A program made the translations under genes and the position numbers. Shown here one piece after another: positions 1 through 56,353 of a stretch of 56,353 nucleotides of DNA; position 1 is the stretch's first letter, and each line of letters starts with the position of its first letter. Source of the stretch: Azovibrio restrictus (GTDB lineage: Bacteria > Bacteroidota > Bacteroidia > Chitinophagales > Chitinophagaceae); the NCBI GenBank assembly GCA_029255605.1, contig JANLJF010000058.1, positions 1 to 56,353 of the forward strand, given 5' to 3'. The notes beneath the pieces were generated by a model. The model saw only the letters and a program-made list of their open reading frames with translations. It was not told the DNA's origin and searched no databases.

Positions 1-638
1 TCTATTTTGGTAACGTGGTCCTGGATGGCCCGTGCACGGTCCTCGGCCAGGCGTTTTTCATGGTTATACCTGTTCAGCAGGTAGTTGGTAATGATGTATA
101 TAAAGGCGAGGCATAATACATAGGTACCCAGCACATCCATATAGCGCTCTGCAGTATTCCTGTAGCCTACAGTTATCCAATCGGGGTGTATGTATTCTAA
201 AGCTATCAGCGCCACAACGGTTAACAGGTGTAGTATGGTCCACAACAGGTGCCAGCGTTGTGGTGTAATGGACAGCAGCACGTGGAACGATAGAAAGAAG
301 AGAAACAGGGTAGGCCCGCTTATACCCGCATTGAACCTGTAATTAATTATCAGTGCTGTATAGCTGAATACAGCATAAACCCCTATAGCATAGTTGAATA
401 GCCTTCTGATGCGCGAGAAATAGTATATGAGTGCCTGGATAACAATAAGCACCCAGGTAATGTATGTAGATATTGTAAGGCCCGCTATAATGTTTACCAC
501 CAGTATGCATAGTAGCATACCCAGCGTAATGATGCTAAGTGAATTGATGGTGCGGTTCTGTACAGAAAAGTCGTCTGGCCTGCCAGCCAGTTTTTCCCAT
601 ACCTGTTGCAGTGTTGTGTGTTTTTTATCTTTTGCCAT
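1..638 (-). CDS. Membrane sensor, probable histidine kinase (N-terminal part only)
   Basis: An open frame starts with ATG at 636-638 (MAKDKKHTTLQQVWEKL) and runs without a stop off the left edge, giving about 212 residues. After a soluble start of about 28 residues there are roughly six hydrophobic segments (for example ITLGMLLCILVVNIIAGL and YMDVLGTYVLCLAFIYIIT), then a charged helix (YNHEKRLAEDRARAIQDHVT) of the kind that links a membrane sensor to a catalytic domain. This layout is typical of Bacteroidota sensor histidine kinases, but the kinase domain lies outside the window, so the assignment is inference. The gene is divergent from the tiny ORFs at 897-1113, and the shared intergenic region holds three GTTAAC sites, which might be the target of the cognate response regulator. 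Confidence 0.6.
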   Translation of the reverse strand, partial: MAKDKKHTTLQQVWEKLAGRPDDFSVQNRTINSLSIITLGMLLCILVVNIIAGLTISTYITWVLIVIQALIYYFSRIRRLFNYAIGVYAVFSYTALIINYRFNAGISGPTLFLFFLSFHVLLSITPQRWHLLWTILHLLTVVALIALEYIHPDWITVGYRNTAERYMDVLGTYVLCLAFIYIITNYLLNRYNHEKRLAEDRARAIQDHVTKI

Positions 639-755
639 TTGCAAACCCCTTGTGGGTTTAGGCCGCTAATATAGCAATATGCACTCAGTAATTATAGCCT
701 TTTCATGCCGTAGCGCTTTATTTACAGCATGTTACGTCACAATTCTTAATGATTG

Positions 756-849
756 GTTAACAGTTATAAAACAGCTTGTTAACCGTATTTAAAGAGCTCG
801 TTAACCTGCCCCAAAAATTTCTAATGTGCAAAACGGCGCCGCATCTTTG
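756..849 (+). promoter_or_regulatory. GTTAAC-array promoter, copy 1
   Basis: GTTAAC occurs at 756, 778 and 800, each exactly 22 bp apart. It is followed 18 bp later by TTTC (818) and then, after 20 bp, by CATCTTTG (842-849), a variant of the Bacteroidota -7 element TAnnTTTG. The run GCATCTTTGCATCATCAAAC (841-860) is identical in the promoter at 47631-47650, and the distance from the last GTTAAC to GCAT is 41 bp in both. The half-site spacing of two helical turns suggests a dimeric or tandem activator such as a winged-helix response regulator. The regulator is not identified. Confidence 0.7.
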
Positions 850-896
850 CATCATCAAACAAACACAAGACAAAACAAAAAGTAAAAAACACACCA

Positions 897-959
897 ATGC
901 AAAAAACAACCCTGTTCATCGCCATACTTGCCTGCCTGGTAGCAGCAGCAAACATTTAA
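897..959 (+). CDS. 20-aa ORF resembling a bare signal peptide
   Basis: ATG CAA AAA ... ATT TAA encodes 20 residues, M-QKTTLFIAILACLVAAANI. It sits about 40 nt downstream of the GTTAAC-array promoter and has an A-rich leader like other genes in this window. The peptide looks like a secretion signal followed immediately by a stop, and compares well with the N-terminus of the DUF4402 protein at 47689 (MKKVFAIAALISASFAANAQ), which uses the same promoter. It may be a relic of a duplicated secreted-protein gene, a leader peptide, or a real micro-protein. Coding status is uncertain. Confidence 0.35.
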   Translation: MQKTTLFIAILACLVAAANI

Positions 960-981
960 ACAACAAAACTCAAAACAAAAA

Positions 982-1113
982 ATGAAATCTTTATCCTTAC
1001 TACCTATCGGCATCTTATTACGCAGTTATCTGCTGGTGGCTTTCATCCTGGTATATGTGCAGCAGCAAAAGGCAAAGCGTGCAGAAAAGAAAGCAGCACA
1101 ACCGGCACCATAA
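982..1113 (+). CDS. 43-aa small membrane protein
   Basis: This ORF starts at ATG 982 behind a second A-rich leader, 22 nt after the 20-aa ORF, and ends at TAA 1111-1113. It encodes one membrane segment (roughly residues 9-26, IGILLRSYLLVAFILVYV) and a basic, Ala/Lys/Gln-rich tail (QQQKAKRAEKKAAQPAP) that would stay in the cytoplasm. It is followed within 50 bp by a clear terminator, so with the promoter at 756-849 it forms a compact transcription unit. I do not recognise a family. Small single-pass proteins of this kind often act on larger membrane proteins, but no partner can be named. Confidence 0.55.
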   Translation: MKSLSLLPIGILLRSYLLVAFILVYVQQQKAKRAEKKAAQPAP

Positions 1114-1162
1114 TGGCCAGCCCCTTTTTACCTTATTCAGGCAATGCCTGTTTCCAAAATGT

Positions 1163-1189
1163 AAAATCCCCGACTTACGGGGATTTTTT
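1163..1189. terminator. Bidirectional intrinsic terminator
   Basis: The hairpin ATCCCCG-actta-CGGGGAT is flanked by A-run and T-run. It serves the small-ORF unit on the plus strand and the lipoprotein gene ending at 1192 on the minus strand. Confidence 0.8.
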
Positions 1190-1191
1190 GT

Positions 1192-1683
1192 TTACTTACT
1201 TATATAAAAATTACTGCCTCCCCATTGATTGCCATTTACATTGAAGGAGGAAATACCTTTGGTACATTTGGTTTCATCATCATTGCACCTTACTATTTCA
1301 GAATGGTGCCCGTCATCGCGGATGTCTGAAATATGATAACGGTAATTCACCGCAGGCAGGGTCAATACCCAATCGTTACCGGCTTTGATGCGGTTTTGCG
1401 GGCCACTGGTGGGGTTATAGTCGCTAAAGCGCAGCGTATCGGGCCGCCCCGGCACTACCGGTGCCGTACCATTATATATATACTGGGTAGAATCCAATGC
1501 CTTGGTGCGGTTGTTATCCCACTGCGCATAGCGTTTCACTATAATGCTGCGCGATGCTCCCCTGTCAAAACCTATGATGAGGATGTTCAGTTCCTGAAGG
1601 TCGCAGTACTGCTTCCTTTTACAACAACCACCGACAGTTGCTATCATCAATACCAATAAACTGTAAACCAATATGGAGCGCAT
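1192..1683 (-). CDS. Lipoprotein of unknown function
   Basis: Starting at the ATG at 1681-1683 gives 163 residues with a typical lipoprotein signal, MRSILVYSLLVLMIATVGG followed by Cys-Cys. The in-frame ATG nine codons upstream would put an awkward charged stretch before the signal. The mature part is about 140 residues, polar and rich in Asn/Asp, with several Cys (CKRKQYCDLQ near the N-terminus; VRCNDDETKC near the C-terminus) that could form disulfides. No family is recognised. It is followed upstream on the same strand by the T9SS protein at 1720-3090, only about 37 bp away, so the two may be co-transcribed. Confidence 0.65.
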   Translation of the reverse strand: MRSILVYSLLVLMIATVGGCCKRKQYCDLQELNILIIGFDRGASRSIIVKRYAQWDNNRTKALDSTQYIYNGTAPVVPGRPDTLRFSDYNPTSGPQNRIKAGNDWVLTLPAVNYRYHISDIRDDGHHSEIVRCNDDETKCTKGISSFNVNGNQWGGSNFYISK

Positions 1684-1719
1684 GGACCTATCTATAACGT
1701 TAGCTGGCAAAAATATATT

Positions 1720-3090
1720 TTATTGGCCTGCAATGACAAGTCGTTTTGTCATTTCTTCGTTACTATTAGCAGCTTTTATTATATAGCTGCCTGCCGCCAA
1801 CCCCGGCAGTGGTAGCATTCCGCTGAAAAACCTGGCTGCTGCAAAAGATTTATAATAGACCACCCTGCCCTGCACATCATATATCGCTATGGTAAATGGC
1901 AACGGCTGCTGCCATTCTATTTGCAGGTTGGTAAATCCGCCGGCAGGGTTGGGATACAACCGCAGGTTATCGCTTTTTATAACGGTTGCGATGCCATCGG
2001 GTACTTCTTCATACTTATAGGTTATTTGCGATGCAGGGCCGATATAAGAACGCCAATAGCCGGCACCGTCATCTACCCACTGAAAAAGGCGGTAAACAGT
2101 AGGCAGGTCGTGGCTGTTATACAGCCATTCCTGTTTGAAGAGATTGACGAATGCAAAATTCTGAAAGCGCTTTTCAATTACAGATGCCACGTTGCCCGAT
2201 AGGTCGTAGCTGTATTGTTTCCGCCTGTCCGGTCCCCACGATTGTGTGGCAAAATCCCAACTGTTGATGGTTTCTATGTCTATTGCCCCCGCTGTGGTAT
2301 ATGTATATAAATGCGCTTCTGAGCCCTCCCACCGCATGGCCGGTTGAAACCAGCGATAATAGGTATGGGTGGCTACACGGCCCGCACCATCGTAGGCATA
2401 CACCTGCCGCGTGCCGGGTTCCAGGCCCAGTGTCAGCAGGTTGATGCGGTTGACGGTGTAGGTATCTATCCTGTTCACTACATCATAATGGTATAACTCC
2501 TGCTGCCAGGCATCCCACTGCACCAGTGTATCGTTCCATACCTCAAAACGGTGTTCGGTCATATTGCCCCCGGTATACAGGTATATCTCGCGCGCTGCTT
2601 CCTGCCATATACCACCATCATACTTCAGGTGGCGGATGGTATCCAACTGCGTGCCGGAACTGTACTTATACCTGTCCAGTTGGTCACTCACCCATGTGCT
2701 GCCGTTCCACTGCTCCGTCAGCACGGTATCATATTGTGTGGTTGCGGCTATGTAGCTGTAGGAAAACCGGGTAGTATCCTGCCAGGCGCCGCCCTTATAC
2801 TGCTGACGCTTGTGTGTCACTATACGGTTGATACCATCGTAGGTACGTATATAGCGGTTCTCAGGCGCCGGTTGGTACAGGGCAAAGGTATCGTAGGCAT
2901 GGTTGCCTGTTTTCATATTGCTGCTACGCCCGCCCGAATAGGTGTAGGTAGCCGAATCTGTCAGTACATACGTGAAAGTATCGCCTTTGTAGGTGTTCTC
3001 ATTTATCAGCCGCAGCTTGGTACTTTGTGCCACGGCGCCCTGTGCCCACAGCAGCGGTACTATCAATAGCCAATACAGTTTCATGCTCAT
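1720..3090 (-). CDS. T9SS-secreted W/Y-repeat protein (paralogue 1 of 3)
   Basis: The 456-aa protein begins with a Sec signal peptide (LLIVPLLWAQGAVAQ) and ends with a type A T9SS sorting domain of about 80 residues (LRLYPNPAGGFTNLQIEW ... GSYIIKAANSNEEMTKRLVI). Between them are tandem units of about 40-45 residues in which a Y-x-Y(D) strand pair alternates with W...W, e.g. LDRYKYSSGTQLDTIRHLKYDG and RKQYSYDLSGNVASVIEKRF. These resemble YD-type beta repeats. Two proteins at 41544 and 43487 have the same plan. The expected fate is export across the outer membrane by the T9SS and attachment to the surface or release; substrate is unknown. Confidence 0.8.
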   Translation of the reverse strand: MSMKLYWLLIVPLLWAQGAVAQSTKLRLINENTYKGDTFTYVLTDSATYTYSGGRSSNMKTGNHAYDTFALYQPAPENRYIRTYDGINRIVTHKRQQYKGGAWQDTTRFSYSYIAATTQYDTVLTEQWNGSTWVSDQLDRYKYSSGTQLDTIRHLKYDGGIWQEAAREIYLYTGGNMTEHRFEVWNDTLVQWDAWQQELYHYDVVNRIDTYTVNRINLLTLGLEPGTRQVYAYDGAGRVATHTYYRWFQPAMRWEGSEAHLYTYTTAGAIDIETINSWDFATQSWGPDRRKQYSYDLSGNVASVIEKRFQNFAFVNLFKQEWLYNSHDLPTVYRLFQWVDDGAGYWRSYIGPASQITYKYEEVPDGIATVIKSDNLRLYPNPAGGFTNLQIEWQQPLPFTIAIYDVQGRVVYYKSFAAARFFSGMLPLPGLAAGSYIIKAANSNEEMTKRLVIAGQ

Positions 3091-3107
3091 TTATTGCCAT
3101 ATAATTT

Positions 3108-3127
3108 AGGGTAAAACAGGGTAAAAA
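3108..3127. repeat. Tandem 10-bp repeat upstream of 1720-3090 gene
   Basis: AGGGTAAAAC is followed directly by AGGGTAAAAA, 18 bp upstream of the minus-strand start at 3090. One helical turn between the copies would suit tandem protein binding, but it may be a chance repeat. Confidence 0.4.
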
Positions 3128-3189
3128 CCATAAATATTTTTAAATCAGGTATTTTATAAAATCCAAACTAATTATATCTTTAGTTCATT

Positions 3190-3627
3190 ATGCGCCGAAT
3201 ATACTCTCTTTCTGTACTGACATTCGCTACCATTTTAGCAGTTAGCTGCCAAAGGAAAAATGAACCTATACCTGCCGAGCCCAACCCTGTGGGTGGTAAA
3301 GGCGGTAATGCCGAACTGCGTGTAACAGCTAAGCACCACGAGGCTACAATGGATAGCTGCACCATATACATCAGGTATGACGCCAACGCCATGCCTACCG
3401 ACATGAAATGGGATGACACCATGAATGTAAAGGTGGAAAATGGCAGGTACATGGCCGTATTTACCAACCTGAAGAAAGGAAGCTATTTCCTGTATGGCAA
3501 AGGCTGGGATTTTTCGCTGGAAGGCGAAGACAAAACAGTAACGGGTGGTGCTTCCTTCCGCATACCGGATACAGCAGCCAGGGTATACGATACGTACCTG
3601 AATGTATCTGAAATACACATAAAATAA
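3190..3627 (+). CDS. GGKGGNA-family lipoprotein, copy 1
   Basis: A 145-aa lipoprotein: signal MRRIYSLSVLTFATILAVS then Cys20. The mature part contains VGGKGGNAELRV, then HHEATMDSCTIYIRYDANA, then LKKGSYFLYGKGWDF. The same three blocks occur in the same order in the protein at 7398-7817 (GGKGGNA, HH...DSCTIYIKY, LKKGKYFLYGVGWD), so the two are clear paralogues. The fold is probably a small beta-sandwich. The conserved His-His and Cys could bind metal, which would fit the MbnP-like gene nearby, but that is inference. The pair brackets the putative copper locus. A terminator follows at 3652. Confidence 0.75.
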   Translation: MRRIYSLSVLTFATILAVSCQRKNEPIPAEPNPVGGKGGNAELRVTAKHHEATMDSCTIYIRYDANAMPTDMKWDDTMNVKVENGRYMAVFTNLKKGSYFLYGKGWDFSLEGEDKTVTGGASFRIPDTAARVYDTYLNVSEIHIK

Positions 3628-3651
3628 TCGAACGGGTTATAAGTAAAGCAT

Positions 3652-3676
3652 AAAACCATCCGCATAGGGTGGTTTT
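3652..3676 (+). terminator. Intrinsic terminator
   Basis: Hairpin AAAACCATCC ... GGGTGGTTTT followed by ATCTTTTTAT, just after the lipoprotein gene at 3190-3627. One G-T pair in the stem. Confidence 0.65.
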
Positions 3677-3721
3677 ATCTTTTTATACAATAAATACCGA
3701 TATATAAAGTTATAACACTGC

Positions 3722-4018
3722 ATGCTGCGCCTCTTAGCTATATGGCAGTTTTATAAAACCTTTGCGCCAGTATCATGGCTGCTTACCTTTCTGTGCGTGC
3801 AACTGCTATACGCTGCCGGCACCGAAACCTGGAGCGCTTCCATACTGCTGAAGCTGTTTTCCTACTTTTTTATATACATCATAATGCGCTATAACAGGCG
3901 TAAGGAAATGTTCTTTTACTACAACCTTCACTTGCCTGCTACCCTACTGTGGCTGGCATGCTTCCTTGCCGATTTCCTGATATTCACCCTATGCATGCTA
4001 ATAGCTACTCGCCTATGA
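3722..4018 (+). CDS. Small membrane protein coupled to ABC ATPase
   Basis: A 98-aa, strongly hydrophobic protein with three to four membrane segments (WLLTFLCVQLLYAAG, LLKLFSYFFIYIIM, LHLPATLLWLACFLADFLIFTLCML). Its stop codon overlaps the start of the ABC ATPase gene (ATGA at 4015-4018), which indicates translational coupling and a shared complex. It is small for a conventional permease; it could be the membrane subunit or an accessory to a permease elsewhere. No recognised domain. Confidence 0.65.
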   Translation: MLRLLAIWQFYKTFAPVSWLLTFLCVQLLYAAGTETWSASILLKLFSYFFIYIIMRYNRRKEMFFYYNLHLPATLLWLACFLADFLIFTLCMLIATRL

Positions 4019-4683
4019 GCCATACCCTTGAAATAGATGGCGTACAGTTGCAGTTCGGCCACCGCCCCATTCTTAGCGATGTATATGTGCGTTGCGATAC
4101 CGGCAGTATTACAGGCCTGCTGGGCCGTAATGGTTCCGGCAAATCCTGTTTTATGCAGGTAGCTTTCGGCACCATGCAGGCATATACACGCTCCGTACGC
4201 TGCGATGGTAAACATATCCGTCGGGCTTATACAGTACCCCGCCTGCTCAATTACCTGCCGCAGTTCCATTTTATACCGGCAGGCATGAGGGTATCTGCAG
4301 CACTAAAGTATTATGGCATCACCCCGAAAACCCTGCTTGCGCACTTTCAGGAATATGAGCCTGATATGGATAAAACCATGGAAGAGCTATCGGGCGGGCA
4401 AAGGCGCATGATCGAATTATCCATCATCCTGTTGGCCGATACAAAATTTTCTATCCTCGATGAGCCTTTTACACACATTATGCCCCTGCATGTAGAAAGC
4501 ATCATGGCGCTGATGCAAACAATCAAACATCGAAAAGGCATCATCGTTACCGACCATATGTATAAACACATCCTGCAGGTATCCGATACCTTGTACCTGC
4601 TCAACAATGGTAAGACGCACCTCATCTCCCATCCCGACCAATTAGTGCATTATGGCTATGTATCGCATATCTTCAACGAATAA
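4015..4683 (+). CDS. ABC transporter ATP-binding protein
   Basis: The start at 4015 is chosen because it overlaps the preceding stop and gives MSHTLEIDGVQLQFGHRP, a normal ABC N-terminus; an earlier in-frame ATG at 3949 would run inside the preceding gene. The protein has 222 aa with Walker A GRNGSGKS (residues 37-44), signature LSGGQ, Walker B FSILDEPF, and the switch His in IVTDHM. It therefore binds and hydrolyses ATP on the cytoplasmic face. The only visible partner is the 98-aa membrane protein. Substrate is unknown; location beside metal-linked genes is suggestive only. Confidence 0.85.
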   Translation: MSHTLEIDGVQLQFGHRPILSDVYVRCDTGSITGLLGRNGSGKSCFMQVAFGTMQAYTRSVRCDGKHIRRAYTVPRLLNYLPQFHFIPAGMRVSAALKYYGITPKTLLAHFQEYEPDMDKTMEELSGGQRRMIELSIILLADTKFSILDEPFTHIMPLHVESIMALMQTIKHRKGIIVTDHMYKHILQVSDTLYLLNNGKTHLISHPDQLVHYGYVSHIFNE

Positions 4684-4733
4684 AAACAGCATATTTATTT
4701 TCCTGTTATTGCCTGTTGAAAGGCGCATTGCCC

Positions 4734-4741
4734 TAACTTTG
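4734..4741 (+). promoter_or_regulatory. -7 promoter element TAACTTTG
   Basis: A perfect match to the Bacteroidota -7 consensus TAnnTTTG lies 8 bp before the ATG at 4749, implying a very short leader. It marks the likely start of the 4749-7817 transcription unit. Confidence 0.6.
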
Positions 4742-4748
4742 CTATAGC

Positions 4749-5126
4749 ATGAAACAGGTATTGGCCATATCCTTATTGCTGTGCATGTGCTTCCAGTGTG
4801 TGCTGAAGCTGGGTATCGTAGCGTGGTACCAGGCCAATAAAACCTATGTAGCTACTGTGCTCTGCGAAAATAAAAACCAACCACAGAAAAAGTGTAATGG
4901 TAAATGCTACCTCCGCAAGCAGCTGAACAAAACAGAAAACAACGAAAATCACAACAATTCACAACAAAAATCACAGGCACCGGAATGGGTCGATTTCATG
5001 CCTGTTGAAAACATCAGCATCACCCTGCACAATTACCCGGAAAGCAATACACATCATTCAAGATATACAGCACCTGCAGGTCATCATCCGCTGTTATCCA
5101 TCTTTCATCCGCCGCCTGTAGCATAG
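4749..5126 (+). CDS. Cys/His-rich membrane-anchored protein of metal locus
   Basis: A 125-aa protein with one N-terminal membrane segment (VLAISLLLCMCFQCVLKLGIV). It is followed by the motif VATVLCENKN...KKCNGKCYLRKQL (three Cys at about residues 38-55), a polar Asn/Lys/Gln linker, and a His-rich tail (NTHHSRYTAPAGHH, then IFHPPPVA). I recall the CENK...CNGKCYL motif and the FHPP tail from uncharacterised Bacteroidota proteins encoded near metal-related outer-membrane proteins. The thiol and imidazole clusters are consistent with copper binding in the periplasm. First gene after a promoter, 68 bp before the barrel gene. Confidence 0.7.
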   Translation: MKQVLAISLLLCMCFQCVLKLGIVAWYQANKTYVATVLCENKNQPQKKCNGKCYLRKQLNKTENNENHNNSQQKSQAPEWVDFMPVENISITLHNYPESNTHHSRYTAPAGHHPLLSIFHPPPVA

Positions 5127-5193
5127 TATGCTTTTACATGCTGTATCATCCGGTACAGCTATCTATTTTCCATTATAATTTGATTTTTTTAAG

Positions 5194-6111
5194 ATGAAGC
5201 ATATCTTATGCTGGCTACTGGTGCTATATGGCACGGCAGCCACGGCATGCGATGTATGCGGCGCATCGGGCAGCAGCCAGGGCCTGGGTATCTTACCCCA
5301 GTTCTACAGGCATTTTGCCGGTGTGCAGTACCAGTATCGCAGCTTTTCCAGCACCCATCCCGGCCTTACGGAGCAGTCGGCCAGGGAGCATACGCAGGAG
5401 CAATACAATACCGTGCAGCTATGGGGCCGTGCTAATGTGGGCAAACGATTGCAGCTATTTGCCTTTGTGCCTTATATGTCAAACACCCGCCATTTCGAGG
5501 AAAGGAATGCTACGGGCAGCTATCATGGCCTGGGCGATGTATCGGTACTGGCCAATGTGGCTTTCATTAAAACACCCGATAGCAACCGCGTGCGCCACAT
5601 GCTGCTGGCAGGTGCGGGCATTAAAGCACCTACCGGCAAGCGCTATAGCCAGAATGCACAGACAGATGACGGCATACTGAACATACAGCCCGGCACCGGT
5701 AGCTGGGATGCATTGCTGAATGCCAACTATACGCTGCGCTATGCACTATGGGGCCTCAATGCCGAAGCATCGTACACCCTTACTACTGCCAATAAGGAAG
5801 ATTACAAGTATGGCAACAGGTTGGGCACATCGCTGCAGGCATTTTACTGGTTGCAGGCGGGCAGCTTTACCATCCTGCCACAAGCAGGCCTGCGCTACGA
5901 ATACACGCTGCATGATTATGACAATTACACGCGTAAATGGCTAAACGAGCAAACGGGTGGAAACATGCTTTTTGCTACTGCCGGTGCGCAGGTGTATTAT
6001 AAGCAGCTGGGCCTGCAATTTTCTTATTTCATACCTGTGCATCAGTATTATGCCGCCGGTTACGTAACGGCCAGGCAGCGTATAGATGCAGGGATATTTT
6101 TCTTGTTTTGA
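5194..6111 (+). CDS. Outer-membrane beta-barrel protein of the CDVCG type
   Basis: A 305-aa protein with signal peptide MKHILCWLLVLYGTAATA and a mature N-terminus CDVCGASGSSQGLGILPQFY, then amphipathic beta strands to a terminal RIDAGIFFLF, as in outer-membrane barrels. It resembles the family annotated loosely as transporter or MetA-pathway barrel. The two Cys immediately after the signal are a plausible metal ligand. Strand pairs such as VQYQYRSFSS and LQLFAFVPYMSN are visible. It is followed 17 bp later by a lipoprotein gene, so the unit is probably one operon. A role in metal passage or sensing at the outer membrane is inference. Confidence 0.7.
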   Translation: MKHILCWLLVLYGTAATACDVCGASGSSQGLGILPQFYRHFAGVQYQYRSFSSTHPGLTEQSAREHTQEQYNTVQLWGRANVGKRLQLFAFVPYMSNTRHFEERNATGSYHGLGDVSVLANVAFIKTPDSNRVRHMLLAGAGIKAPTGKRYSQNAQTDDGILNIQPGTGSWDALLNANYTLRYALWGLNAEASYTLTTANKEDYKYGNRLGTSLQAFYWLQAGSFTILPQAGLRYEYTLHDYDNYTRKWLNEQTGGNMLFATAGAQVYYKQLGLQFSYFIPVHQYYAAGYVTARQRIDAGIFFLF

Positions 6112-6127
6112 TTTACCATTATAAAAG

Positions 6128-6526
6128 ATGAAACATTTATTCATACCGGCTATAATAGTGGCCATGCTAACGATGGCTGCCTGCCAAAAGAAAGACGAAA
6201 CGCCGATGCAACCTGACAAGGTGAATATCAGCATCGCATCACCTAAAACAGGTGACGTATATCGAAAGGGCGATACCATACGCATTCTGGCTTCCGTTAG
6301 CTATATTAGTCAAATGCACGGTTATACCCTTGCAATAAAAAACAAGGCTACCGATGCCATTTTGTGGAGCACTGAAGAGCATGTGCATTCAGACAAGTTT
6401 GATGTAAACAACTACTGGGTAAACACCATCGACAGCGCGGCACAATTGGTACTGGAATTAGCCGCAGAGATAGACCACGACGGTAATGGGGGCAGCAGCA
6501 GCACTAGCTTTAGCATCCAACCATAA
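6128..6526 (+). CDS. Lipoprotein with HVHSD motif, metal locus
   Basis: A 132-aa lipoprotein: MKHLFIPAIIVAMLTMAA then Cys19. The mature protein has the pattern of one Ig-like beta domain (IASPKTGDVYRKGDTIRILA) and a His-containing segment WSTEEHVHSDKFDV followed by IDHDGNGG. The combination of HxH and acidic residues suggests metal binding, but no established family is claimed; it resembles DUF4625-like lipoproteins loosely. It lies 17 bp after the barrel gene and 56 bp before the MbnP-like gene. Confidence 0.65.
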   Translation: MKHLFIPAIIVAMLTMAACQKKDETPMQPDKVNISIASPKTGDVYRKGDTIRILASVSYISQMHGYTLAIKNKATDAILWSTEEHVHSDKFDVNNYWVNTIDSAAQLVLELAAEIDHDGNGGSSSTSFSIQP

Positions 6527-6581
6527 CTGGTATAATTATTGTCTATATTAATTACTTAAACTACTCTAAAACGAATACCTC

Positions 6582-7379
6582 ATGTATATCAAAAAATTAA
6601 AAAATTTATCTTTATTTGCTTTGCTGGCCATAAGTGTAGCAGCCTGCCAGAAAAAGGATGACGACAACAAGACCGTTACACCCCCTCCTACCGGCTCTGC
6701 TACCGGAGAGGTAGGCTTTGAAGTATCTAATTACTTTGGCGATAAAGCTCTAACACTAAACACCGAAACGTATACAACCGCTTCCGGCGAAAGTGTTACC
6801 ATCAGTAAGTTCAACTATTTCATTACAAACATTAAGCTGAAGAAAGCAGATGGTACCGAGTATGTACAACCTGAGAGCTACTACCCTGTAAAGGCAGATG
6901 TGGCAGGCTCTCACCACTTCCATATTAAAGATGTACCTGCCGGTACGTATACCAGCATCAGCTTCCTGGTGGGTGTAGACAGTGCGCGCAATGTAAGCGG
7001 CGCACAAAGCGGCGGACTGGACGTTAATAATGCTGCCAGCGGTATGTTCTGGTCGTGGAACACCGGCTATATCATGGCGCAATTAGAAGGCACTTCTCCG
7101 CAATCTACTGCTACCGATAAAAAATTCGTGCATCATATAGGCGGCTTTAAAGGTGAGTTCAATAGCATACGTAGCGTAACCATTACCCTGCCTCAGCAAA
7201 TGGTGCTATCAGGCGAGAAAGAAAGTACTATCAAGCTGAAAGCGGATGCAAACAAATGGTTTGGCACCAACATTAAAGTAGCGAATGTAACCAACCTGAT
7301 GACTGTAAATGCTACATCTAAAATGATAGCCGATAATTATGCTACCATGTTCAGCGTTACATCGGTAGTAAACGAATAA
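6582..7379 (+). CDS. MbnP-like copper-binding lipoprotein
   Basis: A 265-aa lipoprotein: signal ending SVAA-Cys, then a linker, then TGEVGFEVSNYFGDKALTLN, VTISKFNYFITNIKLKKADG, and VPAGTYTSISFLVGVDSARN, followed by SGMFWSWNTGYIMAQLEG and KKFVHHIGGF. These blocks are characteristic of the MbnP family, whose known members bind copper in the periplasm or at the surface and are usually encoded beside the dihaem enzyme MbnH. The conserved W in FWSWNTGY is the kind of Trp modified in characterised members. No MbnH gene is visible here. A pure-sequence assignment; copper binding is by family, not shown. Confidence 0.8.
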   Translation: MYIKKLKNLSLFALLAISVAACQKKDDDNKTVTPPPTGSATGEVGFEVSNYFGDKALTLNTETYTTASGESVTISKFNYFITNIKLKKADGTEYVQPESYYPVKADVAGSHHFHIKDVPAGTYTSISFLVGVDSARNVSGAQSGGLDVNNAASGMFWSWNTGYIMAQLEGTSPQSTATDKKFVHHIGGFKGEFNSIRSVTITLPQQMVLSGEKESTIKLKADANKWFGTNIKVANVTNLMTVNATSKMIADNYATMFSVTSVVNE

Positions 7380-7397
7380 TATTGATAAAAAAGACCT

Positions 7398-7817
7398 ATG
7401 AAAAGTATCATAAAAGTGATGTTTGCGGGCATTCTTATTGCAGGTATCTCATCCTGCGACAGGGAAGACCCGGCACCTGTAAAAGAGGATATTGGTGGTA
7501 AAGGCGGCAATGCCGTTATCAATGCCATACCTCGCCATCATGGCAAAAACATCGATAGCTGCACGATATACATCAAGTACAATACACTGGATAAGCCCAA
7601 CCCGGTTTTTAACGCCGGCCAGTACGATGATTCTGTAAAATGCGTGAAGGTGAATAACAACCCTACCGCCACTTTCACGGGGCTTAAAAAGGGTAAATAC
7701 TTTCTGTATGGTGTAGGCTGGGACACACAAGGTTTTGCAGTAGAAGCCGGTAAACCGGTAACGATTACTGCCGAACAAACCTATGAAGTAATCATACCCG
7801 TTACCGAGGGCGATTGA
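7398..7817 (+). CDS. GGKGGNA-family lipoprotein, copy 2
   Basis: A 139-aa lipoprotein (MKSIIKVMFAGILIAGISS then Cys20) that is a paralogue of the protein at 3190-3627: DIGGKGGNAVIN, RHHGKNIDSCTIYIKYN and LKKGKYFLYGVGWD match block for block. It lies 18 bp after the MbnP-like gene and is followed by a terminator, so it is the last gene of the operon. The conserved HH and Cys are possible metal ligands. The presence of two copies flanking one locus suggests duplication with the locus in between. Confidence 0.75.
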   Translation: MKSIIKVMFAGILIAGISSCDREDPAPVKEDIGGKGGNAVINAIPRHHGKNIDSCTIYIKYNTLDKPNPVFNAGQYDDSVKCVKVNNNPTATFTGLKKGKYFLYGVGWDTQGFAVEAGKPVTITAEQTYEVIIPVTEGD

Positions 7818-7842
7818 TAATATAACATAGCCATTTCGTTTT

Positions 7843-7870
7843 AAAACAGCTGCCGGTTGGCAGCTGTTTT
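7843..7870. terminator. Intrinsic terminator of metal operon
   Basis: Perfect 12-bp hairpin AAAACAGCTGCC-ggtt-GGCAGCTGTTTT directly downstream of the stop at 7817. Confidence 0.85.
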
Positions 7871-7988
7871 GTCATATATACGTCTGCTTGTTTTTGACAA
7901 TTATTTCACAATACTATGCCAACGAAACAAGCCTGCAGCGTGTCTTTATAAGCAGAAGCAGAATGATAACCGAATAAAAGATGATGTT

Positions 7989-8090
7989 ATGAAGACCTTA
8001 TTGAACAAACCCCGGAGTCTTGCGTTCTCTTTTCGCTTTCTTCATTACAAATGGCGTTTCAGGCTACGTTTTAGTGTTTCATACGTGTAG
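7989..8090 (+). CDS. Possible 33-aa basic peptide
   Basis: An ATG at 7989 opens a frame of 33 residues, MKTLLNKPRSLAFSFRFLHY followed by KWRFRLRFSVSYV, which is rich in Arg, Phe and Leu. The stop at 8088-8090 is followed immediately by a terminator hairpin. The spacing of a short ORF tightly against a terminator hints at a genuine small transcript (peptide or small RNA), but no promoter or family supports it. Between the metal-operon terminator (7870) and the minus-strand gene ending at 8138, nothing else is evident. Confidence 0.25.
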   Translation: MKTLLNKPRSLAFSFRFLHYKWRFRLRFSVSYV

Positions 8091-8092
8091 GT

Positions 8093-8129
8093 AAAAAAGG
8101 TGCGCACATATCGTGTATGCGCCTTTTTT
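8093..8129. terminator. Bidirectional terminator
   Basis: AAAAAAGGTGCGCA ... TGCGCCTTTTTT hairpin with one small bulge, between the 33-aa ORF and the minus-strand gene ending at 8138. Confidence 0.7.
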
Positions 8130-8137
8130 CTTCTATG

Positions 8138-8377
8138 CTATGTTTTCACAAAAACGCCCCTGCCCATCCGCCTTTCATCGAAGGACACCTCTACTATATA
8201 TGTAGCCTCCGGCAATTCTTTTATATTGATGATATGGTGCGTGCCGGATATGCCGGTGTTCAGCAATACGGTATTGCCGTGCATATCCAGTATCCGGATA
8301 CCGGATACACAAGCCACCGAAAATATAGTCAGCTCATTACCTGTAGATATGGGATAGACAGTGAGGTTCTTATCCAT
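8138..8377 (-). CDS. Stand-alone T9SS sorting-domain-like protein
   Basis: A 79-aa ORF that is little more than a T9SS C-terminal domain: LTVYPISTGNELTIFS (compare the usual VYPNP...ELTI), VSGIRILDMHGNTVLL (compare ...I.D..G.), and LPEATYIVEVSFDERR (compare L..G.Y...). It has no signal peptide, and Pro-Asn-Pro of the canonical motif is replaced, so as it stands it could not be exported by the Sec/T9SS route. A -7-like CATTTTTG lies about 40 bp upstream (around 8416-8423 on the minus strand). It is most likely the remnant of a larger secreted-protein gene. Confidence 0.55.
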   Translation of the reverse strand: MDKNLTVYPISTGNELTIFSVACVSGIRILDMHGNTVLLNTGISGTHHIINIKELPEATYIVEVSFDERRMGRGVFVKT

Positions 8378-8480
8378 GGCAGTTTGCGGTTACCGGGTTC
8401 TCTCCCCGTTTGCAAAAATGCACATGGTTCCCTATCGTTCCAATACCCCGAATACGGTATTTATATGGCGTGAAAAATAC

Positions 8481-9323
8481 TTAGTTATCCAGCTTTACTT
8501 CCAGCAGTTTGGGCCAGTTTTTGCCTGTTATAAAGATGCGGTTCTGTGCCGCATCGTAGGCTATGCCATTCATTACTTCGGGGCTGGTTTCATCGCCCGG
8601 TATAGTAGCGGGTATGCCCACACGCTGGCGCAGGTCGCGCATATCTGCTATAGCCACTACCTTGCCCGTAGCGGGGTCTATTTTCAGTATCAGGTCGCGT
8701 GTCCACTGGTTGGCATAAATATAGCCGTTGATAAATTCCAGTTCATTCACCTCCAGCACCGGGCCGTACTGGTCGGTTATTTCTACCTGTTTTGTCACCT
8801 GCATAGTGGCAGGGTCCATAAAGTATAGCTTACTGCCACCATCTGTATATATCAGGCTGGTACCATCATTGGTAAGCCCCCAGGCTTCTGCATTTACAAA
8901 GCTGAATGTTTGCAGTTGTTTCATGGTTTTCAGGTCGTACACAAAACCTGTCTTCTCCTTGTAGGTGAGCTGGTATATTTTCCCGTTCAGTACCGTAAGC
9001 CCTTCTCCAAAGTAGCGGCTATCCAGCTTCTTCTGTTCCAGCACCTTACCGGTTTTCAAATCCGTTTTCCGCAGTTCCGAGCTGCCATATTGCCCTGTAC
9101 TTTCATACAGGTAGCCATCTACAAACTGCAACCCTTCCGTAAATGCTTTAGTATCGTGCGGGTATTCTGCTACCACGCTGTAAGCTATCAGCTTAGGTGC
9201 TGCTACTTCTGTGCTCACGCTATCGGTGGGTTCCGTACCTGTTTCTGCAGTGTCATTACTTTTATCTTTACATGCAGCAAGCAGTAACATGGCAAGGGTG
9301 GCAAAACGTAATACGGTCTTCAT
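8481..9323 (-). CDS. Glutaminyl-peptide cyclotransferase (lipoprotein)
   Basis: A 280-aa lipoprotein (MKTVLRFATLAMLLLAA then Cys18) of the bacterial/plant glutamine cyclotransferase family, a five-bladed propeller that converts N-terminal Gln of peptides to pyroglutamate. Visible family signatures are AFTEGLQFVDGYLYESTGQY, YFGEGLTVLNGKIYQLTYKE, AWGLTNDGTSLIYTDG, VNELEFINGYIYANQW and VMNGIAYDAAQNRIFITGK, covering the whole usual length. The enzyme would act in the periplasm or at the outer membrane; many Bacteroidota T9SS proteins carry pyroglutamate after signal cleavage, which is a plausible substrate pool here. A single-gene unit ahead of a terminator-flanked region. Confidence 0.9.
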   Translation of the reverse strand: MKTVLRFATLAMLLLAACKDKSNDTAETGTEPTDSVSTEVAAPKLIAYSVVAEYPHDTKAFTEGLQFVDGYLYESTGQYGSSELRKTDLKTGKVLEQKKLDSRYFGEGLTVLNGKIYQLTYKEKTGFVYDLKTMKQLQTFSFVNAEAWGLTNDGTSLIYTDGGSKLYFMDPATMQVTKQVEITDQYGPVLEVNELEFINGYIYANQWTRDLILKIDPATGKVVAIADMRDLRQRVGIPATIPGDETSPEVMNGIAYDAAQNRIFITGKNWPKLLEVKLDN

Positions 9324-9353
9324 CTGCTTTTATTTTCGGTGCTAATATAGGCC

Positions 9354-9388
9354 AAAAAAATGCCCCCGTAGCTTACGGGGGCATTTTT
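9354..9388. terminator. Bidirectional terminator
   Basis: AAAAAATGCCCCCGTA-gc-TTACGGGGGCATTTTT, a long GC-rich hairpin with A and T runs. It stops transcription from the minus-strand regulator gene at 9407-9847. Confidence 0.85.
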
Positions 9389-9406
9389 AATATATCGTAT
9401 GAAATT

Positions 9407-9847
9407 CTAGATTTTGTATTTGATAAGCCTCAATATTTCCAGCAGCATATCGGGACTAAAAAGTTTCTTTTTGCAGTGCAGTATGCGGCTTAATATCTGC
9501 TGGTCTGTTTTCAGGTGTTGTGCCAGTTCGGCCTGTGTCACTTTGCGCACCTCCATGTAGTTCTGCAATCCCTCTGCTATCACCTCGTACATATTGCGGG
9601 GTGGCTTCTTCGATGCCAGTATCTCATTTACGCTGCCGGCACGTGCATATTTCAGGAATTTATCCAGAAAGGCCTGTGTCAACGGCGTTTCCCCGTTTAT
9701 CACTTTTGAATAATAATAGGGTGTCACCTTTATCTTTTCAGCCATCTCACCTTTGGTAGCAACATTACGCCTCTTCATAAGGATAGCTGCTGCCTGCTTC
9801 AGCTGTATCGGCTTCACATCTTTTATATGATTTGCTTTGGGTGGCAT
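9407..9847 (-). CDS. Transcriptional regulator with two XRE-type helix-turn-helix units
   Basis: The 146-aa protein shows two helix-turn-helix segments: KGEMAEKIKVTPYYYSKVIN (about residues 32-51) and TQAELAQHLKTDQQILSRIL (about residues 103-122), each in the XRE/Cro style. A linker with RNMYEVIAEGLQNYMEVRKV joins them. Tandem HTH units in one short chain would let a monomer cover two half-sites. There is no other domain. Three copies of ATTATCT (one inverted) lie in the 110 bp upstream and could be its own operator, an inference. DNA targets are otherwise unknown. Confidence 0.75.
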   Translation of the reverse strand: MPPKANHIKDVKPIQLKQAAAILMKRRNVATKGEMAEKIKVTPYYYSKVINGETPLTQAFLDKFLKYARAGSVNEILASKKPPRNMYEVIAEGLQNYMEVRKVTQAELAQHLKTDQQILSRILHCKKKLFSPDMLLEILRLIKYKI

Positions 9848-9869
9848 AAGTGATTTATTGAGTAGGTAA

Positions 9870-9960
9870 AGATAATAAAATATTCATAAATACCGCATTT
9901 AATGTAAAATTGATAACTTCTAAATTATCTATGCTGGTATATTATTGACATACATTATCT
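9870..9960. repeat. Three ATTATCT copies upstream of tandem-HTH gene
   Basis: AGATAAT at 9870-9876 (inverted) and ATTATCT at 9924-9930 and 9954-9960 (30 bp apart) lie in an AT-rich stretch between the regulator and the 67-aa lipoprotein. They may be operator half-sites or AT-rich coincidence. Confidence 0.35.
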
Positions 9961-10163
9961 TACTTGTCATAAACCCGTACCGGGGCCTTTTGCATGGCCG
10001 GCCTGTTGGTTACCGGCCTCACTATCGGCGCATTGGCACTATCTATTTTAGCCGTTGCTACTGTGGTTGCATTATCGGTTGCTTTTTTGCCCGATGAGCA
10101 GGCTGCAAAACAAATTACCGACATCAGCACTACCAGTGCCGGGGATATTTTTATCATACTCAT
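9960..10163 (-). CDS. Short lipoprotein
   Basis: A 67-aa ORF with signal ISPALVVLMSVICFAA then Cys22-Ser-Ser-Gly-Lys-Lys. The mature part is only about 45 residues, low-complexity Ala/Thr/Asn/Pro (for example IVRPVTNRPAMQKAPVRVYD), so it is probably unstructured. It ends 10 bp downstream of the 140-aa lipoprotein gene and is likely co-transcribed with it (10614-11390, 10174-10596, 9960-10163). Function unknown. Confidence 0.6.
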   Translation of the reverse strand: MSMIKISPALVVLMSVICFAACSSGKKATDNATTVATAKIDSANAPIVRPVTNRPAMQKAPVRVYDK

Positions 10164-10173
10164 TATACGCTGA

Positions 10174-10596
10174 TTATTCGTGGTAGCCCATTACTACCAT
10201 TTTACCCTGCATGGGTTTGGAAGTGGTGCCGTCAAAAACATCTATTATCACATGTGCGCCTTTAGGCACGGGTATTTTCATATTGCCCCCAAAGCTGAAG
10301 GTTTCCAGGTTTTGTATTTGCGGCAGAATATAGTTCTTCGTTTCACCGTTGGCCAGCACTACCCTTACGCCTGCTGCGGGCTGGTTTTTAGTTACTACAT
10401 ATACCTGCACATTCGTTATCATCATAGAACCGTTAGGTTCAGGTGCCAGTTTCAGCATAGGTGTAATGGTATCTACCTTGAAAGGGCGCGGCTCTGCTGC
10501 CACGGTTTGCGGTGGCGTTTTGGCTACGGCCTTTTTAGTGTTCTTGCAGGCTATTACCGTACACAGCGCTATAATGGCAATGATTGTATATCGCAT
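10174..10596 (-). CDS. Lipoprotein of unknown function
   Basis: A 140-aa lipoprotein: MRYTIIAIIALCTVIA then Cys17-Lys-Asn. The mature domain begins after a Pro-rich linker and reads as beta strands (VQVYVVTKNQPAAGVRVVLA, FSFGGNMKIPVPKGAHVIID), suggesting a small beta-sandwich. There is no catalytic motif. It lies in the middle of a three-lipoprotein group on the minus strand with gaps of 10 and 17 bp. The role is not recognisable. Confidence 0.6.
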   Translation of the reverse strand: MRYTIIAIIALCTVIACKNTKKAVAKTPPQTVAAEPRPFKVDTITPMLKLAPEPNGSMMITNVQVYVVTKNQPAAGVRVVLANGETKNYILPQIQNLETFSFGGNMKIPVPKGAHVIIDVFDGTTSKPMQGKMVVMGYHE

Positions 10597-10613
10597 AAAA
10601 TAAGGGTCTTAAA

Positions 10614-11390
10614 TTAATTACGCACCATCATGAAATAATACTCAGAATTAGGAAACAGGGCCATCATAGTATCCCTTGTTTCGGCGCGGTATTCCGGTGG
10701 TGTGCCGGTAGGCAGCTTACCTGCCGATATATAGCCCAGGCTGGCACCTTCTGCACTCATAAATTCGATGTACGGATCGTTCAAACGGTGCACTTTAAAA
10801 TTCAGCTTATCGGTAGTGGTTTGCCCCGAACCATTCCTGTAAGTAAAATCGGCGGTGAAGTTTTTGTGTACTGTCAGCTCTTTATACTTTTCAGCCTCGC
10901 TCATACTACCCCAAAAAGACACATAACCTGTAGATGAACTTACCAGGTATGCATCTACTGCCCTCCATTTGCTGGAAAGATCATCTGTTTTAAGAAATGC
11001 CTGGCGGGCATGCCCTGTAAATGCACTCTCTATGAAATAGGTATTATTGCCCTCTGAAGGCAGAAATGCTACCTGCGCCCCATTTTGCGGGTACATATCG
11101 TTAAACCAGTTGCTGTAATAGTAGTCGTCTGTATGCCAGTCCATATAGTAGGTTTTACCCAATGGTATTTCACTGGCAGGTATAGTAGTTATGGTGGACT
11201 TTTTCAATACTTTCCGCACCAGCGGGCTTGCATTGTTCCCATAGTCTTCCATACTACGGTACACGCTCAGCACCACATCTTTATTCACACGGTTGTTAAA
11301 GGTCAGTGCGGTGTTGTCCTTGCCTTCTTTCTTACTGCATCCCGAAAATGCTATTAAAGCGCCCAAAGCAAGTGCATATATTCTATTCAT
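10614..11390 (-). CDS. Lipoprotein of unknown function, first in three-gene group
   Basis: A 258-aa lipoprotein: MNRIYALALGALIAFSG then Cys18-Ser-Lys-Lys. The rest is mixed alpha/beta with aromatic-rich segments (YYMDWHTDDYYYSNWFND, TAFT-like region, NSEYYFMMVRN at the C-terminus). No enzyme motif or known family is recognised. It begins the minus-strand group 11390-9960, whose three lipoprotein genes are closely packed. Confidence 0.65.
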   Translation of the reverse strand: MNRIYALALGALIAFSGCSKKEGKDNTALTFNNRVNKDVVLSVYRSMEDYGNNASPLVRKVLKKSTITTIPASEIPLGKTYYMDWHTDDYYYSNWFNDMYPQNGAQVAFLPSEGNNTYFIESAFTGHARQAFLKTDDLSSKWRAVDAYLVSSSTGYVSFWGSMSEAEKYKELTVHKNFTADFTYRNGSGQTTTDKLNFKVHRLNDPYIEFMSAEGASLGYISAGKLPTGTPPEYRAETRDTMMALFPNSEYYFMMVRN

Positions 11391-11505
11391 TCTATAGCTG
11401 TTTGTATCTACTAATGTAGCGAAATTTTGGCAGATGACATGTGCTTGTGCCTGTTATAACTTGCGGTTAAACCACCATCCCGAAACAGTTCAAGCCCCGA
11501 ATGCT

Positions 11506-11513
11506 TACTTTTG
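11506..11513 (+). promoter_or_regulatory. -7 promoter element TACTTTTG
   Basis: Matches TAnnTTTG and lies 14 bp before the ATG at 11528. It overlaps the region just after an upstream in-frame ATG (11501), which excludes that ATG as the start. Confidence 0.6.
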
Positions 11514-11527
11514 CCTCAAACCATTAC

Positions 11528-12157
11528 ATGCTTAAAAACATTTCCCTAGGCTTTACTCTATTGTATTGCTGCGCAGGCATGGCACAAACCCACGACCTGC
11601 CCCCATTGCAAAATGGCGACTTGCTGTTTCAGGATATGGACTGCGGGCCTATATGCAATGCGATAGAAGAAGTAACGGAAGGCTTTGACGGGCACGACTT
11701 TTCGCACATAGGGCTGGTAACCATTCAGAAGGACAGCATTTTCATTATAGAAGCCATAGGCAAAGATGTACACCTGACACCATTGGCTGCATTTCTTTCG
11801 CGGTCGGGCAATAAAGTATATGTAGGCCGCGTAAAGCAGGCATACGAACCGCTGGCACAGAAAGCTGTCAAGGTAGCGCTGAACTATAAAGGCATCCCTT
11901 ACGATGATGTTTTCATTTACAACAATAAGAAATATTATTGCTCTGAAATGATATATGATGCATTCAAAAAGGCCAACGACAATAAACCTTTCTTCGCACT
12001 GGAACCCATGACCTTTCGCATGCCGGGCAGCGATACCTATTACCCTGTGTGGGTTTCTTACTATGCCAACCTGAAGATGGATATACCCGAAGGCAAACCG
12101 GGCATCAACCCCGGTGGCATATCACGGTCTTCAAAAATCACGATACTGAATAAGTAA
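11528..12157 (+). CDS. YiiX/YebB-like permuted papain-fold peptidase
   Basis: From ATG 11528 the protein has 209 aa with a signal peptide (MLKNISLGFTLLYCCAGMAQ). The domain is a circularly permuted NlpC/P60-type fold: NGDLLFQDMD, then FSHIGLVTIQ with the catalytic-type His, IIEAIGKDVHLTPLAAFL, and KYYCSEMIYDAFKKA with the Cys nucleophile. Members of the YiiX group are thought to hydrolyse amide bonds in cell-wall peptides or lipids, but the substrate here is not established. Mature enzyme is periplasmic. A terminator follows 1 bp after the stop. Confidence 0.8.
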   Translation: MLKNISLGFTLLYCCAGMAQTHDLPPLQNGDLLFQDMDCGPICNAIEEVTEGFDGHDFSHIGLVTIQKDSIFIIEAIGKDVHLTPLAAFLSRSGNKVYVGRVKQAYEPLAQKAVKVALNYKGIPYDDVFIYNNKKYYCSEMIYDAFKKANDNKPFFALEPMTFRMPGSDTYYPVWVSYYANLKMDIPEGKPGINPGGISRSSKITILNK

Positions 12158-12185
12158 AAAAGGGCAGCCAGTTGGCAGCCCTTTT
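12158..12185. terminator. Terminator between convergent genes
   Basis: AAAAGGGC-a-GCC-agtt-GGC-a-GCCCTTTT hairpin with one A-A mismatch. It separates the peptidase gene and the convergent metalloprotease gene ending at 12207. Confidence 0.75.
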
Positions 12186-12206
12186 AAAGTATCAGAACAG
12201 AACTAC

Positions 12207-15206
12207 TTAGTGTTTTACCACTATTTTCTGTGCTTGTATTGTTTTATTGCTGGTTTGCATGATGAGCATATATCGCCCATCTGCTAATGAAGCAGTATTG
12301 AATGTGTACTTAACGGTACCGGCATCCATTGTTTGTGTAAACAAGGCACGGCCTGTAAGGTCGAACAGGGAAATGCTACCTGCTACACCGACAGGCAATG
12401 TAACCGTTACAGTATTATCTGCCGGGTTAGGATATACGTGCAGGTCCATACGCTGTGGCTGTTCTGCAACGCCGGTAGCCCATCCTTCATAGATGAAGAA
12501 ATCATCTATTGCAGCTTCTACGTTGTTTTGTCCATTGTCCACTTTCGAGCTGTTAACAGCATCGGTAGCTACAAAACGCATCTGCACAAACTTGCTCGAT
12601 GTCAGATATTCATCTACAGCAAATATCCTTCTCCTCCACTCATAATCGGCCTGGTAGGTACTTTCAACAGTCCTCCACAATAAAGAAGCGGTATCGCGTA
12701 TTTGCACACGCCACAGGTCTGTACGCGGATTTGTATTTCTACCACCGCGGTCGTTGCCATGCCACCTGTAATATTCGATGATAGGCTTATTGAATCCTGT
12801 AAGGTCGAGCGTCGGTGTAGTAGCGGTTGTTTTACCGTTATCTACGTCTGCCGAATTATAGTTAGTTGTGGCAGATACGCCATTACCTGTTACAAGGCAT
12901 CTGCCGGCACCGCTGGTGTGGTCTGCACCTGTTTGCGCTATAAGGCTCAGGTTGGAGCCGAAAGGCTTCCAGGTAGATTGAACCGGTACGGCATGTATCC
13001 ACTTGCCACCTGTAGCATTATCTGATGATTCAGCCAGCGACCAGTCGAGAGATGCATCTTCAAAAGACGTACCGCGTATTTTCCTTACACCTACAGCAAA
13101 CTGGTAAGGGATGGTTACCTGCGCCGCATCGAAAGATGCATTGTACCTGTTTGGGAAGGAATGGCCGCCTGTACCTGTAATATCGTACACCACAAAATAG
13201 TATTCGATAATAGACCTGGCAGGCTGGCCGGGTATGGTAGCATTGAAGATAACACCACCTGTAGCTGTATTGCCACCGTTAGTCATCGCCAATGTATCCC
13301 ATGTGCCTACAGCACGGTTGCGATATACCAGTTTCATTTGCTGGAAGAAGGCAGGCTCTGTCAGTACCAGGTTGGCGGTTACAGGTATCTCTGTGTTTTC
13401 CTGTTCGCGGTTATCCAGTTCTGTATGTTCCAGCAGCGCATCGCCCATCATAAAGATACCATGGCGTGCAAATGCGTCTACTAATTGTTTCATATGCGGT
13501 GTACCATTTGCCAGGTCTGCATCGTTATCATCATTAATCAGTGCAGAGCGTAGTACTTCCTGGTACACTTCCAGCTCAGTACCTTCAGGACCATCAGGCA
13601 CATCATACAATGTTTTTGCAAACAACAAGGTCATGGTATCTGCGCTATTGATATTCACACCAAAATCCCACCATGCGCCTGCAATTATTTCACCATTATC
13701 GTGCACCTCGCCTGTCCATTCCATCGGGTACCTTTTAGGCGTGGCATTGTAGGTGCGGATGTTGCTACCACCTTTAAAAGCCTTACGGCCCAATACTGGG
13801 TCTTTGGTAACACTCAGCGCCCATACATCTGCATACCCTTCGTTCAGGCCACCATTGCTCATGCCACCGCTACCTTTTATAAAACCATAAAAGCGGCCAT
13901 TGATACCGTGCCCGTATTCATGATACACTACATCACCAATGTTGGCAAATGAATTACAACCGCTATTTTCTTCATAAAAGTTGATAGAAGCACCATTATA
14001 GAATGCATTACAACCACCACCGGCTGCAGATATTTCCACTACTGTAGTTAGCGAATTATCCAGGCCGGTAAAGCCACTGGCATCGGGGTAATGTTGCTTC
14101 ATGAAATCGTGCATACGATTGGTATGATAGTATGCATTGATATGGGGCACACCTGCCGGAGCGGTAGGTGGGTATACAAACGTAGTACCATTGCCATTTA
14201 CCGTAGTGCTGACAGACGGTATAGTACCGGATGCCCCGCCAACACGCACCGTAGACCATTTACCCTGCAGTTTCACATCTACAGTGGCAGGTGGATTGGT
14301 GCTGTTATCTACATAATAACCTGTATCATTGGTATAATTGGTATTGCCGCCCAATACGATAGCCAGGTTGGCCAGCGGCTGGTCTGATGGCGGGTCTACC
14401 ATGTTGTCTTTATATACATTACCCTTCACTACCAGGTCCACTTCTTCCTTCACCTCGTTGATGCGGTACAGCACCTCACCTGTCATAGCATTTACATAAC
14501 CTGTCAGGGCTACGGGCATATATTCATCGTGCCTACTGAGGCCGGATACGGTATAGCGCCATGCCGGTTGCAATGTGTAGCCATAGTTGCCAGGCACAGG
14601 AAACCATTCCCATTCATTATCAACATTTTTCGACTGCACATTCATCACAGCATTCATATCTGCATTCAGGGCAGTGCCATCCAGTGTAGCCTGGCGGGTA
14701 ACAGCAGGCGCCGTGCCTGTTATTTCCTCCGGCTGACCATACGATTTCAATGAAATACGCTGCAGGCGGCCATCTTTTGTAAAGCGCGCCATCAGCTGAG
14801 AAAACACGACCTTGCGACCATTGATATACTGCTCGTAATATGCAAAAGAAGCATGTGGCGCATCCGTGATCTTCTGCAGGCGCCATTCCGCTTTATTGAT
14901 ACCCAACTGTTTCAGGTTGTTATCCATCAGGTAGGCCATCTTATCGGCAATAGACATACCGGGCACTACCATAGCTTTACCGTAAATATCGCGCACCTGG
15001 CCCGTCAGTTTGTCTGTTGAGGCATAGAAGCCGGGGAAAGCAGCCTGCACGCTGCGCTGCGAGGCAGTTACTGCCTTTTTGTTTGCGATGCCAAGCTGGT
15101 TATACCCATCGAAAGCCGAAATGGTATAATCTACATGCTTGTGATCCTGGGCAAATGATGGGACAGAGATAGCCACCATACCCAATGCAAATAGAGCTTT
15201 TTTCAT
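12207..15206 (-). CDS. M36 (fungalysin-like) metalloprotease with T9SS domain
   Basis: A 999-aa secreted protease. Signal peptide MKKALFALGMVAISVPSFAQ; a propeptide-like region to about residue 230 with FTP-type blocks (YYEQYINGRKVVFSQLMARF); then a catalytic domain with HEYGHGINGRFYG at about residues 428-440 (HExxH zinc site) and GGLNEGYADVWALS (third ligand Glu). After it come a domain with DASLDWSLAESS and VQMRFVATDA (jelly-roll-like adhesive module), and a T9SS type A sorting domain (LHVYPNPADNTVTVTLP ... GRYMLIMQTSNKTIQAQKIV). The enzyme would be activated outside the cell and degrade proteins. Confidence 0.92.
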   Translation of the reverse strand: MKKALFALGMVAISVPSFAQDHKHVDYTISAFDGYNQLGIANKKAVTASQRSVQAAFPGFYASTDKLTGQVRDIYGKAMVVPGMSIADKMAYLMDNNLKQLGINKAEWRLQKITDAPHASFAYYEQYINGRKVVFSQLMARFTKDGRLQRISLKSYGQPEEITGTAPAVTRQATLDGTALNADMNAVMNVQSKNVDNEWEWFPVPGNYGYTLQPAWRYTVSGLSRHDEYMPVALTGYVNAMTGEVLYRINEVKEEVDLVVKGNVYKDNMVDPPSDQPLANLAIVLGGNTNYTNDTGYYVDNSTNPPATVDVKLQGKWSTVRVGGASGTIPSVSTTVNGNGTTFVYPPTAPAGVPHINAYYHTNRMHDFMKQHYPDASGFTGLDNSLTTVVEISAAGGGCNAFYNGASINFYEENSGCNSFANIGDVVYHEYGHGINGRFYGFIKGSGGMSNGGLNEGYADVWALSVTKDPVLGRKAFKGGSNIRTYNATPKRYPMEWTGEVHDNGEIIAGAWWDFGVNINSADTMTLLFAKTLYDVPDGPEGTELEVYQEVLRSALINDDNDADLANGTPHMKQLVDAFARHGIFMMGDALLEHTELDNREQENTEIPVTANLVLTEPAFFQQMKLVYRNRAVGTWDTLAMTNGGNTATGGVIFNATIPGQPARSIIEYYFVVYDITGTGGHSFPNRYNASFDAAQVTIPYQFAVGVRKIRGTSFEDASLDWSLAESSDNATGGKWIHAVPVQSTWKPFGSNLSLIAQTGADHTSGAGRCLVTGNGVSATTNYNSADVDNGKTTATTPTLDLTGFNKPIIEYYRWHGNDRGGRNTNPRTDLWRVQIRDTASLLWRTVESTYQADYEWRRRIFAVDEYLTSSKFVQMRFVATDAVNSSKVDNGQNNVEAAIDDFFIYEGWATGVAEQPQRMDLHVYPNPADNTVTVTLPVGVAGSISLFDLTGRALFTQTMDAGTVKYTFNTASLADGRYMLIMQTSNKTIQAQKIVVKH

Positions 15207-15414
15207 TTATAAAAACTGGAATGTTATTGAAGACAAGCAAAATACTTAGATTAAACTTCAATTAAAAATTATTGTAGGTATAATGATAGAAATATGACAA
15301 TAGGGGGATTGCTAAAATGAATGAAAAACCTTAAATGATTATCTTTTCTATCCATTAATAACCGCAGTGGCAGCGGGTTTCGTTATAATCGCAAAAAAAA
15401 GTTTAAAAAAGGTT

Positions 15415-15443
15415 TTGTAAAAATGCATCCTTGCGTATCTTTG
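15415..15443 (+). promoter_or_regulatory. Promoter of tRNA-Lys
   Basis: TTG at 15415-15417, an 18-bp spacer, then TATCTTTG at 15436-15443, matching the Bacteroidota vegetative promoter. It lies 20 bp before the tRNA. Confidence 0.8.
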
Positions 15444-15462
15444 CGCTCCCAATCGGGGAATT

Positions 15463-15535
15463 GATCCTGTAGCTCAGTTGGTAGAGCAATACACTTTTAA
15501 TGTATGGGTCTTGGGTTCGAGTCCCAACGGGATCA
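15463..15535 (+). tRNA. tRNA-Lys (anticodon TTT)
   Basis: A 73-nt cloverleaf: acceptor GATCCTG pairs with CGGGATC, D-arm GCTC-GAGC, anticodon stem ATACA-TGTAT with loop CTTTTAA (anticodon TTT), T-arm TTGGG-TTCGAGT-CCCAA, discriminator A; CCA is not encoded. The terminator follows. Its 3' end is repeated in degenerate form downstream, marking it as an integration target. Confidence 0.97.
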
Positions 15536-15543
15536 CTGATATG

Positions 15544-15569
15544 AAAGCCGCTGAAATTCAGCGGCTTTT
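15544..15569. terminator. tRNA-Lys terminator hairpin
   Basis: AAAGCCGCTGAA-ATTCAGCGGCTTTT, followed by GTTTTG. The same hairpin core (CGCTGAAATTCAGCG) reappears at 17615-17630. Confidence 0.85.
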
Positions 15570-15653
15570 GTTTTGTTTCCTAAACAGTGATGCAATTCTT
15601 TCAATTATCAATCCGTAAGGATGCCAATAATACTAAGGCATTCCCAATTTATA

Positions 15654-16340
15654 TTATGGTGTCAATGTTGCTGCTCTCTTTACAATATACCTCATCAAAA
15701 TAGTGCCGCCTGCGGTCCCATCTTTATTATCCAATGGCAGGTTATTTTCACGGGTCATGGTAATGTTGAGGTTACCGGGTTTTAGTCCTTGCAGATCGGA
15801 TGAAGAGATATTGACCGTGTTACCGGTATTGAGCTGTGTAAGTATCTTTTCTTTAGTGCCTGAATCAGCAGCGATGTTTATAGTGAGACTCTCAGAACCG
15901 GTAAGAGCATCGCCTGTAAAATTAAAGCTAAAGCCAGAGGCTTTAGATACCGTTGCAGGGAAGCCTGTACCGAAATCTGAATTACTGATGTCTGACGGAG
16001 TTACGGTGTTACTGATTTTTGCACCGGAGTTTTTGCTGAGCACAAAATTTACATCCTGAATGCTATTAAAATTCCACCTGTAGATGGCTTTATCTAAAAT
16101 ATCTACAGATGGCGCAACACCATTGGCAGTGAGGCCTGCACCGCTACTGAACTGCACTTTGGTGCCGTTTGCATCGCGAACCCTGCAAAAGCCTGATACA
16201 TTAACATTATTAGCCGCCTTATCATATATAACCGAGTAAAACTGGTAATAGGGTACATCGTCTTTAAGATCATTGGAATCCACTTTTCTGCAACTGTACA
16301 CAAAAAGCACAGGCAGTAGAAGTATTATCAGTTTTTTCAT
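15654..16340 (-). CDS. Lipoprotein of unknown function
   Basis: A 228-aa lipoprotein: MKKLIILLLPVLFVYS then Cys17. The mature part reads as two beta domains with Ser/Thr/Asn-rich strands (FYSVIYDKAANNVNVSGFCR; PGNLNITMTRENN; GGTILMRYIVKR). No family is recognised. It lies alone between the tRNA-Lys terminator and the first degenerate tRNA-tail copy at 16401, so it may have arrived as a single-gene insertion. No promoter motif is obvious upstream. Confidence 0.6.
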   Translation of the reverse strand: MKKLIILLLPVLFVYSCRKVDSNDLKDDVPYYQFYSVIYDKAANNVNVSGFCRVRDANGTKVQFSSGAGLTANGVAPSVDILDKAIYRWNFNSIQDVNFVLSKNSGAKISNTVTPSDISNSDFGTGFPATVSKASGFSFNFTGDALTGSESLTINIAADSGTKEKILTQLNTGNTVNISSSDLQGLKPGNLNITMTRENNLPLDNKDGTAGGTILMRYIVKRAATLTP

Positions 16341-16400
16341 AAAGGTGTTTTTATAATGACTGCAAATACTCTGCCAACAGCTTTAAATTACATACAATTT

Positions 16401-16460
16401 GGTTCGAGATTTGTACCATAGGGATCACAGAAGGCCTTCGCATTGCGAGGGCTTTTTTCA
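16401..16460 (+). repeat. Degenerate tRNA-Lys 3' end plus hairpin (scar 1)
   Basis: GGTTCGAG (16401) and GGGATCAC (16421-16428) match the T-loop and 3' end of tRNA-Lys, with a longer, altered middle. A terminator-like hairpin GCCTTCGC-att-GCGAGGGC followed by TTTTTT comes directly after, as after the real tRNA. This looks like an attachment-site duplicate left by integration at the tRNA. Confidence 0.6.
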
Positions 16461-16545
16461 TACGCAAATTTGAAGTTTGATACCTTAAGAGCTAAGTCCT
16501 CTGACTTCGCTCAACGGGAAGCATGTTTATAAGATTGATTCCCTG

Positions 16546-17481
16546 TTACTTAAAAAACTCTTTGATCACAGGGGCGAGTATTTCCGGTGAGGCTTGATGC
16601 TTCTGGTCCTGAAGCACTTTCCATTGGGCATTTCGCATAATCTTGCTCAGGTTTTTAGCAGCTTCATTCATAAAACCAAAACTCTTATCTCCATTCATCA
16701 CCAAGGTTGGCATTGTCGCTTTTTTAGCCGCATCAGCAGGGATCGCACCGTTATTTAAGATCGCATAGTCATAGGATAACGTATGTTCTACACGCTCCAT
16801 AAGTGGCCACTCAGCTGACTTCCGAAGACTTTCCAACGCCTCTGGCGGGGTTCCGATCGCTGTGAAATGGTATGCAATTGCATCGCCGTGGTTACCTGTT
16901 GCGATCAGTTCATTAAGACGCTTCCCGTGCTCTACGAAAGCCTGTTTATCTTTTTCAGATTCTGCAACATATGGTGGTTCATACAACGCTAGTTTGGGGA
17001 TTTTAGCTTCTCCCAACCTGGCTGCCGAAAGGAGGGATAATGCTGCCCCTGAGGAAACACCATACAGATAAGCTGAGCCACCCGCATCTTTGATCAATGC
17101 TTCAATATCTTCGATTTCCCGTTCTACATCGTATGGACTGGTATCTGTACTTTCACCACGACCACGACGATCATAGGTATAAATGGTAAAGTCTTTAGAA
17201 AGCGCTGACACCAAAAATTTATCATCATAAACCGCGCGGTAACTCAGGGCACCATTTACGATAATGATAGCCGGACCTGTACCTGCCTTATTAAAAGCAA
17301 TCCAAGTGCCGTCCTTGGATTTAATGTGTGTTGATTTTTTTTGCATGCCTTCGCGATCAATGCTCGCATCTTTATTTTGTGTGTTCTTTTCCATAGCACT
17401 TTGATTTTTATAATCGTTGCAGCTACCTACTGCTAGAAGAAGTAACGTGGATACAATTTGCAGAATATTAGTATTCTTCAT
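16546..17481 (-). CDS. Alpha/beta-hydrolase, lipoprotein
   Basis: A 311-aa protein with a lipoprotein signal ending LLLAVGS-Cys, then a 40-residue linker and an alpha/beta-hydrolase domain. Visible are GTGPAIIIVNGALSYRAVYD (oxyanion region), FTIYTYDRRGRGESTDTSPY, the nucleophile elbow GVSSGAAL, the acid in VMNGDKSFGF and the base His in DQKHQASPEI. It would be a membrane-anchored esterase or related hydrolase facing the periplasm; substrate unknown. It stands alone between two degenerate tRNA-tail copies (16.4 and 17.6 kb). Confidence 0.85.
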   Translation of the reverse strand: MKNTNILQIVSTLLLLAVGSCNDYKNQSAMEKNTQNKDASIDREGMQKKSTHIKSKDGTWIAFNKAGTGPAIIIVNGALSYRAVYDDKFLVSALSKDFTIYTYDRRGRGESTDTSPYDVEREIEDIEALIKDAGGSAYLYGVSSGAALSLLSAARLGEAKIPKLALYEPPYVAESEKDKQAFVEHGKRLNELIATGNHGDAIAYHFTAIGTPPEALESLRKSAEWPLMERVEHTLSYDYAILNNGAIPADAAKKATMPTLVMNGDKSFGFMNEAAKNLSKIMRNAQWKVLQDQKHQASPEILAPVIKEFFK

Positions 17482-17593
17482 AAAAACGAATTATGAAAAA
17501 TTTTAAAAATCATACCAATTCATTATTTAGATTGACTTGCTATCCATCCAAGTATCGCGGTGGTGGGGTATTTTCGTACTGGAACTATCTCCG

Positions 17594-17635
17594 CATCACT
17601 ATAGAATATGATAGTCGCTGAAATTCAGCGACTAT
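17594..17635 (+). repeat. Degenerate tRNA-Lys tail and hairpin (scar 2)
   Basis: ATCACT at 17595 is followed by ATATGATAGTCGCTGAAATT, then CAGCGACTATAC; the tRNA-Lys trailer is ATCACTGATATG then AAGCCGCTGAAATTCAGCGG. The hairpin core is identical over 15 nt. A copy of the T-arm, CTTGG-TCGAGTCCCAA, lies at 17686-17701. Confidence 0.55.
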
Positions 17636-17685
17636 ACTCTTTAGCATTTTTATCGATTCTTATAGTCCACTGATTTTCAACCATG

Positions 17686-17701
17686 CTTGGTCGAGTCCCA
17701 A
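17686..17701 (+). repeat. tRNA-Lys T-arm copy
   Basis: CTTGGTCGAGTCCCAA matches the tRNA-Lys T-arm CTTGGGTTCGAGTCCCAA with a two-base deletion. It lies between the scar-2 hairpin and the hypothetical gene ending at 17717. Confidence 0.5.
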
Positions 17702-17716
17702 AAGAGTTAATCCTTA

Positions 17717-18241
17717 CTATTTATATTTTTCCTTTTCAAAGTCTGTTTGAATTAAATCAAAGTTCTCATTAATTGCTTTAGTACTTATATGAAAGTAGTA
17801 ACCATTATATTTTAAAGCAGTTCGTTCGCTCAAAGGAACAATTCTTTCTTCCAATTCTTTGTAGTTAACAGGCAAAGCATAAGTGCTAATTGGTTTATCG
17901 TCTGATACCTCCGAGTCAATCCATATTTTTTCATCCTTATATAGTGTCGTTGTTCCACCACCAGTGTAAGGAACCGACCAGGCAGTCAAATAGTCAATTG
18001 TCTGGTTAACCTTTGATTTATACAAATCACCTTTACTTGGAAAGCGATAGTTTGTCGGGATTAAACTACGTTCAGATGCTCTTGCCCAACTTAGTTCGGG
18101 GTCACCAATTTGTTTCCTTTTTCCGCTTACCAACTGGTTCATCAAGCCGTTTACAGTCAAGTTCCAGCCTTTTGGAAATTCGTTCCCGTGGATATTTGTT
18201 GAACTTTTTTGCCTGAATAACTTTTTGAAAAACGCTTTCAT
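17717..18241 (-). CDS. Hypothetical protein, AT-rich gene
   Basis: A 174-aa protein with a basic N-terminus (MKAFFKKLFRQKSS) and no signal peptide or membrane segment. It reads as a soluble alpha/beta protein with aromatic and charged residues (WSVPYTGGGTTTLYKDEKIW, ALKYNGYYFHISTKAINENF). No family is recognised. The coding sequence is visibly more AT-rich than its neighbours, and it is enclosed by tRNA-Lys tail copies at 17.69 and 18.34 kb, so it was probably acquired horizontally as a small cassette. Confidence 0.55.
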   Translation of the reverse strand: MKAFFKKLFRQKSSTNIHGNEFPKGWNLTVNGLMNQLVSGKRKQIGDPELSWARASERSLIPTNYRFPSKGDLYKSKVNQTIDYLTAWSVPYTGGGTTTLYKDEKIWIDSEVSDDKPISTYALPVNYKELEERIVPLSERTALKYNGYYFHISTKAINENFDLIQTDFEKEKYK

Positions 18242-18340
18242 TAAATGCGATTGTTAAATAAATAGGCTTTACGAATATATAGCATATTTGCCTCAAGCAT
18301 AGTACTTTAAACAGCCAAAATCTTAAATCGTCCAATAATT

Positions 18341-18398
18341 GGTTCGATAAACGTCCAAGAGGATCACAGAAACAAAAGCCGCTCTTTGAGCGGCTTTT
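18341..18398 (+). repeat. Degenerate tRNA-Lys 3' end plus hairpin (scar 3)
   Basis: GGTTCGAT (18341) then AGGATCAC (18360-18367) echo the tRNA-Lys T-loop and 3' end. The hairpin AAAAGCCGCT-ctttg-AGCGGCTTTT follows at 18374-18398, like the tRNA terminator. AAGAGGATCACAGAAAC (18357-18373) recurs with one mismatch at 24577-24593. Confidence 0.6.
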
Positions 18399-18525
18399 AG
18401 CATTATACCCTGATTGAACAGATATGTTACCCCACCCGTTGCCGCCTGAGTTTGTTTACGGCTCTTTTTTATTGCCACCATACACTTAAATTGCATGGAA
18501 CCTCGAAAAAACGTAAACACTTGCA

Positions 18526-19173
18526 ATGGTATCAGAACAAGAACTAAAGTCTTTATTTCCATCTTTTGATGATGCATTCATCGCAGAACTTGCAGGTGCA
18601 AGCAACCGCAAAACATTCAAAGACGGAACCATGTTGATGAAGACCGGGCAATACATCCGTTCTACCATGATAGTACTGGAAGGGCTGGTTAAAGTATTCA
18701 GGGAAGATGAAGAGGGCAATGAATACTTCATGTATTTTATTGAACCGGGACAGGCATGTGCTCTTTCCATGGTATGCTCATCAACGCAGGATACCAGCGA
18801 ACTAACTGCCATTGCCGTAGGCGATATTGAGGTGCTGGTGGTGCCGCTTGCCAAGATGGATGAGTGGATGACACGTTATAAGCCCTGGTACCAGTTTGTA
18901 TTAAAAACTTACCGTAAAAGGTTTGAAGAATTGCTGGTTACGATAGACCATGTTGCATTCAGAAACATGGATGAACGGCTGGTTTTTTATTTGAAAAAAA
19001 ACCGGGAAACACTCAAGTCAAATATTATTCCCCTGACACATGCGGAAATAGCTAACGAACTGAACTCATCCCGCGAAGTGATCACCAGGCTTATGAAAAA
19101 GCTTTCGGATAGAGGTGTTGTTAAGCTGAACCGGAACAGCGTGGAAATTATCGACCCCGAGTTGCTAATGTGA
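18526..19173 (+). CDS. Crp/Fnr-family regulator of the sulfur module
   Basis: A 215-aa regulator: cyclic-nucleotide-binding-type beta roll (residues about 20-115), dimer helix, then a winged helix with HAEIANELNSSREVITRLMK (about 170-190). The recognition helix SREVITR keeps the Arg-Glu-x-x-x-Arg arrangement with which CRP reads TGTGA, and two TGTGA-N6-TCAC sites occur in the module. The only two Cys are C78 and C84 (QACALSMVCSS), a CX5C pair on the sensory domain that could sense persulfide or redox state; this is inference. No Fe-S cluster Cys set of Fnr is present. Confidence 0.85.
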   Translation: MVSEQELKSLFPSFDDAFIAELAGASNRKTFKDGTMLMKTGQYIRSTMIVLEGLVKVFREDEEGNEYFMYFIEPGQACALSMVCSSTQDTSELTAIAVGDIEVLVVPLAKMDEWMTRYKPWYQFVLKTYRKRFEELLVTIDHVAFRNMDERLVFYLKKNRETLKSNIIPLTHAEIANELNSSREVITRLMKKLSDRGVVKLNRNSVEIIDPELLM

Positions 19174-19183
19174 CCTGAATCAC
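19169..19183. promoter_or_regulatory. Crp-type operator 1, TGTGA-N6-TCAC
   Basis: TGTGACCTGAATCAC overlaps the stop codon of the regulator gene and lies 35 bp before the TauE/SafE start. The half-sites match the specificity predicted from the regulator's recognition helix. Confidence 0.6.
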
Positions 19184-19217
19184 CGTACTGTTCTGACGGC
19201 CATGCGAATTTTGCTGC

Positions 19218-20018
19218 ATGGAAATACTTGGCTACCTGGCTGCCACCCTGATAGGCATATCGCTGGGATTAATTGGAGGTGGGGGCTCAATATTAACAGT
19301 ACCGGTACTTGTGTATTTGTTTGGCGTTGATGTTACCCTTGCCACGTCATATTCACTATTTATAATAGGCACAACAAGCCTTGTTGGCGCCTTCAGGAAC
19401 TACAGGAAAGGGTTGGTAAGCATACGCACAGCCCTGCTATTTGGCATACCTTCCATCGCTACCGTTTTTATTGCGCGGCAATTCCTTTTACCTGCTATAC
19501 CCCCTGTGCTTTTCAAAGTAGATGGCTTTGAAGTTACCAAATCATTTGCCACCATGACGCTGTTTGCCTCTTTAATGCTTTTGGCATCTGTGTCAATGAT
19601 ACGGCCCGGCAATACTGCTTTGCAAACATCAGCTCCTAAAAGCAAAACCCGCTTTCTGGCAAACGTGCTGTTTGCAGGTATCGGCGTAGGGTTAGTTACA
19701 GGGCTACTGGGTGCCGGGGGTGGCTTTTTGCTGATACCGGTACTGGTATTGCTGTTCAAGATGCCTATGAAGGAAGCGGTGGGCACTTCCCTGCTCATTA
19801 TCGCACTTAATTCACTTTTTGGCTTTGCGGGTGATGTGGGGAATGTATCGCCCGACTGGACATTCCTTTTGATACTGACCTCTATTGCCATCGCAGGCAT
19901 ATTATTAGGCGGGTGGCTAAGCAGCCATATAGACGGAAAACGATTGAAAACCGGGTTTGGTTGGTTCGTATTCATAATGGCCGTCTATATCCTAATCAAG
20001 GAAATCTTTTTACACTAA
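19218..20018 (+). CDS. TauE/SafE-family sulfite (sulfo-organic) exporter
   Basis: A 266-aa integral membrane protein with about eight segments arranged as two related halves, each starting with a Gly-rich motif: LIGGGGSILTVPVLVYLF near residue 20 and GLLGAGGGFLLIPVLVLLF near residue 165. This is the TauE/SafE (DUF81) signature. In the sulfide-oxidation setting the likely cargo is sulfite produced by the persulfide dioxygenase encoded next, so export would prevent sulfite toxicity. The gene lies between the two Crp-type operators. Substrate is inferred from context. Confidence 0.85.
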   Translation: MEILGYLAATLIGISLGLIGGGGSILTVPVLVYLFGVDVTLATSYSLFIIGTTSLVGAFRNYRKGLVSIRTALLFGIPSIATVFIARQFLLPAIPPVLFKVDGFEVTKSFATMTLFASLMLLASVSMIRPGNTALQTSAPKSKTRFLANVLFAGIGVGLVTGLLGAGGGFLLIPVLVLLFKMPMKEAVGTSLLIIALNSLFGFAGDVGNVSPDWTFLLILTSIAIAGILLGGWLSSHIDGKRLKTGFGWFVFIMAVYILIKEIFLH

Positions 20019-20022
20019 CAGA

Positions 20023-20037
20023 TGTGACCCAGGTCAC
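20023..20037. promoter_or_regulatory. Crp-type operator 2, TGTGA-N6-TCAC
   Basis: TGTGACCCAGGTCAC contains the inverted repeat GTGACC-ca-GGTCAC, 51 bp upstream of the CstB-like gene. Position and symmetry suit a Crp-family activator or repressor. Confidence 0.7.
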
Positions 20038-20088
20038 TGATGGATGAAGAACGATAACTGAATTTTACATCAATAAAAAAAACAGATT

Positions 20089-21501
20089 ATGAAAGTAGAA
20101 CAGATCTATACAGGATGCCTTGCACAAGGTGCCTATTATATTGAAAGCAACGGCGAAGTTGCTATTATAGACCCGCTAAGGGAAGTAGCGCCTTACATCG
20201 AAAAAGCGGATAAAGACAATGCGTCTATCAAGTACGTTTTTGAAACGCATTTTCATGCCGATTTTGTTTCAGGACACATCGATTTATCGCAGAAGACAGG
20301 TGCGCCGATTATTTATGGCCCTATGGCGAAACCCGAATTTGATGTCATAATAGCCGAAGACAACCAGGAGTTCAAATTGGGTGATGTTACCATTAAGGTA
20401 TTGCATACCCCGGGGCATACGATGGAAAGCACCTGCTATCTGCTTATCGATAAAGACGGCAAAGAAACGGCACTTTTTTCGGGCGATACGCTTTTTATTG
20501 GTGATGTTGGCAGGCCCGACCTGGCACAAAAAGGTGGCATATCACAAGAGCAGTTGGCCAGTACTCTATACGATTCACTCCGGGAAAAGCTGATGACGCT
20601 TCCGGATGATGTCATCGTTTATCCGGCGCATGGCGCAGGCAGTGCATGTGGCAAAAATATGAGTAAGGAAACAACAGACACAATAGGCAACCAGAAGAAA
20701 AACAACTATGCGCTGCGGGCTAACATGACCAAGGAAGAGTTTATAAAAGAAGTGACAACCGGCCTTTTACCTCCGCCTGCCTATTTCCCTTTGAATGTAG
20801 CTATGAATAAACAAGGTTATGAAAGCATAGATGAGATTTTAAAGCGCGGGTTGCAGGCATTGTCTCCTGAAGCATTTGAGGCAGCAGCTAATGAAACCGG
20901 AGCATTGGTACTGGATACCCGCGATGCGCAAACATTTGCAAAGGGATTCATCCCAAATGCTATCAACATTGGTATAGACGGCAATTTCGCGCCGTGGATA
21001 GGAGCACTTATACCCGACATCAGGCAGCAAATACTTATAGTAGCTGAGCCGGGCAGAGAGGAAGAAGTAGTGACAAGGCTATCGCGGGTAGGATATGATT
21101 ATAGCATTGGCTACCTCAACGGTGGTTTTGACTCATGGCGTAGTGCAGGGAAAGATGTTGATGTTATCGAATCCATCAGCGCAGAGGAATTATACCAGCG
21201 CCATAAAGCACAACCGGTAGCAATCGTAGATGTACGGAAAGCCTCAGAATACTATAGCGAGCATATTGTAGACGTAATGAACGTACCGTTGGACAACATT
21301 AACGACAACATGCAATCGCTTGAAAAAGATAAGACCTACTATGTACACTGCGCTGGTGGCTACCGGTCAATGATCTTTGCATCGATACTGAAGGCACGCG
21401 GTTACAATAATCTTATAGACGTAAAAGGTGGGTTCAAGGCAATTAAAGAGGCCGGGCTGTTCAAACTAACGGACTATGTATGTCCCACCACACTACTCTA
21501 A
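20089..21501 (+). CDS. CstB-like persulfide dioxygenase with two rhodanese domains
   Basis: The 470-aa enzyme has an N-terminal metallo-beta-lactamase-fold domain of the ETHE1/CstB type: THFHADFVSGH (residues 53-63), HTPGHTMES, SGDTLFIGDVGRPD and VYPAHGAGSACG. These supply the mononuclear iron site that oxidises glutathione or other persulfides to sulfite. Two rhodanese domains follow. The first (about 260-365) lacks the catalytic Cys (ILIVAEPGREEEV); the second (about 370-460) has it (VHCAGGYRS). This matches the architecture of staphylococcal CstB, which couples persulfide oxidation to thiosulfate formation. Followed 19 bp later by a single-domain rhodanese. Confidence 0.9.
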   Translation: MKVEQIYTGCLAQGAYYIESNGEVAIIDPLREVAPYIEKADKDNASIKYVFETHFHADFVSGHIDLSQKTGAPIIYGPMAKPEFDVIIAEDNQEFKLGDVTIKVLHTPGHTMESTCYLLIDKDGKETALFSGDTLFIGDVGRPDLAQKGGISQEQLASTLYDSLREKLMTLPDDVIVYPAHGAGSACGKNMSKETTDTIGNQKKNNYALRANMTKEEFIKEVTTGLLPPPAYFPLNVAMNKQGYESIDEILKRGLQALSPEAFEAAANETGALVLDTRDAQTFAKGFIPNAINIGIDGNFAPWIGALIPDIRQQILIVAEPGREEEVVTRLSRVGYDYSIGYLNGGFDSWRSAGKDVDVIESISAEELYQRHKAQPVAIVDVRKASEYYSEHIVDVMNVPLDNINDNMQSLEKDKTYYVHCAGGYRSMIFASILKARGYNNLIDVKGGFKAIKEAGLFKLTDYVCPTTLL

Positions 21502-21520
21502 CAAAAAAACACACCAAGAC

Positions 21521-21832
21521 ATGTTTAACATCAGAAATTTATTCGGGAAGCCGAAACAGAACATTAAAGCGATCTATCAAAACGGCGCTATGGTAATTGA
21601 CGTTCGCAGTATAGATGAGTTCCGTGCAGGGCATTTTGACGGCGCAGTAAACATACCACTTGATACTATAGCCGGAAAGGTGGAAAACTTGCGCCAGAAG
21701 CAAAAGTCCGTCATATTGGTTTGTCGTTCAGGGGCAAGGAGTGGCGTTGCTACGAACATCCTGAAGAACGCCGGCCTGGATGCATATAATGGCGGAGGCT
21801 GGACAAACTTCAAGACAACAGTTGCTAATTAG
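21521..21832 (+). CDS. Single-domain rhodanese (sulfurtransferase)
   Basis: Starting at ATG 21521 (MFNIRNLFGKPKQN) gives 103 aa; an earlier in-frame ATG at 21476 overlaps the preceding gene and adds an unlikely tail. The domain has MVIDVRSIDEFRAGHFDGAV, INIPLDTIA, and the active-site loop VCRSGARSGVA with catalytic Cys, then GGWTNFK. It would carry sulfane sulfur as a Cys persulfide, feeding the CstB-like enzyme or other acceptors. Cytoplasmic (no signal). It lies between the dioxygenase and DUF2490 genes with 3-20 bp gaps, so it is part of the operon. Confidence 0.88.
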   Translation: MFNIRNLFGKPKQNIKAIYQNGAMVIDVRSIDEFRAGHFDGAVNIPLDTIAGKVENLRQKQKSVILVCRSGARSGVATNILKNAGLDAYNGGGWTNFKTTVAN

Positions 21833-21835
21833 TGA

Positions 21836-22552
21836 ATGGGCAATATTAAGCTTACACTTACGCTGCTGTTTGTCGTTATGTCCACTGGTTTTCAGGCGAA
21901 CGCACATATAGACGGATGGCTCAGGGTAACCGGCAGTTTAATCTTGAATAGTAAATGGCAGACAGATGCCGAGTTGCAAGGTCGCTGGCAAAATGGGTTG
22001 CATAATACGAACCCATTGCAGGAAAAATTGCTTTATTCATACCGTCATTGGATGTATTATAAGCACAGCAAGACGATGCAACTCGGGGTGTCTCCATTTG
22101 CTTATTATACATTGTACAAAAGAATAGCAGATTCCGCTGACAATCGTAAACCACCTGTTCATGAATATCGGGCCAGTGTTTCGGCAACGTTCCGGCAACC
22201 TGTGATCGGCAACCTGTATGTAACTGATAAAACAATGCTCGAGTACCGTGTGTTTGACCATGCAGATAATATACTGCGCTTAAGAAACAAGCTCGGGCTC
22301 GAGTATAGAATAAACACAATTCTTACATCGAGATTGTTTTATGAAGTATTGCTGAATGCCGCAGGTGTTAAAAAGCAGCATTTCTTTGACCATCAGCGCA
22401 CCGGTGGCGGTCTTGAATTTAAAATGTCAAAAGCATCTGTGGAGATAGGCTATATGCACATAAACAAGTTGCCGGTAATAACGGAAACAACAATAACTGA
22501 AAACAATTTTTTCGTCAATTTTAGATATTCTATTAACTCAAAAAAAAAATAA
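21836..22552 (+). CDS. DUF2490-like outer-membrane protein
   Basis: A 238-aa protein with signal peptide ending GFQANA, followed by [20 protein letters not shown] and about ten amphipathic strands such as [20 protein letters not shown] and [14 protein letters not shown], to a terminal [12 protein letters not shown]. This fits the DUF2490 family of predicted beta barrels. It starts 3 bp after the rhodanese stop, so co-transcription is clear, yet no sulfur role is known for the family; it may be an outer-membrane porin for sulfide, thiosulfate or sulfite. Confidence 0.75.
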
Positions 22553-22562
22553 GCAATACGTA

Positions 22563-23126
22563 ATGTTGGAAATAATTAAGCAACCCTGGCCCTGGTATAT
22601 TGCCGGCCCATTAATAGGACTAACCGTACCGGCGCTGTTGCTGCTTGGCAATAAGCATTTTGGGATATCGGCGAATTTGCGGCATATCTGTGCCGCGTGT
22701 GTTCCCGCAAAAGTTCCCTTTTTTAAATATGACTGGAAGAAAGAAGTATGGAATCTGCTTTTTGTTTTAGGTATTATCATCGGCGGTGCTATAGCAGCAT
22801 CGTGGCTGCAAAACCCATCAGCAATAGAGCTGCATCCAAAACTAGCCGAAGAACTAGCAGGTTATGGAATTACTAACTATGAATCATTGGTGCCCACAGA
22901 ATTATTCTCATTTCAAAGCCTTTTTACAGGCAGAGGTTTCTTGATAATGGTCGTTGGTGGGTTCATTGTTGGGTTTGGCACACGCTACGCAGGCGGCTGC
23001 ACTTCCGGCCATTCCATAATGGGGTTATCAAACCTGCAATGGCCATCCCTTGTAGCCACCATAAGCTTCATGATAGGCGGCTTTATAATGGCCAATTTTA
23101 TCTTACCCTTTATTATGACCCTTTAA
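22563..23126 (+). CDS. YeeE/YedE-family sulfur transport protein, half 1
   Basis: A 187-aa membrane protein with about four segments, ending with the diagnostic [20 protein letters not shown] motif (near residues 137-156). In the YeeE/YedE (TsuA) family paired Cys in such motifs pass thiosulfate or another sulfane-sulfur compound across the membrane by transient thiol contacts. The full-length family has two such halves in one chain; here the second half is encoded separately 10 bp downstream. An unusual loop after residue 40 contains [12 protein letters not shown]. Confidence 0.85.
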
Positions 23127-23136
23127 AGCAAATTCT

Positions 23137-23649
23137 ATGACTGAGAATAAAACAACTATTTCAAGCTTTGATACCGACCATGAAGTAAGGGCGTTGGATA
23201 CTATGTGTATCAATGAATCGCACTTAACGCATAAATGGTATCATAACATAAAATACATCATAGTCGGCATACTTTTCGGTATTGTCTTTGTAAAAGCAGA
23301 AGTCATATCCTGGTTCAGAATACAGGAAATGTTCCGCCTGCAAAGCTTTCATATGTTTGGCGTTATAGGCAGTGCGGTAGCTGTTGGGGTATTGTCCGTA
23401 TGGCTTATTAAACGGTATAAGCTAAAAACCATTTACGGCGAACAGATTGAATTTCACCCTAAGAAGTTCAATAAAGGACAGATTTATGGCGGGCTGCTAT
23501 TTGGTTTGGGCTGGGCTATGACGGGGGCCTGTCCCGGGCCGTTATTTGCCCAGCTTGGCACCGGTGCCCTTGCTGTTATTGTTACTATCCTGAGCGCCGT
23601 AGCAGGCACCTGGGTTTACGGATATTTCAGAGATCGTTTGCCGCATTAG
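23137..23649 (+). CDS. YeeE/YedE-family (DUF6691-like) sulfur transport protein, half 2
   Basis: A 170-aa membrane protein with about four segments. The conserved Cys motif is GLGWAMTGACPGPLFAQLGT (near residues 122-141), equivalent to the second half of YeeE/YedE. A soluble N-terminus of about 45 residues includes DTMCINESHLTHKWYHN. Together with the 22563 product it should form one channel. The pair resembles PmpA/PmpB-type proteins of sulfide-detoxification operons. It is the last plus-strand gene of the module, followed by a strong hairpin. Confidence 0.85.
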   Translation: MTENKTTISSFDTDHEVRALDTMCINESHLTHKWYHNIKYIIVGILFGIVFVKAEVISWFRIQEMFRLQSFHMFGVIGSAVAVGVLSVWLIKRYKLKTIYGEQIEFHPKKFNKGQIYGGLLFGLGWAMTGACPGPLFAQLGTGALAVIVTILSAVAGTWVYGYFRDRLPH

Positions 23650-23660
23650 ATCAAACTATA

Positions 23661-23693
23661 TGACCGGGATTGGCTATAGCGCCATCCCGGTCA
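23661..23693. terminator. Hairpin between convergent genes
   Basis: Perfect 10-bp arms TGACCGGGAT and ATCCCGGTCA with further GGC/GCC pairing inside. No T-run follows, so it may need Rho or act as a stabiliser; it lies between the transporter and the convergent peroxiredoxin gene. Confidence 0.55.
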
Positions 23694-23720
23694 TACACTG
23701 ATGATTGCCGGACATTGCAA

Positions 23721-24410
23721 TCATATTTGCTCTGCAGCCAGTGGTTTGGTACAGAAAAACCAATCGTGGCATGTTATCCCGTCCCTGTTCTCCATGCGCT
23801 CTTTTGCTACCCCACAAGAACCTGCAGTCGGTACTATTACGTCATCCCCCGGTTGCCAATCCGCAGGGGTGGCTATACTGTGTTTATCAGCAGTCTGCAT
23901 CGCTATCAGTGCTCTTTTGATCTCGCTGAAGTTTCTGCCGGTGGAAAGCGGGTAATAAATCATAGCCCTGATGATACCCTTAGGGTCAATAAAAAAGACT
24001 GCCCGTACAGCCTTGGTTGAACTCTCCCCAGGCTGAATCATGCCATACTTCTTTGCCACATCCATTGTGATATCCTCAATTAAAGGGAAATTCACCTCAA
24101 TATTCTTCATGCCTTTAAACTCTATCTTTTCTTTGATAGTCCTTAACCAGGCAATATGACTATACAATCCATCAACAGACAGGCCGACCAGCTTGCAGTT
24201 GAGTGCATTGAATTCAGTTTCCATTTTTGCAAACGTCATAAACTCTGATGTACAAACCGGGGTAAAATCTGCCGGATGGCTGAATAAGATAACCCATTTG
24301 CCCTCGTAATCTCCGGGAAAATTTATGTCCCCTTGAGTGGTCACCGCTTTAAATTCGGGTGCTTTATCGCCAATTCGTGGCATGGCATACCCTTGTGTTG
24401 GTTGTTCCAT
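23721..24410 (-). CDS. Peroxiredoxin, 1-Cys (Prx6-like) type
   Basis: The 229-aa protein has FSHPADFTPVCTSEF with the peroxidatic Cys53 in the PxxxTxxC motif, and GLSVDGLYSHIAWLRTIKEK and AVRAVFFIDPKGIIRAMIYY typical of Prx6 and archaeal-type peroxiredoxins. The C-terminal arm has two further Cys (SCGVAKERM and WFFCTKP), as in archaeal homologues where they help reduction. It reduces peroxides in the cytoplasm. It converges on the sulfur genes, consistent with protection against oxidative by-products of sulfide oxidation. Confidence 0.9.
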   Translation of the reverse strand: MEQPTQGYAMPRIGDKAPEFKAVTTQGDINFPGDYEGKWVILFSHPADFTPVCTSEFMTFAKMETEFNALNCKLVGLSVDGLYSHIAWLRTIKEKIEFKGMKNIEVNFPLIEDITMDVAKKYGMIQPGESSTKAVRAVFFIDPKGIIRAMIYYPLSTGRNFSEIKRALIAMQTADKHSIATPADWQPGDDVIVPTAGSCGVAKERMENRDGITCHDWFFCTKPLAAEQI

Positions 24411-24555
24411 TTTTTCCGTTTTTAATTAGAATTATTTTCGTAGGCCGGACCATAATGGTGTTCCGTCCCGGTTACGTAACTCGTTAGTTTTAACCCAAGT
24501 TTCAACAAAGGTGGTTTGTGTCACCGTAATATCTAATGATGCACTTCAGCACATC

Positions 24556-24593
24556 GGTTGATCTTGGTCAGTTGGAAAGAGGTTCACAGAAAC
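24556..24593 (+). repeat. Possible right-end tRNA-tail copy (scar 4)
   Basis: GGTTGATCTTGG (24556) and AAGAGGTTCACAGAAAC (24577-24593) resemble scar 3, where AAGAGGATCACAGAAAC occurs (16 of 17 identical). It is weaker than the other scars because no hairpin follows. It may mark the right end of an inserted segment from about 18.37 kb. Confidence 0.4.
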
Positions 24594-24607
24594 TTATTGA
24601 ACCAGTG

Positions 24608-25127
24608 TTATTCTTTTATAGCTTTTATGGCTGAAAGATAAATTTTCCTGATGCTGTTTTTCTCTTCCCTATGACAAATTGCTTCTACGGCTGGCAAAAG
24701 TTCTTTATTATATTTCGTTCTTAATTTTAGTATTTCTCCCAACGCATAAGCAGCACTCCAGCGCACAACTGTACCTGTATGCTCCGAATTTACGAGGAGG
24801 TTGGAAATGGCTTCATCAAGTTTTCGCCGGGAAAAGATGAATAATATTACCGATTACTTTGGCAGATTCCCATTTTACTCTTGGTGCTTTTTCAGTTAGC
24901 ATTTTTGTTACGAATACAAATACTTTCTCATCGGCAATAGCTGGTTTTTGCTTTGTGGCAAACTCGATAGCTTCAATGCATGTAGCTTTTACGGGGTCCT
25001 TCCCTTGAGAAGCAAACTGAATCAGATCTTTAGAAGCTAATGCGCCATCCAACAACCATTTGCTAAGTATTTCTGTCTTTTCTTTAGGCTTGGTTGTCTT
25101 GTCTTTAATTAGTTCTTCGATATCCAT
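24608..25127 (-). pseudogene. HEAT-repeat protein gene with a frameshift
   Basis: The frame starting at 25127 (MDIEELIKDKTTKPKEKTEI) runs to a stop at 24816 after about 103 aa. A HEAT-like sequence continues in another frame down to a stop at 24608: LDEAISNLLVNSEHTGTVVR, then WSAAYALGEILKLRTKYNKE and ICHREEKNSIRKIYLSAIKA. The two parts join if one base of the TTTT run at 24821-24824 (AAAA on the coding strand) is removed. The full protein would be about 170 aa of HEAT helices. It may be a genuine pseudogene, a sequencing slip in a homopolymer, or an A-run slippage site. Confidence 0.75.
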
Positions 25128-25151
25128 AACACTACTATTGTTGAATTGTAT

Positions 25152-25586
25152 CTACTCAATTTTCATTCCGGCCTCAACCCCGTATCGTATGGCCGCTTCC
25201 AGTACATCCATATGTATGTCTTTTAGCGCTTTAAACTTAATGCAATACCCCGTAACACTTGCCTTTCCTATTTTGTTTCCAAATGTTTCGGCTAGGTATT
25301 TCTTGTCTTTAAGGCCAAGGATATAAACAGAGATGCCCGTTGTATTGGCGCTTATACCAATCTGAAAAAAGTCGCGGCTAGTTCCATTGGCATATTTTAT
25401 AGTGTATTGCCCATAGCCTATAGTAGGATTGGCAACCGTTTTGCCTTCCCTATCTTTACCGTCTTCAAACCACAATTTACACCCCGGCAATACTTGAAGT
25501 ATGCGCTGGTGCAATGCCTGCATATCATTCCGTTTCTGCTCAGGCTGGCTGGCAATATATTGTTCTATCTGTTTCTGTGTGGTCAT
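25152..25586 (-). CDS. DUF1801-domain protein (YdhG-like)
   Basis: A 144-aa cytoplasmic protein of the DUF1801 type: IEQYIASQPEQKRNDMQALH at the N-terminus, LPGCKLWFEDGKD, and NPTIGYGQYTIKYANGTSRDF, then ISVYILGLKDKKYL and FKALKDIHMDVLEAAIRYGV. This covers the full domain. Biochemical function of the family is not established. It lies 25 bp upstream of the HEAT-repeat gene on the same strand; the two may be co-transcribed. Confidence 0.8.
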   Translation of the reverse strand: MTTQKQIEQYIASQPEQKRNDMQALHQRILQVLPGCKLWFEDGKDREGKTVANPTIGYGQYTIKYANGTSRDFFQIGISANTTGISVYILGLKDKKYLAETFGNKIGKASVTGYCIKFKALKDIHMDVLEAAIRYGVEAGMKIE

Positions 25587-25738
25587 ATAAATACTGGTTT
25601 AAGGGTCTTCAATGAAGGTTAACTACGAATATGCAATACAGCAATTATCCATAAATAATATGAATTTGTCAAGTATAATATTCTTCAAAAATAAAGCCGC
25701 TGTATGGTGGCCTTTTAATATTCTTATGGTATTTAAAG

Positions 25739-26179
25739 CTAGCTGCGGTTGCGTGAACGAAGTGCCAGCCCGCTCAGTATAGTACCTGCGGAAGCCAATA
25801 GCAATGCTACAATTGCCCCGGCCTTGCCGCTTCCGGAACCAAAAACAGCACCCGCGGAAGTGGCCAGATGTATAATACTGAGAATAATAGCGGTTATTCC
25901 TGATACCAAAGCCACCCTTGCCCCTTTTCTTGAGGTACGGGCTTTAGCACGCCACCCAACAACCAGGCTGATTAGCCCCAGCACACCGGGAACAAGAGAC
26001 TTAGCGCGCCCTGCAGTTATGCCTTTTACAGTAGTTGATTTTTTTTCGTCCATTGCCGCCACGCTGTCAGCCTCAATCACGGTTTCGTTTTGAGCAATTT
26101 GTGAAAATGCTTTGGGTACAAAAAACAAAGAGATCAGGATGAACCAGGCTGATAACCCGCAAAAAATATATTTCTTCAT
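25739..26179 (-). CDS. Membrane protein, DUF6223-like
   Basis: From ATG 26179 (MKKYIFCGLSAWFILISLFF) the protein has 146 aa; an earlier in-frame ATG at 26251 would add 24 residues before the signal. After a signal peptide there is a short linker, then GITAGRAKSLVPGVLGLISL, a charged loop (RAKARTSRKGAR), a second segment (ALVSGITAIILSIIHLATSA), and a third (GAIVALLLASAGTILSGLAL). This Gly-rich three-segment layout resembles DUF6223, function unknown. It sits downstream of the AraC gene on the same strand. Confidence 0.6.
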   Translation of the reverse strand: MKKYIFCGLSAWFILISLFFVPKAFSQIAQNETVIEADSVAAMDEKKSTTVKGITAGRAKSLVPGVLGLISLVVGWRAKARTSRKGARVALVSGITAIILSIIHLATSAGAVFGSGSGKAGAIVALLLASAGTILSGLALRSRNRS

Positions 26180-26251
26180 GAGAGATTGTTGTGAGGACAA
26201 AACTATGCTTTCAGGCAACGGTGCAATTGTAAAAAATCGACATTTTGCCAT

Positions 26252-27064
26252 TTAGAACTCAACTGTACCTCTATCGCTTGCCAAACGTATATCCTGCTTA
26301 AAATACTCCTTGGGGTTACAACCTGAAAACTGCTGGAAATCGTGAATGAAGTGAGACTCATCATAGTACCCGTATTCCAAAGCGATTTGTGTCAATAGTT
26401 TATTCCGGAAATTTTTATTGAGAAGAGAATTAAACCGCGCAATCCGTAAAAATAACTTGGGATTAAAACCGGAAAACTCTTTAAACCTCCGTTCAAACTG
26501 TCGCGTAGATAAGAAGTTGCTTTCAGCCCATGATTTTACGGAGACCCCGCTGTAAGCATTTGAAAGCATCCTTATAGAAGAACAAATATTTGCAAATTCT
26601 GCCCGGGCATTTTTCAGGCGTGCTTCCAGAAAGTCAAACACAAGTTTAATCCGTTGGTTGTTGTCTGCAGCCAGCATCAACCTTTCTTCAAGCATCTCAC
26701 CTTCCCTGCCACAAAACGATTTAATATCCACACATTGATTGGTAAACTCGTTTGCAGGCAGGCGAAATAATTGGGGCAAAGCATGTGGGTACAAATAAAA
26801 GCCAAGGATGCCGAAATCTGTATTGGATGAAGCCTTACTGATAGTTTGTGTTTGTCCGTAGATGCCAGAAACCAGGTTTTTCTCCGCATCAAATGCAGAC
26901 TGGTATTTGAATTGACCTTTGTAACAAAAGATAACCTCAGGACAGTGATGCGCAAATGCATGATGAACATATGGCTTATCTACGGAAGCTTTGTATTCCA
27001 CCAGCCAAAAGAACCTGACATATTCAGCAAGGTGTTTGGGTGGCTGTATGATTTTAAAGTTCAT
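26252..27064 (-). CDS. AraC-family transcriptional regulator
   Basis: A 270-aa regulator with an N-terminal sensing domain of the DUF6597 kind (IIQPPKHLAEYVRFFWLVEY, HHCPEVIFCYKGQFKYQSAF) and a C-terminal double helix-turn-helix: VKSWAESNFLSTRQFERRFK (about 175-195) and LTQIALEYGYYDESHFIHDF (about 225-245), followed by SGCNPKEYFKQD. It probably binds a small ligand or responds to stress. It is encoded upstream of the DUF6223-like membrane protein, which it might control. Confidence 0.88.
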   Translation of the reverse strand: MNFKIIQPPKHLAEYVRFFWLVEYKASVDKPYVHHAFAHHCPEVIFCYKGQFKYQSAFDAEKNLVSGIYGQTQTISKASSNTDFGILGFYLYPHALPQLFRLPANEFTNQCVDIKSFCGREGEMLEERLMLAADNNQRIKLVFDFLEARLKNARAEFANICSSIRMLSNAYSGVSVKSWAESNFLSTRQFERRFKEFSGFNPKLFLRIARFNSLLNKNFRNKLLTQIALEYGYYDESHFIHDFQQFSGCNPKEYFKQDIRLASDRGTVEF

Positions 27065-27227
27065 GATATTCTTTTGAAATACTCGTTTACGGCTGCTTCG
27101 TATAATAAAGCTACTTATAAGCTCATAATCCGGGCGTTTTTGTGTTCATTCTTTTTTACAATATCCCATCGGGATGCTTAAAAGCACCAACATTGAAAAA
27201 ATAATATCTTGCACCGGTCATTGAACT

Positions 27228-28352
27228 ATGGACAGCAATACACACAGGTTAAAAGAACTGGCCAGGCTATTTTTAAAGTTGGGCATTATCGGCTTTGGCG
27301 GCCCTGCTGTGCATATTGCCATGATGGAAGAAGAGGTAGTGCGAAAAAGGAAGTGGTTTACCCAGGCGTATTTTCTTGACCTTGTTGGCGCTACCAACCT
27401 GATACCCGGCCCCAATTCAACTGAAATGACCATGCACTGCGGCAAGGAAAGGGCAGGCTGGAAAGGGTTATTTGTTGCCGGGCTTTGCTTTATCCTGCCC
27501 GCGGTAATCATCACAGCGATATTTGCCTGGGCATACCAGAAATATGGCAAACTGCCGGAAGTAGCGCCATTTATCTACGGTATTAAACCCGCAATCATAG
27601 CCGTTGTGGTTTCGCTTATGCTATCGCTTGGCAGGAAAGCATTGAAATCAGTGGAACTGGGGATTCTAGGGGCAATAGCAGCCATTCTTGCATTCATGGG
27701 CTACAGTGAAATCATCATATTATTTGGAATAGGCTTTACAGGCGTTATTATCCATAAGTTTAAAAATACCGGCCATAACTTTCTCACCTTCGCGCCATTA
27801 TTATTACATGTGCCGATACTATCCACTAAAGGCCTGCAATGGAAGATCTTTTGGATTTTCCTGAAAATAGGCGCTATACTTTATGGCAGTGGTTATGTAT
27901 TGTTTGCTTTTCTTGATGATGAATTAGTGGGGCGGGGACTATTGACCAAACAACAGCTTATTGATGCTATTGCTGTGGGACAGTTCACCCCGGGCCCTGT
28001 TTTTTCCGCTGCTACATTTATAGGATGGCAGATAGCCGGATTGCCGGGCGCTATTGCAGCAACAATCGGTATTTTCCTGCCGTCTTTTCTGTTTGTTGCG
28101 CTACTAAACCCTTTGATACCACGCTTGAGGAAATCCAAAACCATGTCGGCTTTTCTCGATACCGTAAACATCGTTTCTGTTGCATTGATACTGGTTGTAT
28201 GCTGGGATATGGCTCATAATGCCATATCCGACTGGCGCACGATTGTTATCGCTGTTTCGGGGTTTATCGTATCTGTTCTTTTCAAAAAGCTTAACAGCGC
28301 ATTTGTTGTTCTCGGCGGTTCCCTGTTAGGCTATTGCTTAACATTGCTGTAG
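27228..28352 (+). CDS. chrA: Chromate transporter (ChrA family)
   Basis: A 374-aa membrane protein built of two homologous halves, each with the CHR signature: KLGIIGFGGPAVHIAMMEEE and LVGATNLIPGPNSTEMTMHC in the first, KIGAILYGSGYVLFAFLDDE and AIAVGQFTPGPVFSAATFIG in the second. This is the long-chain CHR type that exports chromate (and perhaps other oxyanions such as sulfate analogues). There are ten or more hydrophobic segments. It is a single gene divergent from the AraC regulator. Symbol given on family grounds. Confidence 0.9.
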   Translation: MDSNTHRLKELARLFLKLGIIGFGGPAVHIAMMEEEVVRKRKWFTQAYFLDLVGATNLIPGPNSTEMTMHCGKERAGWKGLFVAGLCFILPAVIITAIFAWAYQKYGKLPEVAPFIYGIKPAIIAVVVSLMLSLGRKALKSVELGILGAIAAILAFMGYSEIIILFGIGFTGVIIHKFKNTGHNFLTFAPLLLHVPILSTKGLQWKIFWIFLKIGAILYGSGYVLFAFLDDELVGRGLLTKQQLIDAIAVGQFTPGPVFSAATFIGWQIAGLPGAIAATIGIFLPSFLFVALLNPLIPRLRKSKTMSAFLDTVNIVSVALILVVCWDMAHNAISDWRTIVIAVSGFIVSVLFKKLNSAFVVLGGSLLGYCLTLL

Positions 28353-28382
28353 TTCATAACCTAAATGAACTGTCGAACGGGC

Positions 28383-28748
28383 TTATTTCCCTATCACTAC
28401 CTTTCTATGTGTGCGGCCCCATGTGCGCATCTCATTTATGATGCGTTCCAGCGTGCGGCCATGGGGTGTCAGTTCATATTTTACGGTAGTAGGCTTCGTA
28501 TCCATTACGGTCCTTTTCACCAGCAGGTTCAACTCCAGGTCGTCCAGTTCTTTCGATAGCATTTTGGTACCTATACCATCCAGCAGGCGCAATATCTCCA
28601 TATATTGCAAGGCACCACCACAATTCAGGGTAGTTATCAGCTGTATCTTCCATTTACCGCTAAGGATAGCAATCGTATCCATGGCTGCTATCAGCTCGTC
28701 ATCTTTAGTACAGGCACTATCCAGCACTATCGGTTCTTTTTTTCTCAT
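28383..28748 (-). CDS. HxlR-family regulator
   Basis: A 121-aa winged-helix regulator: CTKDDELIAAMDTIAILSGK, WKIQLITTLNCGGALQYMEI, LLDGIGTKMLSKELDDLELN, then LTPHGRTLERIINEMRTWGR. These are the HxlR helices and wing, full length. Such proteins often sense redox or thiol-reactive compounds through Cys; Cys is present at residue 14 and in TLNCGG. It is divergent from the thioredoxin gene, which may be its target (inference). Confidence 0.85.
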   Translation of the reverse strand: MRKKEPIVLDSACTKDDELIAAMDTIAILSGKWKIQLITTLNCGGALQYMEILRLLDGIGTKMLSKELDDLELNLLVKRTVMDTKPTTVKYELTPHGRTLERIINEMRTWGRTHRKVVIGK

Positions 28749-28889
28749 GCTGTCGCGTTTACGCTATTATACAAATGTATTAGAAAGCCGGCAGCAAACC
28801 AGTTCCCTCCAGGGAACTAATATCCCGCAGGAAAGCTGTGCGCGTAGCTGCATGCCATGAAAGTATTTTTGGAGAATAAAAGCAAACAT

Positions 28890-29222
28890 ATGTCAGCCAT
28901 ATTCACAGATGCCAATTTCGATACCCTCGTATTACAATCCGATAAGCTTTCCATCGTCGACTTCTGGGCCACCTGGTGCCCGCCATGTATTGCCCTGGGC
29001 CCTACTATAGATGCACTGGCACATAGTTTTGAAGGGCAGGTAAATGTGGGCAAGCTGAATGTGGATGAGAACCCGCAGGTATCCATTATGTATGGCGTTA
29101 CCAACCTGCCCTGCATCTTATTTATCCGCAACGGGAAAGTAGTAGATAAGCAAGTGGGCACTGCACCCAAAGCCGTGTATGAGAAAAAAGTGAAACAACT
29201 ATTGGCGGTAGCCCATACATAA
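28890..29222 (+). CDS. Thioredoxin
   Basis: From ATG 28890 (MSAIFTDANFDTLVLQ) the protein has 110 aa, the usual thioredoxin length; an in-frame ATG at 28857 adds 11 residues and cannot be excluded. Active site WATWCPPC (WCPPC instead of the standard WCGPC), followed by KLNVDENPQVSIMYGVTNLP with the cis-Pro, and LFIRNGKVV. It is a cytoplasmic dithiol reductant. Pro in place of Gly in the active site shifts redox potential towards the TlpA/DsbE type, so it may serve a special partner. It stands opposite the HxlR gene. Confidence 0.88.
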   Translation: MSAIFTDANFDTLVLQSDKLSIVDFWATWCPPCIALGPTIDALAHSFEGQVNVGKLNVDENPQVSIMYGVTNLPCILFIRNGKVVDKQVGTAPKAVYEKKVKQLLAVAHT

Positions 29223-29226
29223 GCAA

Positions 29227-29247
29227 AGAGCAGCTACCTGCTGCTCT
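29227..29247. terminator. Terminator-like hairpin between convergent genes
   Basis: AGAGCAGC-tacct-GCTGCTCT directly after the thioredoxin stop, overlapping the last codons of the DUF6157 gene on the other strand. Confidence 0.55.
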
Positions 29248-29647
29248 TCATCGCTTTCACTATTTTCAGGCTTTTATCTTTCTGCAGCTTTTTATACTCC
29301 GGCGTATCGCAGCCATATAAGGCTATCTTGCCTTCTGCATTGCTATGCACGCCCCAGCCATATCGTTTGGTAAGCGGTGAAGCCCTGAAGCATGCCTGTC
29401 CTTTTGAAAAGAAAGCTTCACGCGCTTCTTTCCACTTATCTTTTTCTATGCCATTGCGCTCTGCATATACCGTAAACAAGACGTCATCGGAAGTATATGT
29501 ATAGGGGTGCTTGCTTATCATATCGTATTGCATGGCTGCTACCGATTTAGCATCGCCTTTTGTCGGTGGCACTTCCCCGCTTGTTGCAACCGTATCTGCT
29601 GCTACTTCTATCAGTGTATTGATGCAATTGGTAGTATGTGTCTTCAT
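29234..29647 (-). CDS. DUF6157-like protein
   Basis: A 137-aa soluble protein with THTTNCINTLIEVAADTVAT, KSVAAMQYDMISKHPYTYTS, ARE-AFFSKGQACFRASPLT and KRYGWGVHSNAEGKIALYGC. These motifs match the uncharacterised DUF6157 family. No signal or membrane segment. Cys residues are scattered and without an obvious metal motif. Single-gene unit. Confidence 0.7.
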   Translation of the reverse strand: MKTHTTNCINTLIEVAADTVATSGEVPPTKGDAKSVAAMQYDMISKHPYTYTSDDVLFTVYAERNGIEKDKWKEAREAFFSKGQACFRASPLTKRYGWGVHSNAEGKIALYGCDTPEYKKLQKDKSLKIVKAMKSSR

Positions 29648-29784
29648 AGATTACAAAGGTACCAAGCTTATTAAAAACGAAAAAACTAAGCCGCATTCAG
29701 TTTACAAACCATGCATTATAAATACTTTATGCGCAACCCTTATAATGCCATAACTATTGGCACACCTTTTTAACAGGATATGTT

Positions 29785-30528
29785 ATGGTCAATGAAAACA
29801 GCAAAGACAACGAAAGCACCCGCTTTTACAAAGAAGCTTTACAACTATTAACCGAGAGTGGCGTACCATTTATGCTGGGAGGCGCATTTGCCCTGTTTCA
29901 CTATACCGGGCTTTATAGAGATACAAAAGATCTTGACATCTTCCTAAAGGCATCAGACTATCCACGCGTATTGCAGTTTTTTTCCGAAAAAGGCTTTACG
30001 GTAGAACTGCATGATGCCAGGTGGATTGCCAAAGTCTTCAAAGGCGACTATTTCATAGACCTGATATTTGACAGTGTTAATAACATATGTACTGTAGATG
30101 ATACATGGCTGGCACATGCACCTGAAGGCGAGTTTTGTGGCGTAAAGGTAAAGCTGCTACCTGCCGAAGAATTGATATGGTGCAAAAGCTATGTTTGCAA
30201 CCGCGAACGTTTTGATGGAGCCGACATCAATCATGTACTGTTACGATATGGCAAAAACCTAAACTGGGAACGTTTACTCTGTCGTCTCGACAGGCACTGG
30301 CATTTGCTTTTATCGCATCTTATTTTCTTCCAATTCGTATATCCGTCAGAATACCGGGACATCATCCCCAAGTGGCTGTTTGATGAACTGATATCAAGGG
30401 CGAACCAGCAATACAACCTGCCGGCACCATTGCAGCGTGTGTGCAGGGGGCCTATGATAGATAACACACAATATAGCGTAGATGTGAAGGAATGGGATTA
30501 TCTGGCCTATACCATTAAAACCGTATAG
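29785..30528 (+). CDS. Nucleotidyltransferase-fold protein
   Basis: A 247-aa protein with the nucleotidyltransferase core VPFMLGGAFALFHYTGLYRD then TKDLDIFLK: the GG segment followed by Asp-x-Asp is the expected metal-binding arrangement, though spaced as in the DUF6036-like group rather than in MNT toxins. Further conserved pieces are KGDYFIDLIFD and VKLLPAEELIWCKSYVCNRE. The C-terminal half is helical with many Trp and Leu. It is 2 bp from the phosphoesterase gene. Substrate unknown; could modify a small molecule or a tRNA/protein. Confidence 0.75.
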   Translation: MVNENSKDNESTRFYKEALQLLTESGVPFMLGGAFALFHYTGLYRDTKDLDIFLKASDYPRVLQFFSEKGFTVELHDARWIAKVFKGDYFIDLIFDSVNNICTVDDTWLAHAPEGEFCGVKVKLLPAEELIWCKSYVCNRERFDGADINHVLLRYGKNLNWERLLCRLDRHWHLLLSHLIFFQFVYPSEYRDIIPKWLFDELISRANQQYNLPAPLQRVCRGPMIDNTQYSVDVKEWDYLAYTIKTV

Positions 30529-30530
30529 CA

Positions 30531-31268
30531 ATGGAAACAAAGGAAAAGATACGCATAGCCGCCGTGGGCGATATTCATGTAAAAGAAACGGACAAAGGTA
30601 AATGGACAGCCTATTTCCAGGATATATCAAAGCAGGCAGATGTGCTTGCCATTTGCGGAGACCTGACAGATACAGGCGATGAAACAGAAGCAGAGATATT
30701 ATGCGATGAGCTTAAAGCATGTACCATACCGGTAGTAGCGGTATTGGGCAATCATGATTACGAAAAATCTCGCCATAAGCTGATAAGACAGATATTGCAA
30801 AAATCCGGTGTACACATTTTAGATGGCGAAGCAGTAGTGATAAATGGTGTAGGATTTGCCGGGGTAAAAGGCTTTGGTGGAGGATTTGACAGGTATATGT
30901 TATCTATGTTTGGCGAAGGTGCCATGAAAGCTTTTGTGCAGGAAGCCGTAGATGAAGCACTGCACCTGGACAGGGCACTCGCCAAATTGGAACAGGAGCA
31001 CAAAGCTATGCCCACCATAGCCATCATGCATTATGCCCCTATACAGGAAACCATACAAGGCGAACCCGAAGCTATATTTCCATTCCTGGGTTCTTCGCGC
31101 CTTGCCGAGCCATTGAGCCGCAGAAAAGTTACAGCAGCCTTTCACGGGCATGCACATGCTGGTATGCTGAAAGGCCAGACGGCAGATGGGATAGCCATAT
31201 ACAATGTAGCCCTGCCCATTCTATATAAAGAAGGCTATACGGCAGGGTATTATATCCTTGAAGTGTAA
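30531..31268 (+). CDS. Calcineurin-like metallophosphoesterase
   Basis: A 245-aa phosphoesterase with the five metal motifs: AVGDIHV, ICGDLTDTGD, LGNHDYE, MHYAPIQ and FHGHAHAG. The reaction is hydrolysis of a phosphomono- or diester with a two-metal centre. No signal peptide, so cytoplasmic. It is paired with the nucleotidyltransferase-fold gene by a 2-bp gap, suggesting that one adds and the other removes a nucleotide or phosphate, or that they act in sequence; this is inference. Confidence 0.88.
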   Translation: METKEKIRIAAVGDIHVKETDKGKWTAYFQDISKQADVLAICGDLTDTGDETEAEILCDELKACTIPVVAVLGNHDYEKSRHKLIRQILQKSGVHILDGEAVVINGVGFAGVKGFGGGFDRYMLSMFGEGAMKAFVQEAVDEALHLDRALAKLEQEHKAMPTIAIMHYAPIQETIQGEPEAIFPFLGSSRLAEPLSRRKVTAAFHGHAHAGMLKGQTADGIAIYNVALPILYKEGYTAGYYILEV

Positions 31269-31328
31269 AGAGTAGCAGCATTAGGACGTAATAACATGCT
31301 TTTATACGCTATGTTACTATGACAAGTA

Positions 31329-31336
31329 TATATTTG
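31329..31336 (+). promoter_or_regulatory. -7 promoter element TATATTTG
   Basis: Perfect TAnnTTTG, 30 bp before ATG 31367; likely promoter of the membrane-protein gene that follows. Confidence 0.6.
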
Positions 31337-31366
31337 TACTTTCCAAAGACGCCAATCGACTGACAG

Positions 31367-32653
31367 ATGAGCTTGTTTTCTTCAAGGGCTGCAGCATTTA
31401 GCAATGCTGATAAAAAGAATATATTCACGGAGTTATTACCCTACGTATGGCTGTTACTACCGGCTTTCATTCTTTTTAGAACTGTTATCACGTATTCTGT
31501 CAATATACCTATGCTGGATGATTATGATGCCATACTTGATTTTTTAAGCCATTTTAAAACAGCCACCACACAAGAACGTTTATCACTTTTATTCGCACAG
31601 CACAATGAGCATAGAATCGTAACATCGCGCATTTTATATCTGGCATACTATACGCTTGCAGGCAATGTGAATTTTGAAACGCTGCTGCTGATAAACAACC
31701 TGCTGCTGATACCTACTTTTTTCATAGGCACGTACTTTATCAAAAAGTTCATACCCAACCATTGGTACATTCCTGCCTTTATTTTCAGCCTGTGCCTTTT
31801 CGATGTCAGCAATTATGAAAACAGCTATTTCGTTATGGCAGGCATACAAAACTATGGCGTGTATATGTGGTTCATGCTGAGTTTATATTTTTATTCGTTG
31901 CAGGGAAACAAACACCTATGGCTGCCAGTATTGCTGCAAGTGCTTTGCATCTTCTCCAGTGGCAACGGCATGATAGGTGCACTGGCACTAACAGGGTATA
32001 ACATATTAAATGGAAATAAAACAAAAGCGATAGTTGCCGCCAGTACTTTCATCCTATTTAGCAGCCTGTATTTTATAGGCTATGAGCAGCCACCTACTTC
32101 ACATGGCATTGCCGCTACAGAAGATATAATACCTTTCTTCCTGCATGAGGTGGGTGCACGTTTTGGTTACGAGCAGGGGATACTGGCAGGGGCATTAATA
32201 CTTGCCTTACTGCTTGTCACTTTCCCCGCTACTAAAAAATTGAAGCTGCATGCAAATGCCGCACCTTTATGCGCCATGCTATCATTTGCGCTGCTATCGT
32301 TAGCCGCTGCTGCGCTTTACCGTGCTACCAATAAAATGACTGATTCTTATGCAAGCCGGTATTTCATTCACAGCGGCATGATTACAGCTATTCTATTCTG
32401 TTTTATCATTCACAAAGTATGGCTCAAGAAAATCTTTTGGCCTGCGTTATCTATCTGTATCGCCTTAATATTTTACGCTTATTCCTACAACTACAAGTAT
32501 GGCATATCCTGTTTCGAAAGGGAGCATTACCGGAAAGAACTGCTGGATTACTACTATGATGAAGCCCATCCGGGCCGTGCTAAAAAGATAGCAGACAGGG
32601 CCTGCAGCGAGGGTATCTATTGCCTGGAAGAAGAACGCCAAAGGCTATATTAA
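31367..32653 (+). CDS. Polytopic membrane protein, possible GT-C-like
   Basis: A 428-aa protein with about ten membrane segments (YVWLLLPAFILFRTVI, ILYLAYYTLAGNV, ILFSSLYFIGYE, AGALILALLLVTF, others). Between segments 1 and 2 is a large loop with MLDDYDAILDFLSHF and LFAQHNEHRIVTSR; acidic pairs in the first loop are typical of GT-C glycosyltransferases or related transferases using lipid-linked sugars, but the rest is not diagnostic. The C-terminal tail is soluble and charged. Function unassigned. Confidence 0.65.
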   Translation: MSLFSSRAAAFSNADKKNIFTELLPYVWLLLPAFILFRTVITYSVNIPMLDDYDAILDFLSHFKTATTQERLSLLFAQHNEHRIVTSRILYLAYYTLAGNVNFETLLLINNLLLIPTFFIGTYFIKKFIPNHWYIPAFIFSLCLFDVSNYENSYFVMAGIQNYGVYMWFMLSLYFYSLQGNKHLWLPVLLQVLCIFSSGNGMIGALALTGYNILNGNKTKAIVAASTFILFSSLYFIGYEQPPTSHGIAATEDIIPFFLHEVGARFGYEQGILAGALILALLLVTFPATKKLKLHANAAPLCAMLSFALLSLAAAALYRATNKMTDSYASRYFIHSGMITAILFCFIIHKVWLKKIFWPALSICIALIFYAYSYNYKYGISCFEREHYRKELLDYYYDEAHPGRAKKIADRACSEGIYCLEEERQRLY

Positions 32654-32685
32654 CAAGAGGCCTGAACAGGAATGTTCAGGCCTTG
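32652..32685. terminator. Intrinsic terminator
   Basis: ACAAGAGGCCTGAACA-ggaa-TGTTCAGGCCTTGT, with a two-base bulge, overlapping the stop of the preceding gene and followed by AATTTTT. Confidence 0.75.
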
Positions 32686-32746
32686 TAATTTTTACCCCTT
32701 AATTGATTACGCACTATAGGCAGGAATGCCCTGCGGCATTTTTATA

Positions 32747-34120
32747 CTATTGTAAAACAATTCGCTTCGTAGCTATACCATTAGCAGTGTTGCACTGTAC
32801 GGTATAAACACCTTTCGGATAACCACTCAGGTCTATTGTAATGTTTTTATCGTTTACGCTGCTGCCATTAAACACTACATTACCTACCACGTTATACACC
32901 TTCACATCTTTAATAACAGCGTTTGTATTAGTAAGATATACTACACCCGTAGTAGGGTTAGGATATATAGTAAGTGCCGCCTCATCAGCCATTGCAGTTT
33001 CGATACCTGTTGGGTATTGCAGCAGTTCCGGATGCTGTGTCAGTGAATAGGAATTAGCCCCCGGCTGCACATTCGATTGCATCATGGCCGCCTGGTCTTT
33101 TGTAAACATCATCATACATGCATCATTCACATAGTCCATATAATTCATGAACATAATGCCATCGCCCGTTGCACTGCAATTGTCAAATTTAGGATAGGTA
33201 GGACAGCCAAATGAAGCTTCCGATTGCGGAGGGGTATCTGCTATACCATCATCCGCACCACGGCTGTCTGACGGGCACTGGCCATCATCATCACCCCATA
33301 TATGGCGCAGTTCAAAATAGTGGCCCACTTCATGTGTCAATGTACGCCCTGCATTAATACCACTTATGTAGTAATCGGCATACAGTGTGCGCTTACCAAA
33401 CGCACCATAGTTCAGCACCAGTCCAAACTCTGCCTGGGGTATGCCATAGGCTGAAAATGACGGGGGCACACACAGGCCAAGAATAGAAGCGGGGCCGCCA
33501 TTGCTCAATGGATTGATCACCCATACATTCAAATACTTTGCAGGGTCCCATGCATCGGCGCCATTTGTGGCTGCATACTTCGCACCTTTAAAGCCCACTG
33601 AGCCGGAGCCTTGCATTTCAAAACCACTTTCTGTAGTTACTATTATTTCATATCCATCTGTAGCACTGCCATCAGCCTTGCGGCGGGCCAGTCCAAATTC
33701 AATGCCCGCATTTGCATACAGGGGCTTGAAATTGGCAGGTATTTTTACACTGTCGCTATTGCGCGCATTAAAGTCGCGGTTCAATACAATGATTTGTGAG
33801 TCTACACGCTTTTTGATACCGGCTGCGCCACCCAGTTGTGCTATTTGTGCTTCATTCAATACAATGTGAAACACCACCGGTATGGGTGCAGCAGCTGTAG
33901 TTTTCAATGCGGCATTGGCGCGCGCAGCTTTAAATTCATACGCACTTTTAACCTGCTGTTCCTGTACTTGTTTCATCACAGTTTCCAATTGCGGATTGGC
34001 TTGCAGTAATGCTTCTTTCATTGCCTGCATACCGCATGTGTGATTTGTTTCCTGAGCTTCTGATAATAATGGAGAGAATAAAAATGTTACACCCAACAAC
34101 AGAATGGACAATCGCTTCAT
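32747..34120 (-). CDS. M43-type zinc metalloprotease with T9SS domain
   Basis: The 457-aa protein starts with a signal peptide (ILLLGVTFLFSPLLSEAQ) and carries a pappalysin-like (M43) catalytic domain: PVVFHIVLNEAQIAQL, LNVWVINPLSN, HEVGHYFELRHIW at about residues 263-275 (HExxHxxxxxH zinc site) and MNYMDYVND with the Met-turn. The T9SS type A sorting domain is ALTIYPNPTTGVVYLTNT ... KGVYTVQCNTANGIATKRIV. It would be secreted across the outer membrane as a protease for exogenous protein. Its own terminator-flanked unit. Confidence 0.92.
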   Translation of the reverse strand: MKRLSILLLGVTFLFSPLLSEAQETNHTCGMQAMKEALLQANPQLETVMKQVQEQQVKSAYEFKAARANAALKTTAAAPIPVVFHIVLNEAQIAQLGGAAGIKKRVDSQIIVLNRDFNARNSDSVKIPANFKPLYANAGIEFGLARRKADGSATDGYEIIVTTESGFEMQGSGSVGFKGAKYAATNGADAWDPAKYLNVWVINPLSNGGPASILGLCVPPSFSAYGIPQAEFGLVLNYGAFGKRTLYADYYISGINAGRTLTHEVGHYFELRHIWGDDDGQCPSDSRGADDGIADTPPQSEASFGCPTYPKFDNCSATGDGIMFMNYMDYVNDACMMMFTKDQAAMMQSNVQPGANSYSLTQHPELLQYPTGIETAMADEAALTIYPNPTTGVVYLTNTNAVIKDVKVYNVVGNVVFNGSSVNDKNITIDLSGYPKGVYTVQCNTANGIATKRIVLQ

Positions 34121-34328
34121 ATCTATAATTTAATCTGAGATAGCTGATGAACAGCTTTTGTTTGTTCGCGACGAATGTCGGTAAATATGCAATACAAAAT
34201 ATGTAGATACCTATATCTTGACAATGATGTGACGTTAAAAAACAGGACAAATTAGTTTACGTTTATAGGCGTATTGTTAACATCATCACAAACCTGTTTA
34301 TACACAAGCATTTAACTTGCACATAGCT

Positions 34329-34862
34329 ATGGAGAAATACATTGCACTATTAAGAGGCATAAACGTTGGCGGGCACAGGCTTATAAAAATGGAACACTTG
34401 AAAGATGTCTTCTATGCTATGCAATTTAAAAGCGTGCAGACCTATATACAAAGCGGCAACATCATCTTTGAAACAAAAACAACTGATGTTATAGCATTAC
34501 AGCAAAAGATAGAGCAACAGTTGTATGATGTGTATGGCTTTGAGGTGACAACCTTTATAAGAACAACAAAAGAAATAGAACAGGCAATAAAGAACAACCC
34601 TTTCAAGCCAAACGAAGTTCCAGCCACTAACCATCCTTATGTTACCTTCCTGCATGCACCACCCACAGCAGCACAAACAGAATTGTTATTGTCTTATAAC
34701 AGCGAGGTGGATATATTCCGTATAGCAGGCAGTGAAGTGTATAGCGTAACCTATAAAGACAAAGGCAAGTCTGTATTCTCGGCAAATTTCATTGAGAACA
34801 AATTAAAAAAGCCGGCTACTGCTCGTAACTGGCTCACCGTTCAGAAATTACTCACATTCTGA
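34329..34862 (+). CDS. DUF1697 protein
   Basis: From ATG 34329 (MEKYIALLRGINVGGHRLIK) the protein has 177 aa; the residues before this ATG do not belong to the family. DUF1697 signatures are ALLRGINVGG, KMEHLKDVFYAM, YIQSGNIIFETK and a C-terminal GKSVFSANFIENKLKKP then ATARNWLTVQKL. Function of the family is unknown; cytoplasmic. Single-gene unit ending in a strong terminator. Confidence 0.88.
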   Translation: MEKYIALLRGINVGGHRLIKMEHLKDVFYAMQFKSVQTYIQSGNIIFETKTTDVIALQQKIEQQLYDVYGFEVTTFIRTTKEIEQAIKNNPFKPNEVPATNHPYVTFLHAPPTAAQTELLLSYNSEVDIFRIAGSEVYSVTYKDKGKSVFSANFIENKLKKPATARNWLTVQKLLTF

Positions 34863-34888
34863 TACTGCAAAAGCGCGTACAAAAAAAT

Positions 34889-34917
34889 TGCCCCTAAGCA
34901 TATTATACTTAGGGGCA
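34889..34917. terminator. Bidirectional terminator
   Basis: TGCCCCTAAG ... CTTAGGGGCA, 10-bp perfect arms preceded by AAAAAAATT, between convergent genes. Confidence 0.8.
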
Positions 34918-34936
34918 TTACTTCATAACTATTTTA

Positions 34937-37900
34937 CTATTGTTTTATACTTATCGAAACAACTTGTTCCTTACCATCCACTCTTATCTTCACCCTGTAC
35001 ACACCATTCGATACACGGTTACTAATATCTACCGTATGGTCTACCTTGTTGTTCTTAGGATAAGCCACATCTTTCATAATAAGCTTGCCATCTGATGCAT
35101 ATACCAATATCGGTATGTCTGCATTTGTAGCCGTCACACCTTGTAGCTTGAATATACCATTGTTGGGGTTTGGCAATATCAGCACTGCCTTTTCTGCTTC
35201 TTTACCCGGGTCTATCAATACGATGGTTGCCGTATCATAATTACTACAGTTGGCTATACTTGCTACTACGGTATACAATCCCGCCATCGATGGTACAACA
35301 CTGTTTATCACAGGGTCGCGCTGGGTGGATATAAAACCATTGGGGCCTGTCCAGCTGTAGTTAACACCCGGTTGCGGGTTTAGTATCTTCAGCAGCAATA
35401 TCTTGCCTACCAGCAGTGGACTATTGCTTGTAATGCGAGGCGTATCCGGGGTCGGGTATACCGTTACAATCGTGGTATCCTCTGTTTTACACCCGTTCAG
35501 GTCGGCCACTACGCGGTACTCTCCACTCATGTTCAGTGTAGCAGCACCCAGTGGCGGGTTCATCTCTGTACTTGTAAAACCACCCGGGCCCGTCCAGGTA
35601 TACGTAGCTCCTGCTGTTGCATTGTTCGTTATCAGTCTCAGGTCTGCCCCATCGCATACAGGGCCGTTATTTTGTGCCTCCACCTGTTCCGGCATCGGCT
35701 TCAGTTGCACCTGTGCTACTGCTGTTTGCTTACATCCATAAGGGCTTACCGTTGTTACCGTATAGGGACCGCTCTGCCCCATCAGGTAGCTTACAAAAGA
35801 AGTATCTTTCGAGCCGCTGCTGAAACCATTAGGCCCTACCCAGCTATAGCTTACATTACTCATTGTATCGCTCGATGTCAGCCTTATTGTATCACCCACG
35901 CAAATAGGTGTATTATGACCCGCACTTGGCTGTGGCAATGGGTATACTTTTACATATACCTCCATTTCATCTGCTGCACAGCCCAATGGTTTTCTTACCA
36001 GCAGCCTGTAATACCCTTCATCAGATGGCTGCATATTGGGTACTACCAGTTGCGTATCCCGCACTATTAATGTAGACGATTGATTACGCCATTGATATTC
36101 CAGGTCACTATCAAAAACTATGGCGTTCAGCTTCAGCGTTTCACCCGTACATATAGTTGTGTCCCCGATTATTATCGGGTTAGATGGGCTGGGCAATAAC
36201 TCTACATTTACGGTATCGGTTGCTTTACAGCCATAGTTATCTATTTCCAGTATATAATCCCCGTCAAAAGCCGATGAGGTTACCTGTCCTAATATCCACG
36301 GATTGCTATAGTAATTGGTACCATTCGGAGCTGTCCATTTATAATTTACCTGGCTGGCCGGTGCAGCGCTCAGGTCACGTAGCTCCAGGTTTGAATTGAG
36401 ACATAAAGGGCTGGTGCCTATAATATCCGGTTTATAATATTTAGATACACGGATGGGTATATCGTAGGCGTAAAAAGTATCGCGCGGCATTGTTGATACT
36501 ATGCGCAGCTTATAGCCTTTGCCTTCAACAAGGCCGGTAGGTACCGTGCATGATATAACACCACCATCTATAGAAGCTATCGTGCCCAGTGGAGGTTTTG
36601 GCGTTGCAAAGCTGCCGGATAGATCTGATAGCTGTACCGAAAATACATTGCCCGGTAAAAACGCATTCGTAACGCGATAGTTTACATTGAATGCCTGGCC
36701 TTCACATAACGATGTATCTGTATACGGGAAACGGATATATACCGATGTATCTGCCTGGAACTGGGCCAGGTAAGCGCATATACCGTTGGCGGTATCTGCC
36801 AGTACGGTTTGATAACCGCCCACTGCAATGGTTTTGCTGCCGCTGGTACCGCTTAGATACACCTTGCCTTTACCATAAGCTACCTTAGCGTGGGACTCAA
36901 ACTTAGCGCCACCAAAATAAGTACCCCAAACACGCTTACCATCAGGTGTGAATTTAGTTAAAAACGCATCACCATCCGGAACAATAGGCACAGCCGGTGG
37001 CGGTGGTATCGGTGACGGTGGCGGACCAGAATAACCTGACTGGTATGCCCCGGCAGTGGCAATATTAGATGAGCTGCCGGTTTGCCCTGCTGCATATATT
37101 TTTTGGTCGGGGCCTAAATACAAGCCGTAAAATACATCGTGCGCTAAAGGGCCACCATAGTAGGTGCCCCACTTCTTTTGGCCATCAGCGTAGTCTAGCC
37201 TGGCTATAAATGCATCATACGATGCCGGTGTACTACCATCGCTATGTGCCGGGTATAGCATGCCAGTAGTAGCAATATTATTACCGCTTTGGGTAACACC
37301 GGCTACATATGCATTACGCAATGAATCAAACACGATAGCGTTTACGGCATCATAATCCCCGCCACCAAAATACCTAGACCACTTAAGGCTACTACTGCCG
37401 CCACCATTGCTGAATTTGGCCACATACCCATCCATTGACCCACCATTAAATGTAGTATTACTGCTAACGCCTGTGGTGCTATTCGTTTTACCAACAATGC
37501 CAATCTCATCCTTATCTGCTGCTATACCCAATACCTCTCCCGGAAAATAGCTTCCCCAACTGCGGCCACCTGTGCTGCCAACCAACTTGGCAAAAAAACC
37601 ATCGTTAGGAACCGTACTGTAACCACTCAGCGCAATAGAGACCCCATTGCTGCTGTTCGTATATCCACCTATATATATGTTATTAGCATAGTCAACTGCA
37701 ACTGTATTTATTATGTCAATTTTTTGCCCGCCATAGTAAGTACCCCATATACGACTGCCACCGTTATTAAATTTATTCACAAAACCATCTATCAGGCTGT
37801 TACCATTAAACGGGTCTCCGCCGTTGCCGCTTTGGTATATACCCACACCATTGGTTATTGCGCTAGTACTGCTGGTATAGCCTGCTACTATTAGGTTATT

Positions 37901-38920
37901 TTCCCTGTCTACCACAGATGTCAATATCACATCAATCCCGTCAGCACCAATATAGGTAGCCCACTCCCTTGTTACCCCATCTATTCCAAAGCGTACAATG
38001 TAGGCATCGCCGTTTGAATCATATGTATCGTCATGCGCTAAGAATGTTGCTACATTACCCCCCTCTGTGGTAGTACCGCATAGGTATACATATCCCGCCG
38101 TATCTACACTGCTGGTCCGTCCTTCACCGCCTGCAGGGTTACAATAGTAGGTGCTCCAGTTCAGCACCGGGTCTATCACCAGTGTTCCGTCATAGCTGCC
38201 TACGTTAAAGCTCAGTTCATTCCCATTCAGTACAAAAGATGAGGCCACTTCCTTGTTTCCATCCAGGATATAGCTATACGGCATCTGCTCCGACACGGTG
38301 CCCATTGGTGTGCCTGCTATCACCATACCATCTTTTAAAGAAAGGCTTGTAGCACCTTCATAACGAAGCCTGATATCTGATACCTTACCACCGGGGTGCA
38401 CCACAAAATCATATTTTACCCCCTTATCGCCTGAATATAAAACCCAGTCGATATTAGGATATACATTGCGATACACTACGCGGTTGTAGCTTTCAGCTTT
38501 AAAGCCATTCTGATCGCCCTTGTAATACATTTCGTAGTAAGGCTGCTTATCGCTGCTTTCGTGTGCAGCATTCTTATTAGCACCTACCAGCACTACATCC
38601 AGCCGGTAGCTTTCAATTTTCGCAGGTGTTTCCTTACTCTCTTTTTTTACTACTTTATTCCACTGATAGTGTATCTGCCCATCACCGACAAACATATTTA
38701 CATTGCCATCCGATATTTTATAGTCAATATCAGTTCTCCGGTTGTGATACTGATCCGATATCTGTCCCCTGTTTTCAATAAAATGCATGTTTACGGCAGC
38801 TTGTGTTTTTTGCACATCTGCCGTATTCTTGTCTTTACTGTAAACAGTGCTATGCGGCAATAATAGTGTGGCCGCACATAAGGCAAGGTTTGCGGAAATA
38901 CCGCACATTAAATTTTTCAA
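34937..38920 (-). CDS. Large surface protein: DUF7948-like, SBBP propeller, Ig-like repeats, T9SS domain
   Basis: A 1327-aa protein. After a signal region (ISANLALCAATLLLPHS) comes a domain with MHFIENRGQISDQYHN and VYRNVYPNIDWVLYSGDKGV (about residues 43-240, DUF7948-like), then about eight SBBP-type propeller repeats of about 55 residues with the recurring WGTYYGG and GNNIAT-type turns (about 250-720). Then several Ig/PKD-like modules of about 85-90 residues with YSWVGPNGFSSGSKD, YTWTGPGGFTSTEMN and YSWTGPNGFISTQRD. A T9SS sorting domain ends it (AVLILPNPNNGIFKLQG ... GVYRVKIRVDGKEQVVSISI). Probable role: adhesion or matrix protein; no enzyme motif seen. Confidence 0.88.
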   Translation of the reverse strand: MKNLMCGISANLALCAATLLLPHSTVYSKDKNTADVQKTQAAVNMHFIENRGQISDQYHNRRTDIDYKISDGNVNMFVGDGQIHYQWNKVVKKESKETPAKIESYRLDVVLVGANKNAAHESSDKQPYYEMYYKGDQNGFKAESYNRVVYRNVYPNIDWVLYSGDKGVKYDFVVHPGGKVSDIRLRYEGATSLSLKDGMVIAGTPMGTVSEQMPYSYILDGNKEVASSFVLNGNELSFNVGSYDGTLVIDPVLNWSTYYCNPAGGEGRTSSVDTAGYVYLCGTTTEGGNVATFLAHDDTYDSNGDAYIVRFGIDGVTREWATYIGADGIDVILTSVVDRENNLIVAGYTSSTSAITNGVGIYQSGNGGDPFNGNSLIDGFVNKFNNGGSRIWGTYYGGQKIDIINTVAVDYANNIYIGGYTNSSNGVSIALSGYSTVPNDGFFAKLVGSTGGRSWGSYFPGEVLGIAADKDEIGIVGKTNSTTGVSSNTTFNGGSMDGYVAKFSNGGGSSSLKWSRYFGGGDYDAVNAIVFDSLRNAYVAGVTQSGNNIATTGMLYPAHSDGSTPASYDAFIARLDYADGQKKWGTYYGGPLAHDVFYGLYLGPDQKIYAAGQTGSSSNIATAGAYQSGYSGPPPSPIPPPPAVPIVPDGDAFLTKFTPDGKRVWGTYFGGAKFESHAKVAYGKGKVYLSGTSGSKTIAVGGYQTVLADTANGICAYLAQFQADTSVYIRFPYTDTSLCEGQAFNVNYRVTNAFLPGNVFSVQLSDLSGSFATPKPPLGTIASIDGGVISCTVPTGLVEGKGYKLRIVSTMPRDTFYAYDIPIRVSKYYKPDIIGTSPLCLNSNLELRDLSAAPASQVNYKWTAPNGTNYYSNPWILGQVTSSAFDGDYILEIDNYGCKATDTVNVELLPSPSNPIIIGDTTICTGETLKLNAIVFDSDLEYQWRNQSSTLIVRDTQLVVPNMQPSDEGYYRLLVRKPLGCAADEMEVYVKVYPLPQPSAGHNTPICVGDTIRLTSSDTMSNVSYSWVGPNGFSSGSKDTSFVSYLMGQSGPYTVTTVSPYGCKQTAVAQVQLKPMPEQVEAQNNGPVCDGADLRLITNNATAGATYTWTGPGGFTSTEMNPPLGAATLNMSGEYRVVADLNGCKTEDTTIVTVYPTPDTPRITSNSPLLVGKILLLKILNPQPGVNYSWTGPNGFISTQRDPVINSVVPSMAGLYTVVASIANCSNYDTATIVLIDPGKEAEKAVLILPNPNNGIFKLQGVTATNADIPILVYASDGKLIMKDVAYPKNNKVDHTVDISNRVSNGVYRVKIRVDGKEQVVSISIKQ

Positions 38921-39184
38921 AGTGTAAAACTTTTACAGTTATAATAATGCTATTTTTCTTATTAATATAATGCCAAATATGTACATCCGGCTGCCTATAA
39001 ATATACCATTTTTGGTCAATCAATTTTGCGCTGCCACATTAAAGGGAGATTAAAACGAAGCCGTTTGAAGTATTAAAAAGAGTTGTTTTATAAATATTAC
39101 TTAAAATAAATGCAATTTATTGCCGGGGCCATTTACCTTATCTTCAATTTCATATATTCGTTTCCCAAAAACTAATACGTTAAT

Positions 39185-40681
39185 ATGCGCAAATTTTTTA
39201 TCCTGGTTTTCTTTATAGCCCTTTATATATCCGATAGCAAAGCGCAGGAAATTATTATAGATAGTGTTTCAAGTTACAGCTTCGGCGGTGTACAATCCGG
39301 CAGGCACGGGTCTAGTAATTATACATATTATATAACCGGCCACGATGATAACAAAGCAAAGACCGCAAAGCTGCACATTCATATTTTAGGCCGCGAAGCC
39401 CATCCGCAAAACACTGTTGCATTAGATGTAAGCAAATCGACCATAGTGCTTGCATCTGCAATGGCAGACCATGGCCTTTTATTCGTGTTGGGCGACCCCG
39501 TAGCCAAAACACGCACCCTCATGGCGCTGGAAAGGAACGGAGAAATTAAAGCAACGAAAAAAGAGGAAAATGTATCTCCGGCATCGTTTACCAATACTTT
39601 ACGCATATTTCCGGGCATGCCCGATGGCCTGATATTATTTACCGGGGGTGGCAAAAACGGCAGTTATGCCATTACGCGCTACAACCACTCTTTTGAAGAA
39701 GAATGGAAAAAGGAATATGCCCCTAAAAACGGCACGATGGAAATCATAACTACTGCCAGCTTTATGGACAAGCTGACGGTGCTTGAAAAGATAAAACCCG
39801 ATGCTAAAAAAGAACGATATCAATACTATCTGCGCACTATCATGTCTATGCATGGCGACGAAATTGCGTATAATGCATTAGAAGACAGTGGCGACTATAT
39901 GTACCCTTCAACACTGGGAGATATGATGGGCATTAGCTTTATAGGCGGTGCGTACTATAAAAATGGCGACTTTGACGAGAAGGCCCCTGCAGGATTATTA
40001 CTGGGGCAACTGGAGCCTCACGGGCGCTTATTCCGTACTTTTAAGTTACCATTCAGCTCTTTACAAAAATTCTTGCCGGATACTAAAGTAAAAGATTTGC
40101 AGAATGGCACACAAATTATTGTACAGGCTATCGTACCGGGCGGCCGGGCAGAATTTTCCATCATTTGTGAATTGCTCACGCGTCAATACAACAATGTCGG
40201 TGCAGAAGTGACTATGTCCGACCCTTTTATTATTTATGCAAATGGCGAAGGTGAAGTTAATGGTATCAACTTTGTGCCTAAGGTTACACCTGCAACGATT
40301 ACCATAAAGGGCAAGCTGGCCAAAGCCAATATACATACTGTAGCCGGATGGTTAATGAAAAATGATGCTTTTGCTTACCGCTTTACCACCCGCGGGCGCG
40401 AGGCACGTGTGTGCTTTACGCATGTGGATAATGAGCATAGAAGAAAAACATTGTTGTATGCTATAGATAGCCCTGCTACCACCCCGGCAATAGGCTTGCC
40501 TTTCGACAGAGAAGCATCTAAGGCAAATACAGATAAATGGGAAGTGGATACAGATGCACCGCCTGCTGCGCTGTACCCATGGCTGTTTCAAAATGCTATT
40601 ATAAGTGGCCCGGATAAAGTGATACGTTATGACATGGCACCACCTAAATTAACAGTCGGCATTTTTCCCCTGCCTAAGTAA
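39185..40681 (+). CDS. Secreted protein of unknown function
   Basis: A 498-aa protein with signal peptide (MRKFFILVFFIALYISDSKA) and a long beta-rich mature part, e.g. ADHGLLFVLGDPVAKTRTLM, GLILFTGGGKNGSYAITRYN and KDLQNGTQIIVQAIVPGG. The alternation suggests a beta-propeller-like fold. No T9SS sorting domain and no lipobox, so it may stay in the periplasm. No recognised family. It stands alone between the large SBBP gene (divergent) and a terminator. Confidence 0.7.
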   Translation: MRKFFILVFFIALYISDSKAQEIIIDSVSSYSFGGVQSGRHGSSNYTYYITGHDDNKAKTAKLHIHILGREAHPQNTVALDVSKSTIVLASAMADHGLLFVLGDPVAKTRTLMALERNGEIKATKKEENVSPASFTNTLRIFPGMPDGLILFTGGGKNGSYAITRYNHSFEEEWKKEYAPKNGTMEIITTASFMDKLTVLEKIKPDAKKERYQYYLRTIMSMHGDEIAYNALEDSGDYMYPSTLGDMMGISFIGGAYYKNGDFDEKAPAGLLLGQLEPHGRLFRTFKLPFSSLQKFLPDTKVKDLQNGTQIIVQAIVPGGRAEFSIICELLTRQYNNVGAEVTMSDPFIIYANGEGEVNGINFVPKVTPATITIKGKLAKANIHTVAGWLMKNDAFAYRFTTRGREARVCFTHVDNEHRRKTLLYAIDSPATTPAIGLPFDREASKANTDKWEVDTDAPPAALYPWLFQNAIISGPDKVIRYDMAPPKLTVGIFPLPK

Positions 40682-40711
40682 AGCAAAAACGGATAGGATA
40701 TAAATAGAGAA

Positions 40712-40738
40712 GCCACCAAAAATGGTGGCATTCTTTTA
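40712..40738 (+). terminator. Intrinsic terminator
   Basis: GCCACC-aaaaat-GGTGGC followed by ATTCTTTTA, downstream of the 498-aa gene. The rest of 40739-40939 is AT-rich with no feature I can support. Confidence 0.6.
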
Positions 40739-40939
40739 TCAAACAAAACAAACAATATAAGGGGGCAGACCCCAATAACTTTATGATTAGCAGCTTTTCA
40801 GCTGTAATTTACATTTGTATCCTTGCAAAATAAAGCATTATTTGTAAGGCATTTCGTTAATATTCAAGCAATCATGAATTTATATCTGATAATCAATTAT
40901 TTACAACAAAAAATATAATAATAAACAGATGCAAAAACA

Positions 40940-41440
40940 CTAATGAAATGTAAGTACCCAGTAGCCGGGCTCATAATCATCCGGCATAAAAGTATACTCA
41001 TACGTTTTATCCCTAAAGCTCACGGGGCTGCCTTCCGTGCTGTATGTCATCACCCTTTCAGGTGTAAGGCTGGCACTGAATAGAAAATTGTAAATGGTGG
41101 TCATTACCCCCAGCTCCCCGCTTATCTTCTGATAATTCACCACCGTACGTTTCTTGTTAGTAGCTGAATCCATCTCTGTCGAAAAACGATAGTCTATTCT
41201 TAACGATTCGCCTTTGGTATTTTTATACACATATCTTACCGTGTAGCGTACTTCATTATCTACAAAGGCAAGCGTATAGTCCTTTGCCATGCTACCGATG
41301 GCTTCGCAAAAACGTTTGGCGATATCAACGCTCGTATCCAATGCCAGCACACGTGCAGCCAATGGCTCATCTTCACCATCTTGTGCCATTGCGCGGGTGC
41401 AGGTAACACTTATCAGCAACATTAGAAGAAATACCCTCAT
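40940..41440 (-). CDS. Periplasmic protein of unknown function
   Basis: A 166-aa protein with signal peptide MRVFLLMLLISVTCTRAMAQ and mature region about 146 aa: IAKRFCEAIGSMAKDYTLAF, VRYTVRYVYKNTKGESLRID, then VNYQKISGELGVMTTIYNFL and YEYTFMPDDYEPGYWVLTF. A mixed alpha/beta fold is likely. No family recognised and no catalytic motif. Single gene; downstream (minus-strand) no clear terminator. Confidence 0.65.
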   Translation of the reverse strand: MRVFLLMLLISVTCTRAMAQDGEDEPLAARVLALDTSVDIAKRFCEAIGSMAKDYTLAFVDNEVRYTVRYVYKNTKGESLRIDYRFSTEMDSATNKKRTVVNYQKISGELGVMTTIYNFLFSASLTPERVMTYSTEGSPVSFRDKTYEYTFMPDDYEPGYWVLTFH

Positions 41441-41499
41441 GCAGATGCTATTTGTAATAAAAATAATAAAAGCCCGCCCAAAAAACGATGCAAAAAAAA

Positions 41500-41523
41500 A
41501 TCCCGCCCTTTAAAGGACGGGAT
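41500..41523. terminator. Intrinsic terminator
   Basis: ATCCCGCCC-tttaaa-GGACGGGAT hairpin with one C-A mismatch, A-run on its left side. It follows the minus-strand T9SS gene ending at 41544. Confidence 0.75.
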
Positions 41524-41543
41524 GTAAGAATGGATTTAATAAA

Positions 41544-42908
41544 TTATTTAGCAACCGTAAATTTCTGAGACAGTGTCTCTTTGCCATCATTTACAGTAAG
41601 CATATAGTTCCCCGCGGCCAAAGAAGAAATATCTACCTGCCCCTGGTAAAACGATGTATTGGATTCATTCCACTGTTTTACTACCCTGCCATACATATCT
41701 GATATAGCAAATGCTACAGAAGCACTTGCACCCATATCCAGCTTAATGTTTACGGTATTTACAGCAGGCACAGGGTACATACTTAGGGATGCAGTATTCA
41801 GCTTTGTTTCACCTACTTTGGTGGGGCTATAGTATTCGTAATAATAACGCACCTCTGTATTACCTGCCTTATTTACCCATGTATTGTTCTGCCAATCTTC
41901 GGTAGTAATGCTTTTCAGCAGGCCAAAATCATTATAAGCCCATATTTCACGGCTTTCATTTACAAAAATGCTACCATTCCAAACCTGTTTGGTTTCAGAT
42001 GTTTTGTTATTGGCATTGTTGTAGGTGTATAATATTTTATCATATTGCTCCCAGCTACTTCCATTCCAGTTATACTCTATAGCCGATACGAGCAGTTTAG
42101 CATTATAGGTATATTCCCAGCGCTTATTTTTTGCCCAGGCCGATGTGTTGGCATCCCATTTCTCTAAAGTATAGGTAGCCACATCACCATTCTCATATGT
42201 ATAGCTTTTACGCTCATTATTATATTGGGTGCCGCTGCCGTGATCCGAAACTTTATCTTCCACCGAAACTATATTGTTATTCGCATCGTACACAAAAGTG
42301 GCACTGTATGAAAGTGAGCTGATAGATACTACATTATTACCGTTATAGGTAAGGGTAGATTGATCGTGAGGGTTCCACATACCACCGGCACCTGCCAGTT
42401 GAAAGTATGTAACATCTATTTTACTGCTGCCCGGCAAGTAATCGTATAGATACCTTGCAGAATCTTTCCATAAACCTGTGCTGGTACGCCATGTAGCATA
42501 TGTTAGTGATGTTACATTATCATTGGCATTAAATGTTTGTTTGCGATATAGCTTATTACCATATGCAGCCATCACATTGTTGTAATAGTATGTATAACTC
42601 TCATCATAATAGATAGACTCATCGCTGGCAGGTATGTCGTAATTCAGCACGCCGCCTCGGCCTGCACCGAAATAATAGTGCGTGGAATCGACCGGAACAA
42701 ACGCAGAACCATTATGTAATGTATTAGTTCTGGCATACAGGCGAAAATTCAATTTAGCCACTCCCGATGTCTTGCCCACCTGCGGGTTGAAATGAGGAAA
42801 ACTACCGGGTATCACTACACCCGATGTCATATTTGAACTGCCTTCTGCTGCTATTATAGGTGATGCGCACAGCAAAAGATATGATAACAATAAGTATTTA
42901 TTTTTCAT
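41544..42908 (-). CDS. T9SS-secreted W/Y-repeat protein (paralogue 2)
   Basis: A 454-aa protein with signal peptide (YLLLSYLLLCASPIIA), a Tyr/Trp-rich repeat region and a T9SS sorting domain (ASLSMYPVPAVNTVNIKLDM ... GNYMLTVNDGKETLSQKFTV). Repeats follow the pattern RKSYTYENGDVATYTLEKWD / RWEYTYNAKLLVSAIEYNWN / KILYTYNNANNKTSETKQVW: Y-x-Y, turn, beta strand, W. The same plan is seen in 1720-3090 and 43487-44755. Expected on the cell surface or released; binding partner not known. Confidence 0.82.
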   Translation of the reverse strand: MKNKYLLLSYLLLCASPIIAAEGSSNMTSGVVIPGSFPHFNPQVGKTSGVAKLNFRLYARTNTLHNGSAFVPVDSTHYYFGAGRGGVLNYDIPASDESIYYDESYTYYYNNVMAAYGNKLYRKQTFNANDNVTSLTYATWRTSTGLWKDSARYLYDYLPGSSKIDVTYFQLAGAGGMWNPHDQSTLTYNGNNVVSISSLSYSATFVYDANNNIVSVEDKVSDHGSGTQYNNERKSYTYENGDVATYTLEKWDANTSAWAKNKRWEYTYNAKLLVSAIEYNWNGSSWEQYDKILYTYNNANNKTSETKQVWNGSIFVNESREIWAYNDFGLLKSITTEDWQNNTWVNKAGNTEVRYYYEYYSPTKVGETKLNTASLSMYPVPAVNTVNIKLDMGASASVAFAISDMYGRVVKQWNESNTSFYQGQVDISSLAAGNYMLTVNDGKETLSQKFTVAK

Positions 42909-43065
42909 AATGCTGGCGATTAATGTGAACTAAATGCAAACACAATTAAAATTTATCTAACCTAAATCTAACGATTTTTTCCTAATGCGACCACCCTATG
43001 ACAATATTTTGACAAGCCGTTTACAATTGTTATAAAATCCATGACAATTCTTTAACCGCAAAGCA

Positions 43066-43407
43066 CTAATGCATGACGGTCAAAGTGTCTGACAAACTTC
43101 TTTTGTCACTGATAACGCTTATAACATACTTGCCATCCGGTAATTTCGATACATCCAGGCTATATTGATAACTCTTCCGGACCGGTATCTTCCACTCACT
43201 TAGCTGGGTAGCGTAGGCGATATCGTAAATAGTAATGGAAAAGCCACGGGCCGTTTCCCAGTCCACATATATGTTTGTATAGGTTTTTGCGGGATTGGGG
43301 TAAAGTTTCATTTTATCTTTTTCGGTGGCATTTTTTTCAATGGTCTTTGTTTGGGAATAAGCATTATTGCCCCAAAACAACAGCAGCAACAATAGAACTC
43401 TATACAT
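43066..43407 (-). CDS. Signal peptide plus T9SS sorting domain only
   Basis: From ATG 43407 (MYRVLLLLLLFWGNNAYSQ) the protein has 113 aa; further upstream codons are nearer a -7-like TATATTTA (43426-43433) and would be part of the leader. After the signal and a short Lys/Glu linker is a full T9SS domain (MKLYPNPAKTYTNIYVDW ... GKYVISVISDKRSLSDTLTV). It has no cargo domain at all. It lies between two W/Y-repeat genes, so it may be a deletion derivative of one, or a mini-protein exported by the T9SS. Confidence 0.65.
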   Translation of the reverse strand: MYRVLLLLLLFWGNNAYSQTKTIEKNATEKDKMKLYPNPAKTYTNIYVDWETARGFSITIYDIAYATQLSEWKIPVRKSYQYSLDVSKLPDGKYVISVISDKRSLSDTLTVMH

Positions 43408-43438
43408 ATAATAAAATTTCATCACTAAATATAACAAT

Positions 43439-43461
43439 TAAAGCCTGCAAAGCAGGCTTTA
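43439..43461. terminator. Intrinsic terminator
   Basis: TAAAGCCTGC-aaa-GCAGGCTTTA, perfect arms. It terminates the minus-strand gene at 43487-44755 before the promoter of the short T9SS-only gene. Confidence 0.75.
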
Positions 43462-43486
43462 ATATCTAAGGATAGGCTTTCTACCA

Positions 43487-44755
43487 TCAGTATTTTGAAA
43501 ATATTTTCGATACAGGTTGCTTACCGTCACTCAAGGTCAGTACATAATTGCCTTGCCCAAGATCGGCTACCGGGATTGTACATTTATGATGTGGCGCTTG
43601 TTTATACGTCCATTTCCTTAAAAGCCTTCCATCGGTACTGAAAATACAAGCTGCTATTTGTGCATTTTCATTGAAGGATGTTTCAATATTCAATATATCA
43701 GTAGCAGGTATTGGATACATTTTCATTTCCGCGGCTGTTACGTCCATTGACTTTACTGAAGTAGGGAAAAAAGCCTCGTATTGAAACCGGAATATATGTC
43801 CGCCGAATGAGCTAAAGGTATCAGCACTCACTTCCCAATTTTGCGTACCTGGGTTCCACTTATCTATTATTACTGAAGATAGCAGGTCTGGGGATATATA
43901 TGCATACCTGTACCTTGTAGCGGTATCCCACTTACTAGCTATCCACCTGTTATAGATACGTAAGCTGTCCTTTCCGTCTTTATTGAACCAATAGTCTCTT
44001 TTAATGTCATTTACCCATGTGCCCGATGTATCATACTTCAATAAAGTGGTACTAAAAAAGTCTCCTGACGGGCTATAGGTGAATACTTTATTATACCTAT
44101 CCATCCAGCCACCGGAAAGAGAATACATTTGCTCAAGTGCCGATGCCAGTTCGCCTCCTGCCCCGTAAGTATAAATGTATTGGATACCATATCGTTGATT
44201 CCACATAGTGGCCATAGAGCCGTCGCTATTGTAAGTATATTTCACAAAATAATTACCTGTAATAATAGAATCCAACCTGCCTGCTGTATCATATACATAG
44301 CGGCTATCTTTGTCAGCAATTAACTTATTGCCATTGTAACTATAGCTATCCGCAGGTACCCCCCACCATTGATTGGTGTAATGATAATAATACCACTGGA
44401 ATGAGGTTATATTATTAAGGCTATCCATTTTTTGTAGAAACCTGCGTGTCCAGGTCACGCTAACATTTTTTGAAGAATCTATTACAAAGAAACGATGAGC
44501 ACTATCATAGGTAAGCCCATGAATGGCCTTCTGTGTACCATTATAATGGTATTCATCAAACAATCCGTTAAAATTCTCAATTGATAAAATAGCCCCCTGC
44601 CCACTTTTATAATAGTAAACTGTTGAATCCATCAAACTGGCGGAATCTGACAAATTGATTTGATGGGTAAGTGTTTTAAGCCTGTAGTTCTGTGCTTTCG
44701 CATTTAAACCAATGCACAATGTAAAGAGTACGGATAAGGAAATAAGTAATCTCAT
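43487..44755 (-). CDS. T9SS-secreted W/Y-repeat protein (paralogue 3)
   Basis: A 422-aa protein: signal peptide (ISLSVLFTLCIGLNAKAQ), W/Y-repeat region (YSYNGNKLIADKDSRYVYDT, VFTYSPSGDFFSTTLLKYDT, YRYAYISPDLLSSVIIDKWN) and T9SS sorting domain (EMKMYPIPATDILNIETSF ... GNYVLTLSDGKQPVSKIFS). Repeats have the same Y-x-Y ... W rhythm as 1720-3090 and 41544-42908. Its promoter (TTG-N19-TACCTTCG) has an inverted repeat over the TTG, suggesting regulated expression. Confidence 0.82.
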   Translation of the reverse strand: MRLLISLSVLFTLCIGLNAKAQNYRLKTLTHQINLSDSASLMDSTVYYYKSGQGAILSIENFNGLFDEYHYNGTQKAIHGLTYDSAHRFFVIDSSKNVSVTWTRRFLQKMDSLNNITSFQWYYYHYTNQWWGVPADSYSYNGNKLIADKDSRYVYDTAGRLDSIITGNYFVKYTYNSDGSMATMWNQRYGIQYIYTYGAGGELASALEQMYSLSGGWMDRYNKVFTYSPSGDFFSTTLLKYDTSGTWVNDIKRDYWFNKDGKDSLRIYNRWIASKWDTATRYRYAYISPDLLSSVIIDKWNPGTQNWEVSADTFSSFGGHIFRFQYEAFFPTSVKSMDVTAAEMKMYPIPATDILNIETSFNENAQIAACIFSTDGRLLRKWTYKQAPHHKCTIPVADLGQGNYVLTLSDGKQPVSKIFSKY

Positions 44756-44784
44756 AATAGTTAGTTTAAGGTTATATCGTACGA

Positions 44785-44820
44785 CGAAGGTAGTTTCCTT
44801 ATTAACCTATACAATAGGTT
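44785..44820 (-). promoter_or_regulatory. Promoter with operator-like inverted repeat over the -33 box
   Basis: On the minus strand TTG (44814-44812), 19 bp, then TACCTTCG (44792-44785) form a good Bacteroidota promoter for 43487-44755. A perfect 17-bp inverted repeat AACCTAT-aca-ATAGGTT (44804-44820) straddles the TTG, a position expected for a repressor site. Confidence 0.6.
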
Positions 44821-44852
44821 ACAACTTGTTTTACAACCTTTTTACAAACAAG

Positions 44853-44874
44853 AAGAGCGGCTAATGCCGCTCTT
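44853..44874. terminator. Bidirectional terminator
   Basis: AAGAGCGGC-taat-GCCGCTCTT, 9-bp perfect arms, just after the stop of terC (minus strand). Confidence 0.8.
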
Positions 44875-44876
44875 AA

Positions 44877-45662
44877 TTACATATCAGCCGGCATTTTATC
44901 CGGATCAGGTTCGTTTAGTTCCACAGGTGGTTTTGTTGATTTTTTGCGCATGCGCATATTCAGCAGTTCTACGGCAAAAGAGAATACCATGGCAAAGTAT
45001 ACATAGTTCTTCAGGTGCATATCATGGGCGCGTTCGCTATCCCACCCTTCTATTATCAGTACCACGCCTACCAGCACCAGGAATGATAATGCCAGCATTT
45101 TAAGCGTAGGATGCTTGTGTATGAAGCTGGCTATACGATGGCTGAACAGGAACATGACGAACATTGCGATACATACGGCCACTATCATCACTTCCACATG
45201 CTTGGCTATACCCACTGCCGTTATCATACTATCGAAAGAGAATACCATATCTACCAGCAGTATTTCACTTATAGCCCCGGCAAAACCACCGCTGGCACCG
45301 GTTTTCACTTGTGGTGTTTCTTCATCGCCTTCCAGTTTATGGTGTATCTCTTTTACTGTTTTCCAGAGTAGGAACAGGCCACCTGCCAGCATCACAAGGC
45401 TGGCCAGGTCAAAACCTTTATCAAATACCGTAAACACAGGCTTGCCTTTTTGCTGCACCAGCCAGCTAAGGCACAGCAGCAATACCACGCGCACACCTAT
45501 GCCCCCAAACATCCAGAACCTGCGTGCAGTCAGTTGTTTTTCCTTGGGCAGCCTGCCCATAATGATAGATACGAAGATCACATTGTCGATACCCAGTATC
45601 ACCTCGAGTACCGTCAACGTTAAAAGGCTGATGAGGCCGTCTACCGAAAATAGTTCAGTCAT
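44877..45662 (-). CDS. TerC-family membrane protein
   Basis: A 261-aa membrane protein with about seven segments and the TerC core: VLEVILGIDNVIFVSIIMGR near the N-terminus and ILLVDMVFSFDSMITAVGIA in the middle, with the acidic residues used for metal ion binding. The family is linked to tellurite resistance and manganese efflux during protein export. The C-terminal tail is polar (PPVELNEPDPDKMPADM). It lies 22 bp after pyrD, so both are probably on one transcript. Confidence 0.88.
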   Translation of the reverse strand: MTELFSVDGLISLLTLTVLEVILGIDNVIFVSIIMGRLPKEKQLTARRFWMFGGIGVRVVLLLCLSWLVQQKGKPVFTVFDKGFDLASLVMLAGGLFLLWKTVKEIHHKLEGDEETPQVKTGASGGFAGAISEILLVDMVFSFDSMITAVGIAKHVEVMIVAVCIAMFVMFLFSHRIASFIHKHPTLKMLALSFLVLVGVVLIIEGWDSERAHDMHLKNYVYFAMVFSFAVELLNMRMRKKSTKPPVELNEPDPDKMPADM

Positions 45663-45684
45663 ATAGTGTTAATGGTTAGGAATT

Positions 45685-46713
45685 TTATGCGTTTATCAAG
45701 CCTTTGCAGATATTAGCTGCGGTAGCAGGCCCTTCATAAATGAAACCGGTATATACCTGCACCAGCACCGCACCGGCATCCAGTTTTTCTTTAGCATCTG
45801 CCGCGGTGAAAATGCCGCCAACAGCTATTACAGGTATCTTACCATTGCTTTTGGCATGTATGTATTTAATCACTTCCGTAGCGCGTTTCTGCACTGGCAT
45901 GCCACTTACGCCCCCCGCACCAATAGCTTCTACCGCGGCCTTTTCGGTAGTGAGCCCGCTCCTGTCTATAGTAGTATTGGTAGCTACCAGGCCTTGTATA
46001 CCGGTAAGGCCCACAATATCAATGATATCATCCAGCTGGCTATCTGTAAGGTCCGGCGCTATCTTTAGCAGCAATGGCTTGGGGGCGCCCATCTCCTTAT
46101 TCAGTTCCATCAGGCGGTTCAGTATACGCATCAGCGGCTCTTTATCCTGCAGTTCGCGCAGGCCGGGGGTATTGGGGCTGCTTACATTTACCACAAAATA
46201 GTCTACCGTATCATACAGGTCTTTAAAACATATCTCGTAGTCGGATAAGGCATTTTCATTGGGCGTGTCTTTATTCTTGCCAATGTTGCCGCCTATTATC
46301 AGTTTCTCTTTTCTATGCCTAAGGCGCTCTGCTGCTGCCGAAGAACCTCCGTTGTTAAAGCCCATCCTGTTTATCAGTGCCTTATCCTGTGGCAGGCGAA
46401 ACAGGCGCGGCTTCGGATTGCCTGGTTGGGGGCGCGGCGTTACTGTGCCTATCTCTACAAATCCAAAACCCAGGCATGCCAGCGCGTCTGTATAGCGCGC
46501 ATCCTTATCAAACCCTGCGGCAAGGCCTACCGGGTTCGGAAAAGTAATACCCCATAGGGTACGCTCCAGGCTTTTATGCTTTACACTAAATGCGGCACGC
46601 ATCCATTTTCTAATGGGGGCTATGGCATACCCCTGTGCCAGGCGGCGCATCACCATATAGTGTACCGCCTCAGGATCTATTTTGAAAAGTATCTTTCGTA
46701 TTATACCGTACAT
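45685..46713 (-). CDS. pyrD: Dihydroorotate dehydrogenase (quinone), class 2
   Basis: From ATG 46713 (MYGIIRKILFKIDPEAVHYM) the protein has 342 aa, typical of membrane-associated class 2 enzymes; the longer frame upstream is spurious. FMN-binding and catalytic motifs are WGITFPNPVGLAAGFDKD, GFVEIGTVTPRPQPGNPKPR, NRMGFNNGG, VVNVSSPNTPGLRELQ with the catalytic Ser, KIAPDLTDSQLDDI, and IAVGGIFTAADAKEKLDAGA. It oxidises dihydroorotate to orotate, passing electrons to quinone in pyrimidine synthesis. Divergent from 46796-47527. Confidence 0.93.
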   Translation of the reverse strand: MYGIIRKILFKIDPEAVHYMVMRRLAQGYAIAPIRKWMRAAFSVKHKSLERTLWGITFPNPVGLAAGFDKDARYTDALACLGFGFVEIGTVTPRPQPGNPKPRLFRLPQDKALINRMGFNNGGSSAAAERLRHRKEKLIIGGNIGKNKDTPNENALSDYEICFKDLYDTVDYFVVNVSSPNTPGLRELQDKEPLMRILNRLMELNKEMGAPKPLLLKIAPDLTDSQLDDIIDIVGLTGIQGLVATNTTIDRSGLTTEKAAVEAIGAGGVSGMPVQKRATEVIKYIHAKSNGKIPVIAVGGIFTAADAKEKLDAGAVLVQVYTGFIYEGPATAANICKGLINA

Positions 46714-46795
46714 AGGCGCAGCAAAGATACGGCAACGCCTTTGTATGTTTTTTAACAAATTGATGCTCACCGAACTTGTATCTTTAAACCTGATT

Positions 46796-47527
46796 ATGTG
46801 TGGATTACTTACTCGTATCTCGCCGGCTGTGGGTTTACTCGTTATGTTTATGCAAGTAGTGGCATACGGACAAACCATGCAAGGTCAGATAATGGACATC
46901 ACAGATAATAAACCGCTGGAAGATGTAGTAGTAAGTAATGTCTATTCTGAAACGGCTGACAACAGCGATAAAGATGGCAAGTTCTCTATTGCTGTAGCTG
47001 CAGGACAGTTGGTGGAGTTTAAAAAAGGGGGGTATAAAGTAATACGCATCCGGGTTCCGCAGGGCAAATTGCCCAACTACTTTAAGGTAGGTATGGAACG
47101 TTATACCCCCGGCGTACCTAATTTCGAGAATAATGCCTCACCCGACTATAAAACCGATAGCCTGAAATATGCACTGCTCTATAAACGGGAACTGGAACAC
47201 CCGCGCCTTACGGGGCTCGATATAATACGCCACCCCTTCAGTGCTATGAGCAAAAAGAACCAGCAGATATGGGCCTTCCAGGATGAATATAGCATGTACC
47301 AGCAGCAAAAGTTCATCGACTATACCTTCAACGATAAACTCATCGCTTCGCTCACGGGCCTTACAGGCGATAGCCTCATACAATACAAGCAACTGTTTCG
47401 CCCTACGTACGAGCAATTGCGCAGCATGACCGAATATACCTTCCTCAATTACATCAAACGCACCGTACTGTTATACCGCCAGCATGGTATACGTGCCCGC
47501 ATGTCGCCACAGCGTAGTACACGCTAA
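46796..47527 (+). CDS. Carboxypeptidase-like regulatory-domain protein
   Basis: Start ATG 46796 is preferred because a TATCTTTA -7 element (46779) precedes it, excluding the earlier ATG at 46682; this gives 243 aa. Signal-like segment VGLLVMFMQVVAYGQ, then a carboxypeptidase regulatory-like beta domain (QGQIMDITDNKPLEDVVVSN, VEFKKGGYKVIRIRVPQ) and a C-terminal helical region ending with YTFLNYIKRTVLLYRQ. Probably outer-membrane or periplasmic. No catalytic motif. Confidence 0.75.
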   Translation: MCGLLTRISPAVGLLVMFMQVVAYGQTMQGQIMDITDNKPLEDVVVSNVYSETADNSDKDGKFSIAVAAGQLVEFKKGGYKVIRIRVPQGKLPNYFKVGMERYTPGVPNFENNASPDYKTDSLKYALLYKRELEHPRLTGLDIIRHPFSAMSKKNQQIWAFQDEYSMYQQQKFIDYTFNDKLIASLTGLTGDSLIQYKQLFRPTYEQLRSMTEYTFLNYIKRTVLLYRQHGIRARMSPQRSTR

Positions 47528-47556
47528 TATTTTTCCCATTATAGGATACTTTAATT

Positions 47557-47639
47557 GTTAATCGCCTGTTAACCGATTGCAAAGCACGGGTTAACGAGGG
47601 CTCAGAATTTGTCTTGAGTGATGCGGCGATGCATCTTTG
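47557..47639 (+). promoter_or_regulatory. GTTAAC-array promoter, copy 2 (DUF4402 gene)
   Basis: GTTAAT (47557), GTTAAC (47568, +11 bp) and GTTAAC (47590, +22 bp), with TTGCAAAGCAC between the last two, as in copy 3. TTTG (47608) follows 18 bp after the last GTTAAC, then 20 bp, then CATCTTTG (47632-47639). The start region GCATCTTTGCATCATCAAAC matches copy 1 exactly. The A-rich leader runs to ATG 47689. Confidence 0.78.
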
Positions 47640-47688
47640 CATCATCAAACAACGAAACAATCTCAAACAAAAACAAACAACAAACAAA

Positions 47689-48240
47689 ATGAAAAAAGTA
47701 TTCGCAATCGCCGCTCTGATTTCTGCATCTTTCGCTGCTAACGCTCAAAACGCTTCATCTTCAGCTACACAAACAGTAAACCTGAACCTGAGCAATGCTA
47801 TCGAAATCACCTTCACTGGTAACAACAGCGCTACAGGTGCTGCCGTGAACCTGGCTTTCAATACAGTTAATGATTACGCTAACGGTGTTACTTCAAGCGA
47901 ACAAGGCCTGAAAGTACGTTCTAATAAAAACTTTACAGTAGCGGTAAAAACAAACGCTGCCAACTTTACTTATACAGGTACTACTTCTCCTGCCCCTGTA
48001 ATGCCTATCGCCGGTGTGCTGGGTGTCATGGTTTCTGCAAACGGTACAGGTGGTACCATCGCCACTCCATATTCTGCTTCTACCTATGCTGACCTGAGCA
48101 GCACAGCTAAAAACCTGATAACAAATGGCAGCAAAGGTGGCAACCAGACTTTCGCAGTGAAGTATGAAGCTACTCCGGGTTTTGCTTACCCTGCCGGTAC
48201 TTACACAGTAGATGTAGTGTACACAGCTACACAACAATAA
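47689..48240 (+). CDS. DUF4402 secreted protein (pilin-like candidate)
   Basis: From ATG 47689 the protein has 183 aa: signal peptide MKKVFAIAALISASFAANAQ and one beta-sandwich domain of the DUF4402 type, starting SSATQTVNLNLSNAIEITFT and with FNTVNDYANGVTSSEQGLKV, NKNFTVAVKTNAANFTYTGT, PIAGVLGVMVSANGTGGT and a C-terminal YPAGTYTVDVVYTATQQ. Upstream ATG at 47614 falls inside the promoter and is excluded. Regular codon use and an A-rich leader suggest high expression. The next gene encodes a large Ig-barrel-Ig protein, so it may be exported by it as a surface subunit; that is inference. Confidence 0.85.
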   Translation: MKKVFAIAALISASFAANAQNASSSATQTVNLNLSNAIEITFTGNNSATGAAVNLAFNTVNDYANGVTSSEQGLKVRSNKNFTVAVKTNAANFTYTGTTSPAPVMPIAGVLGVMVSANGTGGTIATPYSASTYADLSSTAKNLITNGSKGGNQTFAVKYEATPGFAYPAGTYTVDVVYTATQQ

Positions 48241-48274
48241 TTTAAATTGGTTTTTCATAGTGCATAGTTTTGGT

Positions 48275-48300
48275 AAAGGAGCCCCGTAAGGCTCCTTTTT
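48275..48300 (+). terminator. Terminator after DUF4402 gene
   Basis: AAAGGAGCC-ccgtaa-GGCTCCTTT followed by T-run; would limit read-through into the large barrel gene, giving a subunit-rich ratio. Confidence 0.82.
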
Positions 48301-48377
48301 ATCAGTATTAGCTGCCCGCCATTCATTATATTTACCACCGATAAGACGCTGCCTGCATATATACTGTGCAATGCATC

Positions 48378-51149
48378 ATGAGAGGACTCCCTAAATATCA
48401 AACAACAACTGCATTCGTTTTTGCTATGTTTTTGCTACTGCTAACTACGGTAGCCAATGCACAGCTTAGCAAAACAATTTATAAAACTGCCTTGCTCAAT
48501 GATACCCTGGTAGCAGCCGGTAACAGGGATTTTCTTTACAATACCATCAATATCACCAACCTTACCAATAATAAAATAAGCATCATAGTAAATGTTACCG
48601 CCCCCGAAGGGTGGGAAATGGTAACACAAAGCCTGGTAACCGTAAGCCTTGATGAAAATGGCAATACCAGTATCCCCATCCGTTTAGTACCCACTAAATC
48701 GCGCACGGCAGTATGGCAAACAGTACGCATAGAATACCGCCTCAACGATGGGCTTGAAAAACTGGTAGATACGTTCAGGGTACGGGTAAAAGAATTTACC
48801 AAATTCAAAGCCACCCTACCTAATGGCAACTATGTGATGGCAGGGTATGAAAAGAATATCAGGTTTCCCGTAGTGCTTCGCAACATGGGCAATACCCCCA
48901 ATAACTATACGGTTAAGTTTCAAAATGCTTTCCTGCAGCTCGATTATCAGCAGTCCTTATTACTTCCACCCGGTAAAGACTCTACTTTCTATATTCCCCT
49001 GCACATTACAGAGCGGCAGTGGAGTATGCTGAAGAAGGAAGAAATAAAAGTGCAGGTAAGTGTAGAGAACGGCGAAACGATGAACCTGGCGCAGGTGGTT
49101 TCTAAAATAGGCAGCGTACTGAAAGAGCATTCTTCTGCATACCTCGATATGCCATTGCAACTGGAAGCCGGTGCTACTTACCAGGGGGAAGATAACGTGC
49201 AATACTACGGTGCGCTGCACGGTTCTGTAGATCTTACACCGCAAGACAAAATAGCTATAGACCTGCGCAGCAAAACACTATCTAAAGGCCAGGCTATTGA
49301 TAATAGTATAGTGCGTGCCGAATACAATGGACATAAATGGTATGGCACAGCCGGCAACATCAATGAACTGACCGACTTCTACATGGATGGCTATGGTGCC
49401 AAAATAGGCCATAAATGGAAACAACGGGATCGACTGGAAGCCTATGGTTTGCTGAAGAGCCGCACGGGCGACAGCAAACTTGGGGGTATCAATTATGAAT
49501 ATGGCGGGCTGCGGGAAAATATACGGATAGCAGGTGGCGCCACTGCCAACTTTGATAATGAACGCCAACTAAATAGCTACCTGGTAAAGCAAAATGGAGA
49601 ATGGCGCTTTGCCGAGCAAGGGAAGCTGATACTTTCAGGCGGTGTGGGTATGGAACAGACTTTTCAGAAACTGGCGGGCAATGCCAAAGATAAACTATGG
49701 GGTACATCGGCAGGCTACAATCTGCAATGGGCCAGTAAATGGTCGGCTGTGTCATCTTCTGTGTTATATAACAGTAATTCTTACCCCGGTATTTTCAAAG
49801 GCCAGCGCATGCAAAACCATGATGCCCGCCTTATTTACAAAAAAGTATTTACCGGTGGCTTTTATGAATACAATCTGCGCCGGCAGAACTTCTACCAGGA
49901 TACTACTTTGTTTTCCGATGTGTTCAACCTGGAAACCGAAAACTACGGTGTGCGCACAGGTTTAGGAATGAATGGGGCCAGTATCGTATTATCGGCGGGT
50001 AAGCAATTGCAGGTACAAAGCGATACAGGAAATTTTGCCAGGTACCGTTTCTCCTACCTCAACCTGAATGCATCGGTACTATTCTTCAAAAGGCTATCTG
50101 TTACACTAAATTCTTATTACGGGGAAGGTGTAATACCGGGCCAGGAAACTACTACTGCAGTTACTATCAACAGTAACCAGGGCAATATCCAATACCGCTG
50201 GATAGGCGCTTCATTCCGCTACGATAATGGCCCATACTATTACCACGAATACATTTCTTACATCAAGGCCCCGCAGGCTTACGAACGTATTGTCATTAGC
50301 CCCTTTGCAGAAATCAGTCTTTTCAAACGCACGCTCAACATCCGTTCACAACTCAACTACAACAAAACAAAACCGGGCGATATTGAAACTTCAAACATAC
50401 TGGCCAATGTCATCTATGCGAATCCTAAGCTTGGCTTCGACTTCAATATGATTGGTATCATTCCTGTAAAGCAATTGGAAATGACACCATACATCAGTGC
50501 ATCTTTACGTGTTCGTTTGCATGCCCCCTTTGTAGTGGCCCGCAAGTATTATGCACTTAAGGTAGTATTGTTTAAAGATGCCAATAATGACGGTGTGAAG
50601 AACAATGATGAAGAGCCCATTGCAGGCCAGATGCTTTCTTTGGGCAATAATCTCTTTATTACGGATAAGGATGGCAGTATCCTATTCAAAAACATAGACA
50701 AAGGCGAATACAAGGCCGACTTTGGCTATAGCAGCAAGATACGCGGTTGGGTGCCCAGTTTGGGGCCTACACAGTTTGTTACTGTAAAAGGCAACCAGAC
50801 ATTATACGTACCGTATAAAATAAGTAAGATATTACAGGGTAAACTCAATCTTACTATCGATTCCAATTCAAACCTTAGCTTCAAGCTGAACAACATTAAG
50901 GTAACAGCCGAAACGGTGGAAAACGCAGATACCATCAAATATGCTACGCTTACAGATGAGAATGGCGAGTTCTACTTCAACCTACCCAGCGGTAATTACA
51001 TCATTACATTAAGCCCGCTGGCTTTTGACGACAACTTCAGGCCTACACAGTTTTCCCAGCCTGCCGATTTGGTGAATAACAATACCAAGACCATTTATTT
51101 CGATATCAAACAGCGCAAACGCCAGATCAATATCCGTAAAAAGGATTGA
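48378..51149 (+). CDS. Usher-like outer-membrane protein (Ig - barrel - Ig)
   Basis: From ATG 48378 (MRGLPKYQTTTAFVF) the protein has 923 aa. After the signal (LLLLTTVANA) come two Ig-like beta domains (about residues 30-225, e.g. TNLTNNKISIIVNVTAPEGW; VVLRNMGNTPNNYTVKFQNA). Then a long barrel-like region of amphipathic strands, about 235-710 (YYGALHGSVDLTPQDKIAID; FRYDNGPYYYHEYISYIKAP), and two C-terminal beta domains: an SdrD-type one with VVLFKDANNDGVKNNDEEPI (about 723-742) and a carboxypeptidase-like one (TLTDENGEFYFNLPSGNYII). Ig-barrel-Ig-Ig is the plan of fimbrial ushers. No direct homology to FimD is claimed. Confidence 0.75.
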   Translation: MRGLPKYQTTTAFVFAMFLLLLTTVANAQLSKTIYKTALLNDTLVAAGNRDFLYNTINITNLTNNKISIIVNVTAPEGWEMVTQSLVTVSLDENGNTSIPIRLVPTKSRTAVWQTVRIEYRLNDGLEKLVDTFRVRVKEFTKFKATLPNGNYVMAGYEKNIRFPVVLRNMGNTPNNYTVKFQNAFLQLDYQQSLLLPPGKDSTFYIPLHITERQWSMLKKEEIKVQVSVENGETMNLAQVVSKIGSVLKEHSSAYLDMPLQLEAGATYQGEDNVQYYGALHGSVDLTPQDKIAIDLRSKTLSKGQAIDNSIVRAEYNGHKWYGTAGNINELTDFYMDGYGAKIGHKWKQRDRLEAYGLLKSRTGDSKLGGINYEYGGLRENIRIAGGATANFDNERQLNSYLVKQNGEWRFAEQGKLILSGGVGMEQTFQKLAGNAKDKLWGTSAGYNLQWASKWSAVSSSVLYNSNSYPGIFKGQRMQNHDARLIYKKVFTGGFYEYNLRRQNFYQDTTLFSDVFNLETENYGVRTGLGMNGASIVLSAGKQLQVQSDTGNFARYRFSYLNLNASVLFFKRLSVTLNSYYGEGVIPGQETTTAVTINSNQGNIQYRWIGASFRYDNGPYYYHEYISYIKAPQAYERIVISPFAEISLFKRTLNIRSQLNYNKTKPGDIETSNILANVIYANPKLGFDFNMIGIIPVKQLEMTPYISASLRVRLHAPFVVARKYYALKVVLFKDANNDGVKNNDEEPIAGQMLSLGNNLFITDKDGSILFKNIDKGEYKADFGYSSKIRGWVPSLGPTQFVTVKGNQTLYVPYKISKILQGKLNLTIDSNSNLSFKLNNIKVTAETVENADTIKYATLTDENGEFYFNLPSGNYIITLSPLAFDDNFRPTQFSQPADLVNNNTKTIYFDIKQRKRQINIRKKD

Positions 51150-51182
51150 TACTTACGGCTTCTATCCATCATTTTTAATTGT

Positions 51183-51266
51183 GTTAAGCGTTTGTTAATG
51201 GGTTGCAAAGCACTCGTTAACAACACATATAAAATTTGCCTTTAGCGTCCATGCAATGCATATTTG
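51183..51266 (+). promoter_or_regulatory. GTTAAC-array promoter, copy 3
   Basis: GTTAAG (51183), GTTAAT (51194, +11) and GTTAAC (51216, +22), with GGTTGCAAAGCAC between the last two, match copy 2 closely. TTTG follows at 51235 (19 bp after GTTAAC), then 20 bp, then CATATTTG (51259-51266). It precedes the 89-aa gene by about 50 bp. Confidence 0.75.
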
Positions 51267-51318
51267 TATCATATAAGGGACACGCAATCTGAACTATAAC
51301 TATTAAAACACTTTACTA

Positions 51319-51588
51319 ATGAATCCTCAGGAAAGAGCATTAGCCGTTTTCACCCGTATGTCAAGGCTTGTGGTGAAAAAACATTTAAAAGCCAGCACAC
51401 GAGACTCCTATGATTATGTTGGCAATCTTGTAAACAACATGCAGATGATCAACCAAACGTTGATGACTGCCGCTGTTTATCTTATTAAACGTGTACGCGA
51501 TAAGAACGAAGTGAATGTAGAGGAACTTACTGCCGACCTGAGACGGGTCATACATGGTTCGGTAGCCGAATACGCTCAGAGCGTTTAG
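51319..51588 (+). CDS. Small helical protein, GTTAAC-regulated
   Basis: An 89-aa cytoplasmic protein that reads as mostly helical: ERALAVFTRMSRLVVKKHLK, YDYVGNLVNNMQMINQTLMT, AAVYLIKRVRDKNEVNVEEL and TADLRRVIHGSVAEYAQSV. There is no signal, membrane segment or known motif. It shares the GTTAAC-array promoter with the DUF4402 gene and the tiny ORFs near 0.9 kb, so it belongs to that regulon; role unknown (possible adaptor or regulator). Followed by a terminator shared with nusG. Confidence 0.7.
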   Translation: MNPQERALAVFTRMSRLVVKKHLKASTRDSYDYVGNLVNNMQMINQTLMTAAVYLIKRVRDKNEVNVEELTADLRRVIHGSVAEYAQSV

Positions 51589-51609
51589 CAGAAGAAAGTA
51601 ACTTAAAAC

Positions 51610-51642
51610 AAATCAGCCATTAGCAATGCTAATGGCTGATTT
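51610..51642. terminator. Bidirectional terminator after nusG
   Basis: AAATCAGCCATTAGC-aat-GCTAATGGCTGATTT, 15-bp perfect arms, between the 89-aa gene (plus) and nusG (minus, ends at 51663). It would prevent any read-through from nusG to a downstream gene. Confidence 0.85.
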
Positions 51643-51662
51643 CATATATACAATGTGTTTGA

Positions 51663-52226
51663 TTATGCTATTTTCTCTACCTGCATGTAGTTCAGTTCTA
51701 CCGGTGTAGCACGGCCAAATATCTTTACAACTACTTTCAGTTTCTTCTTCTCTTCGTTCACCTCTTCTATCATACCGTTGAAATCGTTGAAAGGACCATC
51801 TGTGATGCGTACCGTTTCACCTACAATGTAAGGTTCTGCATAGCCTATACCTTGCTCGCTCACCTCGTCCATCTTACCAAACATCTTGTTTACTTCAGAT
51901 TTACGCAGCGATGTAGGATTGTCTTTACCCAGGAAGTGAATAACACCCGATACATTCTTGATGGTTTGTATCATGTCATCATTCAGTTTGCCATCTGCTG
52001 CTTCCAGCATCAGGTAACCGGGATATAATATTTTTTCACGCAGTACTTTTTTACCTGCCTGAACTTTAAAAACTTTTTCTACGGGGCATAGCACCTGGAA
52101 TATGGCATTACTCCAGCCATTTATCTTTATTTCTTTATCTACGTATTCCTTGGCTTTTTTCTCCTTGCCACTGATTACGCGCAATACATACCACTTTGTT
52201 TCCTGGTTTACTGTTGCCTCTGACAT
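51663..52226 (-). CDS. nusG: Transcription termination/antitermination factor NusG
   Basis: A 187-aa protein of normal NusG length: N-terminal NGN domain ([39 protein letters not shown]) and C-terminal KOW domain ([20 protein letters not shown]). It binds RNA polymerase, aids elongation and Rho termination or couples to ribosomes. It lies 17 bp after secE on the minus strand, as expected. Normally rplK-rplA-rplJ-rplL follow; here they do not. Confidence 0.95.
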
Positions 52227-52242
52227 GTTGCTTCGTTATACT

Positions 52243-52440
52243 TTACTTGCCTAAAATGTCATACAACATGGTCAATATCTTTTCAGATGCGAAATCCATA
52301 CCGAATATCACCAGTGTTGTAATAATAAGTGCAACCAATACGATGATCGTAGTTTGTTGCAGTTCTTCCCACGATGGCCAGGTCACTTTATGTACCAACT
52401 CATCGTATGCTTCCTGTATATAGCTTCCAAATTTGGCCAT
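52243..52440 (-). CDS. secE: Preprotein translocase subunit SecE
   Basis: A 65-aa single-pass membrane protein: amphipathic YIQEAYDELVHKVTWPSWEE, then QTTIIVLVALIITTLVIFG and ILTMLYDILGK. This is the short SecE form. It stabilises the SecY channel. In operon with nusG (17-bp gap) and preceded on the same strand by tRNA-Trp. Confidence 0.95.
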   Translation of the reverse strand: MAKFGSYIQEAYDELVHKVTWPSWEELQQTTIIVLVALIITTLVIFGMDFASEKILTMLYDILGK

Positions 52441-52491
52441 AATAATTAAAATTAGCTAATCAGCTGATTCGGTATCAGCTAATTAAAGTAG

Positions 52492-52562
52492 CACGGGCAC
52501 GCGGATTCGAACCACGATCTAAGGTTTTGGAGACCTCTATTCTACCGTTGAACTATGCCCGT
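52492..52562 (-). tRNA. tRNA-Trp (anticodon CCA)
   Basis: Minus-strand cloverleaf with acceptor ACGGGCA/TGCCCGT, anticodon stem GAGGT/ACCTT with loop CTCCAAA (anticodon CCA), T-arm with GGTTCGAATCC. It lies between tuf and secE, its usual Bacteroidota place, though an aminotransferase gene intervenes here. Confidence 0.95.
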
Positions 52563-52754
52563 ATTTTTCAAAGACGGAAAAATAACAAGTTATCTTCCAC
52601 TGGTTTGCACAAACTAAAAAGCCAAAAGAGTGTCTTTTGACTTCCTGATTGGGATAGCAAATGTATGGAAATACTTTTGGTAAAAAAACACTTCTTCTTT
52701 AAATCTCGCAAAATATAACAGCTGCTACCTACAAAGCAGCCTCATATATACTTT

Positions 52755-53828
52755 TTACTGCCATTTCCGCAGGCAATCTACCAGCACCTCTATATCCTTT
52801 TTCGTATTATAAAAGTGCATACTGATGCGCAGGTTGCCATCGCGGTGCGTCACCACTATATGGTGTTGTTTCAGCCAATTACCCAGCCCGTTTTCATCTT
52901 TCACAAACACGATAGATGTTCTGTTAGCCATATCATACCCTCCTATCAATGTAACCGGAAAATGTTTCAGCTCTTCCAGCAGCAGTTGGGTAAGCCGCAT
53001 ATTATGTGTCCATATTTGTGGCATGCCTGTTCTATTCTTGTGCTCTATCGCAGCTTTCAGGATATTCAGCCCAAACATATTAGGGTGCCCGGGCTCATAG
53101 CTACGTGCAGATGGTGCATACTGCCATTTGCCATCCACCATTGCATAGCTGTTATTCCCACCTACTACAGGAGGATATGTAGCCAGAAAATCATCTGTAA
53201 CATGCATGATACCGGTACCGAAACCCGCATTCATCCATTTGTAGTTGCTGGCTATAAATACATCAGCTTTGGTTTCTGGTACATTTATCGGCATTGCGCC
53301 CAAACTTTGCGTAGCATCTACAATAAATACTATCCCGTGTTCCTTGCACAAAGCGCCTATCTCGCTCAGCTCAAGGCGATAGCCCGATGCCCATTGCACA
53401 TGGCTGATGGCAACTATATCAATACTTCTTGTCTCAATAAGCCTTTTTATTTCATCCACAGGCATCGTAAACCCGTCCGTGGTATCTATCCATGTTATAT
53501 CAAAGCCATTGAGCTTGAAGGGCTCCAATAGCGAAGGATAATCACCACGGTATAGCAGCACTCTTTTCACTTTCCCTTTCAGCGATTGCACAATACCATT
53601 CATTCCCCATGAAAAATTGGGCAGCATGGCAATGTTTTTCGCATCGGCACCTACAAAAGCGGCTATCGTTTCCCGTATAGCACTTTCTTCTTCAAACCGC
53701 CACTTTTCCGCACGGGTACTGGCGTTCTGCTCAAACGCTTCATACAGCGCCACTCCGGCTTGCCTCACAGCTGCATCTACCAATCCTGTGGCTGCCGTAT
53801 TCAGGTATGTTATCGTGTTCATAGACAA
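52755..53828 (-). CDS. Class V aminotransferase-fold PLP enzyme
   Basis: A 357-aa protein of the class V aminotransferase/cysteine desulfurase superfamily. N-terminal YLNTAATGLV, then AMLPNFSWGMNGIVQSLKGK; PLP-contacting FIVDATQSLGAMPIN; the PLP Lys in ASNYKWMNAGFGTGIM. Total length and motifs are complete. Cysteine-desulfurase Cys loop is not evident, so a selenocysteine-lyase-like, epimerase-like or aminotransferase role is possible. It is inserted between tuf and tRNA-Trp. Confidence 0.82.
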   Translation of the reverse strand: MSMNTITYLNTAATGLVDAAVRQAGVALYEAFEQNASTRAEKWRFEEESAIRETIAAFVGADAKNIAMLPNFSWGMNGIVQSLKGKVKRVLLYRGDYPSLLEPFKLNGFDITWIDTTDGFTMPVDEIKRLIETRSIDIVAISHVQWASGYRLELSEIGALCKEHGIVFIVDATQSLGAMPINVPETKADVFIASNYKWMNAGFGTGIMHVTDDFLATYPPVVGGNNSYAMVDGKWQYAPSARSYEPGHPNMFGLNILKAAIEHKNRTGMPQIWTHNMRLTQLLLEELKHFPVTLIGGYDMANRTSIVFVKDENGLGNWLKQHHIVVTHRDGNLRISMHFYNTKKDIEVLVDCLRKWQ

Positions 53829-53857
53829 ACAAATATCCGATATTCTTTAAACAACAA

Positions 53858-53885
53858 AATAGCCACCGGAAAACCGATGGCTATT
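53858..53885. terminator. tuf terminator
   Basis: AATAGCCACCGG-aaaa-CCGATGGCTATT hairpin with one mismatch, just downstream of tuf on the minus strand. Confidence 0.75.
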
Positions 53886-53918
53886 AAGCTTATTAACAGC
53901 AGGTGATCCTGCGCGTTA

Positions 53919-55106
53919 TTATTTGATGATTTCAGTTACCTGACCGGCACCAACTGTACGGCCACCTTCGCGGATCGCGAATTTCAGACCTTTTTCCATC
54001 GCTATCGGAGCGATCAGTTGTACGTGCAGGTTAACGTTATCGCCAGGCATTACCATTTCTACACCATCAGGAAGTTTACACTCACCTGTAACGTCTGTAG
54101 TACGGAAATAGAACTGAGGACGGTATTTGTTGAAGAATGGAGTATGACGGCCACCTTCTTCTTTGCTCAGTACGTAAACTTCGCCTTTGAATTCTGTGTG
54201 TGGAGTGATGCTCTTAGGAGCGCAGATAACCATACCACGACGGATATCTTTTTTCTCAATACCACGCAGCAGCAGACCAGCGTTGTCACCTGCCTGACCT
54301 TGGTCAAGAAGTTTTTTGAACATCTCAACACCAGTACAAGTAGAAGTCAGCGGAGACTCATTGAAACCTACGATCTCAACGTTGTCACCAACTTTGATGA
54401 TACCGCGCTCGATACGACCTGTAGCAACAGTACCACGACCAGTGATCGTAAATACGTCTTCTACAGACATCAGGAATGCCTGATCGATTGGACGAGGAGG
54501 CAGCGGAATGTATTCGTCAACTGCAGCCATCAGTTCGTCAACTGCAGCAACCCATTTTTCTTCACCAGCCAGTGCACCTGTAGCAGAACCTTTGATGATT
54601 GGTGTGTTATCACCATCATATTCGTATTTGCTCAGCAGTTCACGGATTTCCATTTCAACCAGGTCCAGGATCTCAGGATCGTCAACCAGGTCAACTTTGT
54701 TCATAAATACTACGATACGAGGTACACCTACCTGGCGTGCCAGCAGGATGTGCTCTTTCGTTTGTGGCATAGGACCGTCTGTAGCCGCAACCACCAGGAT
54801 AGCACCGTCCATTTGAGCAGCACCGGTAATCATGTTCTTCACATAGTCAGCGTGGCCTGGACAGTCAACGTGCGCATAGTGGCGGTTAGCTGTCTGGTAT
54901 TCTACGTGAGCTGTGTTGATGGTGATACCACGCTCTTTTTCTTCAGGAGCAGCATCAATCTCATCATAACCCCTTTTCTCTGCCAAACCTTTGTTTGCCA
55001 GTATGGTAGTTATAGCCGCAGTCAGTGTAGTCTTACCATGGTCCACGTGGCCAATGGTACCAATGTTTACGTGGGGTTTTTCCCGCTTAAAGGTCTCTTT
55101 TGCCAT
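53919..55106 (-). CDS. tuf: Elongation factor Tu
   Basis: A 395-aa complete EF-Tu. P-loop GHVDHGKTT (residues 19-27), switch regions [14 protein letters not shown] and [20 protein letters not shown], base specificity MNKVDLVD, and GSATGAL. It carries aminoacyl-tRNA to the ribosome using GTP. Preferred codons are strong (CTG/GGT/CGT-type use), consistent with high expression. The long antisense ORF over it is a codon-bias shadow. Confidence 0.98.
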
Positions 55107-55154
55107 TGTTATTCTTGTTTAAAAAATTTGAGTAGTTTTTTCCTAAAAAGTGTG

Positions 55155-55162
55155 CAAATATA
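55155..55162 (-). promoter_or_regulatory. -7 element of tuf promoter (TATATTTG)
   Basis: On the minus strand TATATTTG lies about 50 bp before the tuf start in an AT-rich stretch. The -33 box is less clear. Confidence 0.6.
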
Positions 55163-55175
55163 AGTTATTTTTGAT

Positions 55176-56219
55176 TCAAATAAATTTATTTTTCCCTTCC
55201 GCATATTGTTTTTTCAATTCATTAGCCGTAGCAGCTACCCAAAGGCACAAAACAGGCATAGATATGTAAAACATCCGCTCCAGCGAACCTGATAAAACCA
55301 TCTGCAAAACCACCGATGCCATAAACCACAGCCATATACCTTCTACCTGTTTTACAGCCGCTTTCAAATAGCCTGGGATAAACACATAAGCCGCCACAGG
55401 TACGGCCAGCCACACAAACAGGTTGGATACTATTTTATACAATCCCATCCCACTCAAAAGCGTTTTTGTATATGTGGGTATCCGGTAAAAATGATATAGG
55501 TCTGCGCGAAGCCCGTCCACTACTTGCACCGGCGCATATCGCTCATATACATACCGATATGTAAACACCAATATTCCTGAAAGCAGAAAATATGCTATTA
55601 GCTTGCGTTTATCTATATGGCTGTAGAAAAAGATCAGCGGAGCTATAAAAATGAATGCTTCTTTTGCAAAAGGGCCTAAAAATATAGCTGTAATCAACAT
55701 GGCTGTACGCTGCTCTTTAATACCCAGTAATACCATTGCCACTATTACGCAAAACAATGAATCAACCATTGGTAAAGCTGCTGTATATGAGGTATATCTG
55801 CAGGTAAGCATCGCCAGCAAACCAAGTATGGATATGACAGTTGGCAATCCATATGCCTTACAATACCTATATATTAATACCCCGTAGTAAGACATCAGGG
55901 AAATGTTTATCACAAAAAAACTGAATGGTAAGCCAAAGTCTCCCCTGAAATAAGATGGGGCAAGTTTTGAAAAGATACCGCCGAATACTTTGTTGAGTGC
56001 CGCAGCTGCAAATGGAATGATTACCCTGAATCTGCGCACGGGGCTTTGATCAAAGTCAAATTGAGCTAAGCCCAAATAGGTATAGCAGTCTTTGGTTTGA
56101 GATAAATCGAAAGCGAATAGAATAGCAATAGCAGGCCCGGTCATAACGGCCATGCAAAACAGGAACACTAAATTATGTTCGCGCAATAGAAAACGACGAA
56201 TTGCCTGCATACGAGGCAA
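55176..56219 (-). CDS. Polytopic membrane protein
   Basis: A 347-aa protein with about eight to ten membrane segments (NLVFLFCMAVMTGPAIAILF, FSFFVINISLMSYYGVLIY, PFAKEAFIFIAPLIFFYSHI, LVFTYRYVYERY, LFVWLAVPVAAYVFIPGYL). An early acidic loop (FDLSQTKDCYTYLGLAQFDF) resembles the first loop of GT-C-like proteins. No clear signature; family not recognised. It sits between tRNA-Thr and tuf, an unusual place, and starts only 44 nt after the tRNA. Confidence 0.65.
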   Translation of the reverse strand: MPRMQAIRRFLLREHNLVFLFCMAVMTGPAIAILFAFDLSQTKDCYTYLGLAQFDFDQSPVRRFRVIIPFAAAALNKVFGGIFSKLAPSYFRGDFGLPFSFFVINISLMSYYGVLIYRYCKAYGLPTVISILGLLAMLTCRYTSYTAALPMVDSLFCVIVAMVLLGIKEQRTAMLITAIFLGPFAKEAFIFIAPLIFFYSHIDKRKLIAYFLLSGILVFTYRYVYERYAPVQVVDGLRADLYHFYRIPTYTKTLLSGMGLYKIVSNLFVWLAVPVAAYVFIPGYLKAAVKQVEGIWLWFMASVVLQMVLSGSLERMFYISMPVLCLWVAATANELKKQYAEGKNKFI

Positions 56220-56262
56220 ACATATAGAAACAATAAAATAAAAGGAAATGAAAAAAGATGAG

Positions 56263-56334
<72 letters not shown>

Positions 56335-56353
56335 TTTGATAAGAGCGGGAGAC

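Follow-up and report, generated by a model that had tools for sequence, protein, structure and literature searches.

Three distant places in the window (by which we mean the whole stretch of 56,353 nucleotides analysed here) carry the same array of short direct repeats in front of the same kind of core promoter, and we think that they are probably promoters of one regulon, under a winged-helix activator of the OmpR/PhoB type acting on an array with a period of 11 bp, the activation being suggested by the position of the array. The regulon would comprise several secreted proteins of a family that we call S, along with a large barrel-like protein (B) and two kinds of micropeptide, T and U. The finding is real and extends beyond the earlier note on this DNA, to which it adds two subclasses of the array, the gene families that they precede and their distribution among genomes. 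The coordinates of the features are collected in Table 1.

Table 1. Promoter arrays, core promoters and genes of the proposed regulon in the window
Feature	Position	Strand	Remarks
Copy 1 array	756..805	+	GTTAAC 756, 778, 800; weaker TAAAAC 767, TTAAAG 789; T subclass
Copy 1 core promoter	818..849	+	TTTC 818-821, N20, CATCTTTG 842-849
T micropeptide	897..959	+	20 aa (MQKTTLFIAILACLVAAANI); under copy 1
U micropeptide	982..1113	+	43 aa; hydrophobic stretch and basic tail
Copy 2 array	47557..47595	+	GTTAAT 47557, GTTAAC 47568, GCAAAG 47579, GTTAAC 47590; S subclass
Copy 2 core promoter	47608..47639	+	TTTG 47608, N20, CATCTTTG 47632
S protein	47689..48240	+	183 aa, secreted; predicted pilin-like fold; under copy 2
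B protein	48366..51149	+	927 aa; SdrD_B match near the C-terminus
Copy 3 array	51183..51221	+	GTTAAG 51183, GTTAAT 51194, GCAAAG 51205, GTTAAC 51216; S subclass
Copy 3 core promoter	51235..51266	+	TTTG 51235, N20, CATATTTG 51259
89-aa protein	51319..51588	+	under copy 3

The half-sites were read directly at the three places, and the common layout claimed for them in the earlier note is indeed there, with GTTAA units 11 or 22 bp apart. What that note had missed is a weaker unit halfway between the last two GTTAA units; since this unit sits 11 bp from both neighbours, the period of the array is 11 bp throughout, and copies 2 and 3 each present four half-sites at exact 11-bp steps. On the plus strand of the window as a whole, eight of the 11 same-strand GTTAA pairs lying at most 60 bp apart are spaced by exactly 11, 22 or 33 bp, and one of the 11 by 44 bp. 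From the start of the last GTTAAC to the start of CATNTTTG we measured 42, 42 and 43 bp in copies 1, 2 and 3, which is equivalent to the 41, 41 and 42 bp to GCAT given previously. The core TTTG-N20-CATnTTTG, proposed earlier for all three places, is found in copies 2 and 3, whereas copy 1 has TTTC at the same spacing. The housekeeping promoter of Bacteroidota is TTTG / TAnnTTTG, and the window resembles it in the TTTG-like -33 box, the -7 box ending in TTTG and the N20 spacing, but the -7 box here usually starts with C (CATNTTTG) and not with T, and copy 1 departs from it at -33 as well.

The array is not a peculiarity of the window. In the 3.27-Mb genome, GTTAA-N17-GTTAAC has 13 forward and 13 reverse matches, corresponding to 15 distinct places, against 0 and 1 matches for the reversed control. 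With two mismatches allowed in GTTAAC-N16-GTTAAC the excess is gone (101 versus 157 for the control), and near-exact sites alone are therefore informative. Among the 23 exact or one-mismatch places that we inspected outside the window, the majority precede genes with the same core promoter, and some near-exact sites fall within reading frames (e.g. C101:10243 and C16:63962); the view that this is something other than a pattern scattered at random thus stands. The distance to the core promoter is also well kept: 17 of the 18 promoters analysed from the window's genome, and 13 of the 16 from G050, have a -7-like box 42-44 bp past the last unit. For the S genes of the named genomes this distance is 42 or 43 bp in 37 of 54 cases and 54-55 bp (one repeat more) in seven of 54, and an array scoring at least 14 of 18 is present ahead of 49 of 54 S genes, compared with 17 of 931 random stretches of 260 bp. 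In G033, six-unit runs at 11-bp steps precede two S genes.

The third unit of the array, which is usually TTGCAAA-like or TTYTAAA, divides the arrays into two subclasses that go with two gene families. In G000 and G050, T genes have a TTYTAAA-like unit here, one TTACAAA being the exception, and S genes mostly have TTGYAAA. In other genomes, 20 regions were picked by TTYTAAA and 20 by TTRYAAA before their genes were checked; considering the sites with a -7-like box in these pre-chosen regions, 13 of 21 TTYTAAA sites led to T, as against none of 22 TTRYAAA sites, and 13 of the latter 22 led to S proteins. We then pooled 130 sites (those from loci L214-L339 being retained only with a -7-like box 40-46 bp on), of which 123 were left after removal of pairs more than 90% alike; 34 of the 123 precede other or unclassified genes and two precede B. 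The subclass rule is kept by 18 of 19 T promoters and by 67 of 68 S promoters, L318 being counted among the S set though not S-like in appearance (Fisher 2e-16, uncorrected for relatedness, though related sequences do not count as independent). T promoters have in common further upstream GTTAAC-like units, and copy 1 is built unlike copies 2 and 3 because it is a T promoter. The TTGYAAA-like arrays serve S genes and the TTYTAAA arrays T genes. As a separate observation, the upstream regions of S genes at L229, L232, L236, L237 and L247 share approximately ACTACTAANGTTAGTGATGTGG...GGGG behind a partial array, which is a second promoter type.

The distribution of the array depends on how strictly it is defined. 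The two-unit pattern, without the middle unit, shows a clear excess in only G000, G050 and G062 among 117 genomes of the family, and a weaker one in G033 and G042; in most of the 117 it is not enriched, and the control often reaches the same level or a higher one. The strict array, GTTAA-N4-TTNNAAA-N6-GTTAA, includes the middle unit and matches in 40 of 394 family genomes, 26 of them with three or more matches and 14 with one, while its reversed control reaches at most two per genome. The 26 genomes span seven genera, namely g1, to which the window belongs (9 of 10 genomes), g21 (4 of 7), g34 (1 of 1), g43 (4 of 5), g51 (4 of 4), g63 (2 of 2) and g80 (2 of 2), so that the array is kept in relatives, on which the earlier note had made its reading depend. 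Outside the family the counts in our sample of the class are near chance: among 295 genomes a strict match occurs in 17, and none has more than two except G000 and one genome with four identical copies. Of the 25 genomes that encode a close S protein, 23 have three or more arrays, versus three of the remaining 369. At E<=1e-10, S finds no match in the array genomes G062, G144 and G196, and the array is thus not tied to S alone.

Half-sites every 11 bp are typical of OmpR/PhoB-type regulators, whose tandem direct-repeat sites include the pho box of PhoB and those of PhoP of B. subtilis, WalR and PmrA. The array follows this operator pattern, with direct repeats about 6 bp long that recur every 11 bp; its half-sites are TTAA/GTTAA-rich, arranged head to tail and placed upstream of the core promoter. 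It differs from the known sites in its four to six units, in the deviant third unit with its two subclasses, in the Bacteroidota core promoter, and in targets that bear no apparent relation to phosphate or cell wall; this operator is not described in the titles and abstracts that came up in a search of open-access papers. The binder is most likely an OmpR/PhoB-family response regulator that works as dimers arranged head to tail. It would occupy at least four half-sites (approximately TTGTTAAC) which, being 11 bp apart, lie on one face of the helix. The last of them starts about 18 bp ahead of the -33 box and 42-43 bp ahead of the -7 box, where the bound activator could touch RNA polymerase. 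The earlier proposal of one regulon, with an activator-like site upstream of -33 and half-sites spaced by one or two turns in the manner of a tandem winged-helix protein, is supported; its DUF4402 label (see below) and its TTTG in all three copies are not.

An alternative is that the binder is a LytTR-type regulator, which would contact the two strong GTTAAC units, spaced by two turns, while the remaining units are auxiliary. LytTR sites are two-turn direct repeats, and the strong units, 22 bp apart upstream of a promoter, do resemble those of AgrA/ComE-type proteins; moreover, a LytS-type histidine kinase and a LytTR response regulator are encoded directly downstream of an arrayed T gene (L021, contig C83, 3511-5225), the latter protein being the candidate. 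For LytTR sites one would not, however, expect four to six conserved units in a row at 11-bp spacing. The C83 protein, for which the distribution was compared (the genome has 16 LytTR matches), does not track the arrays either: G069, G097 and G100 have orthologues at 61-63% identity and none of them has a strict array, whereas the array-rich G050 gives only a weak best match (3.1e-43). We consider a LytTR-type regulator unlikely for these reasons.

Returning to the OmpR/PhoB type, the window's genome encodes five such regulators. Three relatives that lack the array contain close orthologues of two of them, C77 and C101b, and two of these three relatives contain one of C145; for C112 and C101a no match there exceeds 36%. 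C112, the one of the five followed across the family, has a histidine kinase behind it and is found at E<=1.2e-100 in 19 of 394 genomes, 18 of which are array genomes. This may only track kinship, since eight of the 26 array genomes lack C112 and the matches next under the cut-off (3.6e-98) are in array-free genomes. It fits four of the seven genera (g1, g21, g34 and g51) and is missing in the array genomes of g43, g63 and g80, and we do not assign the regulon to it. In G350, which has neither array nor S match, the relative of C112 is a distant one (2.9e-71). In G033 (L353, contig C288) a C112-type OmpR regulator and two S genes, whose arrays are degenerate and of six units, are oriented divergently; in 15 other genomes no S gene, T peptide or array scoring at least 15 was present within 9-13 kb around C112. 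Autoregulation was sought at 107 loci around OmpR- and LytTR-type regulators, where a single locus gave the highest array score, 15 of 18 (the threshold shown being 14); as the degenerate arrays of G033 reach no more than 13 on this scale, weak arrays may have been missed.

Alternatively, the promoters might have been copied along with paralogous genes, their likeness being inherited without any common regulator to maintain it. S genes are multicopy, and near-identical promoters do exist (window 47568 and contig C140; C71 and C96). We nevertheless find this explanation very improbable, since genes that are unrelated to one another (T, U, B and others) have this array in front of them, and since in the 123 sites left from the 130, at most 90% alike, half-sites and phase are kept while the spacers differ. 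Also very improbable, in our opinion, is a role as the operator of a repressor, or as an upstream element, AT-rich and phased, that RNA polymerase or a nucleoid protein would use: phased AT-rich repeats can serve as upstream elements and position by itself does not prove activation, but sequence-specific half-sites in two gene-specific subclasses point to a specific binder, and the array keeps its place upstream of the core promoter at a fixed distance.

As to the targets that the proposed activator would serve, S is a multicopy family of secreted proteins of about 180 aa, with arrays of the S subclass in front. The S gene at window 47568 and that of L036 (contig C140) are near-identical together with their promoters, their surroundings being different, which indicates a recent duplication. 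The predicted model of S is an incomplete Ig-like pilin fold (pLDDT 86.5). In the structure search its best match is the filament pair TLP-1a/TLP-1b, from pond water; the TM-scores among the best matches listed are weak (0.34-0.54), and the identity to TLP-1, one of the CryoSeek filaments, is 19-20%. A comparison with the sequences of the PDB gave no match of worth. According to a review, the TLP-1 filaments have resisted conclusive identification (PMC12967142). With chaperone-usher pilins S shares the predicted pilin fold, but the TM-scores are weak and the PapD-type chaperone (PapD_N, PF00345) was found in only one of seven regulon genomes. When 26 S proteins were compared with Pfam the best matches, all weak, were PapG_N (0.0026) and DUF6488 (0.0051), and the DUF4402 label of the earlier note is not borne out, this family being absent from the 15 reached at E<=1 by any of the 26. 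S could be a fibre subunit and B its outer-membrane partner. The model of B is weak (pLDDT 53), with two N-terminal beta domains and a large beta-barrel, and as such does not distinguish an usher-type 24-strand barrel from other barrels. Relatives of B in G244 and G156 are preceded by arrays of their own.

T is a newly recognised family of predicted membrane peptides of 20-58 residues, of which 21 were collected behind arrays in g1, g43 and g51; the members tested reached no Pfam or NCBIfam family above the cut-off. The C-terminus is fixed, with F at -14 from the end in 21 of 21 and C at -8 in 20 of 21. In ten codon comparisons (nine of T and one of U, some sequences being used twice), 117 of 198 synonymous and 58 of 627 non-synonymous sites differ, i.e. 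pS 0.59 versus pN 0.09, and these peptides are therefore very probably translated and under purifying selection. In the window, the T-U pair is followed by a terminator-like hairpin with a T-run (AAATCCCCGACTTACGGGGATTTTTTG) at 1166-1190. A U-like second ORF (43-52 aa) sometimes follows T (G265, G196 and G244) and in G042 stands immediately behind an array, the likeness being judged by eye except for the g43 pair, which entered the codon comparison.

The T peptides have some likeness to signal peptides. At the place where a lipobox would precede the conserved cysteine, the residue at -1 is S, A, V, T or G in the 21 members, and one member matches Pfam LPAM_1 below the cut-off (E 0.071). When a T profile was run against the N-termini of 278 secreted proteins from the fetched loci (75 S and 203 others), the top five were all S signal peptides; the signal peptides of S have low scores for the most part, which limits the link to a few of them. 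T shares its pattern with some S signal peptides and ends exactly eight residues from the conserved cysteine, counting the latter. It is conceivable, though we would hold it with considerable doubt, that T peptides are stand-alone, uncleaved mimics of signal peptides, made from the same switch as S, which regulate the export or assembly of S fibres or are released as hydrophobic peptide signals; we know of no device of this kind in Bacteroidota. At L031 (contig C65), an array precedes a 40-aa ORF whose start resembles an S signal peptide, the body of S being absent.

Other small proteins also stand behind arrays. One set, of about 40-64 aa, has a GELVEV-like motif and an end rich in Y-x-Y and was seen in G000, G042, G196 and G283 (e.g. 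L019, L134, L330 and L332, from three genera), and the 89-aa protein under copy 3 matches no family above the cut-off. Lipoprotein-like proteins of 184 aa (L030) and 180 aa (L127), alike by eye, lie behind array-like sites in G000 and G050.

To our knowledge, few operators are known in environmental Bacteroidota, and the present analysis gives for these bacteria a probable regulon with its site, its promoter, its targets and its distribution, in a form open to testing. It also brings up conserved peptides of as few as 20 residues, and a multicopy family of proteins with a predicted pilin fold.
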